From: Arcticibacterium luteifluviistationis
GTDB lineage: Bacteria > Bacteroidota > Bacteroidia > Cytophagales > Spirosomataceae
Assembly (NCBI RefSeq): GCF_003258705.1
Contig: NZ_CP029480.1
Location: 2,170,001 to 2,234,000, forward strand
DNA: 64,000 bases
Direction of reading: 5' to 3'
Below, piece after piece: positions 1 to 64,000 of the stretch (positions are counted from its first letter, which is position 1; each line of letters begins with the position of its first letter). The notes under the pieces were generated by a model that was not told the DNA's origin, made no database searches, and saw nothing but the letters and a program-made list of their open reading frames with translations. The position numbers and the translations under genes are program-made.

Positions 1-3000
1 TTATAGCCTTGATGGTAATCACTTTTACATTTGGGTCTCTTACTACCACTTTCCATGCTTTCAGCACCTTGCTTAAATATGTATTTCCAACATCTGAAAG
101 ACCATTCAAATAGGCCTTATCTGCATCACTTACTTCCACATCTTTTGCTCTATAATCTATTCCCTGCGAAATAGCTTTATAAATAGAATTCCTGCCAGAT
201 GCTCCAAACTGCTGAGCAACCTTTATCAAACCAACTACCTCTGCTGGTGTAGAAACAGAAGTTTGAGACCTAATAGCTCTTTCAAGAACGTAAGCACTTA
301 GCTTTTGAGGTGGGCTAAAATTCAACTTAGTGGCTTTATGATTATTAGAACCATCTTCCGTAGTCAGTTCACCATATTTATCAATATCCACCTCCACATT
401 GTACTCCCCAGCTATGTCAGTGCTAAAAGCAATGTTTCCTTTCCAAGGGCCATTCAGATTTCCTGTAACAGAAACAGACTCTCCGGCTTTTAAACCTTCA
501 TTATAGTTCCTACTGGTTTGAACATTAAGAATATCGTTTCCTTGAAACCTTATTTCAAATGGGAGATAAACACCTGCTGGAAGGTCTTGGTCTCCTTGAT
601 TTTTAATTTCCACGGCTACTTCCACTCTTTCTTGAACAGCCGGATTAGATGGAGATATTTTAATGTCTGTTACTACTAAATCTAAACCTTTTGTTTTGAC
701 CAATGATTCGGCTGCTTTCTCCATCATTTTATGATGGTCATGATTCATCGTAGTTTTTTCTTTCTTAGAAACTTTAGCTTGATTAGCCATATGTACTTTC
801 ATCAATTTTCCGTCATTTGCGGTTAGCACCACAGCAAAAGCATCTGGTAACCATCTGTCTTGAAGTTTTTCAGAAGAGGCTAATTTATCAAAGAAAGCTT
901 TCTCCGCTTTGGCATTTAAAGGAGACTTAGAAAAAACCAATAGTGCGTTTAAAACCACCAAGGGCTCTTTGTCATAAAGTAGTCCTTTTGACACAATCTG
1001 CTCTACCGAAGCTGCCGTAAAAGGCATCACTTTAAGTGTATTTTTCCTAACCTCTGCATTAGGATGGTTTAAGCCAATTTCAATAACAGCCTGATTCATG
1101 ACACCCAAACCATCTAAAGTCCAAAGTGCATGAATGGCGGCCGGATTTAAACCAATTTCATCTGTATCTGTATTTCTAAGAATTTCTATCAACGAAGCAA
1201 CTACATCTTTTTCGCCACGCTCTACCAGAAGCCTTTGAGCCTGCATACGCCAAAACATATTGTCGTTTTTAAGTGCAGCGACCAATCCAGCTGGATTATT
1301 TTTTGAAAGACTTAATGGCTTGTACGCATCTGCTCCTTTATAAGACACACGGTAAATTCTACCATGCGTAAAGTCTCTCAAATCTGTTTCATAAGCATTT
1401 CCCTCTCCCATCTCAAACCCGTCTGGTCTTGGATTATGCTGAATAATATAACTGTACCAGTCAGCCACCCAAACAGCTCCGTCAGGGCCTGTAGAGGCGA
1501 ATACTGGAGAGAACCATTCATCAGCACTAGCCATCAAGTTAAAGGCTTCTTTATCTGTAAAGTCAGTACCGTTTTTGACCATATTATTTTGATGAACAAT
1601 GTGCCCAGTAGGCTCTGTCACAAAAGCAATCTTATTCCAATACTTCTTTGGAAACTCCCTAGCGGTATAAAAATTATGACCTGAAGCCGCCGTAAAACCG
1701 CCAAAAACGTCCACCTGACGCACCTTAGGTGTAATAGGCTTCATATCTCTATGCGTATCTGTGCTTTTACTTCCGTTATTTACTCGGTTAGTAGCATTGA
1801 AGTATGAATGCGGAATGGCCATATACCATCCGTGAGAGTTATTGGCGGTGGAGCCAAAAACATCATTGGTTTCATTGAAAGCAAAACCCCAAGTGTTATT
1901 TGACGTAGTAGTCATCCACTGTAAATCAGAGCCATCAGCTTTAAATCTGAAAAAAGCTTGACCAAATTTCAAGTCTTTGCCATCGGCTGTTTTTCCTTCA
2001 TAACCAGAATAACCTACACAACCCCAAATCCAGTTGTCAAAACCGTAGTGTAAATTTGACGGCCCTGCATGGGTATCAAACGTACCAAAACCAGTGTAGA
2101 TAGTTTTCTTAAAGTCGGCCTTGTCGTCACCATCGGTATCTTTTAAATAGATGATATCAGGAGCTTGTGTTACCACTAAACCTCCATTGGCAAAAACCAT
2201 CCCCGTCGGAATACTTAATCCTTCGGCATAGCGGGTAAACTTATCAGCTTTGCCATCACCATTAGTGTCTTCACACATCAATATATAATCACTACCACCT
2301 TCAGGCTTACGTTCATTTGGATAATCCTTTGTGATTAACACAAAAAGTCTTCCTTTTTCATCCCAAGACATAGCAATAGGATGCATCACGTTTGGCTCCG
2401 CCGCAAAAAGCTCCAAACTAAAATCAACAGGTACCTGAATATGCTTCATAGACTCTTCTGGAGTCATGGCTAACTGCTGCAATTGAACTCCTGGTCGCTG
2501 CTCATAGTTTGGCAATTTCGCCTCTCTATATTTAAAAGGAGCTGCATTTCTAGCTTTAAAAGCCGCCAAAGCATCATCATTGACACTCCAAAGAATGCCG
2601 TTATAGATTAAATCTTGAAAGCCTTTTTTGCTCCAAGTTCTATCATCATGACCGTAGGCCGTATAAAAAACTTTCCCTTTACCATGTGTTCTTGTCCATG
2701 TATAAGGTTCTGTTTTTTCTCCTGGCTTATCTTTCGCTTGGTCCGCTTTTATGTCTCTATTGGCTAATACATTAATATCAGTTCCTAAGTGACTGTGCAG
2801 GTAAGTTTCATCATAGGCTGTAAAAGGACTTAGCCCTTTCATGATAGGATGATTAGGCTGCAAAGTATTGGTAGAAATAGAGTCCATGCCATGTCTCCAA
2901 AACTGTCCTCCAACTAACTTAATGTACTCCTCAGAGTTTCTGAAACAATACGATGCACAGTGAATAGGCAAGAAACCTTTTCCAGAAGCCACAAAATCTA

Positions 3001-3274
3001 ATAGTGCTTTCTCTTGGTCTGATGCTATCTCGTCAATATTGGCATAAATCATCAATGCATCATACAACTGAAGTGTTTTCGGATTCAAATCCTTCACATC
3101 ATCTGTATAAGTAAAATTGATACCTTTTGGCCCTAAAGCTTCCATTAAGCTAGGCAATCTTTCTATCGGTTTGTGATGACTATTATCACCTAGAAAAAGT
3201 ACTTCCAGCCTTCTTCCGTCTTGAGCCAAGACGATATTTGAGACCAGTAAGAGTAAAACAATAATTTTCTTCAT
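1..3274 (-). CDS. Secreted ThuA domain / PVC-type dehydrogenase-like protein (3' end outside window)
   Basis: The reading frame is open from the ATG at 3274 to the left edge, giving 1091 visible residues and no stop, so the C-terminus is missing. It starts with a Sec-type signal peptide (MKKIIVLLLLVSNIVLAQ). A ThuA-like domain follows at about residues 20-240 (LEVLFLGDNSHHKP, LPIHCASYCF, YGHDDRTW), then a PVC-type membrane-bound dehydrogenase beta-propeller at about 260-700 (MSWDEKGRLFVL, CEDTNGDGKADK, WGCVGYSGYEG, DWYSYIIQHNP), HEAT-like helical repeats at about 700-850, and a CARDB-like beta domain near 890-1000. Proteins of this type are secreted and are often found with sugar oxidoreductases; some end in a cytochrome c or cupredoxin domain. 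No CxxCH is visible, and any such domain would lie beyond position 1. The role is probably in carbohydrate oxidation, by family and neighbours only. Confidence 0.85.
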   Translation of the reverse strand, partial: MKKIIVLLLLVSNIVLAQDGRRLEVLFLGDNSHHKPIERLPSLMEALGPKGINFTYTDDVKDLNPKTLQLYDALMIYANIDEIASDQEKALLDFVASGKGFLPIHCASYCFRNSEEYIKLVGGQFWRHGMDSISTNTLQPNHPIMKGLSPFTAYDETYLHSHLGTDINVLANRDIKADQAKDKPGEKTEPYTWTRTHGKGKVFYTAYGHDDRTWSKKGFQDLIYNGILWSVNDDALAAFKARNAAPFKYREAKLPNYEQRPGVQLQQLAMTPEESMKHIQVPVDFSLELFAAEPNVMHPIAMSWDEKGRLFVLITKDYPNERKPEGGSDYILMCEDTNGDGKADKFTRYAEGLSIPTGMVFANGGLVVTQAPDIIYLKDTDGDDKADFKKTIYTGFGTFDTHAGPSNLHYGFDNWIWGCVGYSGYEGKTADGKDLKFGQAFFRFKADGSDLQWMTTTSNNTWGFAFNETNDVFGSTANNSHGWYMAIPHSYFNATNRVNNGSKSTDTHRDMKPITPKVRQVDVFGGFTAASGHNFYTAREFPKKYWNKIAFVTEPTGHIVHQNNMVKNGTDFTDKEAFNLMASADEWFSPVFASTGPDGAVWVADWYSYIIQHNPRPDGFEMGEGNAYETDLRDFTHGRIYRVSYKGADAYKPLSLSKNNPAGLVAALKNDNMFWRMQAQRLLVERGEKDVVASLIEILRNTDTDEIGLNPAAIHALWTLDGLGVMNQAVIEIGLNHPNAEVRKNTLKVMPFTAASVEQIVSKGLLYDKEPLVVLNALLVFSKSPLNAKAEKAFFDKLASSEKLQDRWLPDAFAVVLTANDGKLMKVHMANQAKVSKKEKTTMNHDHHKMMEKAAESLVKTKGLDLVVTDIKISPSNPAVQERVEVAVEIKNQGDQDLPAGVYLPFEIRFQGNDILNVQTSRNYNEGLKAGESVSVTGNLNGPWKGNIAFSTDIAGEYNVEVDIDKYGELTTEDGSNNHKATKLNFSPPQKLSAYVLERAIRSQTSVSTPAEVVGLIKVAQQFGASGRNSIYKAISQGIDYRAKDVEVSDADKAYLNGLSDVGNTYLSKVLKAWKVVVRDPNVKVITIKAI

Positions 3275-3310
3275 AGTATATACAATGCCTCTTTTTCAAA
3301 AGGCAAAAGT

Positions 3311-4432
3311 TTATTTGTTAAAATCAGGTAAGTATATTTTCTCTCCACCTTTTAAGGCTGATTCATGAGACAAAATCCCTACAGAAGTCCAGTTGGCCGA
3401 CTGTGCCGCATTAGGGAAAGGTTCTCTATCTTCTTTTAGAGCCGTCACAAATTCATGAGTCAAATGTGGATGTGAACCACCATGACCGCCACCTTGAGCG
3501 AAACTCAGGTGTTCGTTTTCTTCTACATCATAAACGCCTTTGGTAGTGAAGCTTCTAATTTCTTCGGGTAAAAGGTGAGCGTAATCTGGTACACTTACTT
3601 TTGAAGGAATTTCTGGTTCTGGCAATTTTGCTGTATGCAATACATGCTCTTCATCTTCTATCAATGACCATTCAAAAGACTTCTTAGAGCCATACACTTC
3701 AAAGCTCTCTCTGTACTGACGAGCCACATCAAAAAGAGAACGATAAACATGAGCACTTAAATCTGAGTCTTTGAATTTGATATGAGCGGACTCTACCGCA
3801 AACGGTGAATTATGAATATCAGCCAGTTCTTTTCTAATAGTTCCTGAGCCAAAACAAGAAACATACTCAGCCTCTAATTTCATTAAACCTGTAACTGGTC
3901 CTACACAATGCGTGGCATAATGCATAGGTGGCAAACCTGGCCAGTAGTCAGGCCAGCCGTCCATGTCTTGCTGATGGGTGGCTTTCAGAAACTGAACTTT
4001 TCCTAGTTCGCCTTTTTCGTATAGCTCTTTCACATAAAGAAACTCACGGGCATAAACCACAGTTTCCATCATCATATATTTCTTCCCTGTCTCTTTACAG
4101 GCTTCCACTATTTTCATGCAATCTTCTACAGAAGTGGCCATAGGGACCGTACAAGCTACATCTTTCCCTGCATACAAAGCTTTTAAAGTTTGCTCTGCGT
4201 GATTTGGAATAGGCGAATTAATATGAACTGCATCTATCTCAGGGTCTTTCAATAATTCGTCGTAATCAGAGTACCTTTTTTCTATTCCAAAAGCGTCACC
4301 TATAGCATTCAACTTTTCTTTATTTCTCTGACAAATAGCATACATGTTGGCATCTGGGTGACGCTGATATATTGGAATAAATTCGGCTCCAAAACCTAGA
4401 CCTACAATTGCGATGTTTATTTGTTTACTCAT
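3311..4432 (-). CDS. Gfo/Idh/MocA family oxidoreductase lacking the EKP lysine
   Basis: This is a 373-residue cytosolic protein with an N-terminal Rossmann fold (IAIVGLGFGAEFIP, residues 7-20) and a C-terminal alpha/beta domain typical of NAD(P)-dependent sugar dehydrogenases of the Gfo/Idh/MocA family. The family normally carries an EKP motif whose lysine is catalytic. Here the equivalent stretch reads ACTVPMA at about residues 93-99, so the Glu-Lys pair is replaced by Thr-Val. A His-rich stretch (GGGHGGSHPHLTHEF) lies near residue 320. It sits 36 bp upstream of the ThuA/PVC gene on the same strand and probably shares its transcript. The substrate is unknown. It could be a family member with altered chemistry. 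Confidence 0.85.
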   Translation of the reverse strand: MSKQINIAIVGLGFGAEFIPIYQRHPDANMYAICQRNKEKLNAIGDAFGIEKRYSDYDELLKDPEIDAVHINSPIPNHAEQTLKALYAGKDVACTVPMATSVEDCMKIVEACKETGKKYMMMETVVYAREFLYVKELYEKGELGKVQFLKATHQQDMDGWPDYWPGLPPMHYATHCVGPVTGLMKLEAEYVSCFGSGTIRKELADIHNSPFAVESAHIKFKDSDLSAHVYRSLFDVARQYRESFEVYGSKKSFEWSLIEDEEHVLHTAKLPEPEIPSKVSVPDYAHLLPEEIRSFTTKGVYDVEENEHLSFAQGGGHGGSHPHLTHEFVTALKEDREPFPNAAQSANWTSVGILSHESALKGGEKIYLPDFNK

Positions 4433-4753
4433 ATTATTTGATTTTTAGCTGTTGGCTTTTAGCCTTTAGCTTTTTGAAATTTCTTTTCTTTCTTGCTTGT
4501 TGGAGGGTTCTTGCTCCGTGTGGGACTGTTCTCCCTGTCTGCCGATTTATCCGCCGATAGGAGGACAGGCAGGGACTTCGATCGAACCGACAGTAGGTTA
4601 ATCGACAACGGTTTCATTTTACTCCAAACGATGATTTACCTCTAATTCACTCGTCTTATTCAAATGTCAGTCCGAGCGAAGCGGCGGGCGTTCCCGTCGA
4701 AAACCTCAAATCAATCCTTACTGAAACATTTTATCGTTAAATCACTCTTTAAC
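4433..4753. other. Intergenic region with degenerate GC-rich REP-like sequence
   Basis: This 321-bp gap holds no convincing gene. Next to the Gfo start lies a run of near-repeated TTTTAGCnTTTAGC units (about 4440-4475). Further on are two GC-rich patches in an otherwise A+T-rich neighbourhood: an imperfect dyad at 4532-4576 and a GTCAGTCCGAGCGAAG-type sequence near 4664-4700. The latter resembles the short intergenic repeats scattered through many Bacteroidota genomes. Confidence 0.5.
4532..4576. repeat. GC-rich imperfect inverted repeat (REP-like)
   Basis: The outer arms contain CCCTGTCTGCC and GGACAGGCAGGG, which pair imperfectly. The inner part contains TATC-CGCC-GATA. The CTGYCTGCCG and GACAGGC words recur at 11484-11526, suggesting one repeat family. 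Confidence 0.45.
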
Positions 4754-5599
4754 CTACCTCGTCAACACCTTCAAATACTTATAACTGTCTTTTGTCAGTT
4801 GCTCTTCTGATTCGAACATTTTCCTCCAGATGTTTGCCGCTACTAGTTTTTGGCTGAAAGCCTCCACACTTATTACTCCTTTGTAATCAATTTCTTTTAG
4901 GGTACTTATTACTTCCTCAAAATTGACATGACCATGGCCAAGCGTTCCTCTATCGTTTTCTGACAACTGAACGTGAACTAGGTGATCTGCCATTTTCCTG
5001 ATGGCATCTGGTAGTCTTTTTTCTTCAATGTTTGCATGAAAGGTGTCAAACATGAGCTTACAGGAAGGATGATTAACTCTTCCCATAAGCTCCATTAGTT
5101 CATCTGTACAGGAGACCAAATAGCTCTCAAATCTATTCAGATATTCTAAGCCCAAAGTGATATTATACTTTTGGGCATGCTCAGATAAGTCGTGAAGCAC
5201 CTCAGCACCCCATTTTTTTTCTTCTTCAGTAGCTGGTGCTCCAGTAAAAACTCCTAGAGCAGAATGTATAGGGCCTATCAAAAGTTCTACACCCAAAACA
5301 TCAGCACAGTCTAAAACGGCCTTGTTAAAGTCTAAGGCATCCTTTCTTTTAAATTCACTTTTATCAATACTATTATGCTCCGGTCCATTTATGGTTTCGG
5401 CTACCACACTTAACCCCAGCTCGTCTAATTTCTTTCTCCAACCTTCCCATTTTTTTGGATTCAAATCCATAATCGGAATCTCGACGGTGTCGTAACCTGT
5501 CTCTTTTATCAACTCCAGAATAGGGAACATGGCATCAGTCATATCTACTCCCCAGAGCAAGAGATTCATTCCTAGTTTATTAGTCATATTCCTGTACAC
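4754..5599 (-). CDS. Sugar isomerase/epimerase, D-tagatose/D-psicose 3-epimerase-like
   Basis: This 281-residue TIM-barrel protein belongs to the xylose-isomerase-like / AP endonuclease 2 superfamily. Residues expected for metal binding in ketose 3-epimerases are visible at the expected spacing: E152 (GLEYLNRFE), D185 (MFDTFH), H209 (LVHVQLSEN) and E246 (ISVEAF), plus R217 in SENDRG. These match the Glu-Asp-His-Glu metal site of D-tagatose and D-psicose 3-epimerases almost residue for residue. A start at M5 (position 5587) is also possible. It lies downstream of, and divergent from, an AraC regulator and next to a Gfo/Idh/MocA gene, which supports a role in breakdown of an uncommon sugar or a keto-sugar. 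Exact substrate unknown. Confidence 0.85.
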   Translation of the reverse strand: MYRNMTNKLGMNLLLWGVDMTDAMFPILELIKETGYDTVEIPIMDLNPKKWEGWRKKLDELGLSVVAETINGPEHNSIDKSEFKRKDALDFNKAVLDCADVLGVELLIGPIHSALGVFTGAPATEEEKKWGAEVLHDLSEHAQKYNITLGLEYLNRFESYLVSCTDELMELMGRVNHPSCKLMFDTFHANIEEKRLPDAIRKMADHLVHVQLSENDRGTLGHGHVNFEEVISTLKEIDYKGVISVEAFSQKLVAANIWRKMFESEEQLTKDSYKYLKVLTR

Positions 5600-5727
5600 A
5601 TTTTTATTTTACAATATTATCAAGGAATAGGACAATTAACTACCTGTAATTTTACCAATGATGACTATATTTTAACCCTAATCATTTAATTACACTAACT
5701 TCATGACAAAATACAAGTACTCTATAA

Positions 5728-6597
5728 ATGAGAACTCCCTTAGAAAAAAACATTGACAGCCCGCTTAGCTCCATAACGGTCTTAGATTTGGAGGAGCCTC
5801 ACTTTGATCCAAACTGGCACTTCCACCCTCACTATCAACTATTTATTGTTTTAGAAGGAGAAGGAACTCGCCTCATTGGCGACAGCATCCAACACTTTAA
5901 AAAAGGAGATACCGTTTTACTTGGCCCAGATTTACCGCATTTATGGAGAAATGATAAAAGCTATTTTGAACCTAATTCAGAATTATCGACCAGAGGTATT
6001 GTGGTATATTTCACTCAAGAATTCTTGGATAACACTCTGAGTAATTTGCCAGAATCTATAAAATTAAACAAGCTACTTAATGACAGCTACAGAGGAGTTG
6101 AGTTTACTGGTAAGTCCAAAATAAGCGTTAAAGAGGAATTATTACGCTTAGCGAAATCTGATGGTTATGATGCTATTTTGACATTACTCTCTTTACTAAA
6201 CGTTCTTTCAAAAAGTACAGATACCGCCTTTATAGCAAGTTTAGGATACACAAACACACACAAGAAATCTGAAACAGAGCGTATGCATAATGTATATGAA
6301 TATGCCATGAAGCATTTTAAAGAAAGTATCAAACTGGAAGATGTAGCTAATCTGGCCAACATGACGATTCCTGCTTTCTGTAGGTATTTCAAAAAACGTT
6401 CTAATAAGACATTTTCGGACTTCATTTCTGAAATTAGAATAGGCCACGCCTGCAAAATGTTAGAAGACGAAAAATACAGCGTAGCCGAAGTTTGTTATGA
6501 AAGTGGATTTAATACCTTATCAAACTTCAATAAGAAGTTTAAAGAAGTGACAGACAAAACTCCTAGTCAATTTAAAAAAGAATTAGTTGGAAAATAG
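5728..6597 (+). CDS. AraC family transcriptional regulator
   Basis: The 289-residue protein has an N-terminal cupin-like sensor domain (about residues 15-110, with NWHFHPHYQLFIV and PDLPHLWRN) and a C-terminal double helix-turn-helix of the AraC type at about 190-285 (IKLEDVANLANMTIPAFCRYFKK, then YSVAEVCYESGFNTLSNFNKKFK). It is transcribed away from the sugar epimerase across a 128-bp gap and toward a Gfo/Idh/MocA gene 59 bp downstream. It therefore likely controls one or both sugar-metabolism units in response to a sugar. Effector unknown. Confidence 0.93.
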   Translation: MRTPLEKNIDSPLSSITVLDLEEPHFDPNWHFHPHYQLFIVLEGEGTRLIGDSIQHFKKGDTVLLGPDLPHLWRNDKSYFEPNSELSTRGIVVYFTQEFLDNTLSNLPESIKLNKLLNDSYRGVEFTGKSKISVKEELLRLAKSDGYDAILTLLSLLNVLSKSTDTAFIASLGYTNTHKKSETERMHNVYEYAMKHFKESIKLEDVANLANMTIPAFCRYFKKRSNKTFSDFISEIRIGHACKMLEDEKYSVAEVCYESGFNTLSNFNKKFKEVTDKTPSQFKKELVGK

Positions 6598-6656
6598 AAA
6601 CCAAAATATCTAGTAAATTTTAACTTGCAGAAAATTCAACCGTAAAAAGAAACGAA

Positions 6657-7643
6657 ATGATAAAGTGGGGAATAATAGGCGTAGGCGACGTATGTGAAAA
6701 GAAAAGTGGACCAGCTTTTCAAAAAGCTGAAGGTTCGGAGTTAGTAGCCGTTATGCGACGTACAGGAGCCAAGGCAAAAGACTTTGCCGAAAGGCATGGC
6801 GTTCCTAAATGGTATGATGATGCAGAAAAACTCATAAATGACCCTGAAATAAATGCTATTTATGTAGCCACTCCTCCGAATGGTCATGCACCTTATGCCG
6901 CTATGGCTGCGGCTGCTGGAAAACCAGTTTACGTAGAAAAACCAATGGCAAGAAATCATGCGGAATGCCTTAGCATGGTAGAAACTTGCGAAAAAGCAGG
7001 CGTACCGCTTTTTGTGGCTTATTACAGAAGAGCACTGCCTAACTTCTTAAAAATTAAAGAGCTTATAGATTCCGGCAGTATTGGCGATGTTCGTTTTGTG
7101 GATGTTAAAGTTCATAAATCATTAGAACCAGACATTGTTGGGCAATCTGACAATCATGAGAACTGGCGTACTAATCCTGAAATAGCGGGTGCAGGATACT
7201 TTTACGATCTGGCCTCACACCAGTTAGACTATTTAGATTTTCTTCTTGGCCCTATCACTAAGGCCTCTGGAATTGCGAAAAACTTTGGAGGAATATACAC
7301 GGCAGAAGACACTACACTTGGAACTTTTGTTTTTGAAAGCGGAGCTATGGGAATGGGAAGTTGGTGTTTTGCCACTTCTGAAAATTCAGAATTAGAAAGA
7401 ACAACCATTTATGGCTCTAAGGGGCGTATTGAGTTTCCCTTCTTTGAAGGAACAGATGTAGACTTATTTATTGATGGCGAAGCTAAACAAAGCTTCAATT
7501 TTGAAATGCCCGAGCATATTCAGCAACCACTTATACAGAGCATAGTGGACCAATTAAATAATAAGGGGAAATGCGTTTCTACTGGAGTTTCTGCTGCAAG
7601 AACCAATTGGGCATTGGAGCAAATTAGCAACAGAATAGATTAA
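6657..7643 (+). CDS. Gfo/Idh/MocA family oxidoreductase (canonical EKP)
   Basis: The 328-residue cytosolic NAD(P)-dependent dehydrogenase has a Rossmann motif at the N-terminus (WGIIGVGDVCEKKSG) and a canonical EKP at residues 94-96 (VYVEKPMARN). The downstream substrate-site region (GAGYFYDLASHQLDYLDFLLG) contains the conserved Asp and His. Length and domain order are normal for the family. It follows the AraC gene in the same direction by 59 bp and may be co-transcribed with it. Substrate probably a sugar or polyol, by family only. Confidence 0.92.
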   Translation: MIKWGIIGVGDVCEKKSGPAFQKAEGSELVAVMRRTGAKAKDFAERHGVPKWYDDAEKLINDPEINAIYVATPPNGHAPYAAMAAAAGKPVYVEKPMARNHAECLSMVETCEKAGVPLFVAYYRRALPNFLKIKELIDSGSIGDVRFVDVKVHKSLEPDIVGQSDNHENWRTNPEIAGAGYFYDLASHQLDYLDFLLGPITKASGIAKNFGGIYTAEDTTLGTFVFESGAMGMGSWCFATSENSELERTTIYGSKGRIEFPFFEGTDVDLFIDGEAKQSFNFEMPEHIQQPLIQSIVDQLNNKGKCVSTGVSAARTNWALEQISNRID

Positions 7644-7689
7644 TCAGAACAAGAACACATAAAAACCAATAGCCTTAAGCTACTAACTG

Positions 7690-7815
7690 TTATACACTTA
7701 CCACCTCTACTTCAGAAGAATGCTCTACCTGGCCATAGGCTGGGCATTGCTTCTTAACGCATGAAGAGAATACAAATGTTCCTATTATAAAAAAAGCGAA
7801 TAATCTTAATTTCAT
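7690..7815 (-). CDS. Small 41-residue lipoprotein
   Basis: A short frame starts with ATG at 7815 and ends with TAA at 7690. Its translation begins MKLRLFAFFIIGTFVFSSC, a clear lipoprotein signal with lipobox FSSC (Cys19), followed by VKKQCPAYGQVEHSSEVEVV. The mature part would be only about 23 residues with a second cysteine in CPAYG. It sits 80 bp downstream of the arginine decarboxylase gene on the same strand. Function unknown. The intact signal and lipobox argue against a chance frame. Confidence 0.6.
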   Translation of the reverse strand: MKLRLFAFFIIGTFVFSSCVKKQCPAYGQVEHSSEVEVVSV

Positions 7816-7894
7816 CTTATATTTTTAAGTCTTTATTAGGCATTATTACAATAAACGAACCAAAGACCCGAATATTTGAAAATGGGATAGCCTT

Positions 7895-9334
7895 TTACTC
7901 TTCCCCAAGTCTTTCGGGTTTAGACCTTTCCGTTCTATAACCCAATATTTTCATCATTGATTCAGAATCCTGCTCTTCCGCAAAAAGCTCTGTAGTTAAG
8001 TTACCTTCTTCGTCCAGATTGACCAAAACGTGTTTGGTTGAAGGTATTAAACAATGCTGAATACCGCCATAGCCTCCCAAGGACTCTTGGTAAGCACCAG
8101 TATGGAAAAAGCCGATATACTGCTCTTCATTGTCCTCATTAAACATAGGCATATAAAGGTCTTCGGAATGAGCTTCGGTATTATAATAATCTGCCGAATC
8201 ACAGGTTAATCCACCTAAATTCACTTTGGTATAAGGTGCATCCCAATTATTTACTGGAAGCATAATGTACTTTTGACCAATCCCCCAAGAATCTGGTAAT
8301 TGTGTAATAAATGAACCATCAATCATGTACCAAAACTCACGATCGTTCTGTTGTTTGATATCAATCACTTTATAAATAGTAGCTCCGCTCTCCCCTACCG
8401 TATAACTTCCAAACTCGGTGAAGATATTTGGAACAGGAACATCATTTTTATTACAAATCCACTGAATGTTTTCAATAATTTCATCAATCATAGATTGATA
8501 ATCATAATTAAACACAACGGAGGTCTGTATAGGTAAACCGCCTCCAATATCAATGCTGTCTAATTCTGGACAAATCTTCTTCATCTCACAGTATTTAAAC
8601 ATAAAGCGAGTAAGCTCAGACCAATAATAGGCAGTGTCTTTGATACCAGAATTAATAAAAAAGTGAAGCATTTTAAGCTTAAAACGAGGGTCTGGCTTTA
8701 TTTTTTCCAGATAAAGCTCGTCTACGTCTTTATATCGAATACCTAAACGTGAGGTATAAAAAGCAAAATTCGGTTCTTCATCTGTGGCTATTCTAATACC
8801 AATCTGTACCTCTTCCGCCTTATCAGCATGCTTTAGGTAATAATCTATCTCGTCTAAATTATCTAGTACCGGAATAAGGTTTTTATAGCCGTCGTTTAGC
8901 ATCTCTGAGATGTACTCTAGATACTGTGGTCTTTTATGACCGTTGCAAACGATGTAGTTGCTCTTTGAAATTTTCCCTTCTTTTTCTAATGCCTGAATGA
9001 TGGGCATGTCAAAAGCTGAAGATGTTTCTAAATGAATATTATTCTTTAAAGCTTCTTCTAGAACAAATTTGAAATGACTGGATTTAGTACAATAACAGTA
9101 GGTATAAGAACCTGAATAATTATACTTCTTCATTGCATTTTTGAAAATGAGTCTCGCATTTTCAATATGCTCGGAAATCTTAGGCAAATAAGTAAGTTTA
9201 AGTGGCGTTCCGTACTTCTCAATGATGTCCATTAATGGAACATTATTAAAAAGTAGATTATTATCAATATCAACTCCAAACTCTCTAGTTGGAAATTCAA
9301 AAGTTTGCTGAATTAAATCAATGTATCTTTTCAT
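7895..9334 (-). CDS. speA: Arginine decarboxylase (PLP, ornithine/DAP/arginine decarboxylase 2 family)
   Basis: It converts L-arginine to agmatine, the first step of polyamine synthesis. The barrel domain shows YCYCTKSSHFKFVLEEAL, the PLP-lysine region in the form typical of Bacteroidota proteins of this type, and DSIDIGGGLPIQ in the phosphate-binding region. The C-terminal beta domain carries GLTCDSADYYN and a GAYQESLGGYGG segment. I place the start at the ATG at 9334 (MKRYIDLIQQTFEFPTREF), because this N-terminus fits the family. The frame continues upstream for 21 more codons to an ATG at 9397, but that extension looks non-homologous. The resulting protein has 479 residues. Divergent from mpl. 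Confidence 0.9.
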   Translation of the reverse strand: MKRYIDLIQQTFEFPTREFGVDIDNNLLFNNVPLMDIIEKYGTPLKLTYLPKISEHIENARLIFKNAMKKYNYSGSYTYCYCTKSSHFKFVLEEALKNNIHLETSSAFDMPIIQALEKEGKISKSNYIVCNGHKRPQYLEYISEMLNDGYKNLIPVLDNLDEIDYYLKHADKAEEVQIGIRIATDEEPNFAFYTSRLGIRYKDVDELYLEKIKPDPRFKLKMLHFFINSGIKDTAYYWSELTRFMFKYCEMKKICPELDSIDIGGGLPIQTSVVFNYDYQSMIDEIIENIQWICNKNDVPVPNIFTEFGSYTVGESGATIYKVIDIKQQNDREFWYMIDGSFITQLPDSWGIGQKYIMLPVNNWDAPYTKVNLGGLTCDSADYYNTEAHSEDLYMPMFNEDNEEQYIGFFHTGAYQESLGGYGGIQHCLIPSTKHVLVNLDEEGNLTTELFAEEQDSESMMKILGYRTERSKPERLGEE

Positions 9335-9491
9335 TCTTAAGCTAAAAGACCTAACGGTAAAGTAAAATTTTAATTCCAGAATGGGCTGGACCCACAAAAA
9401 CCTTGTGCAAATGTGATATAAAATTTACAAATTGCAATTTAATTTCAAGGCAAAATCATAATTTGTTAATAACAGAGCCAAACTTCTTTCA

Positions 9492-10937
9492 ATGTCAAAA
9501 ACGATAAAAAACATCCACTTTATAGCCGTCGGCGGAGCTATCATGCACAACCTGGCATTAGCTTTACTTCAAAAAGGATATCGCGTAACTGGCTCAGATG
9601 ATGAAATTTACGACCCTGCCAAATCAAGATTAGAGAAAGCTGGTATTCTTCCGAAAAAAATAGGCTGGAATACCGACAACATCACAGAAGACTTGGATGC
9701 CGTGATTTTAGGTATGCATGCCAGAAAGGACAACCCTGAGCTAAAAAAAGCCGAAGAACTAGGTTTAAAGGTGTATTCGTTCCCTGAGTATGTTTTTGAG
9801 CAAACCAAAAATAAACAACGCATAGCCATAGCTGGTAGTCATGGAAAAACTTCCATTACCAGTATCATTTTGCATGTGTTAAAGTATTATAACAGAAATT
9901 TCGATTACCTGGTTGGAGCACAAATTGAGGGTTTTGACCTTATGGTAAAACTAACCGATGATGCTCCCGTAATTATACTAGAAGCTGACGAATACTTATC
10001 ATCTGCTTTAGAGATGAAATCAAAGTTTCTTTTCTACCACCCTCATATTACCTTAATATCTGGCATAGCTTGGGACCATTTTAATGTTTTCCCAAAATTT
10101 GAAGACTACGTCAAAGCTTTTGAACAATTAGCTGATGGCATGCCGAAAGCAAGCACATTACTTTGGGATGAAACAGATGATATTGCAAACATTATTGGCA
10201 AACAAGTTAGAGATGAAGTAAACCAAATTCCCTACAAAGCTCATCCTTATGAGGTTAAAGACGGTAAGATTTCTTTAAAAACTAAAAACGGCCCTGTTCC
10301 TCTAAAAATATTTGGAGAACATAACATGAAAAACCTTCAAGGGGCTAAAGAAATTTTAGAGAAAATAGCCATTACTGAGGATATGTTTTATAAGGCTATT
10401 CAGAGTTTTAGCGGTGCCGCCAAAAGGTTAGAAAAACTAGGAGAAAGTAAGAATACAGTTATTTACAGAGACTTTGCTCACGCACCTTCTAAAGTTGGAG
10501 CTACCACAAATGCGGGAAAAGAGCTTTATCCTGATAGAAAACTGGTAGCCTGTTACGAGCTACACACCTATAGTAGTTTGAGCAAAGACTTTTTACCACA
10601 TTACGCTGAAAAGCTAAATGCTGCCGACGACGCCGTAGTATTTTACAGCCCACATACGGTAGAAATGAAAAAGATGCCTCCTATTTCGCCTGAAGAAATT
10701 AAAGCGGCCTTTGGCAGAGAAGACTTGAAAATATTCACAACAGCGGAGGAGTTACAGGATTACCTAACAAGCATCAACTGGTACAAAGCCAATTTACTAT
10801 TGATGTCGTCTGGTACTTTTGGAGGTACTGACTTGCCTAAGCTTAGCGAAACTATTCTTAAGTTACCTGTAAAAAAAGAAGCTAGAAGTACCCAAAAGAA
10901 GAAATCTTGGAAAGGGATTTTTAAGAAGAAGAGTTAG
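9492..10937 (+). CDS. mpl: UDP-N-acetylmuramate:L-alanyl-gamma-D-glutamyl-meso-diaminopimelate ligase
   Basis: This 481-residue Mur ligase carries the ATP P-loop AGSHGKT (residues 114-120), LEADEY, and the Mpl-type SGAAKRLE and YRDFAHAPSKVGAT stretches. These favour Mpl over MurC. Mpl joins the recovered tripeptide to UDP-MurNAc in peptidoglycan recycling in the cytoplasm. The N-terminal domain starts with HFIAVGGAIMHNLAL, as expected. The C-terminus has a short lysine-rich tail. It is followed 16 bp later by an FMN reductase gene. Confidence 0.9.
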   Translation: MSKTIKNIHFIAVGGAIMHNLALALLQKGYRVTGSDDEIYDPAKSRLEKAGILPKKIGWNTDNITEDLDAVILGMHARKDNPELKKAEELGLKVYSFPEYVFEQTKNKQRIAIAGSHGKTSITSIILHVLKYYNRNFDYLVGAQIEGFDLMVKLTDDAPVIILEADEYLSSALEMKSKFLFYHPHITLISGIAWDHFNVFPKFEDYVKAFEQLADGMPKASTLLWDETDDIANIIGKQVRDEVNQIPYKAHPYEVKDGKISLKTKNGPVPLKIFGEHNMKNLQGAKEILEKIAITEDMFYKAIQSFSGAAKRLEKLGESKNTVIYRDFAHAPSKVGATTNAGKELYPDRKLVACYELHTYSSLSKDFLPHYAEKLNAADDAVVFYSPHTVEMKKMPPISPEEIKAAFGREDLKIFTTAEELQDYLTSINWYKANLLLMSSGTFGGTDLPKLSETILKLPVKKEARSTQKKKSWKGIFKKKS

Positions 10938-10953
10938 GTAAACCATAGTCAGA

Positions 10954-11478
10954 ATGAAACCAAACATTCTTGCCATTTCTGGTAGTTTAATAGAAAACTC
11001 CAGCAATAATAGGCTTATAGGCTTCATCAAAGAGACTTTTAAAAATGAGGCAGACATAAGTTTGCCTGAAAGCTTAGATAGTTTGCCTCATTTCAACCCC
11101 ACTATTGACAAGGGAAATACCCCAAAAACAGTCTTTCACTTCAGGCAACAAATCACCAATGCTGACGCTATATTAATAGTAACCCCCGAATACGTTTTCA
11201 GTATGCCAGCAGTCCTTAAAAATGCATTGGAATGGTGTGTTTCTACAGAAGTATTCACTGATAAACCAGTTGGAATTATTGTGGGAGCGGCTTCAGGAGA
11301 AAAAGCTATGGAACAGTTAGTGCTAGTTTTAGGCACTATTCAGTGCAAACTAAGCTCAGAAACGCAGTTGGTAATTTCTGGAATAAAGGGAAAGATGAAT
11401 CCTTCTATGAGTGGTGCTTTGCAAAAGGATTTAGATACTTTAATGAATTCTTTTTTACATCAAATAGAACACGGATAA
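10954..11478 (+). CDS. NADPH-dependent FMN reductase family protein
   Basis: The 174-residue flavodoxin-fold protein shows the flavin phosphate-binding start ILAISGSLIENSSNNRLI (residues 5-22) and the family signature VTPEYVFSMPAVLKNALEWC. It would reduce FMN or quinones with NADPH in the cytosol. The gene starts 16 bp after mpl, so co-transcription is likely, though no shared pathway is obvious. Confidence 0.85.
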   Translation: MKPNILAISGSLIENSSNNRLIGFIKETFKNEADISLPESLDSLPHFNPTIDKGNTPKTVFHFRQQITNADAILIVTPEYVFSMPAVLKNALEWCVSTEVFTDKPVGIIVGAASGEKAMEQLVLVLGTIQCKLSSETQLVISGIKGKMNPSMSGALQKDLDTLMNSFLHQIEHG

Positions 11479-11483
11479 ACAAG

Positions 11484-11526
11484 CCTGCCTGCCGGAAGAC
11501 AAGCCCGCCAGCCGACAGGCTGGGAT
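11484..11526. repeat. GC-rich REP-like element
   Basis: The sequence contains GCCTGCCTGCCGGAAGACAA followed by CCCGCCAGCCGACAGGC. It lies between convergent genes and shares its words with the dyad at 4532-4576. It is much richer in G+C than the flanks. Confidence 0.45.
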
Positions 11527-11558
11527 TGGGCACAGATTTTAATTCTTCCGTGCCCAAT
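11525..11558. terminator. Inverted repeat between convergent genes
   Basis: Perfect 9-bp arms ATTGGGCAC (11525-11533) and GTGCCCAAT (11550-11558) are separated by 16 bases. The position between the FMN reductase and the convergent Gfo/Idh/MocA gene suggests a bidirectional terminator. The loop is long and there is no strong T run. Confidence 0.4.
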
Positions 11559-11573
11559 TATTTATTACTAATT

Positions 11574-12863
11574 TTAGCTAGGATAAACCCACTCTCCTCT
11601 ATAATCACGGGTAAGAAGCTTATTGGCTTCTGCATCTCCCGTTACCATATCTTTTTCGTGGTCCCAGATGATACTTCTTCCCAAATCATTTGACAGCATT
11701 CCTAAAAGCGACATATTGGTAGCTTGACGCCCATGTTCTATATCGGCATGAGGTAGCTCTCCAGTTTTAATAGAGTTTAAGAAATCAGCCCACACTAATT
11801 TGATATTTTGACCGTCTGGCAAATCTAGCTGTGGATCTTCATGAATCGTTGTGGCATTTTTACCATGCGGATAGAAGGTCCAGCCGCCATGCCAGCCCAT
11901 GTGAAAAGTACCTTCAGTTCCATGGAAATAAGCACCCACATTTTCGCCTTGCTGTACAGGTCGGGTATTATTGATGCTGTGTTCCCAGAAACAAATAAAG
12001 TCTTCAAATTCGTAGGTTACCAATTGATTTTCAGGAACCGTCTGAATATTATCATGAATTTTCTTGGTACTGGTAGAGAATATTTTCTTTGGAGCCTTCT
12101 CTTCCGTCCACCAAAGAATTTGGTCAAACCAATGCGGTGCCCAGTCTCCTAAAGTACCATTGGCAAATTCTCTTTGACGTCGCCATGCTCGTGGATGAAT
12201 ACCTGAATGATAATCTATCAATTTGGCTGGACCACAGTACATATCCCAGTCCATATCTGCCGGTTTAGGTTCACTTGGCTTTTGCTTACCTCCGTTACCA
12301 GAATAATTCACAAAAGCACGTACTTCCTGAATTCTACCCACTTTACCAGATTTCAAGAATTCCATTCCGCTTACGTTATGTGGCGAATATCTTCTGTGAA
12401 AATCTACAATACATATTCTATTATTGGCTCTGGCAGCTTTTTGAATAGCTGTTCCTTCTTTGAGCGTATGAGCTATTGGTTTTTCTAAGAAAACATGACA
12501 GCCATTATTTAAAGCATGAATCGCTATTAAAGCATGCCAATGGTCTGGCGTGGCATTAATAACCAAGTCAGGTTTGGCGTTTTTTATGCAATCTCTAAAG
12601 TCTTTAAATTTCTTTGGCTTATCTGTACACCAAGTATTTAGCTCCTTTGCACAGGTGTCAATTTGAGCCTCATGCACATCACACAAAGCTACCACTTCCA
12701 CTACCCCACTGGCTACGGCTTCTCTTAAAATATTAGTCCCCCACCAACCACAGCCAATTAGTGCCACACGGTACTTTGATGCATTAGCATAGGTAATAAA
12801 TGGTCTTGAAAGTATTCCTGCGGAGGCCAATGCAGAAGTTTTAAGAAATGTTTTACGGTTCAT
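11574..12863 (-). CDS. Exported Gfo/Idh/MocA family oxidoreductase with Tat-like leader
   Basis: The 429-residue protein begins MNRKTFLKTSALASAGIL, a Tat-like leader in which the twin arginine is Arg-Lys. The Rossmann motif follows at about residues 32-45 (RVALIGCGWWGTNIL) and a canonical EKP in HVFLEKPIAHT. The C-terminal domain contains WAPHWFDQILWW and GTEGTFHMGWHGGW, typical of the large exported Gfo/Idh/MocA proteins of Bacteroidota and Planctomycetota. The likely role is oxidation of a sugar or glycoside after Tat export with bound cofactor. The RK leader makes export likely but not certain. It converges on the FMN reductase gene. Confidence 0.88.
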   Translation of the reverse strand: MNRKTFLKTSALASAGILSRPFITYANASKYRVALIGCGWWGTNILREAVASGVVEVVALCDVHEAQIDTCAKELNTWCTDKPKKFKDFRDCIKNAKPDLVINATPDHWHALIAIHALNNGCHVFLEKPIAHTLKEGTAIQKAARANNRICIVDFHRRYSPHNVSGMEFLKSGKVGRIQEVRAFVNYSGNGGKQKPSEPKPADMDWDMYCGPAKLIDYHSGIHPRAWRRQREFANGTLGDWAPHWFDQILWWTEEKAPKKIFSTSTKKIHDNIQTVPENQLVTYEFEDFICFWEHSINNTRPVQQGENVGAYFHGTEGTFHMGWHGGWTFYPHGKNATTIHEDPQLDLPDGQNIKLVWADFLNSIKTGELPHADIEHGRQATNMSLLGMLSNDLGRSIIWDHEKDMVTGDAEANKLLTRDYRGEWVYPS

Positions 12864-13028
12864 ATGGTTGAGTTTTATCCTTAAAAGTAAGCTTATTTAG
12901 AATAAATTGAATCATTAAATAGACCAAAACAACAATTGAAACATCCTTAATATATTCCAGATAATACGGCTTTTGAACGAACTTTTCTTGACAGATAATC
13001 ATTTAATTTATAACCAAAATCACCTTCA

Positions 13029-14162
13029 ATGCCATTCAATTTCGACAAACCAACGAACAGAAAAAACTCTGGAAGTATAAAATGGGATAAATTCCCTGAT
13101 GACGTTTTACCCCTTTGGATAGCCGATATGGACTTTGAAAGTCCTGTAGAAATCACAGAGGCTCTTCAGAAGATAGTGGACCATAAAATATATGGTTACG
13201 CAATGGGTTCGGATGACCTTTACGAAGTCATTATAGAGCGGTTAGCTACGAGACATAACTGGAAAGTAGAAAAAGACTGGATAGTATTATTGCCTGGCTT
13301 GGTACCTGGCTTGCATGCTTCTGCACGTATTTTCAATGATACTGCCGCAGAGATCATGACCTCCACACCCGTTTACTTGCATTTAAGTTTGGCTGGAAAA
13401 ACCATTGGTTTAAAAACTGCGGAAGTTCCTTTTGTTTGGCAAAACGAACGATGGGAGATGGATTTTCAAGAAATGGAAAAACAGGTCAATGCCAATACTA
13501 AAATGTATATGCTTTGCAATCCTCATAATCCTAACGGAAGAGTATTTGACAAAGCAGAATTGACTGCCTTAACAGCCTTTTGCGAAAAGCATGAGTTAAT
13601 TTTAGTTTCTGATGAAATCCATTGCGATTTGATTTTAGATTCCGAAGCCAAGCATATTTCTGCAGCTTCTTTAGATAGCCGTACGGAGCAAAATAGTATT
13701 ACACTCTTGGCTCCTAGCAAAACATTCAACATTGCTGGTTTAGGTGGCTCTATGGCCATTATACCAAATCCTGAAATACGTAAGAAATTCCAAGATGTAG
13801 GCTTCGGTATCATGCCTCACAACAATTATTTCATGGCTCAAACCATGCTGGCAGCCTATAAACATGGCGAACCTTGGAGAAAAGAACTTGTGGCTTACTT
13901 GAAGTCAAACCATGATTATTTATTGGAGGAAATCAACAAAATTCCTTCATTAACCATGGCTCCTTTAGAGGCCACATACCTAGCTTGGATAAAATGCGAT
14001 AGAAAAGATATACCAAATCTGGAGGATTATCTAATCAATTACGGACTTGGTGTTTCTGGTGGACATCAGTTCAAAGGAAAAGGCTATTTTAGATTAAACT
14101 TTGGAACACAGCGAGCAAATTTAGAACTGGCAGTGGAGCGTTTGAAGGAGGCCTTTGGGTAG
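13029..14162 (+). CDS. PatB/MalY family PLP-dependent cystathionine beta-lyase
   Basis: The 377-residue fold-type I aminotransferase-like enzyme has the PatB-type start (LPLWIADMDFESP), the substrate-site CNPHNPNGRVF at about 163-173, the PLP phenol contact SDEIHCDL at 194-201, and the Schiff-base lysine K231 in APSKTFNIAGL. Members cleave cystathionine or other C-S bonds to homocysteine or thiol, pyruvate and ammonia. It is monocistronic as far as can be seen. Confidence 0.9.
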   Translation: MPFNFDKPTNRKNSGSIKWDKFPDDVLPLWIADMDFESPVEITEALQKIVDHKIYGYAMGSDDLYEVIIERLATRHNWKVEKDWIVLLPGLVPGLHASARIFNDTAAEIMTSTPVYLHLSLAGKTIGLKTAEVPFVWQNERWEMDFQEMEKQVNANTKMYMLCNPHNPNGRVFDKAELTALTAFCEKHELILVSDEIHCDLILDSEAKHISAASLDSRTEQNSITLLAPSKTFNIAGLGGSMAIIPNPEIRKKFQDVGFGIMPHNNYFMAQTMLAAYKHGEPWRKELVAYLKSNHDYLLEEINKIPSLTMAPLEATYLAWIKCDRKDIPNLEDYLINYGLGVSGGHQFKGKGYFRLNFGTQRANLELAVERLKEAFG

Positions 14163-14265
14163 ATATTAGTTTTTTCGATATTAGATATTAGTACTTATCA
14201 GTCGATATCCGATATTGGTACTCGTTCTTCGACACTAGTCTGCTTATTGATATTTGTTCTTTTTT
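14163..14265. repeat. Degenerate A+T-rich tandem-like intergenic repeat
   Basis: Words of the form TCGATATTAGATATTAGTAC, TCGATATCCGATATTGGTAC and TCGACACTAG recur about every 30 bases between the PatB-like and aldo/keto reductase genes. The units are imperfect and no gene is present. Confidence 0.4.
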
Positions 14266-14323
14266 TACATCCTAAAAAGCTCTTAGCTAAATGCCCAAAG
14301 CTATTTGCCATTAATTACAAAAA

Positions 14324-15274
14324 ATGAAATACTTAGAACTTTCGAATAAAGATAAAATGCCCGCTCTGGGTTTAGGAACTTGGAAAGCAGCTCCTGGAGA
14401 TGTTTACAAGGCAGTCAGAACTGCTATTACCTTAGGTTATACGCATTTTGACTGTGCCCATGTTTATGGCAACGAAAAAGAAATCGGCGAAGCTTTCTCC
14501 GATGCTTTTAAAGCTGGTGAAGCCAAAAGAGAAGACCTTTGGATTACTTCTAAACTTTGGAATAATTCTCACAGAGCAGAGCAAATTGAACCTGCACTAA
14601 AGGTCACTTTAGAAAACCTGCAATTAGATTACCTAGACCTCTACCTTATTCACTGGCCGGTAGTTTTGAAAGACACTAGCATGTATCCTGAAACAAGTAC
14701 AGATATGGTGAGTCTTAGTGTTACGCCATTAGAAGAAACATGGAAAGGCATGATAGCCATGAAAGAGAATGGCTTGGCAAAACATATTGGTGTGTCTAAT
14801 TTTAGTCCGAGTAAAATGGATGACTTGATAGCTAAAACAGGCGTAACTCCTGAAGTAAATCAGGTAGAAATGCACCTTTTCTTACAGCAAAACGAGCTTA
14901 AAAGCTACTGTGATACAAAGAACATTATCATGACCGCTTATGCTCCACTGGGTTCTGCAGACAGACCAGCGGTAAGAAAAGCAGCCGACGAGCCTAAGCT
15001 TTTTGACAGCGAAGTAGTTAAGAGCATTGCAAAAGAAAAAGGCTGTTCAGCCGCACAAGTAATGTTAGCATGGGCTGTGGTGCGAGGTACCACGGTTATA
15101 CCTAAATCTGTAAACGAATCTCGTTTGGCAGAAAATTTAGCTGCTGCGGATATAGAGCTTTCAGATGCTCAAATGAAAGCCTTAAACGATTTAAACAAAG
15201 ACTTCCGATTTATCAAAGGAGACTTCTGGTGCATGGAAGGCTCTGATTATACGTTTGAAAATCTTTGGGGATAA
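14324..15274 (+). CDS. Aldo/keto reductase
   Basis: The 316-residue TIM-barrel NADPH-dependent reductase shows the full catalytic tetrad: D43 and Y48 (HFDCAHVYGNE), K77 (WITSKLWN) and H110 (LYLIHWPVV). The AKR signature IGVSNFSPSKMDDL and the NADPH-binding PKSVNESRLAEN near the C-terminus are present. It likely reduces sugar or other aldehydes to alcohols. It ends at a strong bidirectional terminator. Confidence 0.93.
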   Translation: MKYLELSNKDKMPALGLGTWKAAPGDVYKAVRTAITLGYTHFDCAHVYGNEKEIGEAFSDAFKAGEAKREDLWITSKLWNNSHRAEQIEPALKVTLENLQLDYLDLYLIHWPVVLKDTSMYPETSTDMVSLSVTPLEETWKGMIAMKENGLAKHIGVSNFSPSKMDDLIAKTGVTPEVNQVEMHLFLQQNELKSYCDTKNIIMTAYAPLGSADRPAVRKAADEPKLFDSEVVKSIAKEKGCSAAQVMLAWAVVRGTTVIPKSVNESRLAENLAAADIELSDAQMKALNDLNKDFRFIKGDFWCMEGSDYTFENLWG

Positions 15275-15295
15275 AATCCTATTCATTGATAAAGT

Positions 15296-15327
15296 AAAAG
15301 CGGCAATTCTGATGAATTGCCGCTTTT
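15296..15327. terminator. Bidirectional intrinsic terminator
   Basis: A perfect 14-bp stem, AAAAGCGGCAATTC and GAATTGCCGCTTTT, closes a TGAT loop. It has A/T runs on both sides and lies between the convergent aldo/keto reductase and SDR genes. Confidence 0.85.
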
Positions 15328-15350
15328 CTAATTTTAAAATGATGCCAGGC

Positions 15351-16073
15351 TTAAGCCATGACCACATTATCAGAAAACGATTGGTATGCTCCTTCAAATT
15401 GTTTCGCCATTTCGTCTGGGAATAAATGGAAATCTCCAGCTTTTAGCGAGCTCACTATACCTTCTGAAACCACAGAAACATCTGAAGCTTCTGTAAAACC
15501 TGCTGCAGCTCCCATGTCTGTAGCGATAGGCCCTGGATGAACACTTAATACACTAACACCTTTCTCTCCTAACTTCACTCTCAAACCTTGCGTTAAAGAA
15601 TAAGAAGCTGCTTTTGAAGCAGAATAAGTAGATAAATCAGGGAAGTTTTTAATAGACGCCACCGAATTTAACTGAACTAAAGCACCTTTATGACTTTCTA
15701 AAGTTGCTGCGAATGCATTAGCTACACGTAGCAAACCAAATACGTTTACGTCAAATTCTTGTGTCAAAGCCTCTTCTGCATTATCGCTAAGAGGAGAAGC
15801 TAACTTTGCTATTCCTGCATTATTCACCACAATGTCTACATCCTTTGCGGCTTCGGCCAATGCATTTATAGAAGCTTGATTGGTCAAATCTGCCTGAAGT
15901 GTTACCACTTTGTCGCCATATTTTTCTTCTAAAGCTTTTGTAGAATTAACGTCACGTACTGCCAAATACACTTTCTTGGCTCCGTGATTTAAAAATGACT
16001 CCGTAATAGCTTTCCCAATTCCACGATTTGCTCCTGTGATTAAGGCTACTTTATTTTCGATAGTAATACTCAT
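15351..16073 (-). CDS. Short-chain dehydrogenase/reductase (SDR)
   Basis: The 240-residue classical SDR has the cofactor motif TGANRGIG (residues 13-20), NNAG (about 84-87), N110, S137, and the catalytic Y150-x3-K154 in STYSASKAASYS. It oxidises or reduces an unknown alcohol or carbonyl with NAD(P)(H). It is the third gene of a same-strand group with a peroxiredoxin-like protein and a TetR regulator. Its start is preceded 22 bp upstream by the shared operator-like palindrome. Confidence 0.92.
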   Translation of the reverse strand: MSITIENKVALITGANRGIGKAITESFLNHGAKKVYLAVRDVNSTKALEEKYGDKVVTLQADLTNQASINALAEAAKDVDIVVNNAGIAKLASPLSDNAEEALTQEFDVNVFGLLRVANAFAATLESHKGALVQLNSVASIKNFPDLSTYSASKAASYSLTQGLRVKLGEKGVSVLSVHPGPIATDMGAAAGFTEASDVSVVSEGIVSSLKAGDFHLFPDEMAKQFEGAYQSFSDNVVMA

Positions 16074-16095
16074 AATTTGTTGTTATTAAAACTTA

Positions 16096-16111
16096 CTAAG
16101 CGTTTGCTTAG
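16096..16111. promoter_or_regulatory. TetR operator candidate 1
   Basis: CTAAGCGTTTGCTTAG is a 6-4-6 inverted repeat with perfect arms. It lies just upstream of the SDR start codon. The same arms and spacer length recur before the other two genes of the group. Confidence 0.75.
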
Positions 16112-16139
16112 ATTTGATGTAAAAAAATATAAAAGAAGT

Positions 16140-16715
16140 TTAGGCGTACGCCAAAACTTGAGACTCTGTTTTCGCTATTGTCAATAAATCTTCAACAGCT
16201 ACGTGGTCACCATAATGCTCAGCATAATGTGCCATTACAATTTCACCTTCTGGGTTTACTAAAAATTCAGCTGGTAATAAGGCCTTATCCGTATCTGGTT
16301 CTTCGTCTTTAAGTTTTGATTTCAGTTTCATGGCATCCACCATCAATTTTGGATGAAGAAGCAATTTAAACATCGAACTTTTAGACGACTTAGTAACACC
16401 GTATTGCTCAAAAATCACCTTCTGCTCATCAGACACTAAAGGAAAAGGTGTGGTGGCATGCTCTCCTACTTTCAGCATACTCTCGGCACTGGAAGGCCAA
16501 ATACTGATAATATCAATATCATTTTCGCCAAACTCGTCATACCTGCTAATTAGCTCATTGGTTCTTAAAACACAAAACGGGCAAGCCGCAAAACGATGAA
16601 AAGATATCAAGGTCCACTTGTTTGCATGAAAAGGAGTCACCTTATGATTTCGAATATCTTTGGTGGCAAATACTGGAGCCTTATCTCCTACTTTCAATCT
16701 TAAATTATTATTCAT
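16140..16715 (-). CDS. Peroxiredoxin-like (AhpC/TSA, thioredoxin fold) protein
   Basis: The 191-residue cytosolic thioredoxin-fold protein has a CxxC site at C45 and C48 (FHRFAACPFCVLRTNEL) and an early LKVGDKAPVFATKDI typical of AhpC/TSA redoxins. The CPFC pair suggests disulfide-based peroxide or thiol chemistry rather than the usual single peroxidatic Cys motif. It lies between the TetR and SDR genes on one strand, with its own copy of the operator, and probably belongs to an oxidative or electrophile stress response. Confidence 0.85.
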   Translation of the reverse strand: MNNNLRLKVGDKAPVFATKDIRNHKVTPFHANKWTLISFHRFAACPFCVLRTNELISRYDEFGENDIDIISIWPSSAESMLKVGEHATTPFPLVSDEQKVIFEQYGVTKSSKSSMFKLLLHPKLMVDAMKLKSKLKDEEPDTDKALLPAEFLVNPEGEIVMAHYAEHYGDHVAVEDLLTIAKTESQVLAYA

Positions 16716-16733
16716 AATACTATATTTTCATTA

Positions 16734-16749
16734 CTAAGCAATCGCTTAG
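16734..16749. promoter_or_regulatory. TetR operator candidate 2
   Basis: CTAAGCAATCGCTTAG has the same perfect 6-bp arms and 4-bp spacer as the site at 16096. It lies 18 bp upstream of the peroxiredoxin-like start. Confidence 0.75.
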
Positions 16750-16768
16750 TTTTAGTTCAAAAAAAATG

Positions 16769-17332
16769 TCAAAGATTACTAAAAGTCGTTTCTATAAAAT
16801 CTTCTAACTGCTCTTGAGAATAAACCCTAGAAGCTTGTGATAAACCCTGAAGCGAAATCATCAAATAGTTGGCTTGCCTTTCAATATCTTGTGCGTCTTT
16901 TCCTGTTTCCTGTGCCAAATTTTCTATGAAAAGGTCTTTTAAACTGTTTGAAAACTTCATCAACTCTCCTAAAATAGTAGGGTCCGATTTTTCACAAGTT
17001 TCACTCATGGTATTCGCTACCATACAGCCTTTTTTTAAATCACTGTCTTTAGAAAACCCCTGAAAATCATAAAAGTATTCTTTGATGCCAACAATGCCAT
17101 TTCGGGAAGCTTTTAGTTTGTCTGTAATACAGCTCAACTTCTTCTTATAACACTTCACACTCTCTAAAAAGACACCTTGCTTATTGCCAAAGCTAGAATA
17201 AATAGAAAACTGGTTAATGCCCATTTCCTTTTCTAGCATACGTACAGAAGTAGCCTCATAGCCGTTTTTCCAGAAAACAGCCATCGCCTTTTCTATCACC
17301 TCTTCTTCACAATATGCCTTTTGTCTTCCCAT
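16769..17332 (-). CDS. TetR family transcriptional repressor
   Basis: The 187-residue protein has a typical TetR N-terminal helix-turn-helix (VIEKAMAVFWKNGYEATSV, then MGINQFSIYSSFGNKQ, residues about 12-57) and a helical ligand domain. The ligand domain includes CMVANTMSE in the TetR_C-type region. The three copies of CTAAGC-N4-GCTTAG in front of itself, the peroxiredoxin-like gene and the SDR make it the probable repressor of all three, including itself. Ligand unknown; an electrophile or oxidant is plausible from the target genes. Confidence 0.93.
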   Translation of the reverse strand: MGRQKAYCEEEVIEKAMAVFWKNGYEATSVRMLEKEMGINQFSIYSSFGNKQGVFLESVKCYKKKLSCITDKLKASRNGIVGIKEYFYDFQGFSKDSDLKKGCMVANTMSETCEKSDPTILGELMKFSNSLKDLFIENLAQETGKDAQDIERQANYLMISLQGLSQASRVYSQEQLEDFIETTFSNL

Positions 17333-17344
17333 TACTCTGCAAAG

Positions 17345-17360
17345 CTAAGCAAGTGCTTTG
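17345..17360. promoter_or_regulatory. TetR operator candidate 3 (one mismatch)
   Basis: CTAAGCAAGTGCTTTG keeps the arms and 4-bp spacer of the two other sites with a single mismatch in the right arm. It lies 12 bp upstream of the TetR start codon, as expected for autorepression. Confidence 0.65.
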
Positions 17361-17509
17361 AAATAAAAAAGTTTTAAAAGTGTTTTGTTTAGAAGTGAAA
17401 TATTACTTTTCATTATTGATTTTTATAATTCAAAAAAAATCTATCTCTAAAAAATAGCCCCTTAGAGCATCTAAAGGCAAATAACACTTAAAAAAAACGT
17501 TATGAATTC

Positions 17510-18100
17510 ATGACTCATGATAATAAAAACAGAGCATTAGCTTATGATACCCAAGCTCGTTATTTCCTAGAATCAGCGGCATTAGTAAGTCAACATATTG
17601 CTTCAAAAGGTAAAAACCCTTCAGCCAATTACAAAAACTTCGAAACAGTTATAATTGGCACCAACCATTCTTTTGCTGCGGAGATCCTATTAAAAGGAAT
17701 AATTTTCTTTCATAATGGCTCACATCCAAAAAAACATGAGATAGAAGAACTTTTAAATCATCAATCATGTGAGCAATTAAAAGCTAGAATAATTGAGGCA
17801 TTCCAACCTGAAGTTCATACTTCTTATACAAAAAAACAACTCGAACATCACCTAAGAAAATATATTCTTAAGCTTGATGAAAATAATAGATTCGATAAAA
17901 AAGAAATAGAAAAAATAGAAAGTATTACAGAACATTTTGTTTTTGGAACTTTTGAATATTTTTTAAAACTACATAGTAATCATTTTATCAAAATGCGTTA
18001 CGCATGTGAATGTTTCCCTCCACCTTTAGATATGAATTTCACATCTTTCTTAAATAACCAACTAAGAAATGAATTAGAGGTAAATTTACTTGAATTATAA
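17510..18100 (+). CDS. Hypothetical protein with HEPN-like features
   Basis: The 196-residue, mostly helical protein contains AEILLKGIIFFHNGSHPKKHEIEELL (about residues 58-83, quoted here in part: AEILLKGI and HEIEELL). This matches the pattern of HEPN domains, where a Glu-x-LLK helix is followed by a conserved His-x-x-x-x-Leu. Near the C-terminus is IKMRYACE, like the terminal Arg-Tyr of several HEPN families. A canonical Rx4-6H catalytic motif is not evident, and no nucleotidyltransferase partner lies beside it. The gene looks A-rich. Function unknown. Confidence 0.6.
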   Translation: MTHDNKNRALAYDTQARYFLESAALVSQHIASKGKNPSANYKNFETVIIGTNHSFAAEILLKGIIFFHNGSHPKKHEIEELLNHQSCEQLKARIIEAFQPEVHTSYTKKQLEHHLRKYILKLDENNRFDKKEIEKIESITEHFVFGTFEYFLKLHSNHFIKMRYACECFPPPLDMNFTSFLNNQLRNELEVNLLEL

Positions 18101-18157
18101 AAATAGGAGCATTCGCTCTCAAAAATCAACTAGCTTTAAAGAAACAATCTATAGCTA

Positions 18158-19087
18158 ATGCCCAAAACATTGAAATTCACACAAGCAACTTTAAACCTTT
18201 GCCTATTCATCTGTTTATTATCAAAGTCTATTTCAGGCTTTGCCCAGCAGGTTAAAAATGTACCAGACGCTTTTGCTCATATAAGCGTTACCCCTAAAGT
18301 ATTTGTCTTAAGCAATGACATTGACGTCCCTACCAAGAATGGACACTTTCAAGGAGTACAAGTGATTAATTCAAGTGGACGTGAGAAACTTTTAATATCT
18401 GGTAGTTCTTCTTCTTTAGCTTTTGTTTTGCAAGCCGACTTAAGCACACAAAAGACAGAAAAGCTTATCGCTCTCATGGACGAGCCATTTAGACATGCTG
18501 GCGGCATTCAAGTAAGTGGCGACTATTTAGCTGTAGGAATTGAAGATAATATTATTAAAACCCGCTCGAAGGTTCGTCTTTACAACTACCACAACGATAA
18601 TCTTGCAAAGGCTCTTCCTAATTTAAATATTGATAGAGAGGGTGAAGCAGAACAGCAAACCTCAGGAGCAGTAGCCTTACTGCCACTAAACAGCCATTAT
18701 CTTATGGTAGTAAGTAATTGGGATAGCCGTATTTGGGACTTTTACGCTGTTAATCCAGAAAAGCAAGAACAAGAAATATTACATTCCTTCACCGCCCCAG
18801 ATAATTGGGCAGGCTATCAGTCTATCAATCTTCTTAGAGACGAAAACGCCATTTACGCAATTGGATTTTACAGCAAAGAACACATTAGCTACGCCGACTT
18901 AATACTTATCAGCGATAGAGAAACTTATGACCCTATAATGAAGAAAATAGCCAGCAAAGCTTTTAATACTACGAATGGCGTTGATTTTGGTTCTGCAGCT
19001 GGTGTACAAGTGGACAAAGAAGGAAACCTACACATTTGGGGTACCCAAAATAAAGCGTCCAAGGGAATTGCTGTTAATAAATTTTAA
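18158..19087 (+). CDS. Secreted hypothetical protein, probably beta-rich
   Basis: The 309-residue protein has an N-terminal signal peptide ending near FAQQ (about residue 30). The remainder alternates short hydrophobic strands and turns (KLLISGSSSSLAFVLQ, SGAVALLPLNSHYLMVVSN, NGVDFGSAAGVQVDKEGNLHIWG), suggesting a beta-propeller-like fold. No catalytic motif is recognised. It lies 57 bp after the HEPN-like gene in the same direction, without clear functional linkage. Confidence 0.7.
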   Translation: MPKTLKFTQATLNLCLFICLLSKSISGFAQQVKNVPDAFAHISVTPKVFVLSNDIDVPTKNGHFQGVQVINSSGREKLLISGSSSSLAFVLQADLSTQKTEKLIALMDEPFRHAGGIQVSGDYLAVGIEDNIIKTRSKVRLYNYHNDNLAKALPNLNIDREGEAEQQTSGAVALLPLNSHYLMVVSNWDSRIWDFYAVNPEKQEQEILHSFTAPDNWAGYQSINLLRDENAIYAIGFYSKEHISYADLILISDRETYDPIMKKIASKAFNTTNGVDFGSAAGVQVDKEGNLHIWGTQNKASKGIAVNKF

Positions 19088-19128
19088 ATTAGCTAACAGA
19101 AACTCGTCCCATATTAATTAACTTAATT

Positions 19129-19497
19129 ATGCCTAATACAACTCCTGCTCATGACGAAAAAATAGCCGTTTTGACATTCGCGTCTGTTTACCCACATTAC
19201 GTTACTAAAGTGGTAAAGAAAGGCAGAACCCTAACAGAGCTGCACGAGGTAATTGAATGGCTCACTGGTTTTAATGAGCAAAAACTAGAAGAACTGATTG
19301 AAGAAAAGATAAGTTTTAAAACATTCTTTGAAAGAGCAAAACTTAACCCAAATGCTCCACTGATTAAAGGGATGATATGTGGTTACAGGATAGAAGATAT
19401 TGAGACACCCTTAACCCAACAAGTCAGATATTTAGACAAACTGGTAGATGAATTAGCAAAAGGAAGAAAGATGGATAAGATTCTTCGCACATCGTAA
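19129..19497 (+). CDS. DUF2200 family protein
   Basis: The 122-residue protein matches the DUF2200 pattern throughout: VLTFASVYPHYVTKVVKKGRT, LHEVIEWLTGF, ICGYRIEDIETPLTQQVRYLD and DELAKGRKMDKILR. Family members are small cytosolic proteins of unknown function. It lies 41 bp after the preceding secreted-protein gene. Confidence 0.88.
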   Translation: MPNTTPAHDEKIAVLTFASVYPHYVTKVVKKGRTLTELHEVIEWLTGFNEQKLEELIEEKISFKTFFERAKLNPNAPLIKGMICGYRIEDIETPLTQQVRYLDKLVDELAKGRKMDKILRTS

Positions 19498-19584
19498 ATC
19501 TTATAGTTATCGTAAAAAAGTTATGTTTGGTCGCCGAAAATGGCTCACAAAATCCCTATACTTGTATATCTTAAACAATGAATT

Positions 19585-20409
19585 TTGACGCTACGAAAAC
19601 GAACTTATGATATTTTGGAAATTAAGTTCCAGCGAAAGCGTGGGTTGAGCTTTATTGTAAACATTGCCCTTTCGGTTCTTATATTCCTTAATACCGTGGC
19701 CATTATCCTAAATACTGTCCCTAGTATTGGTAATCAATTTCGTCGATTCTTCTTAGATTTCGAGTTATTCTCTGTATCAATCTTTTCCATTGAGTATATA
19801 TTGAGAGTTTGGTCTAGTGTAGAAAAAGCCGAATACAGACATCCATTTTGGGGAAGAATTAAGTTTATTTTTTCTCCTTGGGGAATCATTGACTTTCTAG
19901 CCATTTTCCCATTCTACTTTTCATTTTTCAGGACAGACCTAGGCTTTGTTAAGATACTCCGCCTCCTTCGAATCTTTAGACTTTTTAGGGTGAGCAGATA
20001 CTTTCATGCCTTACGTGTTATTCAAAACGTATTAAGAGATAAAAAAGAGGAACTCTTATTGAGTGTTTCCTTTATCATTTTTCTCCTCTTGATTTCCTCA
20101 AGCTTGGCTTTTTACATAGAGCAAGAGGCCCAGCCTGAAGCCTTTTCTTCTATACCAGCGTCTCTTTGGTGGGGTGTAAATGCTATGACTACTGTAGGTT
20201 ACGGCGATATGCATCCAATAACGCCATTGGGGAAAGTTCTAGGCGGCTTAATGGCCATTTTAGGCGTTTCCATTTTTGCTCTTCCTACAGGTATTTTGGC
20301 AAGTGGGTTTGCCGAACAAATTCGTGGTAAACGACGAAGCAATGAAAAAGTGCACTGCCCCATTTGCGAGCATGACTTCTATTTAGCAGAAAGCCATAAG
20401 CATAAATAA
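19585..20409 (+). CDS. Voltage-gated potassium channel family ion transporter
   Basis: The 274-residue membrane protein has six probable transmembrane helices. It has an S4-like helix with regularly spaced arginines (KILRLLRIFRLFRVSRY, residues 123-139) and the K+ selectivity filter TVGYGD (203-208) between the last two helices. The frame starts with TTG at 19585; an ATG 7 bases upstream is out of frame. The cytosolic tail contains HCPICEHDFYLAESHKH, a CxxC plus His cluster that could bind zinc. It would conduct K+ across the inner membrane. Confidence 0.88.
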   Translation: MTLRKRTYDILEIKFQRKRGLSFIVNIALSVLIFLNTVAIILNTVPSIGNQFRRFFLDFELFSVSIFSIEYILRVWSSVEKAEYRHPFWGRIKFIFSPWGIIDFLAIFPFYFSFFRTDLGFVKILRLLRIFRLFRVSRYFHALRVIQNVLRDKKEELLLSVSFIIFLLLISSSLAFYIEQEAQPEAFSSIPASLWWGVNAMTTVGYGDMHPITPLGKVLGGLMAILGVSIFALPTGILASGFAEQIRGKRRSNEKVHCPICEHDFYLAESHKHK

Positions 20410-20594
20410 TAGAAATCAATTGCTACAACTAACATTCTGCTATTGAACTATAATAAAGAGCTAAAAAAAGATTTATTTAAGAATTTCTTCCCCACTTAGT
20501 CTAATAATGCGAAACACAACCATAGGTCAATAATTTCAGTCGTTTAATTTAAGTTTTTAGCCCTAAGATGGTCTAAATATAAAGCGTAGCAATA

Positions 20595-21323
20595 CTAATT
20601 TGACGTCCTAAATTCTAAATATAAGTTATATGCTTTTTCCTTCAATTCAACTTCTCCTATTTCTTCAAACGAATTACCTATTAACCAAAATGATAGTCTA
20701 ATTACGGTCCCTAATTCTTTTAAAAATACATCCTCGCTTGTATTGGATTTAACAAAATATGACATCAAACCTAAGTGTTCAAATTTTGAAAAATAAGTCC
20801 AAGAATCGAAGGCTTCTGTAATTGTTACATTGTGATCTGCCTTCACCTTTAACATTTCCATAACCAGCACTCCAGTACTACGAATCGTCTTAATCTCTTC
20901 TTCCTCACAAATCCTATTTATTTGTTTTACAAGTTCATGTTCATTAAAAAAATCGATATCCGTTGGAGTCTTTTCTAATGAGCTTTTTGTCTTATTAATG
21001 TCATCCTTTAGTAAAGAAAAATAACGTTTTTCTTTAGTTCCCACGTCTTTCATATCTATTGAAAGATATGCCATTAATATAAAATCAGTCAGTATATTTC
21101 TCTGTAAAAGAGCTAATGCATGATGAAACTCTCTTCTTCTTGCAAAAAGAAATTCAATAGTTTTTACATTTTGAAAAACTCTTTCCAAGACTTGAAAATT
21201 CACAAATTCTACTGGCACTTGTGCCCTAGTTTTAGGTCCCAAAGATTTTTGCCACTCTGATACTAAATTTTGAATACTTCTTAAACCATCTTTTGCTCGT
21301 TTTTCATTCATCTCTTTAAGCAA
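20595..21323 (-). CDS. Hypothetical helical protein
   Basis: The 242-residue protein is not recognised. It looks almost wholly alpha-helical and soluble, with FARRREFHHALALLQRNILTDFILMAYL near residues 70-98 (in part: RRREFHHALALLQRNIL) and WTYFSKFEHLGLMSYF near 170-186. The SKFEHLG stretch is reminiscent of conserved His-containing helices in some nuclease-like helical families, but this is weak. A start at M5 is possible. It lies 7 bp downstream of feoB on the same strand. Confidence 0.7.
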   Translation of the reverse strand: MLKEMNEKRAKDGLRSIQNLVSEWQKSLGPKTRAQVPVEFVNFQVLERVFQNVKTIEFLFARRREFHHALALLQRNILTDFILMAYLSIDMKDVGTKEKRYFSLLKDDINKTKSSLEKTPTDIDFFNEHELVKQINRICEEEEIKTIRSTGVLVMEMLKVKADHNVTITEAFDSWTYFSKFEHLGLMSYFVKSNTSEDVFLKELGTVIRLSFWLIGNSFEEIGEVELKEKAYNLYLEFRTSN

Positions 21324-21330
21324 TAACCAC

Positions 21331-23424
21331 TTACTTCAATATCTGATAAACAATAAAAGCAGAAACATAAGCTAAGACGCTCATGTAGCCTAGCTGAATC
21401 ATTGGCCATTTCCAGCCTTTGGTTTCTCTGTAAACCACGGCTATGGTACTCATGCACATCATAGCAAATACGTAGAAAATAAGCAGCGAAAAGGACGTAG
21501 CCGTATTGAAAACAGGCTCGCCTGTTTCAGGATTGACTTCTCTTCTTAATCTTGCTTTTATGGTGTTATCGTCAGCACTATCTCCTCCTATGCTGTAAAT
21601 GGTCGACATAGTCCCTACGAAGACTTCTCTGGCCGCAAAAGACGTAATCAAGGCTATTCCTATCTTCCAGTCGTAACCTAATGGTTTGATGGCGGGTTCT
21701 ATGGCTTTCCCAAAATAACCAGCATATGAATTTTCCAATTGAAAACTAGAAACTGCATTTTCTAATTCCATTCCTTCTAAAGTAGGATTTGCGGCAGCCA
21801 CTATTTCTGGAGCTTGCTCTATTTTATCACCTGGACCATAAGAGGCTAATACCCATAAAACAATGGAAATGGCAAGAATAACTTTACCTGCTTCAAAAAC
21901 AAAAGTCTTTACTTTCTCATAAATGGTATAAAAAACCTGTCCCCATCTTGGTGCTTTATAAGTAGGTAATTCCATCACAAAAATGCTTCTCTTCTCTGAC
22001 TTCATGATTTTCTTCATGACGTAGCCAGCCAAAAGTGCAGATAGAAAACCTAAAAGGTATAGCCCCATCAGGGTGAGTCCTTGTAAACCAAAAACTCCAA
22101 AAAGTGAGGTATTAGGAACTACAAGAGCAATAAGAATAGTATAAATAGGCAATCTGGCAGCACAACTCATCAATGGCGTTACCATAATAGTAACCAATCG
22201 CTCTTGCCAACTACCAATGGTTCTAGCAGACATTACTGCAGGAACGGCACAACCAATTCCTGACATTAGTGGTACTACAGATTTGCCACTGAGGCCAAAA
22301 CGTCTAATTAATTTATCCATCAAAACCACTACTCTGGCCATATAACCAGACTCCTCTAAAATGGCAATTCCTGCAAAAAGTAGAGCTATCTGAGGAATAA
22401 ACATTAGCACTCCGCCTACTCCTGCAATCACTCCGTCTGTAAGTAAGGATGTTAATTTACTCTCTGGCAGCACAGATTTAAGCCAATTATTTAAATTTGC
22501 TATGCCGGCGTCAATCCAATCCATAGGATATTCCGACAGGGCAAAAACCGCATTAAAAACAACGAAAAGTATGCCGAAAAATATGACATAACCCCACACC
22601 TTATGAAGCAGTATGGCGTCCATTCTATTCGTTCTGGTATCTCCTCTTTCTGCCCCTACCTGAACCACTTCTTTTAAGGCAGTACTTATATCTTGAAAAT
22701 GCCCAAGTGTTTCTGCAGCCTGAAAGGCACTTGCACTAAAGCCATGCTTTTGACCTATCCCTTTTATTAATTCTTTTTCGCTTTCGCTCAAAAAACTAAG
22801 CTTATCACCTTGAGCAAGGTATTGATTAGCGAGGTAATCATTATTTAAACTAAAGGCTTGTTTAACTTCTAAAACAGCCGCCTCATATTTCTCATCAATT
22901 TCTACATTGTGGTGAATATTACGATCCACCAAAGCCTGCTCTAGCCTTAACTTAAGGCCATTCACGCCTATTCCTTCTCTGGCATTTATTTCTACCACCG
23001 GAACTTCTAAATGAGCTTCTAATTTTATTGTATCTATAGCTGTACCAGCATCTAATGCCGTATCTAACATATTTAATGCTAAAACGGTTGGAATTCCTAA
23101 ATTAGAAACTTGCTCAAAAAGGAGCATATTTCTTTTAAGATTGGAGGCATCTACCACCACCACTGCTAAGTCTGGATAGTCTGGATTCTTAGGGTTAGAA
23201 AGTACATCTAAAACCACTTGCTCATCTATAGAAGTAGGGTAAATACTGTAGGTTCCCGGAAAGTCAATGACCTCCACCTTTTCCCCAGAGTTAAGCTTTG
23301 CTATTCCTATTTTCTTATCAACCGTTACACCAGGAAAATTCCCTACTTTCTGCCTTAGACCAGTTAACTGATTAAATAAAGAGGTTTTACCACTGTTTGG
23401 ATTACCAATCAGAGCTACTTTCAT
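21331..23424 (-). CDS. feoB: Ferrous iron transport protein B
   Basis: The 697-residue protein has the N-terminal G domain with G1 GNPNSGKT (residues 7-14), the switch NFPGVTVDKK, G3 DFPGTYS and G4 LNMLDTA. The polytopic membrane domain contains two Gate-type regions (MSGIGCAVPAVMSAR and ITSFAAREVFVGTM). It imports Fe2+ across the inner membrane with GTP hydrolysis. Its start overlaps the end of feoA by 4 bases (ATGA), indicating translational coupling. Length is typical for Bacteroidota forms. Confidence 0.97.
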   Translation of the reverse strand: MKVALIGNPNSGKTSLFNQLTGLRQKVGNFPGVTVDKKIGIAKLNSGEKVEVIDFPGTYSIYPTSIDEQVVLDVLSNPKNPDYPDLAVVVVDASNLKRNMLLFEQVSNLGIPTVLALNMLDTALDAGTAIDTIKLEAHLEVPVVEINAREGIGVNGLKLRLEQALVDRNIHHNVEIDEKYEAAVLEVKQAFSLNNDYLANQYLAQGDKLSFLSESEKELIKGIGQKHGFSASAFQAAETLGHFQDISTALKEVVQVGAERGDTRTNRMDAILLHKVWGYVIFFGILFVVFNAVFALSEYPMDWIDAGIANLNNWLKSVLPESKLTSLLTDGVIAGVGGVLMFIPQIALLFAGIAILEESGYMARVVVLMDKLIRRFGLSGKSVVPLMSGIGCAVPAVMSARTIGSWQERLVTIMVTPLMSCAARLPIYTILIALVVPNTSLFGVFGLQGLTLMGLYLLGFLSALLAGYVMKKIMKSEKRSIFVMELPTYKAPRWGQVFYTIYEKVKTFVFEAGKVILAISIVLWVLASYGPGDKIEQAPEIVAAANPTLEGMELENAVSSFQLENSYAGYFGKAIEPAIKPLGYDWKIGIALITSFAAREVFVGTMSTIYSIGGDSADDNTIKARLRREVNPETGEPVFNTATSFSLLIFYVFAMMCMSTIAVVYRETKGWKWPMIQLGYMSVLAYVSAFIVYQILK

Positions 23425-23666
23425 ACAATAATGCTTTTTACCAAAACCGTAGCGGCTTCAGACTTTCGAAGAGATACTTGATAATCGCCACCGATGGTGA
23501 CACAAACAGGACAACCCAATGGAGCCTCACGGTCAATTTTGACAACCGTACCCGGTACAAAACCCATTTCCATTAATTTTAATGAAAGTTCTTCGTCTGT
23601 AAACCCGTCAATTAATACAGATTCTCCAGGAGAAAATTCGGATAATATATTAGTGGTTTCTTCCAA
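23421..23666 (-). CDS. feoA: Ferrous iron transport protein A
   Basis: The 81-residue SH3-like protein carries LSLKLMEMGFVPGTVVKIDREAPLG in its centre (in part: LMEMGFVPGTVV), the standard FeoA core. It assists FeoB in the cytosol. A TAGATTTG box on the minus strand at 23701-23708 may be the -7 element for this operon. Confidence 0.95.
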   Translation of the reverse strand: MEETTNILSEFSPGESVLIDGFTDEELSLKLMEMGFVPGTVVKIDREAPLGCPVCVTIGGDYQVSLRKSEAATVLVKSIIV

Positions 23667-23700
23667 TTGACGACTATTTAGAATTAGTTTAAATAAAACG

Positions 23701-23708
23701 CAAATCTA
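23701..23708 (-). promoter_or_regulatory. Candidate -7 box for feoAB
   Basis: TAGATTTG on the minus strand matches the Bacteroidota TAnnTTTG -7 consensus, 35 bases before the feoA start. No TTG -33 element at ideal spacing was seen. Confidence 0.4.
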
Positions 23709-23742
23709 ATTATTTTGGTTCTATGGCTACGAGAAATATCAC

Positions 23743-25383
23743 TTAAATTCCTGAAACTCTCTGAAATTTATCTAAAAGGTCTGCGTATTCTTTCTTATTG
23801 GCCTCCATTTCTTCATCAGACCAAGCTAGGTTTCTCTGAAAAATCGGAGCCACTTTATCTATAGATGCTTTAGTGGCTTCCCAGTCTAAAAGCTCCATTC
23901 TTATTCTTCTTGCAAAGAAATCTCTAAGTTTGGTAGCCATTTCTCTTTTAACCGCAAATGCAGCTTCAGCCTTAATAAAAGGATAATCAGTATGAAGTTT
24001 TTCTGCTAAAGCAGGTTCTCTTTCTACCAGCATTAATACTTCTAAAGAAAGGTCACCATAGTTTTCATAAAGGTGTTCTACTGTGTCTTCCGATAATAAT
24101 TTGGACGCTTTCGCTTTATAAACATCCATTAAAAAAGCGGAGTTTTGAGCCCCTACTAATTTATGACTAGCTGTTACACATTCGGCTTGCTTATTAAGCA
24201 ACTCGCCGGCATAATCTATCACGTCTTTTGCCATGACACGGTAGGTCGTCCATTTACCTCCTAAAAGGCTTAACAGTCCCGACTCTGGCAAATATTCTAC
24301 TTCGTGGTCTCTTAAAAGAGCTTTTGTTTCTTTTCGCTTACTGCTCTTTGGAGCCAATAAAGGCCTTACTCCTCCAAAACCACTTGTTATATCTTTTCTT
24401 TCTAAAGGTTTTTCTAAGAACGGATTGACCGTTTCTAACAAATAGTCTACCTCTTTACTTTCCAATATTGGCTCATGTGCCATATCAGTGTAAGCTGTAT
24501 CAGTGGTTCCTACCATTATTTTGTTGCCGATAGGCTTCACAAAAACTACTCTACCATCTTTAGTTTCTGGTATAAGCATGGCGTCTTCTCCTTTCATAAG
24601 TTCAGATGGGAATACAAAGTGAACACCTTTTGCAGGCCTCATTCTAGATTCTTCATCCTTATCTGCCATAAGCCTTACATCATCTGCAAATGGCCCTGTA
24701 CAGTTTATAAAAAGCTTAGCATCTATCTCAAAATCCTCACCGCTTATTTCGTCTTTGACCAAAGCTTTTGACAATTTGCCTTCTGCATTTTTCTCAAAAT
24801 TAGTCAAGGAAACATAATTAGCTACTATAGCCCCTTTTTGCTCCGCCGAACTCACCATGGCCAAACTAAATGCAGCATCATTAAAAGTACCATCATAGTA
24901 AAGCACAGAGCTGTGCATTTCCTGTGTCAGTCCCGGCATTCTTTTTAGCGTATCAGCCTTGCTCAACCATTTGGCCGAAGGCAATCCATCACCAGCCGCA
25001 AACATTCCGTATAACTTTAGTCCAATGCTATAGTACATTCCTTCAAACCAAGAAAATACGGGTGTAATTAAAGGAATAGGCTTTGCCAAATGTGGTGCAA
25101 TAGTCAACAACGTTTTACGCTCGTGCAGTCCATGACGCACTTGCCTAAGTTGTTCTAAATCTAATTGTTTAAAAGCTCTTTCTAAGTATCTCACTCCGCC
25201 ATGAATCAGCTTAGTAGACTTTGAAGATGTCTCAGCACAGAAATCATTCTTATCAATCAAGGCTACTTTATAACCTCTCAATACTGCATCTAAAACCGCC
25301 CCCGAACCACTTGATCCTGCTCCTATTATACAGATATCAAATTTCTCTGTCCTTAACTTTCCTAACTGATGTTTACGATCCAT
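23743..25383 (-). CDS. glpD: Glycerol-3-phosphate dehydrogenase/oxidase (FAD)
   Basis: The 546-residue flavoprotein has the FAD dinucleotide motif DICIIGAGSSGSGAVLDAV (about residues 16-34), the GlpD hallmark STKLIHGGVRYLE (about 56-68), and GVRPLLAP with a C-terminal DAO_C-like domain. It oxidises sn-glycerol-3-phosphate to dihydroxyacetone phosphate at the membrane and passes electrons to quinone. There is no adjacent glycerol kinase or facilitator. Upstream of it are lacZ and galK, separated by 37 bp from lacZ. Confidence 0.93.
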   Translation of the reverse strand: MDRKHQLGKLRTEKFDICIIGAGSSGSGAVLDAVLRGYKVALIDKNDFCAETSSKSTKLIHGGVRYLERAFKQLDLEQLRQVRHGLHERKTLLTIAPHLAKPIPLITPVFSWFEGMYYSIGLKLYGMFAAGDGLPSAKWLSKADTLKRMPGLTQEMHSSVLYYDGTFNDAAFSLAMVSSAEQKGAIVANYVSLTNFEKNAEGKLSKALVKDEISGEDFEIDAKLFINCTGPFADDVRLMADKDEESRMRPAKGVHFVFPSELMKGEDAMLIPETKDGRVVFVKPIGNKIMVGTTDTAYTDMAHEPILESKEVDYLLETVNPFLEKPLERKDITSGFGGVRPLLAPKSSKRKETKALLRDHEVEYLPESGLLSLLGGKWTTYRVMAKDVIDYAGELLNKQAECVTASHKLVGAQNSAFLMDVYKAKASKLLSEDTVEHLYENYGDLSLEVLMLVEREPALAEKLHTDYPFIKAEAAFAVKREMATKLRDFFARRIRMELLDWEATKASIDKVAPIFQRNLAWSDEEMEANKKEYADLLDKFQRVSGI

Positions 25384-25420
25384 TTCCTATTTTTTGAAGA
25401 AGGCCAAAATTAAGAGTTTA

Positions 25421-29658
<4,238 letters not shown>

Positions 29659-29751
29659 AATAAATAGTAATAGAGGTAAATCTTAGGATTTCAAAATTGC
29701 AAATAAAGGTAAATACACTCGTTAAAAACAAAATGACTTGGCTTAAAAGTC

Positions 29752-29780
29752 AAAAAACTATGCCAACAGCGTCGGCATAG
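29752..29780 (-). terminator. Hairpin plus T run in the galK leader (terminator or attenuator)
   Basis: On the minus strand CTATGCC and GGCATAG form a stem, extended inward by two more pairs past one mismatch, with an AGC-sized loop. A TTTTTTG run follows. It lies about 100 bp upstream of galK and has no complete minus-strand gene before it, so leader attenuation is possible. Confidence 0.5.
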
Positions 29781-29902
29781 TTTCAGTTTCTCTACCTAAA
29801 TTTTAACCTTATTTTCCTAATAAAGGTCACTACAATTCAGAAAACCAGTGGCTTTCTTTCAAATCAGTTGACATTCATTTGAGTCATAAAGTTGGCCTAT
29901 TA

Positions 29903-29910
29903 CAAATGTA
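29903..29910 (-). promoter_or_regulatory. Candidate -7 box for galK
   Basis: TACATTTG on the minus strand fits the TAnnTTTG consensus. It lies between the LacI-type dyads and the leader hairpin. Confidence 0.35.
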
Positions 29911-29966
29911 GATAGCTTTTTAACCGAAATGCGACAATATTTATCCCAAAAAGTGCTAATATGCAG

Positions 29967-29982
29967 ATGCAAACGTTTGCAT
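29967..29982. promoter_or_regulatory. LacI-family operator candidate 1
   Basis: ATGCAAACGTTTGCAT is a perfect 16-bp palindrome with the central CG usual for LacI-family operators. It lies between galK and the LacI gene. Confidence 0.75.
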
Positions 29983-30002
29983 TAGTATAAAACAAAGAAT
30001 TT

Positions 30003-30030
30003 ATTTGAATGCAAACCATTGCACTCAAAT
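30003..30030. promoter_or_regulatory. LacI-family operator candidate 2
   Basis: An imperfect dyad has outer arms ATTTGA and TCAAAT and a core TGCAAACCATTGCA (30010-30023). It shares the TGCAA/TTGCA arms with the site at 29967. It sits where it would cover the -33 region of the LacI gene, suggesting autoregulation. Confidence 0.65.
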
Positions 30031-30076
30031 AAGAAATATTTATACCTTGCCAATATAATTTAAGGATAAAACCGTT

Positions 30077-31081
30077 ATGGCCAAAACCAATATCACCATT
30101 AAGAATATAGCCCTAGAATTGGGCATATCTGCCAGTACGGTTTCGCGTGCACTTAATGACCACCCCAGAATTGGGACCAAAACTAAGGAGCGTGTTAGAG
30201 AACTAGCAAAAAAACTTCACTATGTCCCAAATCCTGCTGCGAGGCTTCTCAAGAATAATAAAACCTTAAAAATTGGCATTTTACTTCCTTTTTTGAAAGA
30301 GGAGTTTTTTTCCATGGCTATTTCGGCTATTGAAGATGCGGTTCTCCCTCATAATTATCATGTAATGGTAAGTCAATCTAGAGATAATCTGGAAAGAGAA
30401 AAAAAGATGGTTGATGCTTTTATATCAACAAGGATAGATGGTCTAATTGTATCTGTATCTGCCGAAACGAATCATTACGGACATTTTAAAGTCTTAGAGG
30501 ATTATGGTATTCCAGTAGTTTTCTTTGATAGAGTTCCTAGAAACTTTGAAGCCAATAAAGTACATAGTAATGTTACCACAGGCACTATAGCTGTCATTCA
30601 GTTCCTTGTTAATAAAGGCATTAAAAAAATAGCTATAATTAACGGCCCTGGTAACCTTCAGGCATCTGACGAAAGGTTAAATGGTTATTTAGAAACTATT
30701 AATAAGTTTGGCCTATCCACTTCGCAGAAATATATCAAATCCAGCAATTTGACCCGTGAAGAAACCACAAAAGGAATGTTTGAACTTTGCGATCTTACTG
30801 AAAGGCCTGAGGCTGTTCTAACTTTTAATGACTATGTGGCTTTAGACGCTATGGCAGCATGCAGGCAAAAAGGTTTAATCCCAAACAAGGATATTCTCTT
30901 TGTTAGTTTTGCAAATTTGCCATTCACCAGTCTACTAGAAAACCCACCAATGGCTTCCGTTGAACAGTTTCCAAGTGTAATGGGAACTAGGTCAGCAGAG
31001 TTATTACTAACAAGAATGCAAAGTGACGAGCCCCTGCCCTATGAAGAAATAGTGCTAAAATCAGAACTAAGGATTCACTGA
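30077..31081 (+). CDS. LacI family transcriptional regulator
   Basis: The 334-residue protein has an N-terminal LacI helix-turn-helix (TIKNIALELGISASTVSRAL, residues 6-25) with hinge helix PNPAARLLKN, then a periplasmic-binding-like sugar domain (KIGILLPF, DGLIVSVSAE, PVVFFDRVPR). It is divergent from galK-lacZ with two operator-like dyads between them, so it likely represses or activates that unit in response to a galactoside. Its last 7 bases overlap the end of the convergent lipoprotein gene. Confidence 0.93.
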   Translation: MAKTNITIKNIALELGISASTVSRALNDHPRIGTKTKERVRELAKKLHYVPNPAARLLKNNKTLKIGILLPFLKEEFFSMAISAIEDAVLPHNYHVMVSQSRDNLEREKKMVDAFISTRIDGLIVSVSAETNHYGHFKVLEDYGIPVVFFDRVPRNFEANKVHSNVTTGTIAVIQFLVNKGIKKIAIINGPGNLQASDERLNGYLETINKFGLSTSQKYIKSSNLTREETTKGMFELCDLTERPEAVLTFNDYVALDAMAACRQKGLIPNKDILFVSFANLPFTSLLENPPMASVEQFPSVMGTRSAELLLTRMQSDEPLPYEEIVLKSELRIH

Positions 31082-31425
31082 TTTAACAATGGTTTCCTCT
31101 TATTCATTAAGTAACCAGCAATAATGATGATGATTAAAGCAGAAATATAAAAGCTATTTGGGATATGAATTCCTTCCTCTTCTAAGAGTTCCTCTTTCTC
31201 GTCTTCATTACTTGGTTCTAGTTCTTCAGATTGCCTTACAAACAATGCATTCGCCCTAGTTGAATTTTCTATTAGTTTGAAACCTCTTGGTATTTTCTCA
31301 ACAGAAAGTAGAACAGCTTCACCCGCATAGCTAACTATTTCTTTGTCATTCATTAATTCACTTTTCCTATCGCAGGAAGACAGAAAAAGGCCAAACAGGC
31401 TAATAAATAATAGTAATCTCTTCAT
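31075..31425 (-). CDS. Small lipoprotein with C-terminal membrane helix
   Basis: The 116-residue protein has a lipoprotein signal with lipobox LSSC (Cys18), then a middle part ending in an acidic stretch (ELEPSNEDEKEELLEEEG), and a C-terminal hydrophobic helix (FYISALIIIIIAGYLMN) with a KRK anchor. It would be held at both ends. It lies 4 bp downstream of the FG-GAP/ASPIC gene and overlaps the convergent LacI gene by 7 bases. Not recognised; possibly an accessory of the preceding lipoprotein. Confidence 0.75.
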   Translation of the reverse strand: MKRLLLFISLFGLFLSSCDRKSELMNDKEIVSYAGEAVLLSVEKIPRGFKLIENSTRANALFVRQSEELEPSNEDEKEELLEEEGIHIPNSFYISALIIIIIAGYLMNKRKPLLNQ

Positions 31426-31429
31426 AAAA

Positions 31430-34400
31430 TCAATTCTTCAAAGTGAAGGATTTCAAACCCTCCCCATTTAAACCTACATATAATATTTCATTAAGGTAAG
31501 TGCTACTTCTTACATCACCCCTTATTTTTAAGCCTGAGGCTGACTGAGACACTGTTTCAAAACCACCCTTTCCGTCACCTTTTAATAGCAAACCATAATT
31601 GGCGTCCGATTTTCCTAAGCGTAACTTACTGTGAGTATTATTTCCCAATAGCAATATATCCTCTTTACCATCTTTATCGAAGTCTTCAATGTTGATTGAA
31701 AAAACAGGGGTATACTGGGCCTCTCTTGGTAGTTCAGCAACTTTATACTTATTATCAGGCTGACTTAAAAGTAAAGTAGTGCTCATGTAATCTGCTTTAA
31801 AATAATCAGCTGTTTTAAGCTCTGATGCTGGGAATAATTTATCCAAACCAACTTCTGAAAAGCTTTGATACGTTGTAAATTCTGGTCTAAATTTTGGTAA
31901 CTGGCTTAAAAGCTCATCCCGTGTTATGTAAGGATAACTCTTGCCTTGAATATAAAAGCAAAAGAGTGGATCTACAATACCGTTATTGTCAAAATCCTTT
32001 GAATAAAGCTCTAAAGGCTCTTTTCCAGTAGCCTGAAACTGTGTATTTAAGCCTTCATTACCAAGAATCAAATCTGGTTTACCGTCACCATTAAGGTCTT
32101 TTACCTCTAAAGTGTTCCACCAACCCAAATATGCTCTATCTAAAAATAGCTCACTGACATCTGTCAATTTACCTTTCTGATTTTTGAATATTTTAATACT
32201 CATCCATTCGCCTGCTAAAACTAACTCCTGACTTCCATCAGCATCTAAATCTACCCATTTTGCAGTTTTCACCAAACCCAAATCATCAAAAAGAGCTTCC
32301 TTGATTTCCTTAAACCCTCCTTTCCCATTGTTAATTAAAAAGTGGCTCTTTATGTGTTCTGGATATCTTCCTGGTAAAACGCCACCGCCTACAAATACAT
32401 CATCTAGTCCATCTCCATTGATGTCATTTACGGCTAAGCATGACGTACTATTATTCTTAAAGGTCACATTATTGCTTAGTCCAAATTTGCCACTTCCATC
32501 ATTTAGGTAAAACCTATCAGCTAAGCTTTCATCGTCGGCTTTTAATTGATGATAACCTCCAGCGGCTACCAAAATATCTAAAAAGCCATCGCTATTAATA
32601 TCTAAAAAGGCAACATCAATGTCTTCTCCTTTTTTCCCATTCGCTGGATTAGGGAGAATATTCTTCTTGAACCCACCTCCTCCATTTTGAAGAAAAACAA
32701 CCGCATTTTCTCCTAAAGCTCCACCAATAAAAACATCTTCCAGGCCATCTTTATTTAAATCTCCTTTAAGCATACATGGGCCAGTAAAAGACTGCTCGTG
32801 AATTAAAAGCGGCTGGCGGTCAAAGTCTCTATACTTGGTTTTCTTATGTTGATATGGAATTGGAGATTTCACCTCTTCAAAAAGAGTAATATTCGACCTT
32901 AAAGACTTAGAATCATCAATAGCGTCTTGAACATTTAAAATTAATGTTTGATTGGCTTTTACATCAGTCAAAATCTGAACCTTACCAGTAGGCCACTTAA
33001 TAGTCAATTTACCAATTGACTGTTTTTTTCCTAAACCCAAATTAAGCACTGGTGAAACGGAAGAAAGATACCCCCTTCCCAAATTTTGTTCTAAAGTCAT
33101 CACTTCATCACCCGACTCAAAAGTAAGTTTAGCACCTATCCCAAGAGGGTTCTTATCTGAACCTTCAAGCTTTATCTTCAGATAATTATTCTCGCTGTCA
33201 TTTCTAAAAACAAAAGCAGCTTTATTAATATTATTGACCACTAGGTCTAAATCACCATCATTATCCAAATCGGCATAGGTAGCTCCATTGCTATTAGATG
33301 CCTCACCTAAGCCCCAGTCCTTGGTTTTATTTTGAAAACCTCCACCATTTTGATTCTTGAAAATATAATTACCAACGTTAGAAGATGGCATGTGCGAAAT
33401 AATCTCCAATACATCATCACGCTGTAATCTGCCTTTTTCTTTCACAAAATCGTCCATGTACTTTATGAAGTCCAAATTTGTAAAATCTCTAAAATAACCA
33501 TTACTCACAAATAAGTCTTTCCAACCGTCATTATCATAATCTGCTAGCAAAGCAGACCAACTCCAGTCTGTATTAGAAACTCCAGAGAGCTGCCCTATTT
33601 CAGAGAATGTCCCGTTTCCATTATTCAACTGAAGCATATTTCGCATGTATTGATAATGGAAACCACTTCTTACATTAAGGTCAAACTTATTGAAATTATC
33701 AGGAGCCAAAAGCAGTTTTTGACGCCTGTTATCTTCTGGAAGCATGTCTAGCGTAAAAATGTCGACTTGACCGTCATTATTGATATCTGCTACATCATTA
33801 CCCATCGAAAATTGACTGGTATGCCCAATACTCTCATCTATCTCGTTTTTAAATTTCCCGTTTCTTTGATTGATATAAATGTAATCAGGCACCGAATAGT
33901 CATTTGAAACGTAAAAGTCAGGCCAACCGTCGTCATTAAAATCAGATATACCTAAACCTAAGCCATAACTTAAAGCTGAACCGTTTATACCACTACTTGT
34001 TGTTTTGTCTGTATAATAACCATTGTCATTCTGATAAAAGCGTAAACCTTTCTCTGGGTCGTCGGTTTTCATAAATTCGGCAGTACTTGCTTCGTTCAAT
34101 ATTGGAAGATTCTTAGGGTTGTGATTTAGCAAAAGCACATCTAAATCTCCATCTAAGTCAGCATCAAAGAAGTAGGCCTGATTACTAAACCCGGGGCTAT
34201 CTAAACCGTATTTAGCAGCCTCATCTTTAAACTGAGGTACTCCAGCTTCTGTATTCCCTTGATTGACAAAAAGCTGATTAACTCGTTTATGCGCAGGCAG
34301 TGTACCCGAGTAACATAAATAGATGTCTAATTTGCCATCGGCATTAATATCGACTACGCTTACACCTGTTTTCCATGGGCCAGGTCTTCCTCCTGCTCCT

Positions 34401-34741
34401 GAAATTTTGGTAATATCTTGAAAGTTAAAATCTCCATTATTGAGGTATAACTTATTCTCAGTCAAATTGGCTGTAAAATATAAGTCATCTAAATCATCTC
34501 CATTAAAGTCTCCTGCGGCTACGCCGGCTCCATTATAGAAGTATTCATACATCAGAATATTCGTATTCAGCCCTTCGGTGAGCGAATTCTGAAAGTTAAT
34601 ATTGGTTTTTGTTGGATATAGTAGTGTAAATAGGCTCCCATTGGCTTCTTCTGCCTTATCCAAGTCAGAATTAGAGCACGAAACGAGAATAAGAAAGCCA
34701 AAAGCAATACTTAATATTTTAAGGCTAAGGTGTTTTTTCAT
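31430..34741 (-). CDS. FG-GAP/VCBS repeat and ASPIC/UnbV domain lipoprotein
   Basis: The 1103-residue protein has lipobox LVSC (about Cys22) and many FG-GAP/VCBS repeats with Ca2+-binding loops of the form DxNxDGxxD (DFNGDDLDDLYF, DLDGDLDVLLLN, DINNDGQVDIF, DLNGDGKPDLILG). An ASPIC/UnbV domain lies near residues 530-615 (GRGYLSSVSPVLNLGLG, TIKWPTGKVQ). The fold would be one or two surface beta-propellers. Such genes often follow susCD in Bacteroidota and probably help recognise or handle the imported glycan at the cell surface. It is separated from susD by a strong terminator. Confidence 0.92.
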   Translation of the reverse strand: MKKHLSLKILSIAFGFLILVSCSNSDLDKAEEANGSLFTLLYPTKTNINFQNSLTEGLNTNILMYEYFYNGAGVAAGDFNGDDLDDLYFTANLTENKLYLNNGDFNFQDITKISGAGGRPGPWKTGVSVVDINADGKLDIYLCYSGTLPAHKRVNQLFVNQGNTEAGVPQFKDEAAKYGLDSPGFSNQAYFFDADLDGDLDVLLLNHNPKNLPILNEASTAEFMKTDDPEKGLRFYQNDNGYYTDKTTSSGINGSALSYGLGLGISDFNDDGWPDFYVSNDYSVPDYIYINQRNGKFKNEIDESIGHTSQFSMGNDVADINNDGQVDIFTLDMLPEDNRRQKLLLAPDNFNKFDLNVRSGFHYQYMRNMLQLNNGNGTFSEIGQLSGVSNTDWSWSALLADYDNDGWKDLFVSNGYFRDFTNLDFIKYMDDFVKEKGRLQRDDVLEIISHMPSSNVGNYIFKNQNGGGFQNKTKDWGLGEASNSNGATYADLDNDGDLDLVVNNINKAAFVFRNDSENNYLKIKLEGSDKNPLGIGAKLTFESGDEVMTLEQNLGRGYLSSVSPVLNLGLGKKQSIGKLTIKWPTGKVQILTDVKANQTLILNVQDAIDDSKSLRSNITLFEEVKSPIPYQHKKTKYRDFDRQPLLIHEQSFTGPCMLKGDLNKDGLEDVFIGGALGENAVVFLQNGGGGFKKNILPNPANGKKGEDIDVAFLDINSDGFLDILVAAGGYHQLKADDESLADRFYLNDGSGKFGLSNNVTFKNNSTSCLAVNDINGDGLDDVFVGGGVLPGRYPEHIKSHFLINNGKGGFKEIKEALFDDLGLVKTAKWVDLDADGSQELVLAGEWMSIKIFKNQKGKLTDVSELFLDRAYLGWWNTLEVKDLNGDGKPDLILGNEGLNTQFQATGKEPLELYSKDFDNNGIVDPLFCFYIQGKSYPYITRDELLSQLPKFRPEFTTYQSFSEVGLDKLFPASELKTADYFKADYMSTTLLLSQPDNKYKVAELPREAQYTPVFSINIEDFDKDGKEDILLLGNNTHSKLRLGKSDANYGLLLKGDGKGGFETVSQSASGLKIRGDVRSSTYLNEILYVGLNGEGLKSFTLKN

Positions 34742-34750
34742 TGGTTATAA

Positions 34751-34787
34751 ATGTAAAAAAATCTATCCCAAGATTGGGATAGATTTT
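34751..34787 (-). terminator. Intrinsic terminator after susD
   Basis: Perfect 14-bp arms AAAATCTATCCCAA and TTGGGATAGATTTT (34758-34787) are followed on the minus strand by a run of seven T. It should reduce read-through from susCD into the FG-GAP gene. Confidence 0.8.
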
Positions 34788-34813
34788 CAATATTTCACTT
34801 TAAATAGACTCTA

Positions 34814-36658
34814 TCAGTCAAAACCTGGGTTTTGAATCAAGTTTTCATTTCTATTTAATTCAGTTCTATTTAGAGGCAAGAAATACATTTTGTCTGCCCA
34901 TTGTCTATTTTCTTTTCCTTCATCCATATTGATTACTTCATAGGAGTAATTATAAATAGAAGTATCATATCTATAAACATCAACTGTTGCACCTGGTTTC
35001 AAAGAACCTACTATATTGATACCATTTGCTTGTCTCCCTAAAGTTTCTGGAGCAATCATCCATCTTCTAGTATCATGAAAACGTTGTTCTTCAAACACCA
35101 TTTCAATTCTTCTTTCATGTCTGTAACGGTCCATTAAGGCATCGCCTGACTCTGTAAGTGCAGGTAAACCTGCTCTAAAACGGACTTTGTTAATCCAATT
35201 CTTAGCTTCCGCATCTTCACCTAATTCAATACAAGCTTCCGCATAGTTTAAGACAGCTTCTGTATATCTCAAAACAGGCCAAGGAATTTCCTGCCATGTA
35301 TTTTGATCTACAAAATCATCAGCTGGTTCGGTAAACTTTCTGATATAATAACCAGTATAGCTACCATTCCAATCTTCAATAGGACCATTTCTAGTATCTA
35401 AACCAAAATGAGTATCTCCACTTGGAAGTTCATACTGTCCTGTTTGAATTTGACCTAATGGGTCACGTGGCTGATTTGCAGAAGCTCTTGGCTTCCACTG
35501 AGCACCATCATAAAGAACAGATGCATAGAATCTTGGATCTCTATTGTCATAAGGCTTTGCAGCATGCTCTGCATTATCCCAATCAAAAGAAGAACCGTCC
35601 ATCATCTCATAGTCATCCACTAATAAAGATACTGGCGTATTTCCAGCCCAGTTGTTGTATCCGTTAGGACCATTAAAAAGACCTTGTCTTCCTCCACCTT
35701 CTCTTTTAGCACTGATGAAATATCTCCCGAAAATCAAGTCGTCTTCACCACCATTTCTAGAAAGAGAAGTATTCATGTAGTTCTCTTTTCCTTGCTCAGC
35801 AGAAACTGGCTCAGAATTATTCAAGAAAGCACCAGTACCTTTATCCAATACTGCTTTTGCAGCAGCTTTAGCCGCTTGCCATCTAGCTTCTTGGCTTCCA
35901 GAAATGTACCCCAATAATTCTTTATTAGAAAAACCTGAAATCACAGAAGACTTTGCAGAGGCAGTTGGTATATCATGCAAATCACTGGCTGCATAAAGCA
36001 ACACTCTTGATTTCAAAGCCAATGCCGCTAACTCCGTAGTCCTTCCAGAAGCAAGGTTTTTTCCACTTAATAAAGTAGCTGCATCATCTAAATCTTTAAC
36101 TATAAAGTTCACACAATCTTCATATGAATCTCTAGATACTAAGAAGTCGTCATCACTTAAGCCATAGCTTTTATCGATAATTGGAAAACCTCCAAAATAA
36201 CGAAGCAATTGCTGGTAGTAATAAGCACGCATAAACTTAGCTTCACCCATTAAACGATCTACTAAGGCACCGTCTTCAAGTTGAGGCTCACTTAATTGCT
36301 CTATCGCTACATTGGCAGCTCTGATATAAGTAAACATGTTAGCCCAATCGTAAGTATTATTAATCCAACCCGGATCTGCCGAATTAGATCTTGACTCCGT
36401 AACGGTAGTGATATTTCTACCTGGGTGTGTAAACATGGTTTCATCTGTTAGCGAAGCCAACATTTGCTCATCAAAGCCTCCGTTTCCAATACCCCTATAG
36501 ATATTAGTAACGGCTGCCTCTGCCAAGGCTGCATCCGACCAGACGGAAGATTCTGAAACCTCACCTAACGGCTGTGTATTTACGAAATCATCATTACAGC
36601 CGGTTACTGCAAACAATGATACCAGAAATGGTAATAATATATATTTTGTTTTTTTCAT
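34814..36658 (-). CDS. SusD/RagB family nutrient-binding outer-membrane lipoprotein
   Basis: The 614-residue protein has a lipoprotein signal with lipobox VTGC (Cys21) and the start DDFVNTQPLGEVSESSVWSD typical of SusD. A TPR-like helical core carries GEAKFMRAYYYQQLLRYFGGFPII. The C-terminal part shows PVLRYTEAVLNYAEACIELG and RHERRIEMVFEEQRFHDTRRW. It binds a glycan or other ligand on the outer surface and caps the SusC channel. It follows susC by 12 bp. Confidence 0.96.
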   Translation of the reverse strand: MKKTKYILLPFLVSLFAVTGCNDDFVNTQPLGEVSESSVWSDAALAEAAVTNIYRGIGNGGFDEQMLASLTDETMFTHPGRNITTVTESRSNSADPGWINNTYDWANMFTYIRAANVAIEQLSEPQLEDGALVDRLMGEAKFMRAYYYQQLLRYFGGFPIIDKSYGLSDDDFLVSRDSYEDCVNFIVKDLDDAATLLSGKNLASGRTTELAALALKSRVLLYAASDLHDIPTASAKSSVISGFSNKELLGYISGSQEARWQAAKAAAKAVLDKGTGAFLNNSEPVSAEQGKENYMNTSLSRNGGEDDLIFGRYFISAKREGGGRQGLFNGPNGYNNWAGNTPVSLLVDDYEMMDGSSFDWDNAEHAAKPYDNRDPRFYASVLYDGAQWKPRASANQPRDPLGQIQTGQYELPSGDTHFGLDTRNGPIEDWNGSYTGYYIRKFTEPADDFVDQNTWQEIPWPVLRYTEAVLNYAEACIELGEDAEAKNWINKVRFRAGLPALTESGDALMDRYRHERRIEMVFEEQRFHDTRRWMIAPETLGRQANGINIVGSLKPGATVDVYRYDTSIYNYSYEVINMDEGKENRQWADKMYFLPLNRTELNRNENLIQNPGFD

Positions 36659-36670
36659 TTTTTTCCTTGA

Positions 36671-39600
36671 TTAAAATGTTACTGAAATACCAGTATTTAA
36701 CACTCTTGCTTGAGGGTAATACTGACCTGTAGAAGAATCCGATTCAGGGTCTAACACTTTAAGCTTATTCATAAAATCGAATAAGTTAAGTCCATTAGCA
36801 TAAACTCTTAAGTTACTCAAACCAAGTTTAGAGCTAACCGTTGATGGTAACGTAAATCCTAATTCGAAGTTTTTCAAACGGATATAATCAGCTTTTCTAA
36901 ACCAATAAGTGTTACCATTAGAATAATACTGGTCACTTCTGTTGGCAATTCTAGGGTCAACACTACTTGGATTATCCACAGACCATCTGTTCTCATAAAT
37001 ATCTAAGAAGTAGTTACCAATATTTCCAGACTCTCCAGCACTGATGTATTGTCTAGCACCAAAAGCTCCTTGAATTAATACAGATAAGTCGAAAGCTCTG
37101 TAAGAAACTGACAAGTTAGCTCCACCTTGAAAAAGAGGAATATTGTTAAAGTCCATTCTTACTCTATCGTCTGGTGTAATTTTACCATCACCATCGTAAT
37201 CTTGATACTTCATATCACCAGGTCTTAGTGTATTTACCAATGCTGAATAATCTAACTGATTACCGTCAATTTCTGCTTGGTCTTTAAATACACCATCATA
37301 CTGATAAACTAAGAAAGTATTGATAGGCTTACCTGTAGATTTTTGCCAATCTGGAGCTCCTGGAGCTTCATCCCAGAAAAGAATCTTATTCTTGGCATAG
37401 CCACCGTTTACACTTACTTGATACTTAACATCTCCTGCATTACCTCTGTAACCGATATTAATATCAAATCCTTTATTGGCAACCTCTCCAATGTTTTCAG
37501 CAGGAAGAGATAATCCAGTACTTTGAGGAACTGAAGCATTTTTTCTCCAAAGAATATTAGTTCTTTTATTGTAGAACAAATCAAACTCGAAAAATAAAGA
37601 ACTCTTAAAAAGATCCCCTTCTATACCTATGTTAGAATTGTTAGCAACCTCCCACGTAATTCCTGGGTTTGGTACACGTGTTTCATAGAGTGTTTTAGTT
37701 TCTGCTCCATTAATAATGTAACTATCAAAACCATAAGTTGACAAGAACTGATATTCTTGAAGTTCATCGTCATAATAAATATTATCATTACCCATTTGCC
37801 CCCAAGAACCTCTCAATTTTAAGTACGTAATGGCTGGAATGTTTTTAATAAAACTCTCTTCAGACATTACCCATCCTGCTAACACTCCTGGAAAGAAGCC
37901 AAATCTTGTTTCTTCAGGAAAGATGTAAGAACCGTCATTTCTCCAAAGAAACTCAGCTAAATACTTCTCTTTATAGTTATAAGCCACCCTTCCAAAATAA
38001 TTTAGACGGGCTCTTTCAAAAGTATCATTCCCACTTCCATTATTCTTTTCGGCATCACCACCTGCAAATAATTGGTCAATAGCTGGAGATAAGAAATACC
38101 TTCTATAAGCATTGAAGTCATCTCCCTCAATAGTTTCTCTATTAACACCTGCTAAAATAGTAGCAGAGTGATCGCCCCATTGTTTTTCATAGGTACCAAT
38201 TCCTCCTAATAAAATATTAAGTTGATTAACATTTCCAAGATTTAGATTTGGTTCCGCTGGCCCCCTTTGATTAGGCACTAATACTGGCGTTACACCATCA
38301 GCTTCAAATCCACTTCCTCTTTCATAAAGCGTCCATGGAATTTCCCATCTTTTAGTATTTTTTATCAACTTATCGATAGCCGCGTTTGCTGTAAATTTAA
38401 GACCTTCAACACCTGGTATTTTAATATTTAAAGAACCGTTGGTCTGAATATAGTCTCTTCTGTCTCTGTCATAACCAGTTAAATCTGTAGTTACTACTAC
38501 TGGATTTTGACCATTTTCAATATCTGGACCAGGCTTACCATTAGGCCAAAAAGCTGGCTGATTTGGCTTACCTCTCATAGACATTCTAAAGATAGCAGCA
38601 GCAGACTGCGTAGGATAATGTCTAAATTCTTCACGAAGACTGGCTCCTATTTGCATGTCAACATATTTATTAATGTTGGCATCCAAGTTAATTCTCAAAT
38701 TATACTGCTCATAACCCGTAGCCGAGTTTTTGTAGTAAGCATCTTGTTTCTGATACCCTAAAGATGTCATGTATTTCACATTATCTCCACCACCTATTAA
38801 CTGGATATTATGCTTAGACTGTGGAGACCATTTTTTCAATGTTTCTCCATACCAATCTGTATCAGGGTGACCCCAAGGATCTGAGCCATTAGAGTAAAGC
38901 TCCATATCTTCAGGAGAATAAGGAGCAGTACGATCACCATAAGCACCAGTTGCTTTATAAGCATCATTAGCTGCTTGCCATTGAGACGTAGGAAGCTCGT
39001 ACACACTTAAGTCATTCAGCATTTCTGCGTATTGTCTGGCGTTTGCTAAATCTGGAACTTTGGTTGGTTGAGAAAAACCTTGATTAAACTGATAAGACAA
39101 TTCCGGCTTTCCGGTTTTACCTCTTTTAGTTGTTACTAGAATTACCCCATTAGCAGCTCTTGCTCCATAAATAGCAGCAGATGCATCTTTAAGTACAGAA
39201 ATACTTTCGATGTCATTCGGATTTAAACGTTCAAATCCACCAGCTCTATCAGGAATACCGTCAATAACTACCAAAGCACTATTATTACCCAATGTATTAG
39301 AACCACGAATTCTAATTTGAGAACCATCAGCACCTGGCTCACCGCTTCGGTTTACAGCTATAACACCAGCCATTCTACCTGCGATAGAGTTAGAAACGTT
39401 AACAGCAGGAGACTTCATAAGTTCCTCGCCTTTTACAGCTGCTACAGAACCTACTACTGTTGCTTTCTTTTGAACACCATAACCTACTACCACAACCTCA
39501 TCAAGTTGCGAAGCATCAGGTTCAAACGAAACATTAATAATTGATTGAGAACCTGCCACAATCTCTTGGGTTTTGTACCCAATAAAAGAAAAGACGATAA

Positions 39601-39868
39601 CCGATTTTGGACCAGAAGCTTCAAATTTGAAATTCCCTTCCAAATCAGTAGAGGTTCCTTTAGTTGTTCCTTTTTCTATTACAGAAACACCAGGCAAACC
39701 TTCACCGTTTTCATCGGTTACTTTTCCACTAATACTTTGAGCCGCATTAGCCTGAAACACAAACAATAGAAGGCACAGAACAGAGAATAAATTCTTGAGG
39801 GTTGAACTTTTACAAGAATGCATTAACAGTCCTCTACCTACTTTTGATAAAGTAGTTTTTTTTGTCAT
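36671..39868 (-). CDS. SusC/RagA family TonB-linked outer-membrane transporter
   Basis: The 1065-residue protein starts at ATG 39868 (MTKKTTLSKVG); a TTG nine bases upstream in frame is less likely. A signal region is followed by a CarboxypepD_reg-like domain (SGKVTDENGEGLPGVSVIEKG), then LDEVVVVGYG, the plug (RMAGVIAVNRSGEPG, IRGSNTLGNNSALVVIDGIP, VLKDASAAIYGARAANGVILVTTK), and a beta-barrel to the C-terminus. It forms the substrate channel with SusD. No sigma/anti-sigma pair or glycoside hydrolase adjoins it, so the substrate is not evident. Confidence 0.97.
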   Translation of the reverse strand: MTKKTTLSKVGRGLLMHSCKSSTLKNLFSVLCLLLFVFQANAAQSISGKVTDENGEGLPGVSVIEKGTTKGTSTDLEGNFKFEASGPKSVIVFSFIGYKTQEIVAGSQSIINVSFEPDASQLDEVVVVGYGVQKKATVVGSVAAVKGEELMKSPAVNVSNSIAGRMAGVIAVNRSGEPGADGSQIRIRGSNTLGNNSALVVIDGIPDRAGGFERLNPNDIESISVLKDASAAIYGARAANGVILVTTKRGKTGKPELSYQFNQGFSQPTKVPDLANARQYAEMLNDLSVYELPTSQWQAANDAYKATGAYGDRTAPYSPEDMELYSNGSDPWGHPDTDWYGETLKKWSPQSKHNIQLIGGGDNVKYMTSLGYQKQDAYYKNSATGYEQYNLRINLDANINKYVDMQIGASLREEFRHYPTQSAAAIFRMSMRGKPNQPAFWPNGKPGPDIENGQNPVVVTTDLTGYDRDRRDYIQTNGSLNIKIPGVEGLKFTANAAIDKLIKNTKRWEIPWTLYERGSGFEADGVTPVLVPNQRGPAEPNLNLGNVNQLNILLGGIGTYEKQWGDHSATILAGVNRETIEGDDFNAYRRYFLSPAIDQLFAGGDAEKNNGSGNDTFERARLNYFGRVAYNYKEKYLAEFLWRNDGSYIFPEETRFGFFPGVLAGWVMSEESFIKNIPAITYLKLRGSWGQMGNDNIYYDDELQEYQFLSTYGFDSYIINGAETKTLYETRVPNPGITWEVANNSNIGIEGDLFKSSLFFEFDLFYNKRTNILWRKNASVPQSTGLSLPAENIGEVANKGFDINIGYRGNAGDVKYQVSVNGGYAKNKILFWDEAPGAPDWQKSTGKPINTFLVYQYDGVFKDQAEIDGNQLDYSALVNTLRPGDMKYQDYDGDGKITPDDRVRMDFNNIPLFQGGANLSVSYRAFDLSVLIQGAFGARQYISAGESGNIGNYFLDIYENRWSVDNPSSVDPRIANRSDQYYSNGNTYWFRKADYIRLKNFELGFTLPSTVSSKLGLSNLRVYANGLNLFDFMNKLKVLDPESDSSTGQYYPQARVLNTGISVTF

Positions 39869-40173
39869 ATCTAACAAATGTTTAGAGTGTATTTATTGTC
39901 TTGTAGGCCCTCTTAGGTAGTAATTAGGTTTTGCAAAGATATAAATAATTCAATATAAAAGGAGAATTTTCATAGGCATAAAAGGCCCGATGGTATACTT
40001 CTCTCGCTTTCACGCAGATAGCTACACAAAAACTTATTTGCCGGTAAAATTCACACTATAATTGCATTAAATATTTAAAAATCATAAGTGAACAAAGCTG
40101 TGTAACGTAACTAATATACGCAACTGCATTTCACACATTTTTTATTCAACCCTTAAAGTCTTAAAACAAGAAC
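39869..40173. other. Divergent intergenic region between susC and the DUF1080 gene
   Basis: The 305 bp hold no gene. On the susC strand a TATCTTTG box lies at 39934-39941. I saw no long dyad or obvious operator here. Confidence 0.5.
39934..39941 (-). promoter_or_regulatory. Candidate -7 box for susC
   Basis: TATCTTTG on the minus strand fits TAnnTTTG and would give a leader of about 60 bases. A -33 TTG at the ideal distance was not seen. Confidence 0.4.
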
Positions 40174-40992
40174 ATGAAAAACGTAAGCCTACTAGCTCTA
40201 ATTATCATTTCCATAATTGGTTGTAAACCTGAAACCCCAAAAGAAGAGTGGGAATCACTATTTAATGGCCAAAACCTAGACGGATGGGACATAAAGATTT
40301 CAGGTCATGAACTAAATGACAACTTCAAAAACACATTTATAGTAGAAGACAGCATCATAAAAGTAAATTATGCCGAATACGACACTTTCACTCACGAATT
40401 TGGACACCTCTATTATAAGGTACCTTACTCTAAATATAGATTAAGAATGCAGTACAGGATTTTTGGCGAACTAACCCCTGGAAGTCCATACTATGCTGAA
40501 GCCAATAGCGGCGTCATGCTGCATGCACAATCTGCCGCTAGTCAGCAGTTAAATCAAGATTTTCCTGCATCAATAGAAATGCAGTTTCTTTCAAGAATTG
40601 ACAGCAGCGACAGAGCCACAGGAAACCTTGCATCTCCTGGCACACATGTCATACGCGACAATAAATTATACACTGACCATATGATGTACGCTACCGGCAA
40701 AACATTTGAAGACCAATGGGTCAATGTGGAAGCTATAGTTTTAGGTGACTCTGTAGTTCATCATGTAGTAGAAGGAGACACGGTTCTTACCTATTATAAC
40801 CCTCAAATAGGAGGCTGGGAAAAAGACACCACAGACAGATGGTTAAAAGATAAAACTTGGGTCAAAAAAATGGCAGGAACTCCTCTAAAAGAGGGATACA
40901 TAGCTCTACAAGCAGAGGGACACCCTGTATGGTTTAGGAATATTGAGATTCTTGATTTATCAAAACCCAACAATTCTAATGGTTCAGAATGA
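40174..40992 (+). CDS. DUF1080 (3-keto-disaccharide hydrolase-like) lipoprotein
   Basis: The 272-residue protein has a lipoprotein signal ending in SIIGC (Cys17). A single DUF1080 jelly-roll domain follows (EWESLFNGQNLDGWDIKI at the start; YRLRMQYRIFGE, ANSGVMLHAQS; ending YIALQAEGHPVWFRNIEIL). Family members include hydrolases acting on 3-keto-disaccharides. It may process 3-keto-glycosides formed by exported Gfo/Idh/MocA enzymes such as the one at 11574-12863; this link is inference. It is divergent from susC. Confidence 0.9.
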   Translation: MKNVSLLALIIISIIGCKPETPKEEWESLFNGQNLDGWDIKISGHELNDNFKNTFIVEDSIIKVNYAEYDTFTHEFGHLYYKVPYSKYRLRMQYRIFGELTPGSPYYAEANSGVMLHAQSAASQQLNQDFPASIEMQFLSRIDSSDRATGNLASPGTHVIRDNKLYTDHMMYATGKTFEDQWVNVEAIVLGDSVVHHVVEGDTVLTYYNPQIGGWEKDTTDRWLKDKTWVKKMAGTPLKEGYIALQAEGHPVWFRNIEILDLSKPNNSNGSE

Positions 40993-41001
40993 TTTGTGAA
41001 G

Positions 41002-41009
41002 TACATTTG
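41002..41009 (+). promoter_or_regulatory. Candidate -7 box for the ccm operon
   Basis: TACATTTG matches TAnnTTTG and lies 15 bases before the ccmB start. Confidence 0.4.
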
Positions 41010-41024
41010 CAATAAGAAAAGCAG

Positions 41025-41687
41025 ATGAAAGAAATTATTGCACTTTTGGGTAAAGAATTCACCTTGGAATGGCGTAATAAATACGCCTTCAATGGGATGA
41101 TACTCTACTTGGTATCCACTGTTTTCATTTGCTATTTAAGCTTCAGGATTAAGTCAAACTCACTGACTCCGCCAGTATGGAATACGCTTTTTTGGATAAT
41201 CATTCTTTTTACTGCCATTAATGCCATTTCGAAAAGTTTTGCTCAAGAGCATAAAAACAGACAGCCTTATTACTATTCGCTAGCTAATCCAGAGGCCATT
41301 ATTCTGTCCAAATTGATTTATAATTTTATTTTAATGCTTATCCTGACTTTTGTAGGCTTTGGCATTTATATATTATTCTTAGAAAATCCCGTTCAAGATT
41401 TACCTTTATACGCCACTTCTTTAGCACTGGGGGCCCTTGGGTTTTCTGGAATACTAACATTAGTAGCAGGCATTGCTTCAAAAGCGGAAAACACAGGTTC
41501 ATTGATGGCACTTTTAAGTTTCCCTATCATAATTCCTATGTTATTGATGCTTATGAGGCTATCAAAAAACGCCATGGATGGCCTAGCTTTCTTTGTAAGT
41601 AAAGACGAAATTTGGACCTTGGTATCTATTGATACCATTGTAATAGCTTTAAGTTTTGTGCTTTTCCCATATCTATGGAAAAGCTAA
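41025..41687 (+). CDS. ccmB: Heme exporter membrane protein CcmB
   Basis: The 220-residue protein has six probable transmembrane helices and the CcmB pattern (GKEFTLEWRNKYAFNGMILY at the start; FAQEHKNRQPYYYSLANPEAIILSKLIYN in the middle, quoted in part; SFPIIIPMLLMLMRLSK later). With CcmA, which is not in this window, it forms the ABC-type membrane part for cytochrome c maturation. It heads a plus-strand run ccmB-ccmC-ccmD-ccmE. Confidence 0.92.
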   Translation: MKEIIALLGKEFTLEWRNKYAFNGMILYLVSTVFICYLSFRIKSNSLTPPVWNTLFWIIILFTAINAISKSFAQEHKNRQPYYYSLANPEAIILSKLIYNFILMLILTFVGFGIYILFLENPVQDLPLYATSLALGALGFSGILTLVAGIASKAENTGSLMALLSFPIIIPMLLMLMRLSKNAMDGLAFFVSKDEIWTLVSIDTIVIALSFVLFPYLWKS

Positions 41688-41721
41688 TTTTTGATTTAAA
41701 ATAGACTTTGAAATAATTATT

Positions 41722-42390
41722 ATGACCTTAAAAAATACGTGGTGGAAAGCTTTGGGAGCACTCCTAATTTGCTACGCATCAATAGCCGGCCTTGTAGGCA
41801 ATGTACCTCGTCTACCCATTCTTAATGAAACCATCAGAAACGTTTATTTTCATGTTCCACTGTGGTTCGCCATGATGACTCTAATGAGTATTTCGATGTA
41901 TAAGTCGTTTCAATATTTAAGAAAAGGTGATATTTCTTTAGACCACGAGGCCTACTCGTTTGCTCAGGTAGCACTTGTTTTTGGAGTGCTTGGGTTTACT
42001 ACTGGTGCCGTGTGGGGGAATTTCACTTGGGGTTCGCCCCTTCCATTAGACCCTAAATTAATTGCTGTAGAAATAGGTATGCTTATTTATGCAGCGTACT
42101 TCATTTTAAGAGGGTCTTTTGATGATGAACAAAAGAAAGCAAGACTTTCGGCCATCTATAACATTTTTGCCTTTGCGGCTTTTATGCCATTAGTTTGGAT
42201 TTTGCCAAGAGTGACAGATTCCCTTCACCCAGGAAACGGTGGAAACCCTGCTTTTGGAAAATATGACATGGATAGTTCCATGAGAATGGTTTTCTACCCA
42301 GCAGTTATAGGATGGATACTAATTGGTATTTGGATAAGCAATATCAAACACAGAATTGAAAAATTAGAATACGCTAAAAAAGAACAATAG
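41722..42390 (+). CDS. ccmC: Cytochrome c biogenesis protein CcmC with altered heme motif
   Basis: The 222-residue protein has six transmembrane helices and two external histidines expected as heme ligands (H44 in YFHVPLWFAMM; H169 in TDSLHPGNGGNP). The tryptophan-rich WWD segment between them reads WGNFTWGSPLPLDPKL (residues 98-113). The usual second tryptophan pair before the Asp is replaced by PLPL. CcmC loads heme onto CcmE in the periplasm. It stops directly against the ccmD start. Confidence 0.9.
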   Translation: MTLKNTWWKALGALLICYASIAGLVGNVPRLPILNETIRNVYFHVPLWFAMMTLMSISMYKSFQYLRKGDISLDHEAYSFAQVALVFGVLGFTTGAVWGNFTWGSPLPLDPKLIAVEIGMLIYAAYFILRGSFDDEQKKARLSAIYNIFAFAAFMPLVWILPRVTDSLHPGNGGNPAFGKYDMDSSMRMVFYPAVIGWILIGIWISNIKHRIEKLEYAKKEQ

Positions 42391-42582
42391 ATGATATACA
42401 ATTTAATCATGGGCATTTTTTTAATGCTTCAGCAAGACATAGAAATGGCAGACAACCTGCGTTCTGATGGTAAATTTTGGATTGTTATTATGGTGGTAGC
42501 CGTGGTAACTCTTGGAATTATCATCTACCTTTTTACGTTAGATAGGAAAGTGAGAAAACTGGAAGAACTTCAAAACAAATAA
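42391..42582 (+). CDS. ccmD: CcmD-like small membrane protein
   Basis: The 63-residue protein has one transmembrane helix (FWIVIMVVAVVTLGIIIYLF) and a basic C-terminus (DRKVRKLEELQNK). It begins on the base after the ccmC stop. Size, topology and position between ccmC and ccmE identify it as CcmD, which helps release holo-CcmE. Confidence 0.8.
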   Translation: MIYNLIMGIFLMLQQDIEMADNLRSDGKFWIVIMVVAVVTLGIIIYLFTLDRKVRKLEELQNK

Positions 42583-42587
42583 CCCTT

Positions 42588-43025
42588 ATGAAGAAATCAC
42601 ATATTATAGCCTTAGGTGTAATAGCCGTGGCTATTGTCATGATAATATCAACGGTAGGCGACGCAAGCACCTACTCCGATTTTAATCAAGCAAAAAAACT
42701 AGCAGAAAGTGGCTCTAGCACCTCTGTACATGTGGTGGGCGAGTTGAAAAAAGACGGAGCGGGAACAATTGAAGGAATGGTTTATCAACCTTCGGTCGAC
42801 CCTAATAAGTTTGAATTTATGATGGTTGACTCTATGAATTTTGAGTCAAGAGTAGTTTACATGAAAGCAAAACCTCAAGACATGGAACGCTCTGAAAAAG
42901 TAGTGGTAGTAGGCAAAATGAACCTAGAAAAAGATTACTTTTTAGCAGAGCAAATTTTGCTTAAATGCCCATCAAAATACAATAACGGAGACCTAGACGC
43001 TAAATCTCAAACCGCTTCACGCTAA
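42588..43025 (+). CDS. ccmE: Heme chaperone CcmE with CxxxY site
   Basis: The 145-residue protein has an N-terminal membrane anchor (HIIALGVIAVAIVMIIST) and a beta-barrel domain (VHVVGELKKDGAGTIEGMVY, KVVVVGKMNLEKDYFLAEQIL). The heme-attachment loop reads LLKCPSKYN, so C127 and Y131 form CxxxY instead of the His-x3-Tyr of Escherichia coli. Such Cys-type CcmE proteins are known from some bacteria and archaea. It starts 5 bp after ccmD. Confidence 0.9.
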   Translation: MKKSHIIALGVIAVAIVMIISTVGDASTYSDFNQAKKLAESGSSTSVHVVGELKKDGAGTIEGMVYQPSVDPNKFEFMMVDSMNFESRVVYMKAKPQDMERSEKVVVVGKMNLEKDYFLAEQILLKCPSKYNNGDLDAKSQTASR

Positions 43026-43031
43026 AACTTA

Positions 43032-44219
43032 ATGGCCGAGACTAATACCATAGGAAAATCTCAATTTGCCATCAAAGATGTTTTTGACCAACTTATAGTT
43101 GGCAATCTTCCTTTTGCTATTTGGCGAATGCCCTCTGACAATTCCTATAGTTGCGTTATCTCTACTAATGAGGAACCTAACTGGCAAAAGATTGACTTAG
43201 AGGAATTAGGTGCAGGCTTTGCCTTTGCACCTTTTAACTATTCAGAAAACAGTAAGTCTCTTTTTATTCAAGGCGACTTAGCCTTTAACTTCAATACTTT
43301 GGAAGACAACCTCGACCCAAGCATTGAAGAGAAAATCGGTAATCTTATTCCTTTAGAAAAAACTAGTTACACCGAAAAAAAAGTCAATCTCAAGTTACAT
43401 ATTGATGCCAATGCTTCTGAAAAAGAGAGCTTCCTTGGCAATGTTAAAAAGGGAATAACTGCCATAAATGATGGGTTCTTTGACAAAGTGGTACTTTCCA
43501 GAGAAAAGAAAATTAAGAGACCAAGTGATTTCTCCCCCATCAATCACTTTGCAGAACTCAGTAAAAAACATACCTCCGCTTTCTGTTCTATCACTTACCT
43601 ACCATGGGATAATGAAATATGGATTGGAGCTACGCCTGAAAGCTTAGTAGCACAAGACGCTGACGGGATTTTTAAAACTATGGCTTTGGCTGGAACTCAA
43701 CCCTCTTTTGATGCTGCAGGTAACAGAATTGAAACAGCTGATGCACTTTGGCGTCAAAAGGAGATAGAAGAACAAGCTTTTGTAAGCAGATATATTATAA
43801 ACTGTTTGAAAAAAATAAGAGTTAGGGAGTATGTAGAAATAGGTCCTAAAACTATCAATGCTGGAAATTTACTACACCTTCAAACGACATTCGAGATAGA
43901 TACACGAGCCATAGAGTTTCCTCAACTCGGTAGTGTCATGCTTGATTTATTGCACCCAACGTCTGCTATTTGCGGTATGCCTAAAGAAGCCGCACAGTCT
44001 TTTATTAAAAATAATGAAACTTACGACAGGAGCTTTTATAGCGGTTTTTTAGGTCCTGTAAATGTTGAGAATCAAACACACCTCTTTGTAAATTTAAGAA
44101 CACTAAAAGCATCTCCTGAGCATATTTCCTTTTATGCCGGCTGTGGAATCACAAGCGATTCTAACCCCGAAAAAGAGTGGTCTGAGACAGAAATGAAGCT
44201 TAAAACTGTCATGGCTTAA
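43032..44219 (+). CDS. menF: Isochorismate synthase
   Basis: The 395-residue chorismate-utilising enzyme shows IWIGATPESLVA, KTMALAGTQ, HPTSAICGMPKEAA and the C-terminal FYAGCGITSDSNPEKEWSETE. These fit isochorismate synthase in menaquinone synthesis, converting chorismate to isochorismate. It follows ccmE by 6 bp, although the pathways differ. The other men genes are outside the window. Confidence 0.88.
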   Translation: MAETNTIGKSQFAIKDVFDQLIVGNLPFAIWRMPSDNSYSCVISTNEEPNWQKIDLEELGAGFAFAPFNYSENSKSLFIQGDLAFNFNTLEDNLDPSIEEKIGNLIPLEKTSYTEKKVNLKLHIDANASEKESFLGNVKKGITAINDGFFDKVVLSREKKIKRPSDFSPINHFAELSKKHTSAFCSITYLPWDNEIWIGATPESLVAQDADGIFKTMALAGTQPSFDAAGNRIETADALWRQKEIEEQAFVSRYIINCLKKIRVREYVEIGPKTINAGNLLHLQTTFEIDTRAIEFPQLGSVMLDLLHPTSAICGMPKEAAQSFIKNNETYDRSFYSGFLGPVNVENQTHLFVNLRTLKASPEHISFYAGCGITSDSNPEKEWSETEMKLKTVMA

Positions 44220-44396
44220 ATACTAAATTCGTACAAAAAACGGAAACTTCTACTTTTTTTCGTATCATTATCCAAAAAAGAAGGCACAGATTTTGTTATC
44301 AGGACAAAAACCTAACTACCAAGTATTTAAATAAAAATACATCAAACGACCAAAGACAAAAACTACTATTTTAGACCTAATTTTAGAATAGTAAAA

Positions 44397-44404
44397 TATT
44401 TTTG
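44397..44404 (+). promoter_or_regulatory. Candidate -7 box upstream of rpoN
   Basis: TATTTTTG matches TAnnTTTG and lies 61 bases before the rpoN start. No other gene lies in the 246-bp gap before rpoN. Confidence 0.3.
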
Positions 44405-44465
44405 GCATGGTTAATGAGAAAGGGTAAATATCTGATTTCCTATTTATTCATAAAACGACTTACGG

Positions 44466-45962
44466 ATGCAAAGACTTTCCTTAAACCAATCACTCCAGCA
44501 GCGATTATCTCCGCAACAGATTCAGTTTATAAAGCTGTTGCAAATTCCTACTGCCGAACTAGACCAAAGAATAGAGGAAGAACTTGAAATAAACCCTGCC
44601 CTGGAAGAAGGAATGGAATTTCAAGAAAAAACTAAGGATGAAGAATTCCAATCAGACGATTATGGGAGTGATGAGTACGGTTCAGAATATGACGATTATG
44701 GTGATGACTTCACAGACTACGAAAGCTTAAGTCAAGAAAAAGTTGATGTTAGTGATTATCTTAACAAAGATGACTATGCTGGCTACAAAATGCAGAGTGA
44801 CAACTGGGATGAAGACAGAGAAAGCATGCCAGTGATAGCAATGGACTCTTTAACAGAGAGCTTAAATCAACAACTTGGATATTTAAAGCTGGATGAACAG
44901 CAAACCACAATAGGATTACAATTAATTGGCAGTATTGAAGACGACGGCTACATTAGACGACCAATAAGATCGATTTGTAATGATTTAGCATTTGGTCAGA
45001 ACCTATACGTTTCTGAAGAAGAGGTTATCGCTGTACTTCATAAGGTTCAATTATTTGAACCAGCAGGCATAGGGGCAAGAAACCTTCAAGAGTGTCTACT
45101 ACTACAAGTAGAGCGTTTAAATGGCCATACCATAGCTTATGATAATGCCAAAAAGATACTAGAAAGCTATTTTGATGAGTTTACTAAAAAACACTTTGAC
45201 ACTATTCAAAGGAAATTAGATACTGATCATGAGTCACTTAAAGATGCTATTACACTTATTACTCGCTTAAATCCTAAGCCAGGAAGTGTGGGAGCTTCTG
45301 GAGCCACGGCTACTTACTTAATGCCTGACTTTATAGTTACGCAAGACAATGGTAAATTAGATATAATCCTTAACTCCAAAAATGCTCCAGAACTAAGAGT
45401 AAGCAGGTCATTTTCAGACATGCTAGACACTTATGACAAAAGCGATAAGAAAAATAAGCAAATAAAAGAGACTGTTACTTTTGTAAAACAAAAGTTGGAT
45501 GCAGCTAAATGGTTTATAGATGCGATAGTTCAGCGTCAGAATACCCTTCTCCGCACTATGGAGGCTATAGTCAAATACCAACAAGAGTTTTTCTGGGAAG
45601 GTGATGAGAGCAAACTCAAGCCAATGATTCTTAAGGACATTGCAGAACGAATAGAAATGGATATATCTACCGTATCCAGAGTAGCCAACAGTAAGGCTGT
45701 TCAAACCGATTTTGGTATTTACCCACTTAAATATTTCTTCTCTGAAGGTATATCTACAGATTCTGGAGAAGATGCTTCTAGCCGTGAGGTTAAGAATATC
45801 CTAAAAGAATTAATAGACTCTGAGCCTAAACATGCTCCCCTATCAGATGATAAACTGGAGAAACAATTGAAGAAACGTGGATATAAAATTGCTAGAAGAA
45901 CAGTAGCTAAATACAGAGAACAATTAAACATCCCTGTAGCTAGACTTAGAAAACAATTGTAA
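44466..45962 (+). CDS. rpoN: RNA polymerase sigma-54 factor
   Basis: The 498-residue protein has the glutamine/leucine-rich activator-interacting region at the N-terminus (RLSLNQSLQQRLSPQQIQFI), an acidic linker (about 45-100), the core-binding and HTH regions (ERIEMDISTVSRVANSKAVQ, GIYPLKYFFSEG), and the RpoN box ARRTVAKYREQ near the C-terminus. It directs transcription from -24/-12 promoters with enhancer-binding activators. Confidence 0.97.
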   Translation: MQRLSLNQSLQQRLSPQQIQFIKLLQIPTAELDQRIEEELEINPALEEGMEFQEKTKDEEFQSDDYGSDEYGSEYDDYGDDFTDYESLSQEKVDVSDYLNKDDYAGYKMQSDNWDEDRESMPVIAMDSLTESLNQQLGYLKLDEQQTTIGLQLIGSIEDDGYIRRPIRSICNDLAFGQNLYVSEEEVIAVLHKVQLFEPAGIGARNLQECLLLQVERLNGHTIAYDNAKKILESYFDEFTKKHFDTIQRKLDTDHESLKDAITLITRLNPKPGSVGASGATATYLMPDFIVTQDNGKLDIILNSKNAPELRVSRSFSDMLDTYDKSDKKNKQIKETVTFVKQKLDAAKWFIDAIVQRQNTLLRTMEAIVKYQQEFFWEGDESKLKPMILKDIAERIEMDISTVSRVANSKAVQTDFGIYPLKYFFSEGISTDSGEDASSREVKNILKELIDSEPKHAPLSDDKLEKQLKKRGYKIARRTVAKYREQLNIPVARLRKQL

Positions 45963-45995
45963 GCAAATACTCTTCTCTAGTCAATTCACGGTGTT

Positions 45996-46003
45996 ATATT
46001 TGT
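45996..46003 (+). promoter_or_regulatory. Candidate -7 box before the PAP2-like gene
   Basis: TATATTTG matches TAnnTTTG and lies 34 bases before the GTG start at 46038. Confidence 0.4.
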
Positions 46004-46037
46004 ATTTATATAATACACCAGAATTCCATTTCCCTTT

Positions 46038-46661
46038 GTGAGCAAAAAACTCGCTAACTTTTTATCCTATTTATTTCACCCTGGCATCATGCCTACGGCT
46101 TTATTGGCAACATTGTATTTTGTTTGCCCATACATAATAGGAATTGACGGCTCCACAGTAAAAGCCAAACTCATATTATTAGCTTTTGTTTTTGCCTATA
46201 CTCTTTTCTTTCCTTCATTAATGGTTTTCTGGCTTTACAAAAGAAAGACTATAGAAAGCATTAAGCTAGAAAAGCTTTCAGACCGCAGGTTTCCTTATCT
46301 CTTTTCTATTATTAGCTCAGGCTTCTTGAGTTATTTCCTTTACCAAAAAGGCCCTCAACTTCAGGGCACCGCCATTGTAATTGGATTTATAGCCGTAACC
46401 ATTCTCATTATTGCCTTGATTAGCCTAAAATGGCAAATCAGTGCTCATTCAGCAGGTATTGGTGGTTTAATTGGAGCATTTTTTATGCTTAAATTCAGGT
46501 ACGACGAAATGTCGCTGAACACCCCATTCTTTCTAGCTTTGATTGTCGCTGGCTTAATTCTCTCTTCTAGATTAAAACTAAATGCCCATACTTTGTTTCA
46601 AGTAATTGCAGGCTTGCTCGTTGGTATTATCATAAGCACCTTGGGCTCAATATTCATATAG
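46038..46661 (+). CDS. PAP2-like membrane protein
   Basis: The 207-residue polytopic protein starts with GTG. It has about six hydrophobic segments and WQISAHSAGIGGLIGAFFML (about residues 132-151), which resembles the His-containing core of PAP2/phosphatase-like membrane proteins. An upstream LEKLSDRRFPYLFS is also typical of this membrane group. A full acid phosphatase motif set is not visible, so lipid phosphatase activity is uncertain. It precedes hemC by 2 bp, suggesting one transcript. Confidence 0.75.
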   Translation: MSKKLANFLSYLFHPGIMPTALLATLYFVCPYIIGIDGSTVKAKLILLAFVFAYTLFFPSLMVFWLYKRKTIESIKLEKLSDRRFPYLFSIISSGFLSYFLYQKGPQLQGTAIVIGFIAVTILIIALISLKWQISAHSAGIGGLIGAFFMLKFRYDEMSLNTPFFLALIVAGLILSSRLKLNAHTLFQVIAGLLVGIIISTLGSIFI

Positions 46662-46663
46662 AT

Positions 46664-47581
46664 ATGCATATAAAAATAGGTACAAGAGGTAGTAAACTGG
46701 CACTTTGGCAAGCCTACCACGTGGAAGAGCTTTTAAAAGAAGCTGGTGCTACCACGGAAATTGTGGTCATTCATACCAAAGGAGATAAAATACTAGATAG
46801 GTCTCTATCAAAAATTGGTAGTAAAGGTGTGTTTACAGAGGAGCTAGAAGAACAACTTCTAGACGGTTCTGTAGATATAGCGGTGCATAGTGCCAAAGAT
46901 TTACAATCTGACATTGGCGAAAAGTTTGAGGTAATTGCCTTTTTAGAAAGAGAAAAAATTAACGATGTACTTGCCAGTAAGAAAAAGGTCAATTTAACGG
47001 ATGACATTGTAGTAGGTACATCAAGTACCAGAAGAATTGCAATGCTTAGGGCGTTTTACCCACAAGTTAAAATTGTGGATATGCGTGGTAACCTACAAAC
47101 CCGTATTGCAAAAATGGAAAGTGGTGTTTGTGATGCATTACTGCTAGCTTATGCAGGTGTACACAGAATGGAGTATCATGACATTATTCAGGAGGTACTG
47201 GATGAGAAAACCTTTACTCCTGCCGTAGGGCAAGGCTCTGTGGCTATTGAAACAGCAATAAATATTGACTCAGAAAAAAGAGATTTTGTTAGAAATACCT
47301 GCAACCACGCCGAGACTGAGCGACGACTTTTAACAGAAAGAGCTTTCTTAAAAACGGTAAACGGAGGTTGTTCTATTCCCGTTTTTGGTACAGCAAGTTT
47401 AAACTCAGAAAATGAAATATCCTTAAACGCCGGAATTATTAGCCTTGACGGCCAAAAGGTTTTAAGAATTAAAGAACAAGGCATAGATCCTCAAAGCCTT
47501 GGAAAAACAGTAGGCGAAAAACTATTAGCATCTGGCGGAAAAGAAATTCTAGCCGAAATAAGAATTGAAATTTCAAAATAA
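46664..47581 (+). CDS. hemC: Hydroxymethylbilane synthase (porphobilinogen deaminase)
   Basis: The 305-residue enzyme has the start IKIGTRGSKLALWQAYHVEE, VDIAVHSAKDL, VVGTSSTRRIAMLRAFYP with substrate-binding arginines, and the dipyrromethane-cofactor cysteine in VNGGCSIPVFG. It polymerises four porphobilinogen units in heme synthesis. Its stop overlaps the next start by one base. Confidence 0.97.
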   Translation: MHIKIGTRGSKLALWQAYHVEELLKEAGATTEIVVIHTKGDKILDRSLSKIGSKGVFTEELEEQLLDGSVDIAVHSAKDLQSDIGEKFEVIAFLEREKINDVLASKKKVNLTDDIVVGTSSTRRIAMLRAFYPQVKIVDMRGNLQTRIAKMESGVCDALLLAYAGVHRMEYHDIIQEVLDEKTFTPAVGQGSVAIETAINIDSEKRDFVRNTCNHAETERRLLTERAFLKTVNGGCSIPVFGTASLNSENEISLNAGIISLDGQKVLRIKEQGIDPQSLGKTVGEKLLASGGKEILAEIRIEISK

Positions 47582-48279
47582 TGAAAAAAGCACTTGTAAT
47601 AATACTCATTGGTCTTATTAGCCTTAACAGTTTTGGACAAAAGGTGAGCAAAAAAGACTATCTGGTAACCATGGAAACTAGCAAAGGAACCATGCACCTT
47701 ATCCTATTTGATGAAACTCCCTTACATAAAAGTAACTTCCTAAAGCTGGCGAAAGAGGAAGCATACGATGGTACCATTTTCCATAGGGTCATTAAAGAAT
47801 TTATGATTCAGGGTGGCAACCTTGCTACTAAAACAGACGCCCAGGGCACAAGAAGCGTGAGCGTAAATCATGAAGAAGATAGAATTCCTTATGAATTTGT
47901 TCCGGAGCACGTACATATTAAAGGAGCTTTGGCAGCAGCTAGAACTAATAATCCAAAGAAAGAATCATCTTTCAGTCAGTTTTATATAGTGACTGGGAAA
48001 AAGTACTCTGCCAAACAGATGCAAGGTATGAAAGCCAAATCTGAACTGGATTATACAGACGAACAAGTAAAAGCCTATCAAGAATTAGGTGGAACACCTT
48101 TCCTTGATAATAACTATACAGTTTTTGGACAAGTGATTGATGGTATAGAAACCACAGATAAAATTGAAAAAGTAGAAACCAGTAGAGGAGACAAACCTAC
48201 TGAAGACATTACAATGAAGGTGTCAGTGAAAAAGATGAGAAAAAAGAAAATCACCAAAATGTACGGATATCAGTATTAA
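47581..48279 (+). CDS. Exported cyclophilin-type peptidyl-prolyl isomerase
   Basis: The 232-residue protein begins with a signal peptide (MKKALVIILIGLISLNSFGQ). The cyclophilin core follows (TSKGTMHLILFDETPLHKSNFL, DGTIFHRVIKEFMIQGGNL, SSFSQFYIVTG, YTVFGQVIDGIE). It catalyses proline isomerisation in the periplasm. It overlaps hemC by one base. Confidence 0.93.
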   Translation: MKKALVIILIGLISLNSFGQKVSKKDYLVTMETSKGTMHLILFDETPLHKSNFLKLAKEEAYDGTIFHRVIKEFMIQGGNLATKTDAQGTRSVSVNHEEDRIPYEFVPEHVHIKGALAAARTNNPKKESSFSQFYIVTGKKYSAKQMQGMKAKSELDYTDEQVKAYQELGGTPFLDNNYTVFGQVIDGIETTDKIEKVETSRGDKPTEDITMKVSVKKMRKKKITKMYGYQY

Positions 48280-48295
48280 GAACTCGAATCAGAAC

Positions 48296-49195
48296 ATGAA
48301 AAAAGTATTAATTACAGGCTCAAATGGCCTACTTGGTCAAAAGCTAGTTTCCCTTTTACTGGAAGAAGGAAAGTTTGAAATCATAGCTACGGCAAGAGGA
48401 GAAAATCGCCTGCCGGTAGCTAAAGGTTACACTTATCAAAGCATGGACATAACCAACCAAGAAAATGTGGATGAGGTGATGGACAAGTTCAAACCAGACG
48501 TTTTGATTCATACTGCCGCCATGACTAATGTGGACCAGTGCGAAGCAGAAAAAGAAGCCTGCTGGCTACTGAATGTAACTGCTACGGAATATTTGGTAAA
48601 TGCCTGTGAAAGAAATAGCACATTCCTATGTCATCTTTCTACAGATTTCATATTTGATGGTAGTGCTGGTCCTTATGACGAACTTGCGGCTGCAAACCCT
48701 ATAAGTTTTTATGGCTGGAGCAAACTTGCTGCCGAACACCTTATAACCAGCTCAAGCCTTAAATGGTCAATAGCCAGAACTGTATTAGTATACGGAATTG
48801 CTCACGACATGAGCCGTTCTAACATTATACTTTGGGTAAAAAAATCTCTGGAAGATAGCAAAACCATTAACGTAGTAAATGACCAATGGAGAACCCCTAC
48901 TCTAGCTGAAGATTTGGCTAAAGGCTGTGCTCTCATAGCAGAAAAAGAGGCGGAAGGTGTTTTCAATATTTCTGGTAAAGATTTACTGAACCCTTACCAA
49001 ATGGCTCATATGACTGCCGATTTCTTTAACTTAGATAAAAGTTACATCAAAGAAGCTACGGCAGCTACCTTTTCTCAACCTGCCAAAAGACCACCTAAAA
49101 CTGGTTTCAATATTGACAAAGCTGTAAACGAATTGGGCTATAATCCTCTTTCTTTTGAAGAGGGTATTGCTTTTTTAGCAAAGCAAATAGCTTAG
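48296..49195 (+). CDS. RmlD-like dTDP-4-dehydrorhamnose reductase / SDR
   Basis: The 299-residue extended-type SDR has the start VLITGSNGLLGQKLV, DVLIHTAAMTNVDQCE (RmlD substrate-binding type), LSTDFIFDGSAGPYDE, and the catalytic YGWSKLAAE. It may reduce dTDP-4-keto-rhamnose, but rmlABC are absent here, so it could act on another nucleotide sugar. It starts 16 bp after the cyclophilin gene. Confidence 0.85.
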   Translation: MKKVLITGSNGLLGQKLVSLLLEEGKFEIIATARGENRLPVAKGYTYQSMDITNQENVDEVMDKFKPDVLIHTAAMTNVDQCEAEKEACWLLNVTATEYLVNACERNSTFLCHLSTDFIFDGSAGPYDELAAANPISFYGWSKLAAEHLITSSSLKWSIARTVLVYGIAHDMSRSNIILWVKKSLEDSKTINVVNDQWRTPTLAEDLAKGCALIAEKEAEGVFNISGKDLLNPYQMAHMTADFFNLDKSYIKEATAATFSQPAKRPPKTGFNIDKAVNELGYNPLSFEEGIAFLAKQIA

Positions 49196-49236
49196 CGTAG
49201 TTTTAGAGGACTTTCTAAGTCAATTGCGAATTTAAA

Positions 49237-49244
49237 TATATTTG
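49237..49244 (+). promoter_or_regulatory. Candidate -7 box before the M1 peptidase gene
   Basis: TATATTTG fits TAnnTTTG, 21 bases before the start codon. Confidence 0.4.
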
Positions 49245-49265
49245 TTTCAACAAAATGAGCACTGA

Positions 49266-50873
49266 ATGAAATCTCTGAAAATTGCCTCCATTTTAATATT
49301 TTCCACGCTTTTAGCGAATGCTCAATACACCCATGAAGATTCTTTAAAAGGGAGTATTACACCAGAAAGAGCATGGTGGGATTTGAAATACTATGATTTA
49401 GCAGTTGATGTAGATATTGACAATAAATACTTTAAAGGTCAAAACACTATTTATTATCAGGCTGTGGAAAATGGGCAAACGCTTCAGATAGACCTGCAAG
49501 CTCCCATGAAAATCACAGCGGTAAGGCAGTCTGATTTGTCAACTACTATTACCAAAGATGGCCCTAATACCTATTTAATAACATTGGCAGAGCCTCAGGT
49601 AAAAGGTCAAATGGGAGCCATTACCATTGACTTTGAAGGTAAACCTAAAATAGCACCAAAAGCACCTTGGGATGGCGGACTTACTTGGTCTAAAGATAGT
49701 CAGGGGAAACCATTTGCAGCTACCGCCAATCAAGGCATAGGAGCAAGTGTATGGTGGCCCTGCAAAGACCACATGGCTGATGAGGTGGACAGCATGCAAA
49801 TTAGCGTAACCGTTCCTAATGGTCTTTGGGATGTTTCAAACGGGCAATTGAGAAATATGAAGCTCCATGAAGATGGACGCAGAACTTGTACCTGGTTTGT
49901 CAATAACCCTATCAATAATTACGGAGTTAATATTAACATAGGAAACTATGTAAGTTGGGAAGATACTTATCAAGGAGAAAAAGGACCATTGAAACTATCT
50001 TTTTATGTACTTCCTGAAAATCTAAAAAAAGCCAAAATTCAGTTTAAAGATGCTTACCGAACACTAGAGGCTTTTGAACACTGGTTTGGACCTTACCCTT
50101 TTTATGAGGATGGCTATAAATTAGTGGAAGTACCCTATTTAGGAATGGAACATCAAAGCTCCGTCACTTACGGAAATGGCTACAAAAATGGCTATAAAGG
50201 GACCGATTTATCTGGTACTGGATGGGGACTAAAATGGGATTTTATTATAGTGCATGAAAGTGGGCACGAGTGGTTTGCGAATAACATAACAGATAAAGAC
50301 AAAGCTGACATGTGGATACATGAAAGCTTTACTAATTATTCAGAAAGCCTTTTTGTGGAATACTTTTATGGTAAAGAAGCAGGATCTGAATATGTGATAG
50401 GTACCAGAGAAAAAATTGAGAATGACTCCCCTATCATAGCCGATTATAACGTTAACAAGTCTGGCTCATCAGACATGTATTATAAAGGTGGCAACATGCT
50501 ACATACCTTACGCCAGTGGATTAATGACGACGTAGTTTGGCGAGATATTTTAAGAGGTTTAAACAAAGACTTTTACCATCAAACAGTAACTTCTAAACAA
50601 ATAGAAGACTATATCGCAGAGAAGTCAGGGCTTGAGTTGAATTCGTTTTTCACACAATACTTAAGGACTACTAAAATCCCAAAATTGGAAGTAATAAACA
50701 AAGGCAAGAAAATAAAATACCGCTACACTAACATTATAGACGGTTTTGAGATGCCCCTTCGAGTTTCCATTGACAACAAACAAAACCAAGACATTTACCC
50801 AAGCCGTAAATGGAAAAAAGTAAAGGGTAAATTCCTACAGGTTAATAAAGACTATTACGTAGAAACTGAATAA
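49266..50873 (+). CDS. Exported M1 family zinc metallopeptidase
   Basis: The 535-residue protein has a signal peptide (MKSLKIASILIFSTLLANAQ), an N-terminal beta domain, and the catalytic HEXXH-X18-E site: H330, E331, H334 (HESGHEWFANN) and E353 (MWIHESFTNYSE). The exopeptidase motif region reads YLGMEHQSS, where the usual GAMEN is replaced by GMEHQ, as in other secreted Bacteroidota M1 enzymes. It is shorter than classical PepN and lacks the large C-terminal domain. It probably trims peptides in the periplasm. Confidence 0.92.
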   Translation: MKSLKIASILIFSTLLANAQYTHEDSLKGSITPERAWWDLKYYDLAVDVDIDNKYFKGQNTIYYQAVENGQTLQIDLQAPMKITAVRQSDLSTTITKDGPNTYLITLAEPQVKGQMGAITIDFEGKPKIAPKAPWDGGLTWSKDSQGKPFAATANQGIGASVWWPCKDHMADEVDSMQISVTVPNGLWDVSNGQLRNMKLHEDGRRTCTWFVNNPINNYGVNINIGNYVSWEDTYQGEKGPLKLSFYVLPENLKKAKIQFKDAYRTLEAFEHWFGPYPFYEDGYKLVEVPYLGMEHQSSVTYGNGYKNGYKGTDLSGTGWGLKWDFIIVHESGHEWFANNITDKDKADMWIHESFTNYSESLFVEYFYGKEAGSEYVIGTREKIENDSPIIADYNVNKSGSSDMYYKGGNMLHTLRQWINDDVVWRDILRGLNKDFYHQTVTSKQIEDYIAEKSGLELNSFFTQYLRTTKIPKLEVINKGKKIKYRYTNIIDGFEMPLRVSIDNKQNQDIYPSRKWKKVKGKFLQVNKDYYVETE

Positions 50874-50876
50874 AAA

Positions 50877-50906
50877 AATTGCCAAACCCAGATGGGCTTG
50901 GCAATT
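50877..50906. terminator. Bidirectional terminator
   Basis: Arms AATTGCCAAACCCA and TGGGCTTGGCAATT form a 14-bp stem with one G-T type mismatch and a tight loop, with A-rich and T-rich flanks. It lies between the convergent M1 peptidase and outer-membrane protein genes. Confidence 0.8.
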
Positions 50907-50928
50907 AACAAAAAACAAATTATTCAAA

Positions 50929-51600
50929 TTAAATATTAAATTTCACTCCTAAACCTCCTGAAAGAGTTCTGTTTCTTACAGGTAACTGAAAAATTGGAGT
51001 ATCAAGCACTCTAGAGAATCCATGCTGGTAACGCCCCTCTACAAAAGCCTTCATATTAGCCGCCACCGGTAATTCAAAGCCCATAGCTGCTACTCCAGAA
51101 AACTCTAAAGGCTTAAACATATTATTATTCAAATTAGTCTTTATTGGAAAAATACTAAGAACCCTTACAGTCATATTGGCGTCTGCCATATAACCCAATG
51201 ATGGCCCCAAAGCCACATAATAGTGAGCTGCTTCTTTATCTCCTACGTGGTATTTCAGCAATACAGGAAGTTCTATATAATTAGTCTTAAAGTTGACTCT
51301 ACCCCCAATTGGTATATTTATTCCAAGGAAATCGCCTCCTACATTAATGGCCTCGTCTACCTTAAAACCCTTTTGCGTGAAAGCAAGCTCCGGCTGCACC
51401 GAAAAATTAGCATCTAACGGAATTTCTATAAAAATTGCCGCACTTCCTGATGGTAAAAACTTAAAGTCTGGTGTAATGTTTTCTATCAAATCAAATTTGG
51501 TCATGGTAGAGCCCGTAAATGCTCCCCTTACTCCTATCGATTTTTGAGCGAAACCTGCTGATGCTATTAATGTGAATAGTAATGCTAAAATCTTTTTCAT
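50929..51600 (-). CDS. Outer-membrane beta-barrel protein (PorT-like family)
   Basis: The 223-residue protein has a signal peptide (MKKILALLFTLIASAGFAQ) and alternating strands of a small 8-stranded barrel: IGVRGAFTG, FSVQPELAFTQKGFKV, YIELPVLLKYHVGD, YYVALGPSLGYM, and the terminal strand TLSGGLGVKFNI. The ELPVLLKY and GPSLGY words are typical of PorT/outer-membrane beta-barrel domain proteins of Bacteroidota. Ligand or role not evident. Confidence 0.88.
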   Translation of the reverse strand: MKKILALLFTLIASAGFAQKSIGVRGAFTGSTMTKFDLIENITPDFKFLPSGSAAIFIEIPLDANFSVQPELAFTQKGFKVDEAINVGGDFLGINIPIGGRVNFKTNYIELPVLLKYHVGDKEAAHYYVALGPSLGYMADANMTVRVLSIFPIKTNLNNNMFKPLEFSGVAAMGFELPVAANMKAFVEGRYQHGFSRVLDTPIFQLPVRNRTLSGGLGVKFNI

Positions 51601-51773
51601 TGTATTAGTTTATTTTAATATATGCTTCTTAGATGCACGAGATGGCCTTTAAGTTTCCTCGTCAATTGTTAAGACTTCGTTAAGGCCAAAAAGTATCAAT
51701 ATTTAATTTTCAGTAACTTCTGAAATATTCTAAACTTTTATATTTTCAATAATATTAAATTCCACATAACAGT

Positions 51774-51781
51774 TATATTTG
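51774..51781 (+). promoter_or_regulatory. Candidate -7 box before the MarR gene
   Basis: TATATTTG fits TAnnTTTG, 29 bases before the MarR start codon. Confidence 0.4.
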
Positions 51782-51810
51782 TCAGTCGCAAATGAATCAA
51801 AGAGCCGTAA

Positions 51811-52242
51811 ATGACAAAATCTGACCAAAAGGCATACTTTTATAAAATAGATACTACCGTAAAAAAGGTCAGAAACTATCTGCAAAAACAGCTTATAAAA
51901 GGAGGTATTGACCTCACTGTAGACCAATGGGTGGTTTTAGATCACCTTGTTCCTGTGCCAGGTATTTCACAAAACGACTTAGCCCTAGCTACCGCAAAGG
52001 ATGCCCCTACTCTTACCAGAATATTGGGTATCCTTATCAAAAAGGGTTTTGTAGAAAGAAAAACGGCTAAACTAGACCGAAGAAAACAAATGCTTTTTCC
52101 TACAGAGAAAGGTAAAGCACTACATAAAGAAGCCTTTCCAATAGTGGCCAATATGCGTACAAAAGCATGGGGAGACTTAAGTAATCAAGATTTTGATGAC
52201 TTGGTAAGAATTATGGATACCATATTTATTAATTTGGACTAG
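51811..52242 (+). CDS. MarR family transcriptional regulator
   Basis: The 143-residue winged-helix protein contains TVDQWVVLDHLVPVPGISQNDLA, then the recognition region KDAPTLTRILGILIKKGFVERKTAKLDRRKQMLFPTEKG (seen as PTLTRILGILIKKGFV and DRRKQMLFPTEKG, the wing). It is a standard length for the family. It precedes a GntP transporter gene by 154 bp, and may or may not regulate it. Confidence 0.93.
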   Translation: MTKSDQKAYFYKIDTTVKKVRNYLQKQLIKGGIDLTVDQWVVLDHLVPVPGISQNDLALATAKDAPTLTRILGILIKKGFVERKTAKLDRRKQMLFPTEKGKALHKEAFPIVANMRTKAWGDLSNQDFDDLVRIMDTIFINLD

Positions 52243-52396
52243 AGGTATTCTCTGAAATACAAAATTTAGAACTAGCCTAATTTTAACTTTTTCTAACATT
52301 AGTCCTATCCTTCTTCAAAAGCTTCACGCTTATAATTGGACTTCTTGAAAAAATATGCGTTTTTAGATGATCAGTATTCAACCCTAACCCAAGAAC

Positions 52397-53704
52397 ATGC
52401 CTTTAGTTATAGCCCTCCTCGGAATTTTAGCCTTAATTCTGCTAATAGCCGTTGTCAAACTCGACACTTTTTTATCTTTCGTAATCGTATCTCTAGGGAT
52501 AGGGATAGCCAGTGGGCTCGATGTAATAGAAGTCGGGAATGCCATCCAAAATGGTATTGGCGGCACATTAGGAGACCTGACGCTTATTATTGGTTTTGGA
52601 GCCATGCTCGGTAAATTAGTAGCCGAAAGTGGTGCAGCATCTAAAATAACAGATGCTCTCTTAGATAAAGTAGGCACTAAAAACCTTCAATGGGGATTAG
52701 CTTTAGCTGGTTTTATAATCGGTATCCCATTATTTTATAATGCGGGTTTTATCATTGTTATTCCTTTGATTTTCGCAGTGGCTCAGGCTTCTGGTTTTAA
52801 TATGCTTTATGTGGGTATTCCTATGTTGGCTTCACTTTCTGTAGCTCATGGTTATTTACCTCCACATCCATCGCCAGCCGCTATTGGTATTCAGTTAAAC
52901 GCTGACTTAGGTAAAACATTAATTTATGGTTTAATAGTGGCAATTCCTGCCATTGCCATTGCAGGTCCTATTTTCGCTAAGACTTTAAAGAATTTCGATA
53001 TAACTCCTGACCCAACTATTTTCGGTTTCAAACCAGTTCCTAAAGAGCTTCAGCCGGGTTTGGGCATCAGTCTTTTAGTAGCATTAATGCCTGTAATTCT
53101 GCTTTCTGCTGGTTCAGTTATCAAAGGATATTTTCCAGACAATCAGTTCGTACTCTTAATAGCTCAGCCCTATTTCGGGATGCTTATCTCTGTGTTTTTT
53201 GCCGTTTATTTCTTAGGAATAAAACAAGGAAGAAACTTAGAGGATGTGTCAAAATCACTGGCTGAATCTTTTAAAGATATTGCTGTCATATTATTGATTA
53301 TTGCCGGAGCAGGAGCTTTGAAAGAGATTCTTTCTGCTTCAGGTACCAGTACTTATATAGGCGAAATGCTTCAACACGTAAACATTAATCCATTACTATT
53401 AGGATGGGCCACGGCAGCTTTTATTAGAATATGCGTTGGTTCAGCTACAGTTTCAGGTTTAACAGCTGTAGGAATCTTAGCACCTCTTTTTGGCTCCCAG
53501 CCTGATTTCCAACCCGAACTAATGGTACTAGCAATAGGCTCAGGTAGTTTAATAATGGGTCACTTAAATGATGGTGGTTTTTGGCTTTTTAAAGAGTACT
53601 TCAACCTATCCGTTAAAGACACCCTAAAAACCTGGACAGTGATGGAAACACTAGTTTCTGTAGTTGGTTTGATTGGTGTTATGCTTTTGAGTTTGGTGGT
53701 TTAA
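52397..53704 (+). CDS. gntP: GntP family gluconate/organic acid permease
   Basis: The 435-residue polytopic protein has about twelve hydrophobic segments and the GntP pattern: GIGGTLGDLTLIIGFGAMLG, IGIPLFYNAGFIIVIPLIF, SVAHGYLPPHPSPAAIG and RICVGSATVSGLTAVG. It takes up gluconate or a related hydroxy acid by H+ symport across the inner membrane. No gluconate kinase is adjacent. Confidence 0.93.
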   Translation: MPLVIALLGILALILLIAVVKLDTFLSFVIVSLGIGIASGLDVIEVGNAIQNGIGGTLGDLTLIIGFGAMLGKLVAESGAASKITDALLDKVGTKNLQWGLALAGFIIGIPLFYNAGFIIVIPLIFAVAQASGFNMLYVGIPMLASLSVAHGYLPPHPSPAAIGIQLNADLGKTLIYGLIVAIPAIAIAGPIFAKTLKNFDITPDPTIFGFKPVPKELQPGLGISLLVALMPVILLSAGSVIKGYFPDNQFVLLIAQPYFGMLISVFFAVYFLGIKQGRNLEDVSKSLAESFKDIAVILLIIAGAGALKEILSASGTSTYIGEMLQHVNINPLLLGWATAAFIRICVGSATVSGLTAVGILAPLFGSQPDFQPELMVLAIGSGSLIMGHLNDGGFWLFKEYFNLSVKDTLKTWTVMETLVSVVGLIGVMLLSLVV

Positions 53705-53729
53705 TGGGGATTTATCCTCTAAACGGCAT

Positions 53730-53793
53730 AAAAAACTAAAACCAAGACCCTCTCAAAAAAATAATAGGTTTTAAAGAGGCTTGGTCTAGTTTT
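53730..53793. terminator. Long imperfect inverted repeat after gntP
   Basis: Left arm AAAACTAAAACCAAG (near 53731) and right arm CTTGGTCTAGTTTT (53780-53793) pair with one or two mismatches, and CCTCT/AGAGG extends the stem inward. It is probably the gntP terminator. Confidence 0.6.
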
Positions 53794-53812
53794 GGCTAAG
53801 ATTTAGCCAAAA
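53790..53812. promoter_or_regulatory. Palindrome upstream of the Hsp70 cluster
   Basis: TTTTGGCTAA and TTAGCCAAAA form perfect 10-bp arms around GAT, about 60 bp before the first gene of the cluster. The outer TTTTGG/CCAAAA arms recur at 53841-53856. It could be an operator or a hairpin. Confidence 0.5.
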
Positions 53813-53837
53813 TACTTAAAAGTAAAGAAAAGAAACA

Positions 53838-53857
53838 TACTTTTGGAAACCCAAAAG
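53838..53857. promoter_or_regulatory. -7 box overlapped by a TTTTGG/CCAAAA palindrome
   Basis: TACTTTTG (53838-53845) fits TAnnTTTG. It is embedded in CTTTTGG-AAAC-CCAAAAG (53840-53857), a perfect 7-bp inverted repeat sharing its arms with the larger palindrome upstream. A protein bound here would block transcription of the cluster. Confidence 0.45.
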
Positions 53858-53871
53858 AGTCCACAGACCAT

Positions 53872-55518
53872 ATGCAACTTATACAGACCAATCCTTTTAG
53901 AATAGCTGGAATTCTCTCCAATGCTACAGAAAGAGAACTTCAAAAACAAAAGGCCAAAATAAAAGCCTATTCAAGAGTAGGAAAAGAAGTTAAGTCTGAT
54001 TACGATTTTCAAATCCTTAACGATATTACAAGAACCGAAGATTCGATAAATAAAGCATTCTCTAGAATTGAACAAAACGAAGATAAAGTAAATTTCGCCT
54101 TGTTTTGGTTTTTAAATGCCAATCCATTTGATAACACTGCAATCGACTACTTGAAAAACGGCCATGAAGAAAAAGCAGTTGAGATATGGGAAAAAGTAAC
54201 TTTTAATAAGGAAATAAGTTCTAAAAACTTCTCATGTTTTAACAACTTAAGCACTCTATACTTTCTTCTAAATGATGAATACTTTCTTATTAAAGGAATA
54301 GAAACAAAAATTAAACTGATTGAATCTGAATACTTTGAGAGCTTTGTTCATTCTGTTGCAGATGAAACCTTTACCATTGACAATGAAAAACAAATTGAAA
54401 AAATGGTTGATGAATTGCTAACGCAATTCAAAAACCAATACTCAAGTTCTGATACATTAGAATTCTTTAGCAATTGCAACGGTTCAACACAAAACTATCT
54501 TTCTAAGAAATTTACCGAAGAACCCCTACATAGAATTGAAAATCAAATTGAAGACACCAAAAAGAAGAGAAACGAGAACAAACTTCAAGCGTACAAATTT
54601 GGATTAAAACTATTCACTGACACCAAAGATGACTTATCTGTTTTAAAAACTTTACTTGGTTCAAAAGACTTAAAATATAAATCAATAGCTGACCAATTAG
54701 CAAATGAAGTAATCCAATGTAGTATCGATTATTTCAATAAAAGCCAAGAAAATAATTCCAAAGACAATTACTTAAAATCAGCTCAAAAATTAACAAAACT
54801 AGCTAAGTCTATTGCAGTTGGAAAACTGGCAAAAGATAGAGCAAAGGATAGCCTATCGACTCTTGAAGAAATGAAAGACCAAGAGGTAAACAAAGCTATT
54901 GCACTATTGAATTATATTAAGTTGCAATACGAAAACGCTATCAGTGAAATTGATGACCAAGTTTCTGATATGAGAATGACAATGTCATATAATCAAACCA
55001 TCAATTATTCTAAAGTGGAAAAAAGAAAGGCAAACTGTTTAGATTGGTCAAAAGTTGTTGAAGTCGTTGGCGAAGGGATTACTATGAACGACATTACAGC
55101 AATACAGCGTTGCTCAAATCAGAGTAAAGTTTCCGAATATAAAAACCTAGTAGATTTTTTGTTTAGCAAACTTGGTCCAATTCACATAAATCAGCTTAAG
55201 TATATCTGTTTTTGGAAAGACGTTAAAGCAGCTCAAGCCAAATCTACGGCTAAAAAAGTTGGCTCAACTATCAGTACTGCAACCGATGGAGGTTGTTACA
55301 TTGCAACAATGGCTTATGGAGACTATGACCATCCACAGGTAATAGAGTTACGGAAATTTAGAGACATTTTTTTAAGCAAAACTGTAGTTGGAAGGGCTTT
55401 TATCAAATTCTATTACAGGTATTCTCCAACCCTAGTAACAAAGCTAAAGAACAAACAAAATATCAACCTCATAATCCGAAAAGGATTAAACCAATTTATT
55501 AAAGCAATCAAAAAATAA
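53872..55518 (+). CDS. CFI-box C-terminal domain protein of the Hsp70 cluster
   Basis: The 548-residue soluble protein begins QTNPFRIAGILSNATEREL, a start I associate with uncharacterised Bacteroidota proteins encoded beside Hsp70-like genes. The middle is long, helical and charged, with a TPR-like feel but no clean repeat. The C-terminal domain (473-548) starts GGCYIATMAYGDYDHPQVIE (Cys475) and continues with LRKFRDIFLSK and FIKFYYRYSP. This is the CFI-box-type C-terminal domain, of unknown activity. It overlaps the next gene by one base and heads a six-gene run. It might be an adaptor or J-protein substitute; inference. Confidence 0.75.
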   Translation: MQLIQTNPFRIAGILSNATERELQKQKAKIKAYSRVGKEVKSDYDFQILNDITRTEDSINKAFSRIEQNEDKVNFALFWFLNANPFDNTAIDYLKNGHEEKAVEIWEKVTFNKEISSKNFSCFNNLSTLYFLLNDEYFLIKGIETKIKLIESEYFESFVHSVADETFTIDNEKQIEKMVDELLTQFKNQYSSSDTLEFFSNCNGSTQNYLSKKFTEEPLHRIENQIEDTKKKRNENKLQAYKFGLKLFTDTKDDLSVLKTLLGSKDLKYKSIADQLANEVIQCSIDYFNKSQENNSKDNYLKSAQKLTKLAKSIAVGKLAKDRAKDSLSTLEEMKDQEVNKAIALLNYIKLQYENAISEIDDQVSDMRMTMSYNQTINYSKVEKRKANCLDWSKVVEVVGEGITMNDITAIQRCSNQSKVSEYKNLVDFLFSKLGPIHINQLKYICFWKDVKAAQAKSTAKKVGSTISTATDGGCYIATMAYGDYDHPQVIELRKFRDIFLSKTVVGRAFIKFYYRYSPTLVTKLKNKQNINLIIRKGLNQFIKAIKK

Positions 55519-56438
55519 TGAAGAACATCATACTAATCACACTCCTGTTGGGGGCATCAAACGTTTTTGCTCAACAGTCTCAAGACTCTACTCTGTTAGA
55601 CCAAATACCAGAAATAAAGAACAGCCTTCTTCAACAGAGTCAGGAGATTGATAAATTGAAACGTAGTTTAAAAGGGCAAAACCTTTTAGTTTCAAAACAA
55701 AAAGAATCAATCGGTTCCTTAAATGCTTCTATCGATAGCTTGGAACAATACATCTCACTTAATAAGAGAAATATAGAAACAAACTCCAATCAATTAGGTA
55801 CAGAAATTGAAAAAGTCACCTCTTCTACTAATTCTCAAATCATCAAACTAGATAGCAGTTTGGAAAAAAACCGCTTGTATTGGATTATAGCGACCTTGGC
55901 AACACTTTTATTAGGGGGGCTGGTTTATTGGCTACTGGGCAAACGTATCCAATCGAGCAAAACAGATGTGGAGACCCAAATAAGAAATACCAAAACCGCA
56001 CTAGAAGAAGAAAGTGTAAAGTTGGATAATAAATTAGTCGAAGTTTTAGAAACTCAATTAAAGTTAAAGCAAGAAGAGACGAAAACTCAGCCAAACATAT
56101 CATCTGAAAAAGCGGACCATTCTTTAGCCTTAAAAGTTGCAGATGAAATAATACGAATTCAGAAAAACTTAAGCCGAATGGATGATAGTACCAAGGGCTT
56201 AAAACAATTGAATTCATCTGTACAACGTATCCAAGATAACTTTGCAGCCAATGGTTATGAATTAGTAGAAATGCTTGGTAAAGAGTACAATGAAGGAATG
56301 AAAGTAACCGCAAATTTCACTCCAAGCGAAGATTTAGAAACTGGAAAACAAATTATATCAAGAATTATAAAACCACAAGTAAACTTTAAAGGTGAGATGA
56401 TACAAGCGGCTCAAATTGAAGTAAGTGTAGGTGAATAA
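55518..56438 (+). CDS. Membrane-anchored coiled-coil protein with GrpE-like C-terminal head
   Basis: The 306-residue protein has a signal peptide (residues 1-18), a periplasmic coiled coil (about 25-118), one transmembrane helix (YWIIATLATLLLGGLVYWLL, 121-140), then a cytoplasmic coiled coil (145-240). The compact end at 246-306 (GYELVEMLGKEYNEGMKV, IISRIIKPQVNFKGEMIQ, AAQIEVSVG) resembles the beta-rich head of GrpE, the Hsp70 nucleotide exchange factor. With the Hsp70 gene 11 bp downstream, I infer an exchange factor that tethers Hsp70 to the inner membrane. The similarity is by eye. Confidence 0.65.
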   Translation: MKNIILITLLLGASNVFAQQSQDSTLLDQIPEIKNSLLQQSQEIDKLKRSLKGQNLLVSKQKESIGSLNASIDSLEQYISLNKRNIETNSNQLGTEIEKVTSSTNSQIIKLDSSLEKNRLYWIIATLATLLLGGLVYWLLGKRIQSSKTDVETQIRNTKTALEEESVKLDNKLVEVLETQLKLKQEETKTQPNISSEKADHSLALKVADEIIRIQKNLSRMDDSTKGLKQLNSSVQRIQDNFAANGYELVEMLGKEYNEGMKVTANFTPSEDLETGKQIISRIIKPQVNFKGEMIQAAQIEVSVGE

Positions 56439-56449
56439 AAATATATAAA

Positions 56450-58975
56450 ATGGCAAGAACAAAAATTGACTACGGAATAGACTTAGGAACCACTAACTCC
56501 GCTATTTCCAGAATGGAAAGTGGAGAAGCAACCATTAAAAAAACAGACACTTTAAAGGATACTATGCCTTCTAGTGTATTTATCAACAAGAAGAAAGCAA
56601 TTCAGGTTGGGGATAGTGCATATAACGCTCTAAAAAGAGATAAACTGAAAGCTATGAAAACCTGGAATGACTCCGATTCCAATGCTTACATTGAATTTAA
56701 GAGAACAATGGGTTCTGATAAAACCTATTCAAGTTCAAACCTTGGAAAAGGCTTAACTTCGGAAGAGTTATCAGCAGAAGTGTTAAAAACATTGAAGTCT
56801 TTTATAAAAGATGAAAATGTCAACTCCATTGTTATTACAGTACCAGCAGCTTTTAAGAATAATCAAAAAGAAGCAACAAGAGAAGCAGCAAAACTAGCTG
56901 GCTTCAATCATATAGAATTGCTGCAAGAGCCAGTTGCCGCATCCATGGCTTATGGCTTAGACTCAAACAAAAAAGATGGCTTTTGGTTAGTGTTTGACTT
57001 TGGTGGTGGAACTTTTGATGCTGCTCTTTTGAAAGTTGAAGAAGGTATTATGAAAGTTATAGATACCGAAGGAGACAACTATTTAGGCGGTAAAAACTTG
57101 GATTTTGCAATTGTTGATGAAATCATTTTGCCATATATCCAAGAGAACTTTACAATTGATACCATTTTGGCTAATGATTCCAAAAAGCAAATTTTGCGTA
57201 ATGCGATGAAGTTCTATGCAGAAGAAACCAAAATCAAACTTTCATTTAACGACACTCACAATATTTTATCGGATTTAGGAGATATTCCCGGAGAAGATGA
57301 TGAAGGAGAAGAATTTGAATTAGATATTACTGTTACACAAACAGATATTGAGAGAGCACTTTCGCCCGTTTTCCAAAAAGCAATAGACGTTAGTAAAAGC
57401 CTTTTAGAACGTAACAATTTAAAAGGTTCTTCTTTAGACTCGCTAATACTTGTTGGAGGTCCAACTTTTTCGCCAGTTTTACGAAAAATGTTAGAAGGTC
57501 AAATTTGCAAGCCCGACACAAGTGCAGACCCTATGACCGTAGTTTCTAAAGGTGCCGCGTTGTATGCTTCCACAGTTAACGTTTCGGACGAGGTAAGAGA
57601 GCAAACAAGAGATAGAACTAAAATCCAATTAGAAATTGCAAACGAATCTTCTACTGTTGAAACAGAAGAGTTTGTACCAATCAAAATTTTAGCAGATAAA
57701 ACGGAAGGAAAAATTCCCGAAAAAGTATTTGCAGAAGTTACCAGAGGTGATAAAGCTTGGTCAAGTGGGAAAATAGAAATAAATACTATCGGTGAAGTTA
57801 TTGAAATTCAACTGAACGAAGGGAAAACAAATATTTTTGATGTTGTTTTATATGACGACAAGGGAGATATTTTAGAAAGTGAACCTACAAATTTTAGTGT
57901 AATACAAGGTTCAAAAATTGGAAGTGCTACATTAGCCTATAATGTTGGGATAGAGATAAAAAGTAAATCAACGGGAAAAATAATCTTTACCACTGTCAAG
58001 AATTTAGAAAAAAATCAATCTATTCCAGCAATTGGTACGAGAAACGGTTTAAAAACCCAAAAGCAAATTCGCCCAGGAATGGATTCTGATTTCATAAAAA
58101 TACCTGTTTATGAAGGAGAACACAATGCTGAAGGTACAAGAGCTATCTATAACGAACACGTTACAGATATTATAATAAGTGGTGCAGATTTACCTTCATT
58201 ATTACCTGAAAATAGTGATGTAGATTTAACCGTAAATATTGATAGGTCTGAACAAATTACAGTTACTGCCTATTTTCCATATTTAGATTTCACTTATGAT
58301 GCAACCGTAGAAAGAACCGTTTCTTCAATCGAAACGTCTTGGTTAGCTAATGAAATACGAAAAGCAAAAGGCAGTATTGCAGAATTAAAACAAGACGGAA
58401 ATTCTGATGATGCTAAACTTCAAAAAATTGAATCCGAATTAGAGCAGTTAGAAAAGTCATTTGAGAACAATAAAAATGACGTTGATGGTAAACAAGAAGT
58501 TTTAACGAATTTAAGAAAATCTTTAAAAACGATTGACGAACTGAACGAAACAACAGAATGGCCAAAATTAGAAGAAGAACTAAAGGAAGAGTTTTACAGA
58601 TTAGAAAAAGCCAATGATGAACTTGGTAATGAAAAGACCTCCGAAGTGGTGAATCAATTACGGTTACAACTAGATGAAGTCATAAAGGTAAAAGACGTAA
58701 AACTTGCCAATATTCTTTTAGAGGAAACCCGCAGCTTATTTGTTCATTTAACTTTAATTTACCAGCTTATTGGTTTCATAGGTCGTCATAATGACAATTT
58801 TGAATCATACAACTGGACTGATAGAGATAGAGCTAAAGCTCTCTTAAATAAAGGTCAACAAATTATAGGTGAGAATCCAGATGTTGACGAATTACACCCA
58901 CTGGTTGTTTCTATAATAGACTTGTTACCACGTAATGAAAGACCAAGTGGTGACGATACAGTTTTGGTAGGATAA
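56450..58975 (+). CDS. Divergent Hsp70 (DnaK-like) protein with extended C-terminus
   Basis: The 841-residue protein has a complete Hsp70 ATPase domain: phosphate-1 GIDLGTTNSAI (9-19), connect region LLQEPVAASMAYGL (157-170), phosphate-2 VFDFGGGTFD (181-190), adenosine motif LILVGGPTFSP (332-342). An insertion with acidic GEDDEGEEFE lies at 281-290. After about residue 390 the protein departs from DnaK. It has extra beta segments and a long helical/coiled-coil tail (about 640-800), and ends PSGDDTVLVG rather than in a DnaK tail. Housekeeping DnaK is about 640 residues. It is thus an accessory Hsp70, partnered with the GrpE-like protein upstream. Confidence 0.88.
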   Translation: MARTKIDYGIDLGTTNSAISRMESGEATIKKTDTLKDTMPSSVFINKKKAIQVGDSAYNALKRDKLKAMKTWNDSDSNAYIEFKRTMGSDKTYSSSNLGKGLTSEELSAEVLKTLKSFIKDENVNSIVITVPAAFKNNQKEATREAAKLAGFNHIELLQEPVAASMAYGLDSNKKDGFWLVFDFGGGTFDAALLKVEEGIMKVIDTEGDNYLGGKNLDFAIVDEIILPYIQENFTIDTILANDSKKQILRNAMKFYAEETKIKLSFNDTHNILSDLGDIPGEDDEGEEFELDITVTQTDIERALSPVFQKAIDVSKSLLERNNLKGSSLDSLILVGGPTFSPVLRKMLEGQICKPDTSADPMTVVSKGAALYASTVNVSDEVREQTRDRTKIQLEIANESSTVETEEFVPIKILADKTEGKIPEKVFAEVTRGDKAWSSGKIEINTIGEVIEIQLNEGKTNIFDVVLYDDKGDILESEPTNFSVIQGSKIGSATLAYNVGIEIKSKSTGKIIFTTVKNLEKNQSIPAIGTRNGLKTQKQIRPGMDSDFIKIPVYEGEHNAEGTRAIYNEHVTDIIISGADLPSLLPENSDVDLTVNIDRSEQITVTAYFPYLDFTYDATVERTVSSIETSWLANEIRKAKGSIAELKQDGNSDDAKLQKIESELEQLEKSFENNKNDVDGKQEVLTNLRKSLKTIDELNETTEWPKLEEELKEEFYRLEKANDELGNEKTSEVVNQLRLQLDEVIKVKDVKLANILLEETRSLFVHLTLIYQLIGFIGRHNDNFESYNWTDRDRAKALLNKGQQIIGENPDVDELHPLVVSIIDLLPRNERPSGDDTVLVG

Positions 58976-58988
58976 AACGAGAATAATA

Positions 58989-59687
58989 ATGAATAACAAA
59001 CTACTTTTCCCATATCTACTTTTTGCTTCCTTATTGTTTTGCTCTTGCGAAAGTTCAAAAGAACGGGAAGCTAGAGAATTTGCAGAAGAGCAGCATCTTA
59101 TAGAACAAGCTGAAAAAAAAGCTCTTGAAGAAAAAGTTTTAGCTCAGCGAAAAAGAGAAGCTCAAAGAGAAAGAGAGAAAAGGTTAGAGCAAGAACGAAT
59201 TGAGCGTGAAGCTATTCTTGAAAAAGAAAGACAAGAAAGAGCTATTTATGATAGATACATAAACAACTCCTTAAAAACCGGCTCCATGCCTTACGCTAAG
59301 TATTTTGGTTCCAATAATTCTTGTCATGATAGTTATGGCTGTTCTCAGATTTCAGTGCAAACGCCATCCAATTCTGATGTAATAGTGACAATAAAGAAAG
59401 ATGGTCAAGTTTTCCGTCATGCTTATATAGAGGCCAACAGCAACTTCACGTTCAACATGCCTAACGGAACCTATCAGCCTTTCTTTTATTATGGAACAGG
59501 ATGGAATCCTAAAAAAATTGTAAAAGAAACTGTTTATGAAACGCTACAAGGAGGATTTATAAGTTCTGAACATTTTGGTAAAGATTCACCACAATTTTTA
59601 AGTAGCAACGTATTAAGTTACGAGTTAGTTTTACAACAAAATGGGAATTTCAGTTCTAAACCAAGTAGCTCTGAAGAAGCGTTTTAG
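58989..59687 (+). CDS. Lipoprotein with charged coiled coil and C-terminal beta domain
   Basis: The 232-residue protein has a lipoprotein signal with lipobox FCSC (Cys20). Residues 22-90 form a Glu/Lys/Arg-rich single helix or coiled coil (KKALEEKVLAQRKREAQRER). A C-terminal domain at about 100-220 (CSQISVQTPSNSDVIVTIK, HAYIEANSNFTFNMPNGTYQ, FFYYGTGWNPKK) looks like a small beta sandwich. I do not recognise a published function. It ends directly against the kinase-AAA+ gene start, so the two are coupled. It would give the cluster an envelope component. Confidence 0.75.
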   Translation: MNNKLLFPYLLFASLLFCSCESSKEREAREFAEEQHLIEQAEKKALEEKVLAQRKREAQREREKRLEQERIEREAILEKERQERAIYDRYINNSLKTGSMPYAKYFGSNNSCHDSYGCSQISVQTPSNSDVIVTIKKDGQVFRHAYIEANSNFTFNMPNGTYQPFFYYGTGWNPKKIVKETVYETLQGGFISSEHFGKDSPQFLSSNVLSYELVLQQNGNFSSKPSSSEEAF

Positions 59688-61454
59688 ATGAGAAGAAAAG
59701 AAGATCCCATACTATCCGCAGACCAAATAATTGGGAATAAATACACCGTAAAATTTTTCCTTAAAAAAGGAAATTACGCAGAAACATATCGCGTAAAAGA
59801 CCAAAAAGGTAAAACGAAATCATTAAAACTATTCTCCTATTCCAAATTGAATAGAACGCAATTTGATGACAACGATAATATTCTTGAAATAGAAATTTTA
59901 AAGAAAATCAAGCACCCAAATTTGGTTGCCTATTGCGATAGCGGAGAACTCCTTTTAGAACATCAAAAATATGCTTTTGTAATTCTCGATTTTATCAGCG
60001 GTGAGACATTAGCGGATAAAATGAAACGTGAACAAACTTTCAATCCTTATGACGCTAAAGACATAATCTCAAGCGTTTTAAATGGCTTGAATTATTTACA
60101 TAGCCTTGAAAACCCTATCATTCATAATGATATTACAAACTTAAATATTATGTCTGACCTGTCTGGAAAGATAGCAATTCCTAAAGTCATTGATTTTGGT
60201 TATGCCCGCTATTTAAGTCAAACGAATAAAGACTTTTTAAAAGAAGGCCTAAACCCATTTTACCAAACAAGTGAAAGCTTTAATAAAGTATTTTCGGCAC
60301 AAAGTGACATCTTTTCTGCCGGTGCTTTATACTATCATTTATTAGCTGGTTTACCGCCTTGGTTTATAGAAATTTCAAAATACAAATCCGACAGAATAAA
60401 ACTGGAAGACGCGGTTTTGGAGGAACGTAAAAAAACTTTAAAATTTGAAAACAATATAGATGAAAGCACACAAAGAATCATTACCAAGGCATTACAACCG
60501 AATGCTGAAGACCGATTTAAAAATATAAAGGAATTTATTCAAGCTATAAACGGAGAAATAGAAGTTCAGCAACTTTCCGTTACACAAGAATCATCCAAAC
60601 CAAAAAAAAAGCATGCCAAGGACGGTAAGGGGTTCAAAGCCATAGCAGGGATGCAAGAGCTAAAAGATACCATTCAATTGGATGTAATTGACGCCTTAAA
60701 CGATAAAGAAAAATACGAAGAATATGGCTTGACTATCCCTAATGGAATGTTACTCTATGGCCCGCCAGGCTGTGGAAAAACCTTTTTTGCCGAACGAATG
60801 GCTGAAGAAATTGGGTTTAATTTCTATCAAATAAAACCTTCTGATATTCAGAGCAAATTTGTTAACGCTTCCCAAGAAAACATTAAAAACCTTTTTGATG
60901 AAGCTCGTAAAAATGCACCGAGCATAATTTTCATTGATGAGTTAGATGCGTTAGTTCCTAATCGGGATAATTCCAGTGTAAACCATATGAATACAAGTGC
61001 TGTAAATGAATTTTTAGCACAAATGAATAATTGTGGTGATGATGGTGTTTTTATTATAGGAGCGACTAATAGACCCAATTCAATTGACCCCGCCATATTA
61101 CGAGCTGGCCGTTTGGATAAAATCACCTACCTCCCGCCTCCAGACCACGAGGCTCGTGAATTAATGTTTAAACTCTATTTAGAAAAACGGCCAAGAGAAA
61201 TTGGTTTAAATTATTCCGTCTTTGCTAAGGCAACGGAAAATTACGTTTCGAGCGATATTAAATTTTTATGCGATGAAGCTTCAAGAAGAGCTCTCAAATT
61301 AAACTCAAGAATTTCATCAGATATAATTTTAGACACTATTGCAAAAAACAGACCTTCTATTACTCTCAAAGAGTTAAACAGCTACATAGCTATAAAAGCA
61401 AAAATGGAAGGACAAGTAGACAATAATACCGGAAACCAACAAATTGGTTTTTAG
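59688..61454 (+). CDS. Ser/Thr protein kinase fused to AAA+ ATPase
   Basis: The 588-residue protein has a Hanks-type kinase domain at about 15-285: variant glycine loop LKKGNYAETYRV, K47 (KSLKLF), catalytic loop HNDITNLNI (D148, N153; HND in place of HRD) and DFG at 169-171. The AAA+ domain at about 318-575 has Walker A GPPGCGKT (358-365), Walker B IIFIDELD (413-420), the sensor-1 motif ATNRP and LRAGRLDK with candidate arginine finger residues R472 and R475. The ATPase resembles FtsH/Cdc48-type unfoldases. All active-site residues seem present in both halves. No transmembrane helix is seen. Confidence 0.9.
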   Translation: MRRKEDPILSADQIIGNKYTVKFFLKKGNYAETYRVKDQKGKTKSLKLFSYSKLNRTQFDDNDNILEIEILKKIKHPNLVAYCDSGELLLEHQKYAFVILDFISGETLADKMKREQTFNPYDAKDIISSVLNGLNYLHSLENPIIHNDITNLNIMSDLSGKIAIPKVIDFGYARYLSQTNKDFLKEGLNPFYQTSESFNKVFSAQSDIFSAGALYYHLLAGLPPWFIEISKYKSDRIKLEDAVLEERKKTLKFENNIDESTQRIITKALQPNAEDRFKNIKEFIQAINGEIEVQQLSVTQESSKPKKKHAKDGKGFKAIAGMQELKDTIQLDVIDALNDKEKYEEYGLTIPNGMLLYGPPGCGKTFFAERMAEEIGFNFYQIKPSDIQSKFVNASQENIKNLFDEARKNAPSIIFIDELDALVPNRDNSSVNHMNTSAVNEFLAQMNNCGDDGVFIIGATNRPNSIDPAILRAGRLDKITYLPPPDHEARELMFKLYLEKRPREIGLNYSVFAKATENYVSSDIKFLCDEASRRALKLNSRISSDIILDTIAKNRPSITLKELNSYIAIKAKMEGQVDNNTGNQQIGF

Positions 61455-61473
61455 CTTAATTCTAAAGAACGCA

Positions 61474-61767
61474 ATGAATAATAAAATAAAAATTGGCCTA
61501 GCCCTTCTACTATTTCTATGTTTATTGGATATGCCCTATGGTTTTTATCAATTTGTTCGGTTCATAGCACTAATTGGATTTAGCATTTTAGCATATTCCG
61601 CAAGAAAAGATGGTCATGAAACTCAAATGATTGTATATGGTGGACTAGCACTTCTCTTCCAACCATTTTTTAAGGTCACACTTGGCAGAGAGCTTTGGAA
61701 TATTATAGATGTAATTATTGGGCTTGGATTAATAATTAACTACCTCAAAAGTAGTTCAAAGAGTTAA
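61474..61767 (+). CDS. Small membrane protein, DUF6804-like
   Basis: The 97-residue protein starts at ATG 61474; an in-frame TTG at 61444 would overlap the kinase gene and is less likely. It has three or four short hydrophobic segments (IGLALLLFLCLLDMPYGFYQ, RFIALIGFSILAYSARKDG, MIVYGGLALLFQPFFK, IDVIIGLGLIINYL). The MPYGFYQFVRFIAL words match the DUF6804 type. It follows the kinase-AAA+ gene by 19 bp and is the last gene of the cluster. Function unknown. Confidence 0.75.
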   Translation: MNNKIKIGLALLLFLCLLDMPYGFYQFVRFIALIGFSILAYSARKDGHETQMIVYGGLALLFQPFFKVTLGRELWNIIDVIIGLGLIINYLKSSSKS

Positions 61768-61902
61768 TACTGGCACTTAAAACTCTCTCACTCCACTCAT
61801 AGCATACAACGTCATAAAGACTCAAAGGCTTTTATAATTGCGTCAACTTCTTTTATAAAACTACTTCCAGAAACCTCCCCCTTCAACAAATCTAAACTCC
61901 GA

Positions 61903-61932
61903 CGATGATAGTATCATATGACACTATCAACG
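61903..61932. promoter_or_regulatory. Palindrome upstream of the Pr6Pr-like gene
   Basis: GATAGT-A-TCATATGA-C-ACTATC (61907-61928) is a near-perfect palindrome, extended outward by CG-TGA/TCA-CG matches. It lies about 85 bp before the start at 62016. Confidence 0.5.
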
Positions 61933-62015
61933 GTAAGCTCATCATTCAGCAAAAATACCACAGCCCCTTATCTAAATTTCATTAAGTTTACTAATCCATC
62001 CATCTAAACCTCACC

Positions 62016-62627
62016 ATGAAAAAGAATCTCGCCATTGCTTTTGCCTTACTCGGTTGGTTTGCTGTTATCGCTCAGTACGTTTTGATGATAGAAAATCGTG
62101 TAACATCTACCACCGAGGCTACTATTCGCTTCTTTAGCTTCTTCACTATTTTGACCAATACACTCGTCGCTATCTACTTTACTTATGTGGCATTGGGTAA
62201 AAATTCAAAACTGCTAAACAAACCAGGTGCATTGACAGCTATTACGGTTTACATTTTAGTCGTTGGTTTGGTTTATCAATTCGTTCTAAGAGCCATTTGG
62301 GAGCCTACTGGTCTTCAAAAAATAGTAGACGAACTGCTGCACAGCGTCGTGCCAGTCACCACGCTCATTTTCTGGTATTTGTATGAAGAGAAATCCAAAA
62401 TAGAATTAAAAAGCACTGTCAATTGGCTTATCTATCCTCTTATCTATTTAGTCTTTATTTTACTGAGAGGTAGCATTTCAGACTTTTACCCCTACCCTTT
62501 TGTAAACGTAGCAGAGATTGGGATGCCGCAGGTATTGACAAATTCTGTCGTCTTACTTCTGGTCTTTATTGTACTTTCTACAGCCTTTGTATGGATAGGA
62601 AAAAGACTTCCAGCCAAACAGAAATAA
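62016..62627 (+). CDS. Pr6Pr family membrane protein
   Basis: The 203-residue protein has six probable transmembrane helices and the Pr6Pr words FFSFFTILTNTLVAIYF, HSVVPVTTLIFWYLYEEK and RGSISDFYPYPFVNVAEIGM. The family is related in topology to FAR-17a/AIG1 proteins, some of which are lipid hydrolases; this bacterial branch is uncharacterised. A stand-alone gene with a palindrome upstream. Confidence 0.85.
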   Translation: MKKNLAIAFALLGWFAVIAQYVLMIENRVTSTTEATIRFFSFFTILTNTLVAIYFTYVALGKNSKLLNKPGALTAITVYILVVGLVYQFVLRAIWEPTGLQKIVDELLHSVVPVTTLIFWYLYEEKSKIELKSTVNWLIYPLIYLVFILLRGSISDFYPYPFVNVAEIGMPQVLTNSVVLLLVFIVLSTAFVWIGKRLPAKQK

Positions 62628-62790
62628 GGAACAAGATATCTAAACTTTCATTGACCAGAATGGCCACCAAACTAAGTTTATTGACTCAGTTTGTAACATT
62701 AAACATTTCGAGGTACTTTCGTTTCTTCAAGCCATCCATAACTCCGTTATGAGGTTTTGAAAAGAATCAACTCTTTAAATCATTCTTACA

Positions 62791-63786
62791 ATGAACAAAA
62801 AAAACTATTCTCTTTTAGTTCTCTTTACAGCCTTTACGCTTATTTTTTCTGCTTGTAATACCAGCACAGAAAGCTCTGAAGCCACTGTAACAACACCTGA
62901 TTATCAAATTTCTTTAGCTCAATGGTCGCTGCATAACGCTTATTTTGGCGATGCTTTAAATGGCGATTGGGCAAGTTTTGGCAGGTTGCTTATGGAATCT
63001 CCTGATTCTTTGCTGCAAGGCACCATTAACCCTGATGATTTCCCAACTTTAGCCAAAAGTTATGGTGTAAACATCATTGAATTGGTAAATACTTTCTATT
63101 TCAGCAAAGCCGAAGATGACGCCTACTGGGCTGCATTCAAACAAAAATGCGACGAAGAAGGTGTAACCGTAGGTCTAATCATGTGTGATGCTTTAGGTAA
63201 CCTTGGCGATGCTGACTCTGTAGCTCGTATGAAAGCTGTAGAAAATCACTACAACTGGATTAAAATAGCCAAAACTTTAGGTGCAGAAACTATTAGAGTT
63301 AACGCCGCAGGTGAAGGCACTGCAGAAGAAGTAGCTGCCCACGCAGTTTTAGGTCTTTCTAAATTAGGAGAATATGCAGCTACACAAGGCATTAATGTAG
63401 TAGTAGAAAACCACGGTGGATACTCTTCAGATGGTTCTTGGTTAGCAGGTGTAATGGCTGCTGTCAATATGGAAAACGTAGGTACGCTTCCTGATTTTGG
63501 AAACTTCTGCATAGAAAGAACAGCAGATGGCTGTGCTAACGAGTACGACAGATACAAAGGAATAACAGAGCTAATGCCTTATGCAAAGGGTGTAAGTGCT
63601 AAAACGCACAACTTTGACGCGGAAGGAAACGAAACAGAATCAGACTTTTCTAAGATATTCAAAATCATCAAGGATTCAGGCTTTAAAGGAAATATCGGTA
63701 TTGAGTACGAAGGTTCAGACCTTTCAGAAGATGAAGGTATTAAAGCTACTAAAGCTCTTATTGAAAAAACATTAAAAGAAATCTAG
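62791..63786 (+). CDS. Lipoprotein sugar phosphate isomerase/epimerase-like TIM barrel
   Basis: The 331-residue protein has a lipoprotein signal with lipobox FSAC (Cys22). It then has a xylose-isomerase-like TIM barrel: ISLAQWSLHNAYF, NIIELVNTFYF, INVVVENHGGYSSDG (with Glu as probable metal ligand), VGTLPDFGNFCIE, VSAKTHNFDAEG and GNIGIEYEG. Residues equivalent to the Glu-Asp-His-Glu metal site appear kept. Its location outside the cytoplasm suggests action on an uncharged keto-sugar or glycoside rather than a sugar phosphate. This fits the exported Gfo/Idh/MocA and DUF1080 proteins in the window (inference). Confidence 0.88.
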   Translation: MNKKNYSLLVLFTAFTLIFSACNTSTESSEATVTTPDYQISLAQWSLHNAYFGDALNGDWASFGRLLMESPDSLLQGTINPDDFPTLAKSYGVNIIELVNTFYFSKAEDDAYWAAFKQKCDEEGVTVGLIMCDALGNLGDADSVARMKAVENHYNWIKIAKTLGAETIRVNAAGEGTAEEVAAHAVLGLSKLGEYAATQGINVVVENHGGYSSDGSWLAGVMAAVNMENVGTLPDFGNFCIERTADGCANEYDRYKGITELMPYAKGVSAKTHNFDAEGNETESDFSKIFKIIKDSGFKGNIGIEYEGSDLSEDEGIKATKALIEKTLKEI

Positions 63787-63812
63787 ATTAGCTATTAGCT
63801 TATTCTTTATTT

Positions 63813-63847
63813 AAAAGCAGTGGAAACCTTTTTCCACTGCTTTTTTT
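63813..63847 (+). terminator. Intrinsic terminator
   Basis: Perfect 14-bp arms AAAAGCAGTGGAAA and TTTCCACTGCTTTT around CCTT, followed by further T residues, end the sugar isomerase gene. Confidence 0.9.
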
Positions 63848-63904
63848 ATTTCATTCCCATCTGTCTACTTTCTACAGCTCCCTGTCTCCTACTGTTTTTA
63901 TTAA

Positions 63905-63920
63905 ACAAGCATTCGCTTAT
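63905..63920. promoter_or_regulatory. Weak copy of the TetR-type operator
   Basis: ACAAGCATTCGCTTAT retains the AAGC-N4-GCTT core and 4-bp spacer of the three sites at 16-17.4 kb, with three mismatches in the outer positions. It lies 27 bp before the partial gene at 63948. Confidence 0.3.
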
Positions 63921-63947
63921 ATTTACGTAAAGTAACCCTTTAGGCAA

Positions 63948-64000
63948 ATGCCCTTTGAATCAAAGTCTATAAGAACATTTATTGGTGCAAAAAACTTCAC
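63948..64000 (+). CDS. Start of a probable VOC/glyoxalase family gene (truncated by window edge)
   Basis: An ATG at 63948 opens a frame running off the window: MPFESKSIRTFIGAKNF. The IRTFIGAKNF start is common in small VOC (glyoxalase/bleomycin-resistance) proteins. Only 17 residues are visible. Confidence 0.5.
   Translation, partial: MPFESKSIRTFIGAKNF

Follow-up and report, generated by a model that had tools for sequence, protein, structure and literature searches.

The general chaperone system closest to this locus is DnaK-DnaJ-GrpE with ClpB, which likewise comprises an Hsp70, a J-type protein, a GrpE-type exchange factor and an AAA+ motor. Here, however, they form one mobile operon, in which the GrpE-like protein is predicted to span the membrane, the J-like domain lacks the HPD motif, and an additional module of some 100 residues is inserted in the Hsp70. 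The motor is a single CDC48-type AAA+ domain fused to a kinase, and the ClpB-type pair of AAA+ domains was not found in this fusion protein, which has one AAA domain of the CDC48/FtsH type. Chaperone parts also occur in predicted conflict systems. In the GAP1-N2 GTPase-centred systems, according to the accessible text of Kaur et al. 2020 (PMC7159879), predicted conflict operons combine Hsp70 with GrpE and a DnaJ-fused protein; these systems have FNIII proteins and are found predominantly in Actinobacteria and Firmicutes. In contrast to what that text describes, no GTPase or FNIII domain was found with Pfam in the six genes studied here. The CoCoNuT type IV restriction systems, as described in the accessible text of PMC11090510, are a predicted immune system with the Hsp70-like CnuD, and some extended operons have a CDC48-like SpoVK ATPase. 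CnuD has degenerate Walker A-like motifs, and its partners are McrB-type GTPases and nucleases (PMC11090510, same text). The present Hsp70 differs from CnuD thus described in its intact ATPase motifs, and neither McrB nor a nuclease was found in the six genes with Pfam.

Among PADLOC models, IetA matches the AAA+ half of the fusion protein best (5.1e-34). In IetAS, IetA is partnered by the IetS protease. In contrast, no protease was found in the six genes (Pfam), and the motor is fused to a kinase and lies beside Hsp70, J-like and GrpE-like genes. The TerY-P triad has a vWA protein and a PP2C phosphatase with the kinase, whereas the kinase alone was found here (Pfam). The NCBIfam comparison with MADS (MAD6 kinase) gave 106.7 bits and did not reach the cut-off of 460. 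No published description of the operon was found in the literature searched, mainly openly accessible and including the available text of PMC7159879, PMC12169576, PMC11090510 and PMC13092281. The preliminary description of this DNA knew of no described function for this exact set. The same search found no literature on the "CFI-box".

Layout and conservation of the operon

In the window (the whole stretch of 64,000 nucleotides that was analysed), the six packed plus-strand genes of the preliminary description, A to F, are all present in the ORF list at positions 53872-61767. A and B overlap by one base, D and E abut, and the remaining gaps are 11, 13 and 19 bases (the last with the ATG start of F). 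The features are as follows.

52397..53704, plus strand: gntP permease, bordering the variable site on its left, outside the system; left synteny kept in three family relatives, with the cluster absent to the right
53872..55518, plus strand: gene A (ORF), J-like N-terminal domain, TPR-like helical solenoid and C-terminal CFI-box
53872..54201, plus strand: J-like domain of A, residues 1-110, HPD absent (hhalign)
55294..55515, plus strand: CFI-box of A, about residues 475-548 (CFI_box_CTERM match)
55518..56438, plus strand: gene B, putative membrane-spanning GrpE-like protein (structure model, pLDDT 82; Foldseek)
55518..55571, plus strand: predicted signal peptide of B, residues 1-18 (by eye; an FAQ-type motif ends the hydrophobic N-terminus in many relatives)
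55587..55874, plus strand: predicted coiled coil of B, residues 24-119, part of a modelled helix 24-190, presumably periplasmic
55875..55940, plus strand: predicted membrane helix of B, about residues 120-141 (hydropathy 2.03)
56112..56435, plus strand: GrpE-like head of B, residues 199-306, presumably cytoplasmic (VIA-align to 1dkg_A)
56450..58975, plus strand: gene C, divergent 841-residue Hsp70 (Pfam HSP70 1.6e-58, residues 9-384)
56450..57601, plus strand: nucleotide-binding domain of C, ATPase motifs intact (motif conservation)
57602..57910 (approximate), plus strand: additional module of C, about 100 residues long, separating its two Hsp70 domains (alignment)
57911..58309 (approximate), plus strand: region of C aligning with the DnaK substrate-binding beta domain (alignment alone)
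58989..59687, plus strand: gene D, putative lipoprotein with a charged coiled-coil-like stretch (lipobox LFCSC by eye)
59688..61454, plus strand: gene E, kinase-AAA+ fusion (Pfam kinase 5.1e-35, AAA 9.2e-39)
59709..60551, plus strand: Ser/Thr kinase domain of E (Pfam), catalytic residues present in the window copy
60636..61316, plus strand: single CDC48-type AAA+ domain of E with an aromatic pore residue (NCBIfam, PDB)
61474..61767, plus strand: gene F, DUF6804 small membrane protein (Pfam 5.9e-34), listed as an ORF from TTG 61444

Is this set conserved? With the GrpE-like gene alone as the query, 80 genomic loci were taken as the best 80 of 164 relatives; L018, L020 and L021 were excluded from the counts because they are the same contigs as L050, L061 and L082. 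A gene-neighbourhood comparison revealed that the genes co-occur in other genomes, so the first of the two outcomes that would have refuted the preliminary description did not occur. The Hsp70 gene lies downstream of the GrpE-like gene in 76 of the 79 testable loci, the gene for the J-like/CFI protein upstream of it in 66 of 71, and the kinase-AAA+ gene downstream in 62 of 65. Nine gene pairs drawn from A, B, C, E, T and F were tested, and their divergence is correlated (Mantel r 0.47-0.87, p 0.001), correlations that still contain shared vertical descent. The cluster is a real, conserved operon. The originally described set of six holds as a conserved set but lacks a usual companion: in 45 of 55 relatives, a TerB-like gene lies no more than 1.5 kb behind E, and the window has none. 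The TerB-like protein of H. hydrossis is above the Pfam TerB cut-off (26.4 versus 24.4 bits), while three others are beneath it.

Domains of the six proteins

The Hsp70 encoded by gene C has retained its ATPase motifs. The phosphate and adenosine motif residues are kept in 73/73 relatives, and K84, R85 and T188 are invariant in 18 aligned sequences. The extra module is present in both Bacteroidota and Proteobacterial members and aligns with a gap in the organism's own DnaK. The Pfam and PDB matches listed for C end near residue 384-401, short of the putative substrate-binding beta region. That C is the organism's only DnaK, the second outcome that would have refuted the preliminary description, was rejected: canonical dnaK, grpE and dnaJ genes were found elsewhere in the genome. 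As the preliminary description supposed, the set is distinct from the housekeeping genes, and the results support a dedicated accessory system.

Judging from its modelled fold, the gene B product is GrpE-like, and a membrane-anchored GrpE-like protein had indeed been proposed. The top 12 PDB matches of the model in Foldseek are all GrpE (4.3e-5 to 7.1e-3), the matches being local (TM by query 0.19-0.29). VIA-align of the head to 1dkg_A gave Z 8.1 and rmsd 3.5 over 103 aligned residues; with the B model, values of up to Z 9.8 were obtained for BAG domains and other bundles, mainly on the helices. The Pfam GrpE profile gave no match with the window protein; it matches 13 of 68 relatives at E<1, its best E (7.4e-7) is below that of every other family of the 25 listed, and some coiled-coil-type families match more members. 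A single-sequence comparison with the organism's own GrpE was negative, and the 60 matches listed in a PDB profile search were mainly coiled coils. The GrpE head of B has a homologue in the Proteobacterial operons, a partner protein of about 117 residues (score 51.9, 8e-9); in the shuffle control the score was 51.7, whereas none of 60 shuffles scored above 18.1. To my knowledge, no GrpE is known to carry a signal across a membrane.

The gene A product appears to be a J-like solenoid protein. It had been described as a CFI-box protein, and the CFI_box_CTERM match (4.5e-22) bears this out, but the protein also seems to have J-like and solenoid parts. The structure model is all-helical (pLDDT 87.5), and its PDB fold matches are weak, many of them TPR/solenoid. 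Foldseek gave nothing at E<=0.001 and no DnaJ among the matches listed, a search that did not probe the J-like part, and a PDB profile search gave nothing under E 0.04. When compared with 28 J-domains by hhalign, A scored 26.0 (P 2.3e-4) over 25 columns of helix I-II alone, the best of 100 column shuffles being 20.9. The match to the J-like proteins of Proteobacterial operons is longer (62 columns, P 4.5e-5), and the profile of the latter barely matches true J-domains (P 0.006). The HPD motif is found in 0/69 relatives of A, and the list of 25 Pfam families for 49 members does not contain DnaJ. In the 69 relatives, the C-terminal slot is a CFI-box in 22, a membrane helix in 23 and something else in 24, as judged from pattern and crude hydropathy.

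For the AAA+ domain of gene E, the best NCBIfam match is CDC48 (1.9e-54, below its cut-off), and the best PDB match is Cdc48. The Walker B Glu and the aromatic pore residue are kept in 67/67 relatives. In the kinase domain of the same 67 relatives, the VAIK Lys is kept in 62 and the DFG Asp in 58, and the catalytic Asp position is D in 39, E in 17, N in 6, G in 4 and R in 1. The phosphorylation part that had been proposed is present in the window copy, but kinase activity can hardly be central: all 67 relatives keep the AAA+ motor residues, and just 39 of them the catalytic Asp. Kinase signalling as the core function was rejected on this count.

Gene D, proposed as a coiled-coil lipoprotein member, has the lipobox and charged stretch, and no Pfam match at E 0.01. 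However, the lipoprotein slot is variable: of the 80 loci, taken as above from 164 relatives, 23 have a match to the D profile, and a secreted SH3-domain protein fills the slot in five other relatives. As for gene F, ATG 61474 fits the relatives better than TTG 61444, the alignments starting at residue 9-11. The remaining parts on the original list were all matched, the Hsp70 by its nucleotide-binding domain, the fusion protein by kinase and AAA domains and the small membrane protein by DUF6804.

Mobility and defence neighbourhood

The cluster lies at a variable site beside gntP, and three family relatives have the site without the cluster. The neighbours of the window copy are metabolic, and no mobility gene was found among those scanned. 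Other copies lie on a plasmid, behind Tn7-like genes, or near integrase and relaxase genes, and five copies are on contigs of a viral collection. Occurrence is patchy (5/394 other genomes in the phylum draw). The operon appears to be horizontally mobile. A phage-borne origin of the Bacteroidota form was rejected, as no relative of B was found in viral_contigs; in the 20 phage records listed, out of 43, the Hsp70 match does not extend past residue 384. Proteobacterial operons share the GrpE-like, Hsp70 and J-like genes, most also have the AAA+ gene, and they too have a membrane protein (helix by eye). In three of six opened Proteobacterial plasmid loci (L024, L025 and L029), the E-type AAA+ gene is absent next to the Hsp70 gene, which means that not every member of the wider family has the motor.

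Some related Proteobacterial operons sit in defence islands, one of them in E. coli. The operon of E. coli HeN100 has five genes (GrpE-like, Hsp70, AAA+, membrane protein and J-like), and its island also contains cbtA, an antirestriction gene, rdrB and a dptF remnant. The Polaromonas copy is about 4 kb from zorA. The closest plasmid copy, that of H. hydrossis, adjoins the BREX genes brxL and pglZ. The nearest proteins of 150-900 residues on each side of the relatives' operons gave 113 proteins, including those of plasmid copy L023, of which 7 were dropped (L089, L091, L088 and L022, without the full operon); the control was 106 of 138 proteins from 14 random stretches. At least 7 of the 106 flanking proteins match PADLOC models at E<=1e-60, against 0/106 random proteins (Fisher p 0.014), where the count is a lower bound from the 25 of 147 families listed and the cut-off was picked after the control had been seen. 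Six of the matches were identified as GajA, BrxL, PbeA, MTase_I, HEC-06/Orf5 and PDC-S27, with at least one more besides, and up to 99/106 have no match at 1e-60. Variable sites gather accessory genes of many kinds.

Within the operon, good PADLOC matches are limited to E, and there to its generic kinase and AAA domains. Assignment to a PADLOC system on the strength of A-D and F was rejected; A, B and C gave weak matches, and D and F none.

Proposed function and alternatives

The reading that I favour, at close to an even chance, is that the operon encodes a mobile Hsp70/AAA+ machine for protein remodelling, tethered to the membrane and most probably directed against phage. The Hsp70 would bind a client in the cytoplasm, delivered or scaffolded by the J-like protein, which may be held at the membrane through its CFI-box, where many relatives have a membrane helix. 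ADP release from the Hsp70 would be driven by the GrpE-like head of B, and since B would cross the membrane to a periplasmic coiled coil, with the lipoprotein nearby, nucleotide exchange could follow the state of the envelope. The client would then be passed to the AAA+ motor of E and pulled apart, with the kinase domain as a regulator or docking module. The most likely client is a protein or complex of a phage, encountered at the inner membrane, and the action would be by protein disassembly without a nuclease. Against the anti-phage reading stand the metabolic neighbours of the window copy, the many flanking proteins of relatives without a PADLOC match at 1e-60, the lack of a recognised nuclease or toxin in the operon (Pfam), the generic nature of the good PADLOC matches of E, the motor missing from some Proteobacterial loci and the absence of HPD. 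More tentatively, the operon might represent a new kind of prokaryotic immunity, present in two phyla or more: a transmembrane GrpE would gate a dedicated Hsp70 cycle across the inner membrane, and a CDC48-like motor coupled to this cycle would dismantle the protein complexes of invading phage.

The main rival, which I consider rather unlikely, is envelope quality control, where B and the lipoprotein would sense misassembled envelope proteins and the Hsp70/AAA+ pair would extract them from the inner membrane. Cdc48-type motors extract proteins in ERAD, and the CDC48-type motor, the membrane-spanning B, the lipoprotein D, the membrane protein F, the secreted SH3-domain protein in the D slot and the membrane protein of the Proteobacterial operons are all in line with such a role. 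However, a housekeeping need should be commoner than this rare and patchy operon, which lies at a variable site here and elsewhere in plasmid, Tn7-like or integrase/relaxase surroundings, with defence genes among its neighbours. The absence of the AAA+ gene from three of the six opened Proteobacterial plasmid loci slightly favours this rival and tells slightly against the anti-phage reading. Of the stress, envelope or conflict (possibly defence) roles first suggested, defence gained some support from the relatives' flanks, the E. coli island and BREX, with an envelope role as its main rival.

It is improbable that the operon is a chaperone module serving the recombination, conjugation or replication complexes of its carrier element, since the carriers, although they include integrase, relaxase and Tn7-like surroundings and viral-collection contigs, are of unrelated kinds, and the scanned neighbours of the window copy include no mobility gene. 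A general heat or oxidative stress disaggregase, a spare DnaK-DnaJ-GrpE-ClpB set, has an equally small chance: all the functional types are there, but the HPD motif is absent, the exchange factor appears membrane-bound, the AAA+ is a single CDC48-type domain rather than ClpB, and the distribution is patchy.

Hsp70 cycles are usually viewed as housekeeping. Here one moves as a cassette that brings along J-like and GrpE-like partners of its own and a motor for unfolding, with an exchange factor apparently built into the membrane, and the cassette is sometimes found among defence genes. If it is immune in function, it would be defence by protein disassembly, and the natural E. coli copy makes this directly testable.

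As for expression signals, the sigma-70 promoter pattern was not above chance (22 versus 27.8), and the terminator pattern was slightly over chance (9 versus 5.7, sd 2.3). Two candidate sites of TAnnTTTG, a Bacteroidota promoter motif, lie upstream of the operon at 53787 and 53838.

Gene content and the GrpE-like protein

The cluster lies to the right of a permease gene in a compact arrangement:

52397-53704: gntP permease gene, left edge of the site
53872-61767, plus strand: genes A (J-like, CFI-box), B (GrpE-like), C (Hsp70), D (lipoprotein), E (kinase-AAA+) and F (DUF6804)
62791: gene beyond the cluster

ORF analysis confirmed the positions of the six genes in the preliminary description, and its labels for A (CFI-box protein), C (divergent Hsp70), E (Ser/Thr kinase-AAA+ fusion) and F (small membrane protein) were borne out by domain scans. 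A and B overlap by one base, D and E abut, and the other gaps are 11 and 13 bases, with 19 bases before F if the ATG is its start. The source genome, a single contig (C1) of 5.38 Mb, has a canonical dnaK (C1:705659), a grpE-dnaJ pair (C1:373629-374396) and a second J-protein. Thus, C is an accessory Hsp70.

The model of B (pLDDT 82) consists of a single helix (residues 24-190), two further helices and a beta domain. GrpE accounts for every one of its 12 best PDB matches in Foldseek, with 4.3e-5 as the lowest value and seven at E<=0.001. The matches are local (TM by query 0.19-0.29), presumably owing to a difference in the long helix. VIA-align superposed model residues 199-306 on 1dkg_A (Z 8.1, rmsd 3.5, 103 residues); BAG domains and other helical bundles gave Z up to 9.8, mainly on helices. 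Pfam GrpE matched 13 of 68 relatives at E<1 (best 7.4e-7). Since B is predicted to have a signal peptide and a coiled coil along with a single membrane helix (residues 120-141), its topology would be that of a transmembrane GrpE. The identities of GrpE (by fold), Hsp70 and AAA+ are well supported.

Conservation of the operon and its variable parts

Is this gene set conserved? Scanning an alignment of B over genome contigs yielded 164 relatives, and the best 80 of these were searched with family profiles made from a few loci. Of 79 testable loci, 76 have Hsp70 downstream of B; A was upstream of B in 66 of 71 loci and E downstream in 62 of 65. All of these figures presuppose the presence of B, and the relatives include close ones. 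The D profile matched in 23 of the 80. In the 55 loci that have the whole of E and more than 1.2 kb of sequence beyond it, a TerB-like gene, missing from the window, follows E in 45 and F lies nearby in 34. The B homologues of L088, L089 and L091 have no neighbouring Hsp70.

Genomes were also drawn from the class and the phylum independently of operon content, and strong B matches occurred in 5 of 394 other genomes in each draw. Six more class-draw matches (E 7e-5 to 8e-4) resemble chance hits to coiled coils. A, B, C and E are present at four of the five phylum-draw loci, three of which also have the TerB-like gene; the fifth has only an ORF with a B-like stretch, situated at a contig edge. 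For each of the nine gene pairs that were tested, inter-locus distances were correlated (Mantel r 0.47-0.87, p 0.001).

In C, the motif residues of the nucleotide-binding domain are kept in 73/73 relatives. Alignment with Proteobacterial members and the host's own DnaK revealed, between the Hsp70 domains of C, an additional module of roughly 100 residues, which is common to the Bacteroidota and Proteobacterial branches and is a gap in the own DnaK; behind it come a stretch that aligns with the substrate-binding beta domain, then a long tail. In five loci the intact Hsp70 is followed by another whose first phosphate motif is degenerate (L061:13487-15943, L039:14320-16935, L071:3260-5887, L078:14090-15610 and L108:13512-15590), possibly an Hsp110-like partner.

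In E, all 67 relatives retain the Walker A Lys, the Walker B Glu, the sensor Asn, the second Arg finger and an aromatic pore residue; 66 retain the first Arg finger and 39 the kinase catalytic Asp. Judged from these residues, the conserved function of E is that of the motor, and the kinase domain is likely often a pseudokinase; that of the window copy looks intact.

In L033 (13494-14039), L034, L037, L041 and L047, the slot of D holds a secreted protein of 181 residues; the two scanned have an SH3_3 domain (8.6e-9 and 6.5e-9). A KilA-N protein family (L071:5826-6710, L032, L063, L064, L108) is encoded within the operon at three loci and close by at two, the L071 member matching KilA-N at 4.4e-21.

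The J-like candidate and the Proteobacterial family

The model of A (pLDDT 87.5) is all-helical with a TPR-like middle (weak structure matches). Residues 6-30 align in register with helix I-II of J-domains at a score of 26.0 (P 2.3e-4); this exceeds all 100 column shuffles, and ten other A windows reach at most 11.6 and reversed J-domains 12.1. The HPD motif was found in 0 of 69 A relatives. The case for calling A J-like is of moderate strength; A may function as an adaptor of the J type and is not classed as a J-protein. Of these 69, 22 end in a CFI-box, 23 in a membrane helix and 24 otherwise; this exchange points to the CFI-box as a module for membrane association.

Proteobacterial plasmid relatives of C share 28-33% identity with it in the matched part and 23-26% across the whole alignment. 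Just upstream of their Hsp70 lies a gene of about 117 residues. Its profile scored 51.9 (8e-9) against the GrpE head of B; in the shuffle control the score was 51.7, and the highest of 60 shuffles reached 18.1. Searching with the E. coli small protein returned 13 plasmid records; the match abuts the Hsp70 match in 11, and the other two are not among the 20 Hsp70 matches listed. J-like proteins lie beside these genes; their first 62 columns match the A N-terminus (P 4.5e-5, without a shuffle control), and their profile hardly matches true J-domains (P 0.006).

The order GrpE-like, Hsp70, AAA+, membrane protein, J-like was found in E. coli HeN100 (L199), Shewanella (L027) and the viral-collection loci L201-L203 and L205, and from Hsp70 onward in L204, which starts there; it varies on other plasmids. 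Among the opened plasmid loci, L026, L027 and L028 have the E-type AAA+ gene, and L024, L025 and L029 lack it. Thus, the core common to all is Hsp70, GrpE-like and J-like, the last being one weak match in L024. Of 5426 E. coli genomes, two gave any match; in the second, Hsp70 is missing and an IS element precedes a shortened AAA+ gene.

Neighbourhood, possible role and mobility

The 106 nearest flanking proteins matched 147 PADLOC families at 1e-10, versus 21 for 106 random proteins. At 1e-60, at least 7 of 106 matched versus 0 of 106 controls (Fisher p 0.014), whose best match was 2.9e-50. Six were identified: BrxL, GajA, PbeA, MTase_I, HEC-06/Orf5 and PDC-S27. Matches to SspB and PDC-S22 are absent from the tables of these six and thus indicate at least one more protein. 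In the E. coli island, cbtA and its antitoxin are accompanied by an antirestriction gene, a partial YfjP GTPase, the RADAR gene rdrB and a remnant of dptF, and zorA lies about 4 kb from the Polaromonas copy. I put a role in defence at roughly an even chance; the main rival is that the cluster serves envelope quality control. Two known groups, the GTPase-centred systems with HSP70, GrpE and DnaJ-FNIII outlined by Kaur et al. 2020 (PMC7159879) and the CoCoNuTs with a degenerate Hsp70-like CnuD (PMC11090510), were considered; as far as these accounts go, neither fits, the former being centred on a GTPase and the CnuD of the latter being degenerate. bNACHT25 is described as dependent on host DnaJ (PMC12169576). 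By word search, the main text of the DefensePredictor paper does not mention Hsp70, DnaK, GrpE, DnaJ or chaperone.

Three same-family relatives keep the gene order left of gntP (82-89% identical), and the cluster is absent to the right of gntP in all three. In one, the match of gene 62791 lies about 9 kb beyond gntP, with other genes in between. Thus, the interval between gntP and 62791 is a variable site. The cluster has a G+C content of 33.8%, versus 37.0% for the window. The nearest plasmid relative, H. hydrossis pHALHY02, has A, B, C, E and TerB, adjoined by brxL and pglZ. Upstream of this copy are a SIR2 protein and two WD40 proteins (L023:732-7709), and BREX genes lie downstream. Nine loci have a member of one phage-integrase family near the operon, and five a member of a relaxase family; one member of each was confirmed by Pfam. 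The Shewanella copy (L027) lies directly behind Tn7-like tns genes.
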